Of a DNA stretch of 37,376 nt, positions 1-37,376 are shown piece by piece (the stretch's first letter is position 1; every line of letters begins with the position of its first letter). The position numbers were made by a program, and so were the translations under genes. The notes beneath the pieces are model-generated. The model made no database searches. It saw only the letters and a program-made list of their open reading frames with translations, and had not been told where the DNA came from. This stretch comes from Aquabacterium sp. GTDB taxonomy: Bacteria; Pseudomonadota; Gammaproteobacteria; Burkholderiales; Burkholderiaceae_C. The DNA is taken from the NCBI RefSeq assembly GCF_021768455.1, contig NZ_JAIZVX010000019.1, positions 1 through 37,376 of the forward strand, written 5' to 3'.

Positions 1-2649
<2,649 letters not shown>

Positions 2650-2672
2650 TCCCCGACACCAACCCGCTCCCT

Positions 2673-2697
2673 GCCCGTCACCGACGGGCCTTTCTTT
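2673..2697 (+). terminator. Intrinsic terminator after gyrA
   Basis: A 7-bp GC-rich stem (GCCCGTC 2673-2679, GACGGGC 2683-2689) with a 3-nt loop is followed by a pyrimidine tail CTTTCTTT. It lies 24 nt after the gyrA stop and before the next start, so it fits a factor-independent terminator. Confidence 0.7.
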
Positions 2698-2719
2698 CCC
2701 AGGTTTGCAAGGACAAGAC

Positions 2720-3334
2720 ATGAAGCTGACGAAAACGGTGTGTGCTGCGGCCCTGGCCTCGACCCTGATGGCCACCAGCCTGAGCGCCCACGCCGAGAGC
2801 AAGAAAGAGCTCGTGCAGAAGCTGCTGACGATCCAGCAAGCCGCCCTGGAAGGCACGGCCCGCGGCCTGGCCGAGAACCCCGCCCGCCAACTGGCCGGCG
2901 CCGCCCAACCCGTGCTGGCCCAGGCCGTGCCGGAAGACAAACGCGAAGCCACGGCCAAGGCCATCGACGTCGAGATCCGCAAGTACCTCGACGCCGCCAC
3001 CCCCATCCTGCGCGCCAGCACCCTGAAGCTGAGCCAGAGCGTGATCGCCCCGCTGTTTGAAGAGAAGTTCAGCGAAGACGAACTGCGTCAGCTGGTCGGC
3101 ATGCTGGATTCGCCGGTGCTGAAGAAGTACCAGGGCCTGCTGCCCGAGATGAGCAACACCCTGCTGGAAAAGGTCGTGCAGGACGCCCGCCCGCAGGTGG
3201 ACCCCAAGCTGCAGGCCGCCCAGCAGGCCATCCGCCAGATCCTGGACAAGGCCACGGGCGGCAAGCTCAGTGGTGGCGCACCGGCCTCCTCGGCTGCACC
3301 CGCCCCGGCTGCCAAGCCCGCTGCCAAGAAGTGA
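2720..3334 (+). CDS. DUF2059 family exported protein
   Basis: A 204-residue protein of the DUF2059 family (PF09832), whose biochemical role is not established. ATG 2720 was chosen because AAGGA lies at 2709-2713 and the N-terminus is then a classical signal peptide: Lys at 2 and 5, a hydrophobic stretch, and a likely cleavage after SAHA near residue 23. The mature part is mainly helical, with the conserved block FSEDELRQLVGMLDSPV and the following KKY typical of the family (about residues 118-140). The C-terminus is a low-complexity Ala/Pro/Lys tail. It lies between terminators, so it is probably a single-gene unit. In Burkholderiales a gene of this family often sits between gyrA and serC; no functional link is known to me. 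Confidence 0.85.
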   Translation: MKLTKTVCAAALASTLMATSLSAHAESKKELVQKLLTIQQAALEGTARGLAENPARQLAGAAQPVLAQAVPEDKREATAKAIDVEIRKYLDAATPILRASTLKLSQSVIAPLFEEKFSEDELRQLVGMLDSPVLKKYQGLLPEMSNTLLEKVVQDARPQVDPKLQAAQQAIRQILDKATGGKLSGGAPASSAAPAPAAKPAAKK

Positions 3335-3341
3335 TGACCCC

Positions 3342-3372
3342 GGACAGGGCCGCGTCGCCGCCCTGCCCTTTT
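3342..3372 (+). terminator. Intrinsic terminator after the DUF2059 gene
   Basis: The inverted repeat CAGGGC (3345-3350) / GCCCTG (3360-3365) extends outward by GG/CC past one mismatch. It has a 9-nt loop and is followed by CCCTTTT. It lies between the DUF2059 stop (3334) and serC (3389). Confidence 0.6.
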
Positions 3373-3388
3373 GAACAGAGCTCCGCCC

Positions 3389-4495
3389 ATGACGCGCCCC
3401 TTCAATTTTTCAGCCGGCCCCGCCGCCCTGCCTGAAGAAGTCCTGCAGCAAGCCGCCAGCGAGATGCTGGACTGGCACGGATCGGGCATGAGCGTCATGG
3501 AAATGAGCCACCGCGGCAAGGAGTTCATCTCCATTGCCCAACAGGCCGAAACCGACCTGCGCGACATCCTCGGCATCCCCGCGAACTACAAGGTGCTGTT
3601 CATGCAGGGCGGCGCCATCGCCGAGAACGCCATCCTGCCGATGAACCTGGCCCGAGGCGGCCAGACCGATTACGTGATCACGGGCTCGTGGTCGCAAAAG
3701 TCGGCCAAGGAGGCCCGGAAATACTGCGGCGTGAACATCGCGGCCAGCAACGAGGCCGACCAGCACACCCGCCTGCCCGCCTACGGCACCTGGCAGCTGA
3801 GCGACGACGCCGCCTATGTGCACGTCTGCAGCAACGAAACCATCCACGGCGTGGAAATGCACGAGCTGCCCGATCTGGCCGCGCTGGGCAGCAAGGCCCC
3901 GCTGGTGATCGATTGCTCATCGCACATCGCCTCGCGCCCCATTGACTGGTCGCGCGTGGGCGTGGCCTACGGTGGCGCACAGAAGAACATCGGCCCCTCG
4001 GGCCTCACCCTGGTCATCGTGCGCGAAGACCTGCTGGGCCATGCCCTGCCGATCACCCCCTCGGGCTTCGACTACCAGATCGTGTCGAACAACGACTCGA
4101 TGTACAACACGCCGCCCACCTACGCCTGGTACATCGCAGGCCTGGTCTTCCAATGGATCCAGCGTCAGCAAGAGGGCGAGCTGCGCGGTCTGGCCGCCAT
4201 CGAGGCGCGCGCCAAGACCAAGGCAGCCCTGCTCTACGACTACATCGACGCTTCGGGCTTCTACGTGAACAAGGTCGCCGCAGACTGCCGCTCGCGGATG
4301 AACATCCCCTTCTTCCTGCACAACGAGGCCCTGAACGACGCCTTCCTGACGGGCGCCAAGGAGGCTTGCCTGCTGCAACTCAAGGGCCACAAGAGCGTGG
4401 GCGGCATGCGCGCCTCCATCTACAACGCCATGCCCCTGGCCGGCGTGCAGGCCCTGGTCGATTACATGAAGCACTTTGCCGCCCGCCATGGTTGA
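3389..4495 (+). CDS. serC: Phosphoserine aminotransferase
   Basis: SerC is a PLP-dependent class-V aminotransferase. It converts 3-phosphohydroxypyruvate plus glutamate to phosphoserine, and also serves pyridoxal-phosphate synthesis. The 368-residue product begins [14 protein letters not shown], the family N-terminus; a TTG 18 nt upstream in frame is less likely. The PLP-binding lysine lies in [11 protein letters not shown] (Lys199, codon 3983-3985; E. coli Lys198). The C-terminal block [17 protein letters not shown] is also typical. The length matches the family (about 360). The last 8 nt overlap pheA, which indicates translational coupling and places serC at the head of an amino-acid operon. 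Confidence 0.97.
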
Positions 4496-5639
4496 TCCCG
4501 TCACGCCCCCCGCAGCAGGCGCCGAAGGCCACTTCCAGCCCGATGGTCGCCCCGTCGACGAACAGCTCGCCGACCTGCGCGTTCGCATCGACGTGGTCGA
4601 CCAGCAGCTGCTGACCCTGCTCAACACCCGTGCCAAGCTGGCCCAGGCCGTGGGCGAGGTGAAGAAGATCGACGGCTCGCCCGTTTTCCGCCCGGACCGA
4701 GAACTTCAGGTGATCGAGCGCGTGAAGCAGCGCAACCCGGGCCCCGTGCTGAACGACAGCATCGCGCCCATCTGGCGCGAGATCATGTCGGCCTGCCGTT
4801 CGCTCGAAGGCCGCCAGCGCGTGGCCTTCCTCGGTCCCATCGGCACCTTCAGCGAACAAGCGGCCCTGAACTATTTCGGCTCCAGCATCGAGCCCATCAT
4901 CTGCCCCTCGATCGACGAGGTGTTCCGCGCCACCGCCGCGGGCTCGGCCGATTTCGGCGTGGTGCCGGTCGAGAACTCGACAGAAGGCGTCGTGGCCCGC
5001 TCGCTCGACCTGCTGCTGCAGTTGCCGCTCACCATCATCGGCGAAACCAGCCTGCTGGTGCAGCACAACCTGCTGCGCAGCCAGCCCAGCCGCGAGGGCA
5101 TCACCACGGTGGTCGCCCATCCGCAGGCCCTGGCCCAGTGCCAGGGCTGGTTGAGCCAGCACCTGCCGCACGCCGAACGCCGCGCCGTGGCCAGCAACGC
5201 CGAAGGCGCACGCCTGGCGGCGGCCGACCCCAGCCTGGCGGCCCTGGCCAGCGAGCGCGCTGCCAGCCAGTTCGGGCTCCACGTGGTCCAGGCCGCCGTG
5301 CAGGACGAAGCCCACAACCGCACGCGTTTCGTGGTGGTGGTCCCCACAGGTCGCGAGCCGGTGGCCGCCCCCACGGGCCAGGACTGCACCAGCCTCATCG
5401 TCTCGGTGCACAACCGCCCGGGCGCCGTGCACGACATGCTGGTGCCGCTCAAGCGCCATGGCGTCTCCATGACCCGCTTTGAATCGCGCCCGGCGCGCTC
5501 GGGTCAGTGGGAATACGTCTTCTACATCGACCTGGCCGGCCACCCTGCCCAGGCCCACGTGGCCGCCGCGCTCGACGAACTGCGCGGCCAGTGCTCGTTC
5601 TTCAAGGTGCTCGGCAGCTACCCGCTGGACGTGCACTGA
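4488..5639 (+). CDS. pheA: Bifunctional chorismate mutase / prephenate dehydratase
   Basis: The P-protein turns chorismate into prephenate and then phenylpyruvate, committing carbon to phenylalanine. The 383-residue product has an AroQ-type chorismate mutase helix domain (about residues 22-110, starting [19 protein letters not shown]) and then a prephenate dehydratase domain containing the catalytic TRF motif (Thr279-Arg280-Phe281). The C-terminal ACT domain carries the phenylalanine-binding motif ESRP (Glu332 onward), so feedback inhibition by Phe is expected. ATG 4488 overlaps the serC stop by 8 nt; an in-frame TTG at 4476 lies deeper inside serC and is less likely. tyrA starts 19 nt downstream. 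Many Burkholderiales have hisC between pheA and tyrA; it is absent here. Confidence 0.97.
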
Positions 5640-5658
5640 CTCACCCGGAATCGCCAAG

Positions 5659-6537
5659 ATGTTCAACCAACTCGGTCTGATCGGCTGCGGCCTGATGGGC
5701 GGCTCTTTTGCCCTCGCGCTCAAGAAGGCGGGGCTGGTCAAGCGGGTCATCGGCTACAGCAAGTCGCCCTCGACCGTGGAAAAGGCCCGCCGCCTCGGCG
5801 TGATCGATGTGGCCGCTGAAAGCGCCCTGCTGGCCGTCTCCGGCTCCGACATCGTGCTGATCGCCGTGCCTGTGGCCGCCACCGAGTCCACCTTCAAGGC
5901 CATTCGCCACCTGGTCGACCCCGGCGTGCTGGTCATGGACGTGGGTTCCACCAAGCGCGACGTGGTTGACGCGGCGCGTCGTGTGCTCAAGGAACGCCTG
6001 CCCTCCTTCGTGCCGGCCCACCCCATCGCGGGCCGCGAGGTGGCCGGCATCGAACACGCCGACGCCGCCCTCTACCAGGGCCGCAAGACCATCCTGACCC
6101 CGCTGGAGCAGACCAACCCTGTGCTGGTGCAAAAGGCCACCGACGCCTGGGCCGCTGTGGGCTGCCAGGTGCTGCGCATGACGCCCGAGCACCACGATGC
6201 GGCCTTTGCCGCCGTCAGCCACCTGCCCCACCTGCTGGCCTTTGCCTACATGAACGCAATGGGCGATCAGCCTCGGGGCCAGGAGTACCTCTCGCTCGCC
6301 GGACCCGGTTTCCGTGATTTCAGCCGGATCGCCGCCAGCGACCCCACCGTCTGGCGGGACATCCTCCTGTCCAACCGCGAAGAAATCCTGAAACAATCCG
6401 AGGGTGTGCGCCAGGCACTGGAGTTGATGGAACGCCAGATGCGGGACTGGAATGGCCCGGAACTGGAACGCCTGATCCAGAGCGCCTCCGACGCCCGCAG
6501 CCAATGGACCCTGGGCGGCAAGCCGCCGGCGCGCTGA
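5659..6537 (+). CDS. tyrA: Prephenate dehydrogenase
   Basis: TyrA oxidatively decarboxylates prephenate (or arogenate) to the tyrosine precursor using NAD(P)+. The 292-residue protein opens with a Rossmann dinucleotide-binding loop, [11 protein letters not shown], and has the family motif [11 protein letters not shown] with its conserved His. The helical dimerisation domain follows ([11 protein letters not shown], then [13 protein letters not shown]). There is no chorismate mutase or ACT domain, so it is monofunctional and Phe control sits in PheA instead. ATG 5659 is the first plausible start after pheA (19-nt gap); the frame is open further upstream but only in the shadow of pheA. Whether prephenate or arogenate is preferred cannot be read from the sequence. 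Confidence 0.95.
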
Positions 6538-6652
6538 GTCCACCGCCCGCTCGCCTTCCGACCTTCTGAAATTGGGCCCTGAGCGCCCTGCCCTGTTTGC
6601 CCCGCGTCGCCCACAAGGTGGCAGCGGGGCCCTCTCGCCAGCCGACCGCCCC

Positions 6653-8698
6653 ATGTACACCACCGCCTTCCTCGATCTGCCTCCCCTGCTGTCTGCCGGC
6701 GGCACCATCCGTCTGCCGGGCTCCAAGAGCATCTCCAACCGCGTGCTGCTGCTGGCCGGCCTGAGCGAAGGCACGACCACCGTGCACGACCTGCTGGCGT
6801 CCGACGACACCCGTGTGATGCTCGAGTCCCTGCGCACACTGGGCTGCGGCATCGAGCAGGCCGGTGACACCGTGCGCATCACCGGCCTGGGCGGCAAGCT
6901 CTCCGTGCTGAACGCCGACCTCTTCCTGGGCAATGCCGGCACCGCCATGCGTCCGCTCACGGCGGCCCTGGCCCTGCTCTCGGCCACACAAGGTGGCATC
7001 TTCACGCTCAGCGGTGTGCCGCGCATGCACGAGCGTCCGATCGGCGACCTGGTCAACGCCCTGCGCCCGCTGGGCTGCACCATCGAATGCACCGGCAACG
7101 AAGGCTACCCGCCCCTGCGCCTGGCCGGCGGCCAGCTCAAGCTGAACGAGCCCATCAAGGTGCGAGGCGACGTCTCCAGCCAGTTCCTCACCGCGCTGCT
7201 GCTGGCCCTCCCCCTGGTGTCGCAAGACCAGGCCCTGACCATCGAGGTGGTGGGCGAACTCATCTCCAAGCCCTACATCGAGATCACCCTCAACCTGCTG
7301 GCCCGGTTCGGCATCCAGGTCGAACGCCAAGGCTGGGAACGCTTCGTCATCCCCCAGGGCAGCCACTACCAGTCGCCCGGCGAGATCCACGTCGAAGCCG
7401 ATGCCTCGTCGGCCTCCTACTTCATCGCCCTGGGCGCGCTGGCCGGCATCGACCAGACCGTGCGCATCGAAGGCGTGGGCGCGGCCTCCATCCAGGGTGA
7501 CATCCGATTCGTGGAAGCCGCCCAAGCCATGGGTGCCCAGGTCACCAGCGGCCCCAACTGGCTGGAAATCAGGCGTGGGCAATGGCCACTGAAGTCCATC
7601 GAGATGGACTGCAACCACATCCCCGATGCCGCCATGACGCTGGCCGTGATGGCGCTCTACGCCGAGGGCACGACGCGGCTCACCAACATCGCCAGCTGGC
7701 GCGTTAAGGAAACCGACCGGATCGCGGCCATGGCCAAGGAACTGGGCAAGCTGGGCGCCATCGTGGTCGAAGGCCCCGACTTCATCGAGGTCACGCCCCC
7801 CCCGGCCGCCCAGTGGCAACACGCCAGCATCCACACCTACGACGACCACCGCATGGCCATGTGCTTCTCGCTGGCCGCCTTCAATCCCCTGGCGCCAACG
7901 GCCGCCCCGGGCAAGCCGGTGTCGGTGCGCATCGAAGACCCGCGCTGCGTGGGCAAGACCTTCCCCGATTACTTCGAATCCCTGTTCCAGGTCGCCCAGA
8001 CCGATCCTGACCTGATCCCCGTGATCACCATCGACGGCCCCACCGCCTCGGGCAAAGGCACCCTGGCCTCGGCACTGGCCACCCGCCTGGGCTACCAGTT
8101 CCTGGACTCAGGCTCCCTCTACCGCCTCACCGGCCTGCTGGCCACCGAACGCGGACTCGACCTCGACGACGCCAGCGCCATCGAACCGCTGGCCCGCCAG
8201 ATCGGCAGCGCCATCAGCCTGCGCTTCGAACATGAACACATCTGGGTCGACGGCCGCGATGTGAGCACCGACCTGCGCCGCGAAGACATGGGCCAGGCGG
8301 CCTCGCGCATCTCCGTGCACCCCGGTGTGCGCGCCGCCCTGCTCGACGTGCAGAAGGCCTTTCGCGGTCTGCCCGGCCTCGTTGCCGACGGCCGCGACAT
8401 GGGCACGGTGGTCTTCCCGGATGCCGCTTTGAAGGTCTTTTTGACCGCAACGGTCGCAGAGCGCGCAGAACGCCGGCATAAGCAATTGATTTCAAAAGGC
8501 TTTTCTGCTAACCTCGACGAGATATGCGCAGATCTGGAAGCGCGCGACCTGCGGGACCGTTCCCGCGCCGTCTCGCCTCTGGTCCCTGCGCACGACGCCC
8601 GAAAGCTCGACAACTCGGCCCTGTCCATCGACGAATCGGTGGACACGGTGCTCGGGATGTGGGTCGAGGGCTGGCCTCATGTGATCGCCAGATCCTGA
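6653..8698 (+). CDS. aroA-cmk: AroA-Cmk fusion: EPSP synthase / cytidylate kinase
   Basis: One uninterrupted 681-residue ORF encodes two enzymes that are separate neighbouring genes in most bacteria. Residues 1 to about 450 are a class I 3-phosphoshikimate 1-carboxyvinyltransferase (shikimate pathway): [10 protein letters not shown] near the N-terminus, [11 protein letters not shown] (signature 1), RVKETDRI (signature 2) and DDHRMAM. From about residue 455 a CMP/dCMP kinase begins, with P-loop GPTASGKGT, then DSGSLYR and [13 protein letters not shown], ending at 681. Each half matches the usual length of the free-standing enzyme (about 427 and 227 residues), so the linker is only a few residues and nothing appears lost. 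ATG 6653 starts the AroA homology. The 115-nt gap after tyrA holds a GC-rich hairpin (GCCCCGC 6599-6605 / GCGGGGC 6624-6630) without a T-run. The gene lies upstream of rpsA, in the same order as E. coli aroA-cmk-rpsA. Confidence 0.95.
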
Positions 8699-8865
8699 GG
8701 TGATTCAAGGCTGTGACACCCGACACCTGCCGCCCGGCCGGTGTTCGCACGTCGTGGGGTGGGCGCTTTGCCCGCCTGGGTGTCATGTTCTTCAACCCAA
8801 CCCGCTCTGGTCGTTCCTGTCGAACTGAGCGTTAACGCTGGTCCAAAGCCAGCACAGGAAATTCC
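8699..8865 (+). promoter_or_regulatory. Structured leader of rpsA
   Basis: This 167-nt untranslated stretch has several complementary segments. TGACACCC (8714-8721) pairs with GGGTGTCA (8778-8785). GGGC/GCCC forms a small internal hairpin near 8761-8774. GCTGG (8837-8841) pairs with CCAGC (8849-8853) directly before the ribosome-binding AGGA (8856-8859). Established knowledge: in E. coli, S1 represses translation of its own mRNA through a folded rpsA leader. I infer a similar role here. No clear -35/-10 pair was identified, though cmk-rpsA spacing suggests that a promoter may exist. Confidence 0.4.
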
Positions 8866-10551
8866 ATGTCTGAATCTTTTGCCGCCCTTTTTGAAGAGTC
8901 GTTGCAACGTGCCAACATGCGCACGGGCGAAGTCATCACCGCCGAAGTCGTCGCCGTCGAGCACAGCTTCGTGGTGGTCAACGCCGGCCTGAAGTCGGAA
9001 GCCTATGTGCCCATCGACGAGTTCCGCAACGACCAGGGCGAGATCGAAGTCCAAGTGGGTGACTTCGTGTCCGTGGCGGTCGACGCCATCGAAAACGGCT
9101 ACGGCGACACCATCCTGTCGCGCGACAAGGCCAAGCGTCTGGCCTCGTGGCTGTCGCTGGAAACCGCTCTGGAGTCTGGCGACTTCGTGACCGGTACCGT
9201 CAACGGCAAGGTCAAGGGCGGTCTGACCGTTCTGGTCAACGGCATCCGTGCCTTCCTGCCCGGTTCGCTGCTCGACACGCGCCCTGTCAAGGACATGTCG
9301 CCGTTCGAAGGCAAGACCATGGAATTCAAGGTCATCAAGCTCGATCGCAAGCGCAACAACGTTGTGCTGTCGCGTCGTGCCGTGGTGGAAGCCTCCATGG
9401 GTGAAGAGCGCGCCAAGCTGATGGAAACGCTGCGCGAAGGCGCCATCGTCAACGGCGTGGTCAAGAACATCACCGAATACGGTGCGTTCGTGGACCTCGG
9501 CGGCATCGACGGCCTGCTGCACATCACCGACATGGCATGGCGCCGTGTCCGTCACCCGTCCGAAGTGGTGACCGTTGGCCAGGAACTGACCGCCAAGGTC
9601 CTGAAGTTCGACGCCGAGAAGAACCGCGTCTCGCTGGGCCTGAAGCAGATGGGCGACGATCCGTGGGTTGGCGTGTCGCGCCGTTACCCCGCTTCGACCC
9701 GCCTGTTCGGCAAGGTCACCAACATCGCTGACTACGGCGCATTCGTCGAGATCGAACCCGGCATCGAAGGCCTGGTGCACGTCTCCGAAATGGACTGGAC
9801 CAACAAGAACATCGCTCCCAACAAGATCGTCAACCTGGGCGACGAAGTGGAAGTCATGGTCCTGGAAATCGACGAAGACAAGCGTCGCATCTCCCTGGGC
9901 ATGAAGCAGTGCAAGCCGAACCCCTGGGACGACTTCTCGCAGAACTTCAACCGCGGTGACCGCGTCAAGGGCCCCGTCAAGTCGATCACCGACTTCGGCG
10001 TGTTCGTTGGCCTGGCCGCTGGCATCGACGGCCTGGTTCACCTGTCCGACCTCTCGTGGAACGAACCTGGCGAAGCCGCCGTTCGCAACTACAAGAAGGG
10101 CCAGGAAGTGGAAGCCATCGTGCTGGCCATCGACGTCGAGCGCGAGCGCATCTCGCTGGGCATCAAGCAGCTGGACTCTGACCCCTTCACCAACTTCACG
10201 ACCCTGAACGACCGTGGCGCCACCGTCACCGGTACCGTGAAGACCGTGGACGCCAAGGGCGCCGAGATCAACCTGGGTGACGACATCGTCGGTTACCTGC
10301 GTGCCTCGGAAATCAGCCGCGACCGCGTGGAAGATGCCCGCAACGTGCTGAAGGAAGGCGACGAAGTCACCTCCATCATCATCAACATCGACCGCAAGAC
10401 CCGCAACATCCAGCTGTCGGTCAAGGCCAAGGACAACGTCGAGCAGCAAGAAGCTCTGCAGCGTCTGAGCAGCGAAACCACCAAGGAAGGCTCCGGCACC
10501 ACCAGCCTGGGCGCCCTCCTGAAGGCCAAGCTCGACCAGAACAACGGCTGA
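8866..10551 (+). CDS. rpsA: 30S ribosomal protein S1
   Basis: S1 binds mRNA and lets the 30S subunit initiate on structured or weak-SD messages. The 561-residue protein has the six S1/OB-fold repeats of proteobacterial S1, starting near residues 20, 105, 191, 279, 365 and 452. Repeats 3-5 carry the strongest RNA-binding signatures ([56 protein letters not shown]). The N-terminus [12 protein letters not shown] is the ribosome (S2)-docking helix. ATG 8866 follows AGGA by 6 nt. Codon use looks more T-ended (GTT, GCT, CGT) than in neighbours, as expected for a highly expressed gene. A large hairpin follows before ihfB. Confidence 0.98.
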
Positions 10552-10618
10552 TTTCCGGATCACCCGCGTTCCACCTCCCCTGTGGAGCAGGCCCCTCAGG
10601 GCCTCGCCCCGCGGGGGT

Positions 10619-10671
10619 TGTGATGAGCGTGGCCTCGCCCTGGCAACAGGGCGAGCCTGACGCTCATCACA
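10619..10671 (+). terminator. Large GNRA-capped hairpin between rpsA and ihfB
   Basis: A 12-bp perfect stem (TGTGATGAGCGT 10619-10630 / ACGCTCATCACA 10660-10671) continues through a 3x4 internal loop into a 9-bp stem (CTCGCCCTG 10634-10642 / CAGGGCGAG 10647-10655) closed by the tetraloop GCAA. A smaller hairpin (AGGCCC 10589-10594 / GGGCCT 10599-10604) lies just upstream. There is no T-tract, so this may be a Rho-linked or mRNA-stabilising structure, or a processing site separating abundant rpsA mRNA from ihfB. It ends 25 nt before the ihfB start. Confidence 0.5.
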
Positions 10672-10696
10672 GCCTCCGGTTTCCCGCCGTCACAAC

Positions 10697-10993
10697 ATGA
10701 CCCGTTCCGATCTCGTGGCCCGTCTGGCCGAGCGTTTTGGCCAGCTCACCCAGCGCGACGCAGAATTTGCCGTCAAGACCATCCTCGACGCCATGTCCGA
10801 GGCGCTTGCCAAGGGGCACCGCATCGAGATCCGTGGCTTCGGCAGCTTCTCGATCAACCGCCGCCCACCCCGCATGGGCCGCAACCCTCGCTCCGGCGAA
10901 CAGGTCCTGATCCCCGAAAAACTGGTGCCGCACTTCAAACCAGGCAAGGCACTGCGCGAAGGCGTGGATACTAAGGGCCCCGTCGAAAGCTGA
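10697..10993 (+). CDS. ihfB: Integration host factor subunit beta
   Basis: IHF-beta pairs with IHF-alpha to bend DNA sharply, shaping the nucleoid and assisting sigma-54 promoters and recombination. The 98-residue protein starts [14 protein letters not shown] and carries the HU/IHF signature [18 protein letters not shown], including the beta-ribbon arm with the intercalating proline (RNP). These features separate it from HU and from IHF-alpha. Its place directly after rpsA matches the order in many proteobacteria. The stop is 13 nt before lapA, so the two are probably co-transcribed. IHF would be relevant to the sigma-54 promoter at glnK in this window, but that link is inference. Confidence 0.96.
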
Positions 10994-11005
10994 TTGATTT
11001 CACCC

Positions 11006-11365
11006 ATGCGTACACTGAACTGGTTGCTCAGAGGCCTGCTGTTCTTCGTCCTGTTCGCCTTCGCGCTGAACAACCAGCAGCTGGTCGACCTGCACTGGTT
11101 CATGGGTTACAAGTGGCAGGCCCCCATGGTCTTCATCGTGCTGGCCGTGTTCGCCCTGGGTTGCGTGTTTGGCGCCCTGGCCATGGTCCCAAGCTGGTGG
11201 CGCCACCGCCGCGACGCCCGAAACCGCGCCCGGCTCATGCCTGGCCCAGTCAAGGCCAGCCCCGTGCCCGCCAAGGGCAAGCCCCAGCCCGAGGCCGACA
11301 CCGCCATCCCCTCGCACCTGCCCTTCCCGCCGGACATGCCCGCCCCGCGCAAACCGGGCAAATAA
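11006..11365 (+). CDS. lapA: LapA family membrane protein (DUF1049)
   Basis: A 119-residue inner-membrane protein of the LapA/YciS family. E. coli LapA works with LapB in LPS assembly and control of LpxC turnover. Two membrane helices are evident, near residues 7-24 and 34-57, separated by the short family loop NNQQLVDLHWF. A basic stretch (WRHRRDARNRARL) and a Pro-rich cytoplasmic tail follow. ATG 11006 is preferred over an in-frame TTG at 10994, which abuts the ihfB stop. lapB begins 16 nt after the stop, the conserved lapA-lapB pairing. Confidence 0.88.
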   Translation: MRTLNWLLRGLLFFVLFAFALNNQQLVDLHWFMGYKWQAPMVFIVLAVFALGCVFGALAMVPSWWRHRRDARNRARLMPGPVKASPVPAKGKPQPEADTAIPSHLPFPPDMPAPRKPGK

Positions 11366-11380
11366 GGCGTCTTTGCCCCC

Positions 11381-12538
11381 ATGGAATTTGACCTGTACTG
11401 GCTGCTCCTCGGCCTGCCTTTTGCCTTCCTGCTCGGCTGGATGGCCTCGCGCGTCGACCTGCGCCAGCTCAAACGCGAAGACCGCGCCTCGCCACAGGCC
11501 TACTTCAAAGGCCTGAACCTGCTGCTCAACGAGCAACAGGACAAGGCGATTGACGCCTTCATCGAGGCCGTTCAGCACGACCCAGGTGCCTCCGACCTGC
11601 ACTTTGCCCTGGGCAACCTGTTCCGCCGCCGAGGCGAGTACGAGCGCGCCATCCGCGTGCACCAGCACTTGCTGGCCCGCGCCGACATCGAACGCGATGC
11701 CCGCGAGCGGGCCCAGCACGCCCTGGCCCAGGACTTCATGAAAGCCGGCCTGTTTGACCGCGCCGAAGAAGCCTTCAAGGCGCTGGAAGGCACCGCCTTC
11801 ACCACCGACGCCCGCCTGGCGCTGCTGTCCCTGCACGAGCGCTCTCGCAACTGGCACCCCGCCATCGAGGTGGCGCGCCAGCTGGAGTCGGCCGGCACAG
11901 GCTCCTTTGCGCAACGCATGGCCCACCACTGGTGCGAGATAGCCCAGGAAGCCGATGCCCGTGGTCGCGGCGAAGAAGCCGAACAGGCGCTCAAACGTGC
12001 CCGCGAAGCCGCACCACAGGCGGCACGCCCGCTGGTGATCCAGGGACAGCGCCAGCTCAGGCTGGGTCAGCCTGCTGCCGCCCTGGCCGCCTGGGACGAG
12101 CTCATGGCCCTGCAGCCCCTGGCCTTTGCCCTGGTGGCCCAGGACTATGCCAAAGCGGCCCTGGCCTGTGGCGCGACGGAAACCGCCCTCACCAAACTCG
12201 AGGGGCTCTACACCCAGGCCCCCAATGTCGAGGTGCTCAACGCCGTGAACCTGCTGCAACCAGACGCAGGCGTGCGGCGCCAGGGCCTGATCAGCCACCT
12301 GATGAGCCAACCCTCGCTGTCGGCCGCACAGGGTCTGATCCGTGAGCGCCTCTCAAGCCATGTGCCGCTGGGCGAGACCGAGATCGAGGGCCTGCAGAAA
12401 GCCCTGACCACGGCGGCCAAGCCCCTGCAGCGCTACCGCTGCGCTGCCTGCGGCTTCGAGAGCCAGCACTACTTCTGGCAGTGCCCCGGCTGCCAGGGCT
12501 GGGACACCTACCCGCCGCGCAAACTCGAAGAGCAGTGA
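11381..12538 (+). CDS. lapB: Lipopolysaccharide assembly protein LapB (TPR, rubredoxin-type zinc site)
   Basis: LapB (YciM) is an inner-membrane-anchored TPR protein. In E. coli it presents LpxC to the FtsH protease and so balances LPS with phospholipid. The 385-residue product has one N-terminal helix (about residues 4-21, LYWLLLGLPFAFLLGWMA). Next come the family block YFKGLNLLLNEQQDKAID and tandem TPR motifs to about residue 330. A C-terminal rubredoxin-like metal knuckle with Cys354, Cys357, Cys368 and Cys371 (CAAC...CPGC) completes it. All four Cys essential in the family are present. It is the last gene of the + strand block and faces a convergent gene 35 nt away. Confidence 0.94.
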   Translation: MEFDLYWLLLGLPFAFLLGWMASRVDLRQLKREDRASPQAYFKGLNLLLNEQQDKAIDAFIEAVQHDPGASDLHFALGNLFRRRGEYERAIRVHQHLLARADIERDARERAQHALAQDFMKAGLFDRAEEAFKALEGTAFTTDARLALLSLHERSRNWHPAIEVARQLESAGTGSFAQRMAHHWCEIAQEADARGRGEEAEQALKRAREAAPQAARPLVIQGQRQLRLGQPAAALAAWDELMALQPLAFALVAQDYAKAALACGATETALTKLEGLYTQAPNVEVLNAVNLLQPDAGVRRQGLISHLMSQPSLSAAQGLIRERLSSHVPLGETEIEGLQKALTTAAKPLQRYRCAACGFESQHYFWQCPGCQGWDTYPPRKLEEQ

Positions 12539-12542
12539 AGCT

Positions 12543-12570
12543 GAGCGCCGTCAAGGCGCTCCGTCTCTGT
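12543..12570 (+). terminator. Terminator between convergent lapB and copper-chaperone gene
   Basis: A 7-bp perfect stem (GAGCGCC 12543-12549 / GGCGCTC 12555-12561) with a 5-nt loop GTCAA is followed by a pyrimidine/T-rich run. It fills most of the 35-nt gap between convergent genes, so it could also serve the minus strand. Confidence 0.6.
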
Positions 12571-12573
12571 TGT

Positions 12574-13167
12574 TCAGAAAGACTGCGATTTCATCATGGC
12601 GCCTTCGTGAGACATGCCGTCGTGATGCGGGTGCATGCCCGCAGCGGCCGGCATGGCGCCAGAAGGCGCGGTCAGCCTCACCGGCACCACGACCTCCTGC
12701 CGGATCACGCGGCCGTCTTCGGCCTTGAGCAGGAGGGTGAGGTTCACGGCATCGCCCTCTTTCAAGGCCTGCTTCAGGCCCATCAGCATCAGGTGATGCC
12801 CCCCCGGGCGCAGGGTGACCTGCTGCTTTGGCGGCAGAGGCAGGGCCTCGATGGCGCGCATGCGCATCGTGTCACCGTCCATCCGCATCTCGTGCAGTTC
12901 GGACGATGCGGCCACCGTGCTGGCAAAGCCGGTCAGCGTGAGGGCCTGTGAACTGGTGAGCTGCATGAAACCACCCGTGCCGCTCTGACCCTTGACGGTG
13001 GCGCGGATCCAGGCGCCAGACACCTGGACGGGGCCCTGCACGGCCACCTTGCCAGCACCGCCCGGCACGACCTTGGGGGGCTCGACCGCCTGGGCACCCA
13101 GCCCCAGGCTGAACGCCGCCACGCCCAGACAGATGGCGCGCACAAAAGGTGGGGACACAACAGGCAT
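12574..13167 (-). CDS. PCu(A)C-family periplasmic copper chaperone
   Basis: The 197-residue exported protein belongs to the PCu(A)C/DUF461 family, whose members carry Cu(I) in the periplasm, often to the CuA site of cytochrome oxidase. A signal peptide is present (about residues 1-27, cleavage near GAQA). The canonical ligand motif H-X10-M-X21-H-X-M is matched exactly by His92, Met103, His125 and Met127. The C-terminal 20 residues form a second His/Met-rich cluster (MHPHHDGMSHEGAMM), as in a subset of the family, which probably adds copper capacity. ATG 13167 is preceded by GAGGAG. It lies 33 nt downstream of comM on the same strand; no oxidase or Sco gene is visible nearby. Confidence 0.88.
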   Translation of the reverse strand: MPVVSPPFVRAICLGVAAFSLGLGAQAVEPPKVVPGGAGKVAVQGPVQVSGAWIRATVKGQSGTGGFMQLTSSQALTLTGFASTVAASSELHEMRMDGDTMRMRAIEALPLPPKQQVTLRPGGHHLMLMGLKQALKEGDAVNLTLLLKAEDGRVIRQEVVVPVRLTAPSGAMPAAAGMHPHHDGMSHEGAMMKSQSF

Positions 13168-13200
13168 GACGGACTCCTCGCGAATGGGATGTCGCGAAGT

Positions 13201-14736
13201 CTAGACCGCCTCCACGCCCTGCTGCAGCGCACGTCGGTATTGAATCGCCTCGGCCACATGCGCTGGCTCAATGCCAGGCGAATCACCCAGGTCGGCCAGC
13301 GTGCGGGCCAGCCTCAGTACCCGGTGGAAAGCGCGACCAGACCACCCCAGTCGGACGCTGGCCTTTTGCAGGAAGGCCAATGCCGCCGCATTGGGCTGGG
13401 CATGGGCGTCAAGCCCGGCGCCGTCCAACTCGCTGTTCAGGCATCCTTGCCGCGCCATCTGACGCGCCCTGGCACGGCGCACCCGTTCGGCGACGACCTC
13501 GCTGCGCTCGCCATCCGGGGCACGGGCCAACACCTCGGGCCCCACAGCGGGCACCTCGACCTGCAGGTCGATCCGGTCCAGCAACGGGCCGCTCAGCTTG
13601 GCCTGGTAGCGGCTGACCTGATCAGGTGTGCAACGACAGGCCTTGACGGGGTTGCCCAGGTGTCCGCAGGGGCAGGGGTTCATGGCTGCCACAAGCTGAA
13701 ACCGTGCAGGGAAGTCATGACGCCGCGCGGCCCGCGAAATGGTGATGTGCCCTGTTTCCAGGGGTTCGCGCAGGGCCTCCAGGGCCGCGCGGGGGAATTC
13801 AGGCAACTCGTCCAGGAAAAGCAGGCCTCGGTGCGACAGCGAGATCTCGCCGGGACGAGGCGGCGAACCACCGCCGACCAAGGCCACGCTCGACGCCGTG
13901 TGGTGCGGAGCCCTGAACACGCGCTGGCGCCAACGGGCCGGCTCGAAGTGCCCGGCCAGGCTCAACACCGCGGCCGACTCCAGGGCCTCGTCGGTGGACA
14001 AGGGCGGCAGGATGGAGGCCAGGCGGCGTGCCAGCATGGACTTGCCCGTGCCCGGCGGCCCGACCATCAGCAAGGAGTGGCCGGCGGCGGCGGCCACCTC
14101 CAGTGCGCGCTTGGCCACACCCTGCCCCTTGACGTCGATCAGGTCACCATGGCCAGAGAGGTCAGCGCACACCGCGTGCGAAACCTGCGCCCGGGCCAGG
14201 GTCACGGTGGACTCGGGCAGGAGCGCCGCCACGACCTCGCTCAGGTGGCCCGCACCACACACCCCGACCCCCTCGACCAAGGCGGCCTCGCTGGCACTGG
14301 CAGCGGGCAGCACCAGGGTGCGCACCGGTGAAGCGGCGTGCTGCCGCATCGCCAGGGCCATGGCCAGAGCGCCCCGGACGGCGCGCAATTCACCCCCAAG
14401 TGACAGCTCCCCAGCGAACTCGAAAGCGTCCAGGCGCGCGGGATCGATGTGCCCCATGGCGGCCAGGATGCCCAGCGCGATCGGCAGGTCAAAACGGCCC
14501 GACTCCTTGGGCAGGTCGGCCGGCGCCAAATTCACGGTGATGCGCTTGTTGAAAGGGAACTCCAGCCCACTGTTGCTCAAGGCGGCGCGCACCCGCTCGC
14601 GCGCCTCCTTCACCTCGGTGTCGGCCAGGCCCACCAGTGTGAAGGACGGCAAACCATTGGCGAGGTGAACCTCTACCGTGACCTCCGGGGCACGGAGGCC
14701 ATCCAGGGCGCGGCTCTTGACCAGGGCGAGGGACAT
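13201..14736 (-). CDS. comM: ComM: Mg-chelatase-like AAA+ helicase
   Basis: ComM (YifB) is a hexameric AAA+ helicase that promotes branch migration during natural transformation and is widely conserved beyond competent species. The 511-residue product starts MSLALVKSRALDGL, the family N-terminus (Lon-like ChlI domain, about 20-140, with GLPSFTLVGLAD). The AAA+ domain has Walker A GPPGTGKS (Lys232) and Walker B LLFLDELPEF (Asp309, Glu310). The C-terminal Mg-chelatase domain contains the Cys cluster NPCPCGHLG. The frame stays open 71 codons upstream of this start, but that stretch is not ComM-like. No clear Shine-Dalgarno is visible. The gene diverges from glnK across 293 nt. Confidence 0.94.
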   Translation of the reverse strand: MSLALVKSRALDGLRAPEVTVEVHLANGLPSFTLVGLADTEVKEARERVRAALSNSGLEFPFNKRITVNLAPADLPKESGRFDLPIALGILAAMGHIDPARLDAFEFAGELSLGGELRAVRGALAMALAMRQHAASPVRTLVLPAASASEAALVEGVGVCGAGHLSEVVAALLPESTVTLARAQVSHAVCADLSGHGDLIDVKGQGVAKRALEVAAAAGHSLLMVGPPGTGKSMLARRLASILPPLSTDEALESAAVLSLAGHFEPARWRQRVFRAPHHTASSVALVGGGSPPRPGEISLSHRGLLFLDELPEFPRAALEALREPLETGHITISRAARRHDFPARFQLVAAMNPCPCGHLGNPVKACRCTPDQVSRYQAKLSGPLLDRIDLQVEVPAVGPEVLARAPDGERSEVVAERVRRARARQMARQGCLNSELDGAGLDAHAQPNAAALAFLQKASVRLGWSGRAFHRVLRLARTLADLGDSPGIEPAHVAEAIQYRRALQQGVEAV

Positions 14737-14826
14737 GCAGGGCACCGAAAGCGATCGACGTCGGGATTGTGCCGACAAGCCCCTGCGCCGCCTGCCCCCC
14801 ACAGGAGCGAGAAGCGCGCCCGAGAC

Positions 14827-14843
14827 AGCACCAAAGCAGTGCG
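14827..14843 (+). promoter_or_regulatory. NtrC-type enhancer site upstream of glnK
   Basis: The palindromic arms GCAC (14828-14831) and GTGC (14839-14842) are separated by 7 nt (CAAAGCA). This reproduces the NtrC consensus spacing GCAC-N7-GTGC. A weaker site with an intact right half only (GGTGCA at 14919-14924) lies 81 nt closer to the promoter. The main site is about 160 nt upstream of the predicted start, a usual enhancer distance for sigma-54 activation. Confidence 0.6.
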
Positions 14844-14873
14844 AGCACCCCAAACCCCTTGTACGCCAGGTGA

Positions 14874-15368
<495 letters not shown>

Positions 15369-15460
15369 TCCCCGCTGCGTTCTGACCCCATCTGTGGCCC
15401 ACACCTCGGTGGTGTGTGTGCCGTGACCTCCTCTATCCGACCTTTCCAAAGAGGCATTTC

Positions 15461-16996
15461 ATGAGAAAGCTCATTGCGTCCATCGCACTGGGGCTGGCGG
15501 CCTTCGGTCTCTTCGGCGTGTCCCACGCCCAAGACGCCGCCGCTTCGGCTCCCGTTGTCGCTTCCGCGGCTGAAGCCGCTGCAGCCCCCGCGTCTGCCAC
15601 CGACGCCGCACCGGCTGCGGCGGTCGCGGCCTCCGATGCAGCGCCTGCTGCCGCCGCCCCCGTGCCCAACAAGGGCGACACCACCTGGATGATGGTCTCG
15701 ACCCTGCTCGTGATCATGATGGCCGTGCCCGGCCTGGCCCTGTTCTACGGTGGCCTGGTCCGCAGCAAGAACATGCTGTCGGTGCTGATGCAGGTCATGG
15801 TGACCTTCTCGCTGATCGTGGTCCTGTGGTTCATCTATGGCTACAGCATCGCCTTCACCGAGGGCAACGCCTTCATCGGTGGCCTCGACCGCCTGATGAT
15901 GAAGGGTGTCTGGGACAACGCTGCCGGCACTTTCGCCATTGGCGCCACCTTCAGCAAGGGTGTGCCGATGTACGAACTGGTGTTCGCCTTCTTCCAGGCT
16001 TCGTTCGCCGGCATCACCTGCGCCCTGATCGTTGGCGCCTTCGCCGAACGCATGAAGTTCTCGGCCGTGCTGCTGTTCATGGTGCTGTGGTTCACCTTCA
16101 GCTACGCCCCGATCGCCCACATGGTCTGGTTCTGGATGGGTCCTGACGCCTACGCCTCCAAGGAAGTGGCCGACGCCATGACCGCCAAGGCCGGCCTGAT
16201 CTGGCAGTGGGGCGCCCTGGACTTCGCCGGCGGCACCGTGGTGCACATCAACGCCGCCGTCGCTGGCCTGGTGGGTTCCTACATGGTCGGCAAGCGCATC
16301 GGCTACGGCAAGGAAGCCTTCACCCCGCACTCGCTGACGCTGACCATGGTCGGTGCCTCGCTGCTGTGGGTGGGCTGGTTCGGTTTCAACGCCGGCTCTG
16401 CCCTGGAAGCCAACGGCTTCGCCGCCCTGGCCTTCGTGAACACCTTCGCTGCCACCGCCGCCGCCGTGCTGGCCTGGGCCCTGGGTGAAGCACTGCTCAA
16501 GGGCAAGGCTTCGATGCTGGGTGCCGCCTCCGGTGCCGTCGCAGGTCTGGTTGCCATCACCCCTGCCTGCGGCAACGTCGGCATCGGCGGCGCGCTGATC
16601 ATCGGCCTGCTGGCTGGCTTCATCTGCCTGTGGGGCGTGACTGGCCTGAAGAAGATCCTGGGTGCAGACGACTCGCTCGACGTCTTCGGCGTCCACGGCG
16701 TGGGCGGCATCCTGGGTGCCCTGCTGACCGGCGTGTTCAACTCGCCCAACCTGGGTGGCCCCTCGGCTGTGGCCGACTGGACGACCGTGGCCATGATCGC
16801 CCCCGGCGACTACTCCATCGGTGGCCAGCTGCTGATCCAGGCCAAGGCCGTTGGCCTGACCATCGTCTGGTCGGCTGTGGTCTCGATCGTGGCCTACAAG
16901 ATCGTTGACCTGGTGATCGGCCTGCGCGTGCCTGAAGAGGAAGAGCGCGAAGGTCTGGACATCACCTCGCACGGCGAAACCGCTTACCACAAGTGA
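15461..16996 (+). CDS. amtB: Ammonium transporter with Ala-rich N-terminal extension
   Basis: AmtB is a trimeric inner-membrane channel for ammonium/ammonia, gated by GlnK. The 511-residue precursor has a signal peptide (residues 1 to about 23), then a 45-residue Ala/Pro/Ser linker (about 24-70), then 11 membrane helices beginning WMMVSTLLVIMMAV. Core motifs are FYGGLVR, the twin pore histidines His262 (VVHINAAV) and His412 (VFGVHGVGG), which are 150 residues apart exactly as E. coli His168/His318. RBS AAAGAGG (15448-15454) supports ATG 15461. The linker is absent from E. coli AmtB; similar Ala-rich N-termini occur in other betaproteobacterial Amt proteins as far as I recall. Confidence 0.96.
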   Translation: MRKLIASIALGLAAFGLFGVSHAQDAAASAPVVASAAEAAAAPASATDAAPAAAVAASDAAPAAAAPVPNKGDTTWMMVSTLLVIMMAVPGLALFYGGLVRSKNMLSVLMQVMVTFSLIVVLWFIYGYSIAFTEGNAFIGGLDRLMMKGVWDNAAGTFAIGATFSKGVPMYELVFAFFQASFAGITCALIVGAFAERMKFSAVLLFMVLWFTFSYAPIAHMVWFWMGPDAYASKEVADAMTAKAGLIWQWGALDFAGGTVVHINAAVAGLVGSYMVGKRIGYGKEAFTPHSLTLTMVGASLLWVGWFGFNAGSALEANGFAALAFVNTFAATAAAVLAWALGEALLKGKASMLGAASGAVAGLVAITPACGNVGIGGALIIGLLAGFICLWGVTGLKKILGADDSLDVFGVHGVGGILGALLTGVFNSPNLGGPSAVADWTTVAMIAPGDYSIGGQLLIQAKAVGLTIVWSAVVSIVAYKIVDLVIGLRVPEEEEREGLDITSHGETAYHK

Positions 16997-17006
16997 TCCA
17001 GACGTG

Positions 17007-17035
17007 AACCGGGGCGCCCCACAGGGGCCCCGGTT
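17007..17035 (+). repeat. Inverted repeat after amtB
   Basis: A 9-bp perfect stem, AACCGGGGC (17007-17015) / GCCCCGGTT (17027-17035), with an 11-nt GC-rich loop lies 10 nt after the amtB stop and just before the main terminator. It probably strengthens termination or protects the 3' end. Confidence 0.6.
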
Positions 17036-17042
17036 ACACCGC

Positions 17043-17074
17043 AAAAGGGCTGCCTTCGGGCGGCCCTTTTTTTT
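17043..17074 (+). terminator. Strong intrinsic terminator of glnK-amtB
   Basis: The stem AAAGGGC-T-GCC / GGC-G-GCCCTTT is closed by a TTCG tetraloop and followed by an uninterrupted run of eight T (17067-17074). It is the clearest protein-operon terminator in the window. Confidence 0.92.
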
Positions 17075-17078
17075 CGCG

Positions 17079-17108
17079 TCGACACGGGCGGCCCGAAGTT
17101 CCTAGAAT
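17079..17108 (+). promoter_or_regulatory. Sigma-70 promoter of the gshA cluster
   Basis: TCGACA (17079-17084, 5/6 to TTGACA) and TAGAAT (17103-17108, 5/6 to TATAAT) are separated by 18 nt. The pair lies directly after the amtB terminator, 32 nt upstream of the gshA ATG. Confidence 0.55.
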
Positions 17109-17140
17109 GGGGTTCAAACGACCCACAGACCCACGCACCC

Positions 17141-18436
17141 ATGGTCCCCCACCTGATCACCGCGCTGACCGGCCCCATCAATGAGCTGGAGCAGCGCATG
17201 CTCGAATCCATGCCGGCCATCGAACGCTGGTTTCGCCTGGAATGGATGGAGCACACGCCGCCCTTCTACACCTCGGTCGACCTGCGCAACGCCGGCTTCA
17301 AGCTGGCTCCGGTCGACACCAACCTGTATCCCGGCGGCTTCAACAACCTCACCAACGAGATGATCCCGTTGGCGGTGCAGGCCGCGATGGCGGCGATCGA
17401 GAAGATCTGCCCCGAGGCCAAGAACCTGCTGCTGATCCCGGAAAAGCACACGCGCAACACCTTCTACCTGGCCAACGTGGCCCGGCTGATGCAGATTTTC
17501 GGGTCGGCCGGGCTGAACGTGCGCCTGGGCACGCTCGATGAAACCATCACCGAACCCACCGAACTGCCCCTGCCTGATGGCAGCACGCTGACGCTGGAGC
17601 CCCTGGTGCGCACCAAGCGCCGCCTGGGCCTCAAGCACTTCGATCCCTGCACCATCCTGGTCAACAACGACCTATCGGCCGGCATCCCGGATGTGCTGAA
17701 GGACCTGCACGAGCAATATCTGCTGCCACCGCTGCATGCCGGCTGGGCCGTGCGCCGCAAGAGCCAGCACTTCGAGTCCTACGAAGAGGTGGCCAAGAAG
17801 TTCGCCAAGCTGCTGGGCATGGACCCCTGGCTGATCAACCCCATGTACGCCGTGTGCGACGAAGTCGACTTCCAGGACGGCACGGGCGGCGAATGCCTGC
17901 AAAGCCAGGTGGACGCCCTGCTGGGCAAGGTGCGCCGCAAGTACAAGGAATACGGCATCAACGAGAAGCCTTTTGTCGTGGTGAAGGCCGACAACGGTAC
18001 CTATGGCATGGGCATCATGACCGTGCGCGATGCCAAGGAGCTCACCGACCTGAACCGCCGCACGCGCAACAAGATGGCGGTGGTGAAGGACGGTCAGCCC
18101 GTCAGCCGCGTGATCATCCAGGAGGGTGTGCCCACCTACGAGCGCATGAACGACGCGGTGGCCGAGCCCGTGGTCTACATGATCGACCGCTATGTGGTGG
18201 GCGGTTTCTACCGCGTGCACGCCGAACGCGGCATCGACGAAAACCTCAACGCCCCGGGCTCGAGCTTCGTGCCCCTGGCCTTTGCGGAATCGGCCCACCT
18301 GCCCCGCCCGGGCGCCAAGCCGGGTGCCAGCACGCCCAACCGCTTCTACATGTACGGGGTGATCGCCCGCCTGGCCATGCTGGCGGCCAGCTACGAACTG
18401 GAGGCCACCGACCCCAACGCCGAGGTCTACGCCTGA
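17141..18436 (+). CDS. gshA: Glutamate-cysteine ligase (ferroox/proteobacterial GshA type)
   Basis: GshA makes gamma-glutamylcysteine from glutamate, cysteine and ATP, the first and usually rate-limiting step of glutathione synthesis. The 431-residue protein matches the family first defined in Acidithiobacillus (TIGR02049), which is distinct from the E. coli GshA fold family by sequence. Recognisable blocks are [37 protein letters not shown] and [14 protein letters not shown] (a nucleotide-binding, ATP-grasp-like loop). ATG 17141 is the first start after the promoter. gshB, the second step, lies 3.2 kb downstream on the same strand with two transporter genes between. Confidence 0.93.
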
Positions 18437-18554
18437 CCTGCCGGCTCTGAAGTGCCCGCCCCTGGCCGCGGGGGTGGGTCACTTGTGCGTTCTGCCGCGC
18501 TTTGTGCTGGAACAGAGGCAAAATGGAAGCCCTGTTGAACCGCGACCGCATCCT

Positions 18555-20441
18555 GTGCAACCCAGCTCCAAAGACAGCCTCAGTGGCAAACAGCTCGCAG
18601 CCCTGACGCTCGGTGCCATCGGCATCGTCTACGGCGACATCGGCACCAGCCCCCTGTATGCGCTCAAGGAAGTGTTCGCCCACGGCCACGTCCCCCTGAG
18701 CCCAGGCAACATCTACGGCATCCTGTCGCTGATCTTCTGGACGCTGATGGTGATCGTGTCCCTGAAGTATGTGACGCTGATCCTGCGCGCCGACAACAAC
18801 GGTGAAGGCGGCCTGATCGCCATGCTGGCCCTGGCCTCGACCGCGGTGAAGGACAAACCGGCGCTGCGCTCTCGGCTGTTGGCCGTCGGCATTTTCGGCA
18901 CGGCCATCTTCTTTGGCGATGGCGTGATCACCCCGGCGGTCTCGGTGCTCTCGGCCGTGGAAGGCATGGAGGTTGCCGCGCCAGGCCTGGAACGCTTCGT
19001 TGTGCCGGTGACCCTGGTGGTGCTCACCGGGCTCTTCATGGTGCAAAAACACGGCACGGGTGGCATCGGCAAGTTCTTTGGCCCGATCACCGCGCTGTGG
19101 TTTCTGGTGCTGGCGGTGCTGGGGGTGCTGCACATCGGCGAGAACCCCGCGGTGCTGGCTGCGCTCAGCCCCCACCACGCCCTGCTCTTCGTGATCGACT
19201 ACCCCAAGATGGCCTTCATCGCCCTGGGTTCGGTCATCCTCTGCGCCACCGGAGCCGAGGCCCTGTATGCCGACATGGGCCACTTCGGCAAATCGCCCAT
19301 CCGCCTGGCCTGGTTCGCCCTGGTGCTGCCCGCCCTGACGCTGAACTATTTCGGCCAGGGCGCGATGCTGCTGGAACACCCTGAAAACGTCGAGAACCCC
19401 TTCTTCGAGATGGCGCCGCACTGGGCGCTGTTGCCGCTGGTCGGCCTGGCCACCTGCGCGACCGTGATCGCCTCGCAGGCCCTGATCTCGGCGGCCTTCT
19501 CGGTCACCAAGCAGGTGATCCAGCTGGGTTACCTGCCTCGCCTGCGCATCCTGCACACCTCGGTCAACGAAACCGGTCAGATCTACATCCCCTTCGTGAA
19601 CTGGGCGCTTTACGGCTGCATCGTGATGGCGGTGATCTTCTTCGGCTCCAGCAGCAAGCTGGCGGCGGCTTACGGCATCACCGTGACCATCGACATGCTG
19701 ATCACCACCGTGATGACCTTCTTTGTGATCCGCTACGCATGGAAGCTGCCCCTGGCGCTGTGCGTGGGGGCCACCGGCGTGTTCTTCGTCATCGACCTGA
19801 TGTTCTTCGGCGCCAACGTGATCAAGATCGTCGACGGCGGCTGGTTCCCGCTGCTGATCGGCGTGGTCATGTTCAGCCTGATGATGACCTGGCGCGATGG
19901 CCGTCACCTGCTGAGCGAACGCCTGCGCTCCGACTCGATCGACCTGCACCCCTTCCTGGAGGCGGTGTTCTCCAGCCCGCCGCTGCGCGTGGAGGGCACG
20001 GCCGTCTTCCTCAACGCCGACGCTGGCACCACGCCCAATGCCTTGTTGCACAACCTCAAGCACAACAAGGTGCTGCACAAGCAGAACCTGTTCGTGACGG
20101 TGAGGTCCCACGAGGTGCCCTGGATCGGCTTTGACAAGCGGGTCGAGATCGAGTCGCTGGGCAACAACTGCTGGCAGATCATGCTGCACTTCGGTTTCAA
20201 GAACGAACCCGATGTGCCCGAAGCGCTCAAGCTGGTGCGCCAGCACGGGGTGAACATCGACGACATGGAAACCAGCTATTTCCTCTCGCGCGACATCGTG
20301 ATCCCGACCATCGGTTCGGGCATGGCGCCCTGGCGTGAAAAGCTGTTTGCCAGCATGCACCGCAATGCGGCCGGTGCCGCCGACTTCCTGAGCCTGCCGA
20401 CCAACCGGGTGGTGGAGCTGGGCTCCAAGGTCGAAATCTGA
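18555..20441 (+). CDS. kup: Low-affinity potassium transporter Kup
   Basis: Kup (TrkD) is a K+/H+ symporter of the KUP/HAK/KT family in the inner membrane. The family hallmark [19 protein letters not shown] lies near the N-terminus, followed by about 12 membrane helices (including [18 protein letters not shown] and [14 protein letters not shown]) and a cytosolic C-terminal domain. Start choice is uncertain. GTG 18555 gives 628 residues, close to the 622 of E. coli Kup, and is preferred. The frame stays open to a GTG at 18474 (655 residues), but a CAAAAT element at 18519-18524 resembling a -10 would lie inside that longer form. No good Shine-Dalgarno supports either start. The next gene starts 2 nt after the stop. 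Confidence 0.9.
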
Positions 20442-20443
20442 CC

Positions 20444-21652
20444 GTGCGCCTCACCTCCCCGCTCCAGATCGCCCGAGACAGTTCCCCCGCCGCCATCTCG
20501 GCCGGCTTCGTGGCCACGCTGGTGGCCTTCACCAGCACCATCGCCCTGGTCTTCCAGGCCGCACGCGAACTGGGCGCCACGCCCGATCAGCTCAGCTCCT
20601 GGGTGCTGGCCCTGGGTGTGGGCATGGGTGTGGGCAGCATCGGCCTGTCGCTGTGGCTGCGCGCACCCGTGCTGATCACCTGGTCGACCCCGGGTGCGGC
20701 CGTGATCGCCACCGCGGCTTCGGGCGTGAGCCTGGCGGAGGCCACAGGCGCCTTCCTGGTCTGCGGCCTGCTGATGTGGCTGTGTGGTGTGACCAAGGTG
20801 TTCGAGCGCGCCATGGACCGCATCCCCGTGGCCCTGGCTTCGGCCCTGCTGGCGGGCATCCTGGCCAAGTTCGCACTGCAGTCCTTTGCGGCGGCAGCGG
20901 CACAGCCACTGCTGGTCATCACCATGCTCCTGGCCTATCTGCTGGGCAAGCGCTGGATCCCGCGCTATGCGGTGATCGGCGTGCTGGTGGTGGGTACGCT
21001 GCTGGCTGCCAGCCGGGGGCAGCTCGACAGCTCCCAACTGAAGCTGAGCCTGGCGCACCCGGTGTTCGTGATGCCGGCCTTCTCCTGGCATGCGGTGATC
21101 GGCATGGGCCTGCCCCTGTTCATCGTGACCATGGCCTCGCAGGCGGTACCGGGCATTTCGGCCATCCGCGTGGCAGGTTACCCGACACCGGTCTCCTCGC
21201 TGATGAGCGGCTCGGGCCTGCTGACCCTGGTGTTTGCACCCTTTGGCGGCTACACCTTCAACCTGGCGGCCATCACGGCGGCCATCGTGCTCAGCCCCCA
21301 CGCCCACCCTCAGGCGGAGCGCCGCTACACGGCCGCCGTCTATGCAGGTCTGTTCTACATCGCCATGGGCTTGCTGGGCGGCGCCGTGGCCGGTCTGCTG
21401 GCGGCCTTTCCACCGGCACTGGTGATCTCGGTCGCGGGCCTGGCCCTGCTGGGCACCATCGCCAACGGCCTGGCGGCGTCTCTGCACGACGTGCGTTTCC
21501 GCGAGGCGGCCATCGTGACCTTCCTGGTGACCCTCTCGGGCGTGACCCTGCTGGGCATCGGCTCGGCCTTCTGGGGCCTGGTGGCCGGTGCGCTCACGCT
21601 GTTCGTGGAACACTTCAGGCTGCGCCCCACCTCTCACGCCGATTCCCCATGA
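20444..21652 (+). CDS. benE: BenE-family transporter
   Basis: A 402-residue polytopic membrane protein of the BenE family, named for benzoate/H+ symport in Acinetobacter. About 11-12 hydrophobic helices fill the sequence. Family blocks include PAAISAGFVATLVAFTSTIAL at the start, ITWSTPGAA, and QAVPGISAIRVAGY, where the unwound helix binds substrate in the related UraA/AzgA fold. The GTG start lies 2 nt after the kup stop. The stop TGA overlaps an ATG of the gshB frame, so the genes are tightly packed. No benzoate catabolic gene is nearby, so the substrate is not known; an aromatic acid is only a family-based guess. Confidence 0.82.
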   Translation: MRLTSPLQIARDSSPAAISAGFVATLVAFTSTIALVFQAARELGATPDQLSSWVLALGVGMGVGSIGLSLWLRAPVLITWSTPGAAVIATAASGVSLAEATGAFLVCGLLMWLCGVTKVFERAMDRIPVALASALLAGILAKFALQSFAAAAAQPLLVITMLLAYLLGKRWIPRYAVIGVLVVGTLLAASRGQLDSSQLKLSLAHPVFVMPAFSWHAVIGMGLPLFIVTMASQAVPGISAIRVAGYPTPVSSLMSGSGLLTLVFAPFGGYTFNLAAITAAIVLSPHAHPQAERRYTAAVYAGLFYIAMGLLGGAVAGLLAAFPPALVISVAGLALLGTIANGLAASLHDVRFREAAIVTFLVTLSGVTLLGIGSAFWGLVAGALTLFVEHFRLRPTSHADSP

Positions 21653-21666
21653 CGCACAGGAAGCCC

Positions 21667-22614
21667 ATGAAGCTGCTCTTCGTTGTCGACCCCCTGCCCT
21701 CGTTCAAGACCCACAAGGACAGCACCTTCGCGATGATGCGTGAGGCCGCCCGGCGCGGACACGACATCTGGGCCTGCGAGCCGCACGAGATCGTCTGGCA
21801 CCGCGACGGGCGCGTGCAGGCACGCTGCGAGCGCATCACCCTCACGGGCCACCCCACCGATTGGTACACGGTGGCCGAAGAGGCCGCACTGGCCTTGGCG
21901 GATGCCGATGCCGTGCTGATGCGCAAGGACCCGCCCTTCGACGCCGAATACCTCTACACCACCCACCTGCTGAGCCAGGCCGAGCGCGAAGGCGCCCGCG
22001 TCTTCAACAGCCCGCAGGCGCTGCGTGAGCACCCAGAAAAACTGGCCATCATGGCCTTCCCGCAGTTCATCGCGCCCACCATCGTGACGCGCGACATCGA
22101 GGCGGTGCGGGCGTTCCACGCGGCGCACCGCGATGTGATCCTCAAGCCGCTCGACGGCATGGGCGGCGCCGGCATTTTCCGCGTGAAAGACGATGGCCTG
22201 AACCTGGGCAGCATCGCCGAGACCCTGACCCGAGACGGCACGCAGACCATCATGGTGCAGCGCTTCCTGCCGGCCATCGAACACGGAGACAAGCGCGTGC
22301 TGCTGATCGATGGGGTGCCCGTGCCCTTTGCGCTGGCGCGCATCCCGCAAGGCGGTGAGGTCCGGGGCAATCTGGCGGCCGGCGGCAAGGGCGTTGCCCA
22401 GCCGTTGAGCGAATCAGACCTGGCCATCGCGAACCAGCTGGGCCCCATCCTGGCGGCACGCGGCCTGCTGCTGGTCGGCCTCGACATCATCGGTGACCGG
22501 CTCACCGAGATCAACGTGACCAGCCCGACCTGCTTCCAGGAGATCACCGATCAGATGGGCTTCGACGTGGCCGCGCGCTTCATCGACGCGCTGGAGGCCC
22601 GGCTCAAGGCCTGA
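21667..22614 (+). CDS. gshB: Glutathione synthetase
   Basis: GshB joins gamma-glutamylcysteine and glycine with ATP to make glutathione. The 315-residue product has the same length as E. coli GshB. It opens MKLLFVVDPLPSF, and has the ATP-grasp lysine/glycine loop KPLDGMGGAGIFR and the C-terminal active-site block LTEINVTSPTCFQEI. ATG 21667 is chosen over ATG 21649 (which overlaps the previous stop) because AGGAAG at 21658-21663 and the family N-terminus fit it. Its 3' end overlaps the convergent response-regulator gene by 11 nt. Confidence 0.96.
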   Translation: MKLLFVVDPLPSFKTHKDSTFAMMREAARRGHDIWACEPHEIVWHRDGRVQARCERITLTGHPTDWYTVAEEAALALADADAVLMRKDPPFDAEYLYTTHLLSQAEREGARVFNSPQALREHPEKLAIMAFPQFIAPTIVTRDIEAVRAFHAAHRDVILKPLDGMGGAGIFRVKDDGLNLGSIAETLTRDGTQTIMVQRFLPAIEHGDKRVLLIDGVPVPFALARIPQGGEVRGNLAAGGKGVAQPLSESDLAIANQLGPILAARGLLLVGLDIIGDRLTEINVTSPTCFQEITDQMGFDVAARFIDALEARLKA

Positions 22615-23332
22615 GCTGGTCTCGGAAAGCCTGCAGCAGGCCGAGGCGGTTGGCCTCGTAGACGGCCTCACTGCGCGAATGCACGGCCAGCTTGCCGTAG
22701 AGCGCCTTGATGTAGGTCTGCACCGTGTGCACGGTGATGCCCTGCTGGCGCGCGATTTCGGCATACGAGAAGCCGCGGGCGATGAACTCGAGCACCTCCT
22801 GCTCGCGGCGGGTGAGTGCGATCGACACCTCGGCTTCCGGCATGGCGCTGCCGGTGGCCTGCGGCAATGGCTCGCGGGCCAGCAGCGCCGAGGCGGGCAC
22901 GGGCTGCATCCGACGCAGCAGGTGGCGGGCGATCATGGGCGAAATGGGCGATGCGCCGCGCTTGACGGCCAGCAGGGTCTCGGCAATGTCGGCGGCTTCG
23001 TCGTCCTTGTGCACATAACCCACGGCACCGGCCTCGATGCTGGCCACCACGTTCTCTTCGTCACCGAACATGGAGACGACCAGCATGTCGCAATCGGGCC
23101 AGCGCGGGTGCACCGCGCGCATGAGGCTCAGGCCGCTGCCATCTGGCAGGCCCAGATCGACCAGCAACAGGTCGGCCCCCTGCTCGGAGAACCAGGCCTG
23201 GGCAGATGCCAGGGTGGCAAAGGACGCGGCGAGTTCAAGCTGAGGGTGGGCCTGCACACACGCTTCGAGGTCATGGCGGATCTGGTGGTTGTCTTCCACC
23301 AGCACGACACGCCAGATGGGGACGTTGCTCAT
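22604..23332 (-). CDS. LuxR/NarL-type response regulator
   Basis: The 242-residue two-component regulator has an N-terminal receiver domain (about 6-120). The phospho-acceptor is Asp59 in LLLVDLGLPDG, with acidic residues Glu13-Asp14 and Lys109 (YVHKDDE). A linker follows, then a LuxR-type helix-turn-helix (about 175-235, LTRREQEVLEFIARGFSYAEIA, with the recognition helix near VHTVQTYIKALYGKL). It starts inside the 3' end of the kinase gene (ATGA overlap, 23329-23332), so it is translationally coupled to it. Targets are unknown. The gene runs convergently into gshB. Confidence 0.9.
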   Translation of the reverse strand: MSNVPIWRVVLVEDNHQIRHDLEACVQAHPQLELAASFATLASAQAWFSEQGADLLLVDLGLPDGSGLSLMRAVHPRWPDCDMLVVSMFGDEENVVASIEAGAVGYVHKDDEAADIAETLLAVKRGASPISPMIARHLLRRMQPVPASALLAREPLPQATGSAMPEAEVSIALTRREQEVLEFIARGFSYAEIARQQGITVHTVQTYIKALYGKLAVHSRSEAVYEANRLGLLQAFRDQLRP

Positions 23333-25341
23333 GCTGCGGAGGATAAACCGCCCTCCCCCGTTTCCCGCAGCGGCAGCGCGATGCGCAGCACCAGGCCACC
23401 GGTTTCAGGGGTCAGGAAGCTCAGTTCGGCCCCGATGTGCGTGGCCCGGCCCTGCATGGTCCTCAGGCCCTGACCGCGGGCGAGGCCATCGGGGGGCCAG
23501 CCACGGCCGTTGTCGATGAGGCTGATGACCACGTGGTCGTCCGTGGCCTTGGCCTGCAGCACCAGGGTGGTGGCGCCGGAGTGCTGCAGCACGTTCGACA
23601 ACCCTTCGAACAGGATGTACTGAAGCTGGCGCATGAACGGCGCCTGGCCTGCAGGCCAGGACGGCAGTTCGTCGACATCCCAGATCAGGCTCAGGCCTGC
23701 GGCCTTGAGGCGCGGGGTGAGCCGAAAGCGCCAACTGGCGAGCAGGCCCACCACGTCGCCCGGCTGGAGGGACATGGCATCGATGGAGAGCTTGAGCTGG
23801 TCGAGTGAATCGCGCAGGGTTTGGGCCACCAGGGGCACGTCCACGGGCTGGTTGGCCTGGGGATGCAGCTGGCGCAGGGCCGAGGTGAGGTGGGCGCCCA
23901 CGCCGTCGTGCATGTCTTTCAGGATGCGGCTGCGCTCGGCCGAGACCGCCTGCGCCCGCTCCAGGCCGGCCAGGCGGGCAAAGCTCTCGCGCAGGGCCAG
24001 TTCCCGCTCGGCCACGCGGGCGGCCAGGTTCTGGTTCAGTTCATGGAGGGCGCGGCGCGAGCGGCTGTAGTCGCCCACCAGGATCACGAAGCTGCAGACG
24101 ATGACGCCCGGCCCCATCAGCCCCAGCCAGTAGATGGCATCAAAAGGCAGGCGCCCCATCACAACCAGCACGTCGTGCCAGCCCGCAGGCACCAGCATGG
24201 CGCACCCGAGCACGAACCACAGCGCATCGGGCCGCCGGTGGCGCAACACATGCCAGATCGCCCGGCCCATGCCGCCCAGCGCGAGCACGTAGACCGCCAC
24301 AAAGATCCAGCAGGTGCTGACGTAGCTCGACCAGAACAGGTAGTACGGCAGGGCCAGGGCGGCCATCAGGCCGATCAGCAGGTACACGCCCGGCGCCCGC
24401 ACCTCTCCAAAGCGATAAAAGGCCGTGCACAAGGCCAGCTGGTACCAGGTCATGGTGAGGGCGCAGGCTACCTCCCAGGTGGGTGCGGTCGTGAGCGGGG
24501 TGGGGCTGAGCAGCATCAGGGTCGACACGCCCCAAAGCACGGCCGACAGCCCCATGAAGCCAAAGGCCGCCTGGCTGCGGTCGCGCAACCAGACCAGGAT
24601 CATCAGGAGGCCGATGGTGATGAGGGCGACGTGGATGACGCGCTGGCCATCGATCTGCAGCCACTGTCGCCATTGGTGAATGTGGGCCAGTTCGGCAATC
24701 GGACCGACCTGGATCGGGGCCAGGCCATCTCGGGACTGGTAACCGCTGACCACCCGCACGTAAACCAGGTTTTCGCCGGGCTGCCAGAGCTTGTCCGGCA
24801 CGGTGAAGAGCAGCGGCTGGTACCAGTTGCGGGTGACCGGGTCGCTCATGGAGCCGGAATAACCCAGGGCCACCCCGTTGACCCAGACCTGGCCGTTCAT
24901 CACGACGCGAGGCAGGTAGACACCCCAGACGGCATCGGGCGTGCGGGGCAATCGCACGCGAAAGCGGTACCACATGCCCCCCTGGTGACCGGGGTGGGTG
25001 TCCATCCAGCGGTGCGGCAGGTGGGTGTGCAGCCAGGGCGCCTCGGCATCCGGTGGGGAGGGGCGCCCGGCATCGGGCAGCACACAGGCCTGGTCGAGCT
25101 CGGTGACCTGGTCCAGGCGGAGCGGGACGAGGGGGTGCACCACGGGCCCCGTCTCGGCCAGGACGAGCGATGGGGGCGCCGCCACCCACTGCACAAAAGC
25201 CAGGCCACCGACGATGCAGGCGATCAGCCACCAGGCGACCGCGGCCACGCGCAGCCAGGCTTGCTTGCCCCGCGGCAGCGCCACCCGGCGCACCAGGTGC
25301 GGCCAGGAGAGCAGAGAGCGATGCGTGGACTGCGTAGGCAT
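23329..25341 (-). CDS. Membrane sensor histidine kinase, HisKA_3 (NarX/DesK) type, with extracytoplasmic jelly-roll
   Basis: The 670-residue kinase partners the adjacent NarL-type regulator. An N-terminal membrane helix (about 32-54) is followed by an extracytoplasmic segment with a galactose-binding-like beta-sandwich (about 120-215, with WYRFRVRLP and GQVWVNGVALG). A bundle of about seven membrane helices (235-425) comes next; this layout resembles 7TMR-DISM sensors. A coiled coil (430-470) then leads to the dimerisation/phosphoacceptor helix DMHDGVGAHL (His478), and the HATPase domain has an N-box FEGLSNVLQHS and G-box DNGRGW. ATG 25341 was chosen; the frame is open 19 codons further, into the upstream region shared with the divergent uup gene. 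The ligand is unknown; a carbohydrate or glycan signal is a fold-based guess only. Confidence 0.87.
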   Translation of the reverse strand: MPTQSTHRSLLSWPHLVRRVALPRGKQAWLRVAAVAWWLIACIVGGLAFVQWVAAPPSLVLAETGPVVHPLVPLRLDQVTELDQACVLPDAGRPSPPDAEAPWLHTHLPHRWMDTHPGHQGGMWYRFRVRLPRTPDAVWGVYLPRVVMNGQVWVNGVALGYSGSMSDPVTRNWYQPLLFTVPDKLWQPGENLVYVRVVSGYQSRDGLAPIQVGPIAELAHIHQWRQWLQIDGQRVIHVALITIGLLMILVWLRDRSQAAFGFMGLSAVLWGVSTLMLLSPTPLTTAPTWEVACALTMTWYQLALCTAFYRFGEVRAPGVYLLIGLMAALALPYYLFWSSYVSTCWIFVAVYVLALGGMGRAIWHVLRHRRPDALWFVLGCAMLVPAGWHDVLVVMGRLPFDAIYWLGLMGPGVIVCSFVILVGDYSRSRRALHELNQNLAARVAERELALRESFARLAGLERAQAVSAERSRILKDMHDGVGAHLTSALRQLHPQANQPVDVPLVAQTLRDSLDQLKLSIDAMSLQPGDVVGLLASWRFRLTPRLKAAGLSLIWDVDELPSWPAGQAPFMRQLQYILFEGLSNVLQHSGATTLVLQAKATDDHVVISLIDNGRGWPPDGLARGQGLRTMQGRATHIGAELSFLTPETGGLVLRIALPLRETGEGGLSSAA

Positions 25342-25433
25342 GGGCCGCGATTGTCGCGCGGGTGGCGCCGGAACACACTCCCCCGCTTGCGGCGACAATA
25401 GCGGGTTACTCCCTTTGCTGAGATCGCATCCCC

Positions 25434-27368
25434 ATGGCCGTTCTGACCCTGAGCAACGCTCAACTCGCCTTTGGCCACGTGGCCCTGCTGGACCACGCCG
25501 GGCTGGCGCTGGAAACCGGCGAACGCGTCGGCCTGATCGGCCGCAACGGCACGGGCAAGTCCTCGCTGCTCAAGATCCTGGCGGGGCTGGAGAAGCCCGA
25601 TGACGGCCAGCTGCAGATCCAGAATGGGGTGGAGGTGGCCTACGTGCCCCAGGAGCCCACCTTCAGCGACGACGCCACCGTGTTCAGCACCGTGAGCGAG
25701 GGCCTGGCCGACGTGAAGGCCGCCCGCGAGCGCTTCGAAGCCCATGCCGATGGCGACGACCTCGACGCCCTGATGACCCTGATCGAAGCCCGCAACGGCT
25801 GGAACTGGGAACAGCGCGTGGACGAAACCCTGCAGCGCCTGCACCTCGACCCGAATCTGCCGATCGCGGGCCTGTCGGGCGGCACCAAGAAGCGTGTGGC
25901 CCTGGCCCGCGCCCTGGTGGCCAGCCCGGACGTGCTGCTGCTGGACGAACCCACCAACCACCTGGACCTGAACGCCATCACCTGGCTGGAAGAGCTGCTG
26001 GTGGCCTTCCAGGGCTCGATCATCCTGATCTCCCACGACCGGGCCTTCCTGGACAACGTCTGCACCCGCATCATCGAGCTCGATCGCGGCCAGCTGCGCC
26101 CCTTCCCGGGCAACTTCACCGCCTACGAAACCCTCAAGGCCCAGCAATTGGCCGATGAAGCCGTGACCAATGCCAAGGCCGACAAGCTGCTGGCCCAGGA
26201 AGAGGTGTGGATCCGCAAGGGTGTGGAAGCCCGCCGCACCCGCTCGGTGGCGCGCATCAAGCGTCTGGAAGACCTGCGCAGCGCACGCCAGTCGCGCCGC
26301 GACGTCGTGGGCCGCGCCAAGCTGGAGGTCTCGCAAGGCGACCGCAGCGGCAAGATCGTGGCGGAACTGGAAGAGGTCAGCAAGGCCTTTGGCGGTCGCA
26401 CCATCGTCAAGGGCTTCACGGGCACCATCCTGCGTGGCGACAAGGTCGGCCTGGTCGGCTCCAACGGCGCGGGCAAGACGACGCTGCTGAAGATGATCCT
26501 GGGCGAACTGGCCCCGGACAGCGGCACCGTCAAGCAAGGCGCCAACCTGGCCGTGGCTTACTTCGACCAGATGCGCGACAACCTCGACCTCAACGCCACC
26601 CTGGCCGACTTCATCAGCCCGGGCAGCGAGTGGATCGAGATCAACGGCTCGCGCAAGCACGTGATGGGCTACCTGCAGGACTTCCTGTTCTCGCCGGCCC
26701 GCGCCAACTCGCCCGTGCGCACCCTGAGTGGTGGCGAGCGCAACCGCCTGCTGCTGGCCCGCCTCTTTGCCAAGCCCAGCAACGTGCTGGTGCTCGACGA
26801 ACCCACCAACGACCTCGACATCGACACCCTCGACCTGCTGGAAGACCTGCTGGCCGAGTACCCCGGCACCGTCTTCCTGGTCAGCCATGACCGCCGCTTC
26901 CTCGACAACGTGGTCACCTCGACCCTGGTGTCGGAGGGCGACGGCGCCTGGCGCGAGTACGAAGGCGGCGTGGAGGACTGGCTGATCCAGTCCAAGCGCG
27001 CCCAGGCCCTGGCCGCCGGCAAGCCGGGTGCGGCCAGCATCGCCTCGGCCGCCAAGCCCGCCGCCCAGGCCGACACACGCACGCCGGTGGCCCCGGCCAA
27101 GGAACAGGCCGCCGTGCCCACGGCCGCGCCGGTGGTGGCCACGCCCAAGCGCAAGCTCAGCTACAAGGAACAGCGCGAGCTGGACGAACTGCCCGCCCGC
27201 ATCGAAGCGCTGGAGACCGAGCAGGCCGAGCTGGCCAGGCAACTGGCCGACCCCGAGGTCTACGTGAAGGAAGGCGTCAATGTGGCGGCCATGACCGCAC
27301 GCGTCGAGGCCATCGACGAAGAGCTGATGCACGCGCTGGAGCGCTGGGAAGTGCTGGGCGCACGCTGA
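25434..27368 (+). CDS. uup: ABC-F ATPase Uup
   Basis: A soluble ABC-F protein with two ATPase cassettes and no membrane domain. Uup acts on ribosomes and DNA branch structures, and its loss raises precise excision of transposons. The 644-residue product has Walker A GRNGTGKS (Lys42) and GSNGAGKT (Lys348), signatures LSGGTKKR and LSGGERNR, and Walker B LLLDEPTNHLD and LVLDEPTNDLD. The inter-domain linker RRTRSVARIKRLEDLR and the C-terminal Pro/Ala linker plus charged coiled coil (about 570-644, KRKLSYKEQRELDELP) are Uup hallmarks that separate it from EttA and from antibiotic-resistance ABC-F proteins. A -10-like GACAAT (25394-25399) lies upstream without a clear -35. Confidence 0.92.
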   Translation: MAVLTLSNAQLAFGHVALLDHAGLALETGERVGLIGRNGTGKSSLLKILAGLEKPDDGQLQIQNGVEVAYVPQEPTFSDDATVFSTVSEGLADVKAARERFEAHADGDDLDALMTLIEARNGWNWEQRVDETLQRLHLDPNLPIAGLSGGTKKRVALARALVASPDVLLLDEPTNHLDLNAITWLEELLVAFQGSIILISHDRAFLDNVCTRIIELDRGQLRPFPGNFTAYETLKAQQLADEAVTNAKADKLLAQEEVWIRKGVEARRTRSVARIKRLEDLRSARQSRRDVVGRAKLEVSQGDRSGKIVAELEEVSKAFGGRTIVKGFTGTILRGDKVGLVGSNGAGKTTLLKMILGELAPDSGTVKQGANLAVAYFDQMRDNLDLNATLADFISPGSEWIEINGSRKHVMGYLQDFLFSPARANSPVRTLSGGERNRLLLARLFAKPSNVLVLDEPTNDLDIDTLDLLEDLLAEYPGTVFLVSHDRRFLDNVVTSTLVSEGDGAWREYEGGVEDWLIQSKRAQALAAGKPGAASIASAAKPAAQADTRTPVAPAKEQAAVPTAAPVVATPKRKLSYKEQRELDELPARIEALETEQAELARQLADPEVYVKEGVNVAAMTARVEAIDEELMHALERWEVLGAR

Positions 27369-27374
27369 AGAGGA

Positions 27375-27399
27375 CGCGGGAGGCTGCGCCGCCCCCGCG
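27375..27399. terminator. GC hairpin between convergent uup and ptsI
   Basis: CGCGGG-A-GGC (27375-27384) pairs with GCC-CCCGCG (27391-27399) around a 6-nt loop, leaving one bulged A. No T-run follows on either strand, so termination here would be weak or Rho-assisted. It occupies half of the 51-nt convergent gap. Confidence 0.35.
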
Positions 27400-27419
27400 C
27401 CGAGGCTGCCCGACCGGCC

Positions 27420-29225
27420 TCAACCGGCCCGCATGGCCTGCAGCGGAGGCGCCGAAGCGGGCGCGCCTGCCGGCGAAAACACCGACTGACTGGTGGTCTC
27501 CGGATCATCGCTTTCCAGCACCTGGGGCAGCAAAGGCGCCAGGCGGCGGGTGTCGGCGCGCAGCACGCGCTGCTTGACCGAAGCGATCTGGGTGGGGTGC
27601 ATGGAAAAGCTGCGCAGCCCCATGGCCAGCAGCAGCTCGGTGAAAGCCGGGTCGCCGGCCATCTCGCCGCACACGCTCACGCCCTTGCCGGCCGCCCTCG
27701 CCTGCGCGATGGTGCTGGCCAGCAGGTGCAGGACCGCCGGGTGCCAGGGGTCGTAAAGGTGCGCCACGGCCTCATCGGCCCGGTCGATCGCCAGCGTGTA
27801 CTGGATCAGGTCGTTGGTGCCAATGGAGACGAAATCGAAATAGCGCAGGAACATCGGCATGGTCAGGGCCGAGGCCGGCACCTCGATCATGGCGCCCAGC
27901 TGCACCTCTCCGCAGGGCTTGCCCGCGTCCTGCAACTGGCGCCTGACGTGGGCGATGTGGTCCAGGGTCTGGCGGATTTCGCGCTGGCTGGCCAGCATGG
28001 GGATCAGGATCTTGACCGGGCCATGGGCCGCCGCACGGAACAGCGCCCGCAGCTGGCGACGGAACATGCTGGGCTCGGACAGGCTCCAGCGGATGGCCCG
28101 CAGGCCCAGCGCAGGGTTCAGCACCGATTCGTGGCGCAGTTCGCTGGCCGACATGCCGTCAAGCGGCTTGTCGGCGCCGATGTCCACCGTGCGGATCACC
28201 ACCGGCAGGCCCTTCATGGCCTCGACCGCACGGCGGTAGGCGTCGAACTGCTCTTCTTCGTCGGGCAGGTGACCGGCGCGGTTCATGAAGAGGAACTCGC
28301 TTCGGAACAGGCCCACCCCCACGGCACCGGCCTCCAGCGCCACCGGGCTGTCTTCCGGCATCTCGATGTTGGCCAGCAGCTCCACGCGCTCGCCGTCCAG
28401 CGTCACGGCCGGGGTGTGGCGCAGGCGGGCCAGGCGTGAGCGCTCCAGCTCACTCTGGCGCTGGCGGAAGCGGTACTCCTCCAGCACGATCGGCGACGGG
28501 TCGACGATGACCAGGCCCGCGTCACCGTCGATGATGATGCAGTCGTCCTGGCGGATCAGGTGGCTGGCCTGGCGGGCCCCCACGACGGCCGGGATGTCCA
28601 TGCTGCGGGCCACGATGGCCGTGTGCGACGTCTTGCCGCCCACATCGGTCACGAAGCCCTTGAACACGCTGCGCTTGAAGGTGAGCATGTCGGCCGGGGC
28701 GATGTCGGAGGCCACCAGCACCAGGGGCTCGTCACCCCCGAAATCGTGCGATGCCATGCCCGGCGCCGGCACCGCGGAAGGCAGACCACGGCTCAGGCTG
28801 CGCAGCAGGCGCTCGACCACCTGCTCCAGATCGGCCTTGCGCTCGCGGATGTAGGCGTCTTCCATCTCGTCGAACTGGCGCGCCAGCACCTCCAGCTGGG
28901 CCGACAGCGCCCACTCGGCGTTGTAGTGGCGGTCGCGGATCCATTCGGCGGCCGAGCCGATCAGGGCGTCGTCCTGCAACAGCATCTGGTGCACATCGAG
29001 CAGGGCGGCCAACTCGGCCGGTGCGTCGCTCGGGAGGTCGCGCTTGAGCACGTCGAACTCGGCGGCCACCACGTCGCGGGCCGCCGCCATGCGCGTCACT
29101 TCCGACTCGATCAGGGTCGGGTCGATGAAGACGTGGGGCACGTCGACGCGGCTGGAAGCCACCAAAACGGCCCGGCCGATGGCCACGCCACGCGACACAG
29201 GCAAACCAAAAATCTGGATGCTCAT
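27420..29225 (-). CDS. ptsI: PTS enzyme I (phosphoenolpyruvate-protein phosphotransferase)
   Basis: Enzyme I takes phosphate from PEP and passes it to HPr at the head of the phosphotransferase system. The 601-residue product has the phospho-histidine motif GGKTSHTAIVARS (His201; E. coli His189) and the PEP-binding C-terminal barrel with GVGLFRSEFLFM, SIGTNDLIQY and the catalytic Cys in VCGEMAGDP. There is no N-terminal GAF domain, so it is not PtsP. ATG 29225 starts the homology (MSIQIFGLPVSRGVAIG); 42 open codons upstream are not EI-like. A low-complexity tail of about 30 residues extends beyond the usual end (family about 575). Unlike many Burkholderiales, no EIIA-Man or ptsH gene adjoins it on the upstream side. 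Confidence 0.94.
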   Translation of the reverse strand: MSIQIFGLPVSRGVAIGRAVLVASSRVDVPHVFIDPTLIESEVTRMAAARDVVAAEFDVLKRDLPSDAPAELAALLDVHQMLLQDDALIGSAAEWIRDRHYNAEWALSAQLEVLARQFDEMEDAYIRERKADLEQVVERLLRSLSRGLPSAVPAPGMASHDFGGDEPLVLVASDIAPADMLTFKRSVFKGFVTDVGGKTSHTAIVARSMDIPAVVGARQASHLIRQDDCIIIDGDAGLVIVDPSPIVLEEYRFRQRQSELERSRLARLRHTPAVTLDGERVELLANIEMPEDSPVALEAGAVGVGLFRSEFLFMNRAGHLPDEEEQFDAYRRAVEAMKGLPVVIRTVDIGADKPLDGMSASELRHESVLNPALGLRAIRWSLSEPSMFRRQLRALFRAAAHGPVKILIPMLASQREIRQTLDHIAHVRRQLQDAGKPCGEVQLGAMIEVPASALTMPMFLRYFDFVSIGTNDLIQYTLAIDRADEAVAHLYDPWHPAVLHLLASTIAQARAAGKGVSVCGEMAGDPAFTELLLAMGLRSFSMHPTQIASVKQRVLRADTRRLAPLLPQVLESDDPETTSQSVFSPAGAPASAPPLQAMRAG

Positions 29226-29340
29226 ACAGGGAATGCTAGCAGTGCACGTTGAAGCCGCATGCGGGGATTTGTATGGGGGTTGACACCCGTCAGCCTCGTC
29301 AAAACGGTACGCGCGCGTCCCGCCACAGCGCCCCTCCCGA

Positions 29341-29380
29341 TCGTCATGCAACTGTCACGCCAAGGTCATGGCGCGGTCAC
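29341..29380 (+). promoter_or_regulatory. Tandem Pho boxes upstream of olsB
   Basis: Four 7-mers occur at exact 11-bp spacing: TCGTCAT (29341-29347), CTGTCAC (29352-29358), AGGTCAT (29363-29369) and CGGTCAC (29374-29380). All contain GTCA in the same phase. This is the architecture of two adjoining PhoB-binding boxes (consensus CTGTCAT, 4-nt spacers). A weak -10 (CACAGT, 29391-29396) starts 10 nt after the last repeat, as in PhoB-activated promoters that lack a good -35. Predicted start of transcription is near 29403. Confidence 0.7.
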
Positions 29381-29434
29381 CCCGCGAGCCCACAGTGCGG
29401 CCCATGCCCACGAAGCAAGCCAATGGAGAAGACC

Positions 29435-30286
29435 ATGCGTGACCTGCCCCTGCCCACCCTGCCGATGGCCGACCTGTCTGCCCACCTATCGGCCGACGCC
29501 CGTGCCGCACGGAGGTCACTTCACCCGGGCTCAACGCCCCAGGCTGAGCTCGCAGGCAAACAAACCCTGGCAGTTGTTTGGGCGCGCACTCAAGAAGATG
29601 TTCTCGCCGCGCAACGCCTGAGGCACCTTGTCTTTGCCGAAGAAATGGGCGCCCGCCTGAGCGTGCCCCAAGGCAGCCCCAAGGGCCACGACATCGACCT
29701 CTTCGACCCCTACTGCGAGCACCTGCTGGTGCGCCTGGGTGGCGAAGACGGCGAGGTGATCGGCACCTACCGCGTGCTCACGCCCGCCGCCGCCAAACGC
29801 GTGGGCGGCCTCTACAGCGAAACCGAATTCGACCTGACCCGCCTGCGCCCCCTGCGCGGCAAGATGGTGGAACTGGGCCGCTCCTGCGTGCACCCTGACC
29901 ACCGTCACGGTGGCGCCATCATGGCGCTGTGGGGTGCCCTGGCCGAGTTCATGGTCCGCAACGAGCTCGACACCATGGTCGGCTGCGCCAGCATCAGCAT
30001 GCGCGACGGCGGCCACATCGCCGCCAGCCTGTGGGAACAGCTGCGCCAGACCCACCTGGCCCCCATCGAGTGGCAGGTGCGCCCACGCCTGCCCCTGCCG
30101 GTGGAAGAGCTCGACCGCCACCTGCAGGTCGAGCCGCCCGCGCTGATCAAGGGTTACCTGCGCGTGGGTGCCAAGGTGCTGGGCGCGCCCGCCTGGGACC
30201 CCGACTTCAACACCGCCGACCTGCCCATGCTCATGCGCATCGCCGACCTGCCGGCCCGCTACCGCAAGCATTTCCTGGGTGCCTGA
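29435..30286 (+). CDS. olsB: OlsB-like ornithine-lipid N-acyltransferase (GNAT fold)
   Basis: The 283-residue protein belongs to the GNAT-fold acyltransferase family (PF13444) that includes OlsB. OlsB links a 3-hydroxyacyl chain from ACP to the alpha-amino group of ornithine, the first step to phosphorus-free ornithine lipids. Visible blocks are AAQRLRHLVFAEEMGA, EVIGTYRVL, VELGRSCVHPDHR (acyl-donor binding core) and ALIKGYLRVGAKVLGAPAWDPDFNTAD, strongly conserved in Burkholderiales homologues. GGAG at 29425-29428 favours ATG 29435 over the in-frame ATG at 29423. No olsA (second acyltransferase) lies next to it. A tandem Pho box upstream fits induction by phosphate starvation. Substrate identity is inferred, not shown. 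Confidence 0.8.
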   Translation: MRDLPLPTLPMADLSAHLSADARAARRSLHPGSTPQAELAGKQTLAVVWARTQEDVLAAQRLRHLVFAEEMGARLSVPQGSPKGHDIDLFDPYCEHLLVRLGGEDGEVIGTYRVLTPAAAKRVGGLYSETEFDLTRLRPLRGKMVELGRSCVHPDHRHGGAIMALWGALAEFMVRNELDTMVGCASISMRDGGHIAASLWEQLRQTHLAPIEWQVRPRLPLPVEELDRHLQVEPPALIKGYLRVGAKVLGAPAWDPDFNTADLPMLMRIADLPARYRKHFLGA

Positions 30287-30330
30287 GCCTCGGCCCACCA
30301 CCAGGGGCTTCACGCGGCTTCACCCGCCCC

Positions 30331-30351
30331 GACCGGCCAGGCAGGCCGGTC
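30331..30351 (+). terminator. Hairpin between olsB and rsmB
   Basis: An 8-bp perfect stem, GACCGGCC (30331-30338) / GGCCGGTC (30344-30351), has a 5-nt loop. No T-run follows, so terminator function is uncertain. TAGACT (30358-30363), a possible -10 for rsmB, comes straight after. Confidence 0.4.
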
Positions 30352-30370
30352 AGCGCATAGACTGCGCGCC

Positions 30371-31747
30371 ATGAACACACCGGCGCGCCCTCCTGCACCC
30401 TCCTCTCCGATCCACACGCCCGGCCACAGCCTGCCCCTGTGGCAGCTGCTCAGCGGCTGTGCCGACGCCGTGGCCGCCGTGCGCCAGGGCCAGTCGCTCA
30501 CCGACGTCCTGGCCCAGCGCCCCGCGGCCGAACGCCCCGGCGTGCAGGCCCTGTCGTTCGCCGTGCTGCGCCGTCTGGGCACCGCCCAGGCCTTGCGCGA
30601 GCGCCTGGTGCCCAAGGCCCCGGCGCCCTGGGTCGACGCCCTGCTGGCCTCGGCCCTGGCCCTGGCCTGCGGCACCGAATACAACGCCCATACCCTGGTC
30701 GACCAGGCCGTGGAGGCCGCCAAGCGCCGTGCCAAGCCCGCCAGCGGCCTGGTGAACGCGGTGCTGCGCCGCTTTCTGCGGGAGCAGCGTGAGCTCCTGA
30801 CCGCGCTGGACCAGGACCCCGTGGCCCGGCACAACCACCCCGCCTGGTGGATCAAGCGCCTCAAGAAGGACTGGCCAAACCACTGGGAAGCCATCCTCGC
30901 GGCCAACCAGGCCCAGCCCCCCTTGACCCTGCGCGCCAACACCCGCCACGGCTCGGTGGCAGCCTACCGAGCGCGCCTGGTCGAAGCCGGCCTGCTGCCC
31001 GCCAGCGAGGCGCAGGCCACCGAAACGGGCCCCGAACAGGCCCAACCCCTCGTCCTGCCGCAGGGCGTACCCGTGCAGCGCCTGCCCGGCTTCGAGGCGG
31101 GCGACGTGTCCGTGCAGGACGCCGCGGCCCAGTTGGCCGCGCCCCTGCTGGTCTACGCCGGCGGCCAGGCCCTGCCAGCCGGTGCCCGGGTGCTCGACGC
31201 CTGCGCCGCCCCCGGCGGCAAGACCGCCCACCTGCTGGAACTGGCCGACCTGGACGTGACCGCGCTCGACGCCGACCCGGCCCGCCTGGCCCGCGTGAAC
31301 GACACCCTGGGCCGCCTGGGCCTGCGCGCCCGCACCCTGGCCGCCGACGCCAGCCAGCCCAGCGCCTGGTGGGACGGCCAGCCCTTCGACGCCATCCTGC
31401 TCGATGCCCCCTGCAGCGCATCCGGCATCGTGCGGCGCCACCCCGACGTGCGCTGGCTGCGCCGCGACCGCGACATCGCCGCCCTGGCCCGCACGCAAGA
31501 CGCCATCCTCGACGCCCTGTGGCCCTTGCTCAAACCCGGCGGCCACCTGCTCTACTGCACCTGCTCGGTCTTCAAGGAAGAGGGCCAGGACCGTGTCGAC
31601 GCGTTTTTGCAACGCACCCCGAGCGCCCTCGCCCGCCCCGCGCCCGGCCACCTCCTCCCTGTGGTCGAATACCTTGATGCCGCCCCGGCCGACCGTGGCG
31701 ACGGCTTTTTTTACTCCCTGCTCGCCAAATCCACCCAAGGTGCGTGA
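30371..31747 (+). CDS. rsmB: 16S rRNA (cytosine-967-C5) methyltransferase
   Basis: RsmB methylates C967 of 16S rRNA with S-adenosylmethionine. The 458-residue product has an N-terminal NusB-like RNA-binding domain (about 25-160) and a C-terminal Rossmann methyltransferase. SAM motif I is LDACAAPGGKTAHLLEL. Motif IV holds Cys348 (LDAPCSASG) and motif VI the catalytic Cys398 (YCTCSVFKEEG), 50 residues apart as in E. coli Cys325/Cys375. The fmt/def genes often upstream of rsmB are not here. The stop TGA overlaps the alternative GTG start of the next gene, so rsmB-DUF4390-ntrY-ntrX probably form one transcription unit. Confidence 0.96.
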   Translation: MNTPARPPAPSSPIHTPGHSLPLWQLLSGCADAVAAVRQGQSLTDVLAQRPAAERPGVQALSFAVLRRLGTAQALRERLVPKAPAPWVDALLASALALACGTEYNAHTLVDQAVEAAKRRAKPASGLVNAVLRRFLREQRELLTALDQDPVARHNHPAWWIKRLKKDWPNHWEAILAANQAQPPLTLRANTRHGSVAAYRARLVEAGLLPASEAQATETGPEQAQPLVLPQGVPVQRLPGFEAGDVSVQDAAAQLAAPLLVYAGGQALPAGARVLDACAAPGGKTAHLLELADLDVTALDADPARLARVNDTLGRLGLRARTLAADASQPSAWWDGQPFDAILLDAPCSASGIVRRHPDVRWLRRDRDIAALARTQDAILDALWPLLKPGGHLLYCTCSVFKEEGQDRVDAFLQRTPSALARPAPGHLLPVVEYLDAAPADRGDGFFYSLLAKSTQGA

Positions 31748-32340
31748 TGCCTCCAATGCGCCGCCGAGACCTGCTGCAACGCAGTGCCTCAGCCTTGCTC
31801 GCCACCACGCTGGTGTCGACAGGGCGGTCGGCGCTCGCCGACACGGCGGGCCATGCGGGCATCGACCTGGTGCGCCTGGGCGTGCAGCGTGCTGACGAAG
31901 GCCTGCTGCTGAGCTACGAGGTGCGCTTCGACCTGCCCGAGGACATCGAATCGGCGCTCAGCAAAGGCATTGCCGTGGTCTTCGAGGCCCAGGCCAGCCT
32001 GATGCGAGACCGCTGGTACTGGATGGACCAGGCCCGCGCCACCGCCAGCCGCCGCTGGCGCCTGGCCTTCCAGCCCCTCACCCGCAAATGGCGGCTGAGC
32101 TTCGACGGCCTGAGCCGCAGCTACAACCGCCTGCCCGACGCCCTCGACGCCCTGCGCCGCACCAACTCCTGGCGCATCAGCGACCTGGTCCTGCCCAAGG
32201 ACGACGCCGACCATTACGTCACCTTCAGCTTCAAACTCGACACCGACGAACTGCCCCGCCCCCTGCAGATCGGCCTCGGTGGCCAGCCCGACTGGAACCT
32301 CGCCGTGCAGCGCCGCGTCGCCATCCCGGCCGGGCACTGA
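31747..32340 (+). CDS. DUF4390 exported protein
   Basis: The 197-residue protein of family DUF4390 has no assigned biochemical function. It has an arginine-rich N-terminus (MRRRDLLQRSA) followed by a hydrophobic stretch and a likely cleavage near SALA (about residue 30), so it is exported. A twin-arginine route is possible but the motif is imperfect. The mature part is rich in beta-strand patterning (GLLLSYEVRFDLPEDIE, the block WYWMDQARATASRRWRLAF, and HYVTFSFKLDTDELPRPLQIG near the end). ATG 31747 is chosen because AAGG lies 6 nt upstream; GTG 31744 and ATG 31756 are alternatives. Genes of this family commonly sit between rsmB and ntrY in Betaproteobacteria, suggesting, but not proving, a link to NtrYX signalling. 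Confidence 0.85.
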   Translation: MPPMRRRDLLQRSASALLATTLVSTGRSALADTAGHAGIDLVRLGVQRADEGLLLSYEVRFDLPEDIESALSKGIAVVFEAQASLMRDRWYWMDQARATASRRWRLAFQPLTRKWRLSFDGLSRSYNRLPDALDALRRTNSWRISDLVLPKDDADHYVTFSFKLDTDELPRPLQIGLGGQPDWNLAVQRRVAIPAGH

Positions 32341-32349
32341 GGCGACCGC

Positions 32350-34659
32350 ATGAGCACCATCAAAGCCAACCGCTGGGCCTGGATCGTCTCCGGCGCAGCC
32401 ATGACGGCCACCGGCCTGATCCTGGCCTTCCTGCTCGTGTTCGCCACCCAGAACAGCGAGCGGCTCGAACCCCACTTCACCTGGCTGTTCTGGACCAACG
32501 TCGTGGTCGCCACCATCCTGGTGCTGGTGATCCTGCTGGCGCTGGGCCGCCTGGCCTTGCGCCTGCGCCAGCGCCGCTTCGGCAGTCGGCTGCTGCTCAA
32601 GCTCGCCGGCATCTTCGGCCTGGTCAGCCTGGTGCCGGGGCTGCTGATCTACACCGTGTCCTACCAGTTCGTCTCCCGCAGCATCGAGACCTGGTTCGAC
32701 GTGCGCGTCGAAGGCGCGCTGGAGGCCGGCCTCAACCTCGGCCGCAGCACCCTCGACACCCTCACGCTGGACATGGCCAACAAGACCCGCGCGGTCACCG
32801 ATCGGCTCAACGGCGCGCCCAGCCTGCTCGAACTGGAGCGCCTGCGTGAGCAGCTTGGCGCACAGACCGTCACCCTGCTGGGCGAGAGCGGCCTGGTCGA
32901 GCGCTCGGCCGGCGGCGAGGTCTCGCGCATCCTGGTGGCCGAGAAGCTGCCCCTGAGCTGGCGCCAGGAGGCCCGCCACAAAGGCGTGATGGCCCTGGTC
33001 GAAGGCCTGGACGACAAGGCAGAGAAACCCGACGCCAGCGATGCCAGCGCCCGCCTCATCGCCCTGGCCTGGTTGCCCGACCAGAGCTTCAGCCTGCAGA
33101 CCCGCGGGCACTTCCTCATGGTCACGCAGCGCATCGCCCCCGACCTGGTGCGCAACGCCCTCGACGTGCAGGCCGCCTACCGCGAATACCAGCAGCGCTC
33201 GCTGGGCCGCGAAGGCCTTCGCCGCATGTACATCGGCACGCTGACCCTGGCCCTGATCCTGGCCGTCTTCGGCGCCTTCCTGCTCGCCGCCGTGCTGGGG
33301 CAACAGCTGGCCAAGCCCCTGCTGCTGCTGGCCGAAGGCGTGGGCGAGGTGGCCCGTGGCGACCTGCGCCCCAAGGCCATCTTCGCCTCGGCCGACGAAC
33401 TCGGCGGCCTCACCCGCTCCTTCGCGGCCATGACCCAGCAACTGGCCGACGCCCGCACCCTCGCCGAACACAGCGTCAACGAGCTCGACAGCGCCCGCGC
33501 CCACCTGCAGACCATCCTCGACAACCTGACCGCCGGCGTCATCGTGTTCGACGCCCAGGGACGCATCGACACCGTCAACCCCGGCGCCACCCGCATCCTC
33601 AAGCTGCCCATCTCGGCCTACCGAGGGCGCCCGCTGTCAGACGTGCCGGGACTGGAAGACTTTGGCCGGACCCTGCGCCAGCGCTTCGAGCTGCACGAGA
33701 CCGATCCCACCCCCGGTGAGCGCCAGCAATGGCAGGAGTCCTACGAGCTGCCCCTTCATGGTGCACAAGAGCCCCTGACCCTGCTGGTGCGCGGCGCAGA
33801 ACTGCCCCCGGACGAACGCCTCATCGTGTTCGACGACCTCTCCGACGTGGTCTCGGCCCAGCGCGCCGAGGCCTGGAGCCAGGTGGCCCGCCGCATGGCG
33901 CACGAGGTCAAGAACCCGCTCACGCCCATCCAGCTTTCGGCCGAACGCCTGCAACTCAAGCTGGAAGACAAGCTTGGCGAGACCGACCGCAGCCTGCTCA
34001 ACCGCTCGGTCACCACCATCGTGACGCAGGTTCAGGCGCTCAAGACCCTGATCAACGAGTTCCGCGACTACGCCCGCCTGCCCGGCGCCAAGCTGATGCC
34101 GCTGGACCTCAACACCCTGGTCAACGACGTGCTGGCCCTCTACGGCCACGCCATCGAACAAGGCACCCTGCGGGTGGAGCTGGCCCAGGACCTGCCCGAG
34201 ATCCTGGGCGACGCCACCCAGCTGCGCCAGGTGGTGCACAACCTGGTGCAGAACGCGCTCGACGCCATCGGCGAACACCCGCGCGACGGGACCGCACCTC
34301 AGGTGACCCTGCGCACCGACGCCTCCCTGAGGGACGATGGCCAGGTGCGCGCCGTGCGCCTGCTGGTGCGCGACAACGGCCCGGGCTTCCCCGAAGCCAT
34401 CCTCAAGCGCGCCTTCGAGCCCTACATCACCACCAAGGCCAAAGGCACCGGCCTGGGCCTGGCCGTCGTGAAGAAGATCGCCGACGAGCACACCGCCCTG
34501 GTCCGCATCCGCAACCTCACGGCACGTAAAGTGGCCGCCCCCGAGGGCTCTCAAGGGTATCCAGATGAGGCAGCGCATGTGATCGGGGCACAAGTTTCGC
34601 TATCATTTTCAAAGCTGTCATCTCAACCCAGCCAGGATCGGTCACACTCGCAAGCGTGA
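32350..34659 (+). CDS. ntrY: Sensor histidine kinase NtrY
   Basis: NtrY is the membrane sensor of the NtrYX system, linked in other proteobacteria to nitrogen metabolism, respiration and redox. The 769-residue protein has three N-terminal membrane helices (about 10-32, 45-66, 85-105), an extracytoplasmic sensor segment, a further helix (about 300-322) and a HAMP domain. A PAS domain follows (about 395-500, LQTILDNLTAGVIVFDAQGRI), then the H-box RRMAHEVKNPLTPIQLSAERL with phospho-acceptor His518. The ATPase domain has DNGPGFPE and a GTGLGLAVVKK lid. The last 40 codons are less GC-biased than the rest and may overlap the control region of ntrX, which begins 26 nt after the stop. Confidence 0.93.
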   Translation: MSTIKANRWAWIVSGAAMTATGLILAFLLVFATQNSERLEPHFTWLFWTNVVVATILVLVILLALGRLALRLRQRRFGSRLLLKLAGIFGLVSLVPGLLIYTVSYQFVSRSIETWFDVRVEGALEAGLNLGRSTLDTLTLDMANKTRAVTDRLNGAPSLLELERLREQLGAQTVTLLGESGLVERSAGGEVSRILVAEKLPLSWRQEARHKGVMALVEGLDDKAEKPDASDASARLIALAWLPDQSFSLQTRGHFLMVTQRIAPDLVRNALDVQAAYREYQQRSLGREGLRRMYIGTLTLALILAVFGAFLLAAVLGQQLAKPLLLLAEGVGEVARGDLRPKAIFASADELGGLTRSFAAMTQQLADARTLAEHSVNELDSARAHLQTILDNLTAGVIVFDAQGRIDTVNPGATRILKLPISAYRGRPLSDVPGLEDFGRTLRQRFELHETDPTPGERQQWQESYELPLHGAQEPLTLLVRGAELPPDERLIVFDDLSDVVSAQRAEAWSQVARRMAHEVKNPLTPIQLSAERLQLKLEDKLGETDRSLLNRSVTTIVTQVQALKTLINEFRDYARLPGAKLMPLDLNTLVNDVLALYGHAIEQGTLRVELAQDLPEILGDATQLRQVVHNLVQNALDAIGEHPRDGTAPQVTLRTDASLRDDGQVRAVRLLVRDNGPGFPEAILKRAFEPYITTKAKGTGLGLAVVKKIADEHTALVRIRNLTARKVAAPEGSQGYPDEAAHVIGAQVSLSFSKLSSQPSQDRSHSQA

Positions 34660-34685
34660 TCCCCATCCTGGGGTACAAAAAATTC

Positions 34686-35468
34686 ATGGCCACCATTCTT
34701 GTTGTTGACGACGAACTGGGCATCCGCGCCCTGCTGTCAGAAATCCTGAGCGACGAAGGACACACCGTCGAAGTCGCTGAAAACGCCGCCAAGGCCCGCG
34801 TCCTGCGCGAACAGTGCAAGCCCGATCTGGTTCTGCTCGACATCTGGATGCCCGATGTCGACGGCGTCACCCTGCTCAAGGAATGGTCCGCCAGCGGTCA
34901 GCTCACGATGCCCGTGATCATGATGTCCGGCCACGGCACGATCGACACCGCGGTCGAAGCCACCAAGTTCGGCGCCCAGGCCTTCCTGGAAAAGCCCATC
35001 ACCATGCAGAAGCTGCTCCGCGCCGTGGAACAGGGCCTCACCAAGCCGGCCCCCCGCGCCAGCGCCGCCTCGGCACCGCCGGTCCACCTGGCCACCGTCA
35101 CGCCGATCACCGCAGCCCCCTCCTATGCCGCCATGAGCCACGCCAGCCTGGCGCCCATGCGCAATGAGCTCGTCGGCCACGCCGAACCGCACCATGCCCC
35201 CAGCAGCTACGGCATGGGCCATGGCAGCGTGATGAGCAGCCCCGTTCACAGCGGCCCGCAGCACGAGCAGAGCTTCGAACTCGACCGCCCGCTGCGCGAA
35301 GCCCGTGACGACTTCGAACGCGCCTACTTCGAGTTCCACCTGGCTCGCGAAGGCGGCAGCATGACCCGCGTGGCCGAGAAGACCGGCCTCGAGCGCACCC
35401 ACCTGTATCGAAAATTGAAACAACTTGGTGTTGATTTGGGTCGATCGAAGAAAACTGCTTCGAATTGA
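34686..35468 (+). CDS. ntrX: NtrX-like response regulator lacking the AAA+ domain
   Basis: The 260-residue partner of NtrY has only two of the three NtrX domains. The receiver (1 to about 118) is clearly NtrX-like, with Asp52 (LLDIWMPDVDG), Ser81 (MMSGHGTIDTAVEATKFGA) and Lys103 (FLEKPI). The C-terminus (about 200-255) has the NtrX Fis-type block REARDDFERAYFEFHLAREGG and the HTH TRVAEKTGLERTHLYRKLKQLGV. Between them, where the about 240-residue sigma-54 ATPase should be, is an 80-residue Ala/His/Met/Pro-rich linker. No Walker A or GAFTGA motif exists, so it cannot itself drive sigma-54 polymerase; it may repress or activate by contact. The frame is continuous, so this is not a frameshift. 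ATG 34686 is preferred to GTG 34656. Confidence 0.9.
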   Translation: MATILVVDDELGIRALLSEILSDEGHTVEVAENAAKARVLREQCKPDLVLLDIWMPDVDGVTLLKEWSASGQLTMPVIMMSGHGTIDTAVEATKFGAQAFLEKPITMQKLLRAVEQGLTKPAPRASAASAPPVHLATVTPITAAPSYAAMSHASLAPMRNELVGHAEPHHAPSSYGMGHGSVMSSPVHSGPQHEQSFELDRPLREARDDFERAYFEFHLAREGGSMTRVAEKTGLERTHLYRKLKQLGVDLGRSKKTASN

Positions 35469-35470
35469 TG

Positions 35471-35476
35471 TATAGT
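35471..35476 (+). promoter_or_regulatory. -10 element of the tRNA-Phe gene
   Basis: TATAGT matches the TATAAT consensus in 5 of 6 positions. It lies just after the ntrX stop and about 55 nt upstream of the mature tRNA 5' end. A matching -35 would fall in the ntrX 3' end but is not convincing. Confidence 0.4.
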
Positions 35477-35530
35477 CTAGGTCTTCGCTGATCACTGCAA
35501 CGCAGCAAACAACGAAGACGCAAGACAGAT

Positions 35531-35606
35531 GGCCTGGTAGCTCAGTTGGTAGAGCAGCGGATTGAAAATCCGCGTGTCGGTGGTTCGATTCCGCCCCAGG
35601 CCACCA
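35531..35606 (+). tRNA. tRNA-Phe (anticodon GAA)
   Basis: A complete 76-nt cloverleaf can be drawn. The acceptor stem is GGCCTGG / CCAGGCC, the D-arm includes AGCTCAGTTGGTAGAGC, and the anticodon stem-loop CGGATTGAAAATCCG has GAA. The T-arm contains GTTCGATTC, and the discriminator A plus CCA are encoded. A strong terminator starts 8 nt later, so it is a monocistronic tRNA. tRNA 3' ends are common integration sites; no direct repeat of this 3' end was found inside the window. Confidence 0.98.
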
Positions 35607-35613
35607 AACACTG

Positions 35614-35653
35614 AAATCCCTGTGCGCTACTGCAGCTCACAGGGATTTTTTTT
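35614..35653 (+). terminator. Intrinsic terminator after tRNA-Phe
   Basis: An 11-bp perfect stem, AAATCCCTGTG (35614-35624) / CACAGGGATTT (35638-35648), with a 13-nt loop runs into eight consecutive T (35646-35653). Confidence 0.93.
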
Positions 35654-35892
35654 GCCTGCTGAAGCAGGCCCCGCCGACCTGTTGCCATATCGCAACAACC
35701 GCGCGAAGCAGGAGACGCGAATGGAGTCTATCTCGACGCTGTCCTGCCTACGTTCTCACATCACAAAGCAGCTGGCAAACTCGCGATTCACCGCGCCTCA
35801 TTCGTGCCACATGCATTTCTGTGAGGACTTTGTGGTCAGCCGCGGAAAAAGGCGAAATCATGATTTTTTGTGGCGCGAGCGAGGAAACAGCT
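35654..35892. other. Gene-free stretch between tRNA-Phe and the tannase-like gene
   Basis: No convincing coding region is visible in these 239 nt; ORFs here lack start signals and family resemblance. A 12-bp palindrome AAATCATGATTT (35855-35866) lies 27 nt past the stop codon of the minus-strand gene. Composition is visibly more AT-rich than the bulk of the window. Confidence 0.5.
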
Positions 35893-37376
35893 TCACCCGG
35901 AAACGACAGCGCCCTCACTCCAGGCAAACAACTCGTCCAGGTCATGGTCGCCGCAGTGTGGGAGTCCCCATGGCAAGGCGAAGTCCACCGCGGCCTTGCG
36001 TTGCCGTGCGGCTGCGGCCAGGAGCGTCGGCACAGCGAAAGAGGTGTCACGGTCCATAGCGCCATGACGAATGCGCCAGCGTGAGGCCACCGTTGAGCGC
36101 TCATCGGCGATCTGCCACATCGCGTCCATAGACCTCACCGTGCGCACATCAGCGCACTCCGCATCGCTCACCATGCTGCGGCGAAACGCGAAATCGGTGA
36201 AGTGGCGGTTGTCGGTCATCGACGAACCGAACAACTGATTCTCTCCCGTCTCCAGTGCCAGGCCATCGAATCCGGGCAAGGATTTCATGCGTCCTGCTGC
36301 CCGCACATGTGCATCAAAGTCCAAAGCCTGGATCTGCCCATTCTGGATGGTCAGCCAATGGGCACCAGCAAGGTCTTCGCCACCATCCAGGGCGCGTTGT
36401 GCAGCAGCTTTCAACAGGGCGGTGATGTGGTCGCGAAGGCGACCTTGCCCATCGGCCTCCAGGGTCAAGGGCGTGCCATCAGGTGCCCGAAGGCCAAGCT
36501 GGTTCACATACGCAACGAAATCGGCACGCAATGCAGCTGACAAAACCAGTTGAGCCTCGTCCAACCGCCCCACGATCTCCTTACGCTGCACCCTGAAATC
36601 CAGCATGGTGATGGCCACATTGCGGTACTCACGCAGCCCCTCGAACTGCCACTCATACGCTTCATCGGCATGGGCAAGGTTGGTGATGGGGCAATAGGCC
36701 GAGACGGCAAAGACGTCGTCTCGGCCCGGTGCCGCACCCAAGGCCTGCAGGTCGGCCTCGTAGTCCGGGTGATTGCCACTGGCCCCTAGCAAGGCAGATA
36801 GCGCACCGCCTGCGCTGGTGCCATTTGACACGATGCGCTCCACATTGCCAGGCAATGGCCCGCTGTTGTATCTCAACCAGCGCACCGCTGCTTTCAGGTC
36901 GACGATCGCAGCCGGGGCTTTGCCGGTCCAGAGTCCGTCCGCCGCCTGCAGGGTCCGACCGCGGGCGCCTGGGGCGGCCACAATGAAACCGCGAGACAAG
37001 GCGATGGCACTGGCTGTTGGCGCTGCCTCCGTTGAAGGCGGCCCCATGCGACTGGTCAGGGTGCCTGGCTTTGCGGGCATGTAGCCTCCCACACCGATTG
37101 GCAGGAAAATAGGCGCCGTGCACGCATCAAAGGCACCGATGTGCCCCCCGTGGAAGTAGACCTCAGGCACGTACAGGTTGATGGCCTGGTAGGCCGGTTC
37201 GATCGGACGGGCAACCACCGGCACGCCCTCATAAGCCCTAACCTGAATGGTCTGGTCACCCACCGTCACAGACTGCGGGTTGTAGCGAGTCGGGTCCCAT
37301 CGCAGTGCGTCCGCAACCGGGACCGGATGAACTGGCGCGGCCTCCGATTCAGGGGCTGTCGCGAAAGCGGCCCGGG
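35893..37376 (-). CDS. Subtype B tannase-like esterase (5'-truncated by window edge)
   Basis: An alpha/beta-hydrolase resembling bacterial subtype B tannases, which cleave galloyl esters of plant tannins. 493 residues are visible. The frame stays open to the right edge (upstream residues read LRWDPTRYNPQSV before an internal GTG at 37267-37269), so the start and any signal peptide lie outside. The nucleophile elbow GTSAGG has its Ser at 36814-36816, and the likely catalytic His is in GDHDLDELFAW (35944-35946) near the C-terminus. Other family-like blocks are INLYVPEVYF, FIVAAPGARGRT and AAVRWLRYNSGPLPGN. Feruloyl esterases are relatives, so the exact substrate is uncertain. Lower GC than upstream genes and the location beyond a tRNA suggest it may have been acquired. 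Confidence 0.8.
   Translation of the reverse strand, partial: RAAFATAPESEAAPVHPVPVADALRWDPTRYNPQSVTVGDQTIQVRAYEGVPVVARPIEPAYQAINLYVPEVYFHGGHIGAFDACTAPIFLPIGVGGYMPAKPGTLTSRMGPPSTEAAPTASAIALSRGFIVAAPGARGRTLQAADGLWTGKAPAAIVDLKAAVRWLRYNSGPLPGNVERIVSNGTSAGGALSALLGASGNHPDYEADLQALGAAPGRDDVFAVSAYCPITNLAHADEAYEWQFEGLREYRNVAITMLDFRVQRKEIVGRLDEAQLVLSAALRADFVAYVNQLGLRAPDGTPLTLEADGQGRLRDHITALLKAAAQRALDGGEDLAGAHWLTIQNGQIQALDFDAHVRAAGRMKSLPGFDGLALETGENQLFGSSMTDNRHFTDFAFRRSMVSDAECADVRTVRSMDAMWQIADERSTVASRWRIRHGAMDRDTSFAVPTLLAAAARQRKAAVDFALPWGLPHCGDHDLDELFAWSEGAVVSG

Follow-up and report, generated by a model that had tools for sequence, protein, structure and literature searches.

A putative PhoB-activated promoter in front of an OlsB-type acyltransferase gene of Aquabacterium sp., with an OlsA-like gene unlinked

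We propose, with high confidence, that positions 29341-29396 of the analysed Aquabacterium sp. DNA are a PhoB-activated promoter of an OlsB-type aminolipid enzyme, and that the second acylation would be carried out by an enzyme encoded elsewhere and outside Pho control. Since a conserved four-repeat switch precedes a gene whose product probably makes membrane lipids free of phosphorus, this bacterium very likely swaps membrane lipids when phosphate is exhausted, as is known in other bacteria; both the induction and the lipid are predicted from sequence.

The window, that is, the whole stretch of 37,376 nucleotides under analysis, is contig 121 of a draft genome of 316 contigs (4.30 Mb, 89.7% complete). 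Its relevant features are collected in Table 1. The original prediction described four GTCA-containing heptamers with an exact 11-bp period, a weak -10 element 10 nt past the last of them, and a Shine-Dalgarno sequence and ATG further downstream, and a direct reading of the sequence agrees on all of these points. In Pho box promoters, the box takes the position of the -35 element.

Table 1. Features of the olsB-like promoter region, in window coordinates
Feature	Position	Strand	Remarks
PEP-utilising phosphotransferase (PTS) gene, ptsI/ptsP type	27420..29225	-	divergent neighbour; not taken as target of the array
Pho box array, four units equal to two adjacent Pho boxes	29341..29380	+	11-bp period; GTCA cores spaced by exactly 11
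Heptamer 1, TCGTCAT	29341..29347	+	GTCA core at 29343
Heptamer 2, CTGTCAC	29352..29358	+	GTCA core at 29354
Heptamer 3, AGGTCAT	29363..29369	+	GTCA core at 29365
Heptamer 4, CGGTCAC	29374..29380	+	GTCA core at 29376
-10-like hexamer CACAGT	29391..29396	+	begins 10 nt past the last heptamer; array in the -35 place
Shine-Dalgarno-like GGAGA	29425..29429	+	similar elements seen by eye before the ATG in upstream regions of the same genus
olsB-like gene, 283 aa, GNAT-fold N-acyltransferase (PF13444)	29435..30286	+	ATG at 29435; profile matches

GTCA is a short core and CACAGT a weak -10, which would leave room for a chance repeat, but several searches speak against it. The exact pattern (GTCA-N7)x3-GTCA has a single match in the 4.30-Mb draft genome, the olsB array itself, and its reversed control has none. 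When up to two mismatches were allowed, five rows were obtained in the genome against three in the control: the olsB array, a GDPD gene in two registers, a fasciclin gene beside pstS, and a site near motA-like genes. The second GDPD row (contig C59) was discarded as a merely shifted register of the same array, and the last site (two mismatches; contig C224, with motA- and motB-like genes nearby as judged by eye) was taken as chance, the matrix described below giving about 0 bits there. Three phased GTCA cores returned three genome rows, two in the olsB array and one in the fasciclin array, and one row in the control. A TGTCAC-N4-TGTCAC pattern proved too strict (no matches, one in the control), and the GTCA core was used instead. 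When the 350 nt before the gene were shuffled 60 times, the best score obtained was 12.75, and thus never the 18.0 of the array.

The original prediction had suggested ranking the site with a PhoB matrix in a genome scan; the site and ten loci of the genome were scored with a 56-column matrix built from 99 arrays outside the genus. These arrays were picked by handle and locus, and one of the 99 training rows (L117) carries the name Aquabacterium, at 71% protein identity. The olsB site reached 44.2 bits, while the maximum over both strands of a first-order random sequence of 4.3 Mb was 17.4; the second-best match in the window was the olsB array itself shifted by one unit (8.1 bits). Among the ten loci scored, the level of 17.4 was exceeded in just two further cases, the arrays of the GDPD gene (29.1) and of the fasciclin gene (24.5). 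The two-unit sites before the PhoX-type, phytase-like, sulfate-binding and pstS genes discussed below were missed by the four-unit matrix (8.7 bits at most, leaving the fasciclin array aside), and their basis is a two-unit pattern search. Together with the conservation of the array and of the -10 phase, these results refute chance, to which we give a practically negligible probability.

Conservation was assessed in front of orthologues. The protein search gave a match in 99 of 120 genomes, of which nine (G002, G028, G049, G078, G086, G094, G109, G116 and G119) were omitted from the promoter counts owing to contig ends, weak matches or unfetched sequence, as was G022, with 27 nt upstream only. 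The 169 upstream regions comprise 89 genome loci and 80 named loci, the latter being the best 80 of at least 575 relatives. Some of the named loci belong to the same genomes as other rows, and a set of 139 drops near-identical upstream regions. An array was called present at a score of 14 or more. By this threshold, a four-unit array precedes olsB in 151 of 169 loci (including the best 80 of at least 575 relatives), most of them less perfect than that of the window: 36/36 within the genus, 21/25 in other genera of the family, 19/28 in other families of the order, and 75/80 among the named loci, again the best 80 of at least 575. Conservation of the repeats before orthologues thus stands for the phased four-unit array, but not for four perfect GTCA cores, which occur in 9/36 upstream regions of the genus and in 17 of the 151 with an array (best 80 of at least 575 relatives included). 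Variation is greatest in the third unit, which is usually degenerate, TTCA being common there. In the non-redundant set, with the same inclusion of the best 80 of at least 575, 121 of 139 upstream regions carry the array with period 11 on the + strand; periods 8-10 and 12-15 gave the same score in 0-2 of 139, and the opposite strand at period 11 gave seven. Records named Aquabacterium, Roseateles, Sphaerotilus, Variovorax, Acidovorax and Rhodoferax, all among the best 80 of at least 575 relatives, have arrays before olsB, and Aquabacterium olei bin64 (86% protein identity) is among the nearest of these named loci.

The -10 element gives a test that is independent of array detection, because the bases behind the array were not used in finding the arrays. 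In 117 of 120 non-redundant promoters of orthologues, NANNNT begins exactly 10 nt past the array, while at 30 other offsets it is found in 0-7%, which bears out the weak -10 of the original prediction. As for the 18 of 169 upstream regions below threshold, four score 9 out of 10 on a combined two-unit and -10 score, as do 8 of 900 shuffles; three score 8, where 79 of 900 shuffles peak; and the remaining 11 show nothing above chance on that score.

The array sits inside a 209-bp intergenic region common to the olsB-like gene and the divergent PTS gene, and it might therefore drive the latter, or both. However, to judge from the direction of the GTCA cores and from the -10, the array acts on the + strand. 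Among the named loci (best 80 of at least 575), the PTS gene is present in the flank in 23 of 80, with the copy of L136 at 1.8 kb, and rsmB is found in 5. For the same best 80 of at least 575 relatives, the absence of the PTS gene in 57 refers to a flank of up to 2.5 kb, in some cases shortened by contig ends. All 23 loci with the PTS gene have the array, and so do 52 of the 57 without it (best 80 of at least 575). Because the array is kept before olsB in these 52 loci, we consider that it goes with olsB, and a role in PTS gene expression looks very improbable.

The genome also offers a regulon to which this promoter could belong. The genome has six matches to the pattern GTCAY-N6-GTCAY-N11-ANNNT, whereas the reversed pattern has none. 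They stand before pstS, olsB and genes for a fasciclin protein (divergent), a phytase-like protein (PF13449), a PhoX-type phosphatase (PF05787) and a sulfate-binding protein (TIGR00971). For the phytase-like and PhoX-type proteins, of 446 and 476 residues, the domain scan covered the first 400. The sulfate-binding protein is not a phosphate gene product, and this site counts against the PhoB reading. The GDPD gene has a four-unit array with one mismatch and CACAGT at the same spacing (G000:C59:67-103), and the 10-nt distance from box to -10 is shared by the pstS, fasciclin and GDPD genes. PhoB (346.2 bits, cut-off 296.2) and PhoR (379.4 bits, TIGR02966, cut-off 334.2) are encoded, PstB and PhoU are also above their curated cut-offs, and PhoB, PhoR, PhoU and PstB all lie on the pstS contig. 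In the PDB, the closest full-length protein to this PhoB is RegX3, a point against the PhoB reading; E. coli PhoB matches by halves, the DNA-binding half matching E. coli PhoB 1gxp at 6.8e-39.

Three further observations concern these loci. The pstS and fasciclin-domain genes are divergent (G000:C104:47282-47419) and have separate Pho-like boxes, each followed after 10 nt by a -10; on the fasciclin side the box is a four-unit array. The site before the sulfate ABC transporter substrate-binding protein (G000:C176:32105-32136) has two units and hints at a link between phosphate and sulfate. Finally, the GDPD gene, whose product uses glycerophosphodiesters, may be co-induced with olsB.

Since the motif marks phosphate genes and PhoB, PhoR, PhoU and PstB pass their cut-offs beside pstS, PhoB would be the natural reader of the array. 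Another regulator of the OmpR/PhoB family with 11-bp half-site spacing could bind the repeats instead, and nine more proteins of the genome match the full PhoB model, every one of them under the cut-off. Against this, the half-sites and the -10 phase are common to the pstS, PhoX-type, phytase-like and GDPD genes, and the GTCA core agrees with CTGTCATNNNNCTGTCAT, the sequence that an excerpt of PMC11828411 gives for the E. coli Pho box. We judge a different regulator very unlikely. The PhoB-promoter architecture put forward in the original prediction thus gains support from orthologue conservation, the matrix score, the phosphate genes with the same half-sites and the encoded PhoB/PhoR pair, all of it sequence evidence. 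As a side observation, the window contains downstream, at 32350-35063, an ntrY-like sensor kinase gene (by eye) followed by a response-regulator match (34689-35063).

The product of the downstream gene was also predicted to be OlsB-like, and this remains the best reading of its sequence. PF13444 matches with 112 bits, and the best NCBIfam matches are two OlsB models, NF052554 (1.1e-48, 166 bits) and NF052555 (5.9e-44, 151 bits), which cover residues 39-280; their equivalog cut-offs are 350 and 320. NF052554 has a single match in the draft genome and none in 14 control genomes. The start region of the protein, ATGCGTGACCT, is well conserved within the genus. A sequence search of PDB chains gave no match at E up to 1. 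The predicted fold (28 sequences, mean pLDDT 87.5) is GNAT-type and nearest to LasI, BjaI and TofI, with FeeM in the top ten and small N-acetyltransferases next. Two family genomes contain a second OlsB-like match, 31-34% identical (G042:C43:249082-249885 and G050:C133:14976-15722).

Because the OlsB scores are well under the equivalog cut-offs, ornithine is not established as the substrate and is named here as the presumed one. The Pho box could be real and the product still be another N-acyl amino acid lipid (of lysine, glycine or glutamine) or a free N-acyl amino acid. The sub-cut-off scores favour this possibility, as do the likeness of the predicted fold to FeeM and AHL synthases and the lysine and ornithine lipids that Acinetobacter OlsBA yields, according to the part of PMC11828411 consulted. 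On the other side, the two OlsB models lead the NCBIfam matches by far over residues 39-280, and, according to an excerpt of PMC7814305, Burkholderia cenocepacia has an OlsB, Bcal1281. We regard a different product as unlikely, and we continue with an OlsB-type acyltransferase as the probable product.

According to the original prediction, the window had a lone olsB. It is correct that no olsA is adjacent, but this need not mean that the genome lacks one: an OlsA-like acyltransferase is encoded, unlinked, behind pyrC. The genome encodes four PF01553 acyltransferases, and one of them, C67:36923-37750, has the two OlsA models as its best matches (3.3e-36 and 4.3e-36, 125 and 124 bits), far under their cut-offs of 300. 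Its ATG overlaps the stop codon of the dihydroorotase gene pyrC, and no Pho array was found within 400 nt upstream. Seventy family genomes have an OlsA match; the pyrC linkage was checked in 50 of them, plus G070, with G065 and G068 outside that set; the gene lies behind pyrC in 50/50 of these family loci, and an array precedes it in 0/50. Of 32 genomes from other families of the order, 19 have an OlsA match immediately downstream of olsB (one of them, G119, with a partial olsB match). In the family of the window, this arrangement occurs in none of 64 genomes with both matches, and the two are on different contigs in 42 of the 64. G065 and G068 have both on one contig, within 7 kb, and in G065 (C8:70556-72520) the OlsA-like match adjoins olsB divergently, an exception in the family. 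Outside it, we found five pyrC-linked copies, G073 having one such copy plus another at most 3 kb from olsB.

This gene was first read as a plain OlsA, since the best match of the query in other families often sits behind olsB. That reading is weakened by two results. The gene is kept in six of seven family genomes without an olsB match, pyrC-linked in the five checked (G033, G046, G057, G058 and G070), and a tree does not separate the pyrC-linked gene from other homologues (bootstrap not settled). The five pyrC-linked copies outside the family and the two copies of G073 likewise tell against a simple OlsA label. A shared PlsC/OlsA role would fit. A dual OlsA/PlsC activity is known from Rhodobacter capsulatus. 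It is tempting to propose, although we hold this only tentatively and at less than even odds, that olsBA was dismantled in nearly all of the family (G065 excepted), PhoB governing the committed enzyme only, while a constitutive pyrC-linked acyltransferase also serves phospholipids. If so, aminolipid output would be gated by a single promoter, with the second acyltransferase shared with phospholipid synthesis.

The scheme we propose draws on the general mechanism of activation by PhoB and on the known reaction of OlsB. When phosphate is scarce, PhoR would phosphorylate PhoB, which would bind the four 11-bp-spaced half-sites head to tail, standing in for the -35 element. PhoB would then bring RNA polymerase to the poor -10 CACAGT, with a predicted transcription start about 7 nt further, near 29403. 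The induced OlsB-type N-acyltransferase would transfer a 3-hydroxyacyl group from acyl-ACP to the alpha-amine of an amino acid, either ornithine or one related to it, and this N-acylation would be the committed step towards an aminolipid free of phosphorus. An unlinked, Pho-independent acyltransferase, for which the pyrC-linked OlsA-like protein is the best candidate, would add the second acyl chain. For a large bacterial group, the prediction is that phosphate shortage switches on aminolipid synthesis via one promoter. The matrix and the short pattern can be used to find Pho promoters in related genomes, and neither the prediction nor the pattern is surprising in kind.

Control of olsB by PhoB is already known elsewhere, and the Aquabacterium case is a further, well-supported instance. 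A limited literature search found no report of OlsB or ornithine lipids in Comamonadaceae or Hydrogenophaga. Compared with the E. coli Pho box (CTGTCATNNNNCTGTCAT), the array has the same repeated 7-bp unit and 4-bp spacer. Unlike E. coli Pho box promoters, its spacers are partly G+C-rich and its -10 is far from TATAAT, mainly A2 and T6 being kept. OlsBA operons resemble the present case in the OlsB family and in having an OlsA-like protein for the second step; the OlsA match directly follows olsB in 19/32 genomes of other families, but in 0/64 genomes of the family of the window. For Burkholderia sensu lato, according to the excerpts of PMC7814305, an alphaproteobacterial matrix places a putative Pho box upstream of olsB in 21 of 43 genomes, and a second matrix does so in every one of the 43; the excerpts also mention a swap of PE for OL at low phosphate in P. 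xenovorans. The second-matrix and P. xenovorans results are given as data not shown in that paper. The order, the gene family and the regulator motif are common to that case and ours, but the matrix there is an 18-bp single box, while here a four-unit array has a phased -10, and the genera that those excerpts name do not include Aquabacterium or its relatives. In Acinetobacter baumannii, as far as the consulted part of PMC11828411 goes, aminolipid formation and olsB depend on PhoR, a Pho box precedes olsB and none olsA, and olsA is phosphate-independent and lies unlinked elsewhere on the chromosome. The arrangement resembles ours; the Acinetobacter case rests on phoR mutants, transcriptomics and lipids, ours on genome sequence, and our candidate for OlsA is encoded directly behind pyrC.
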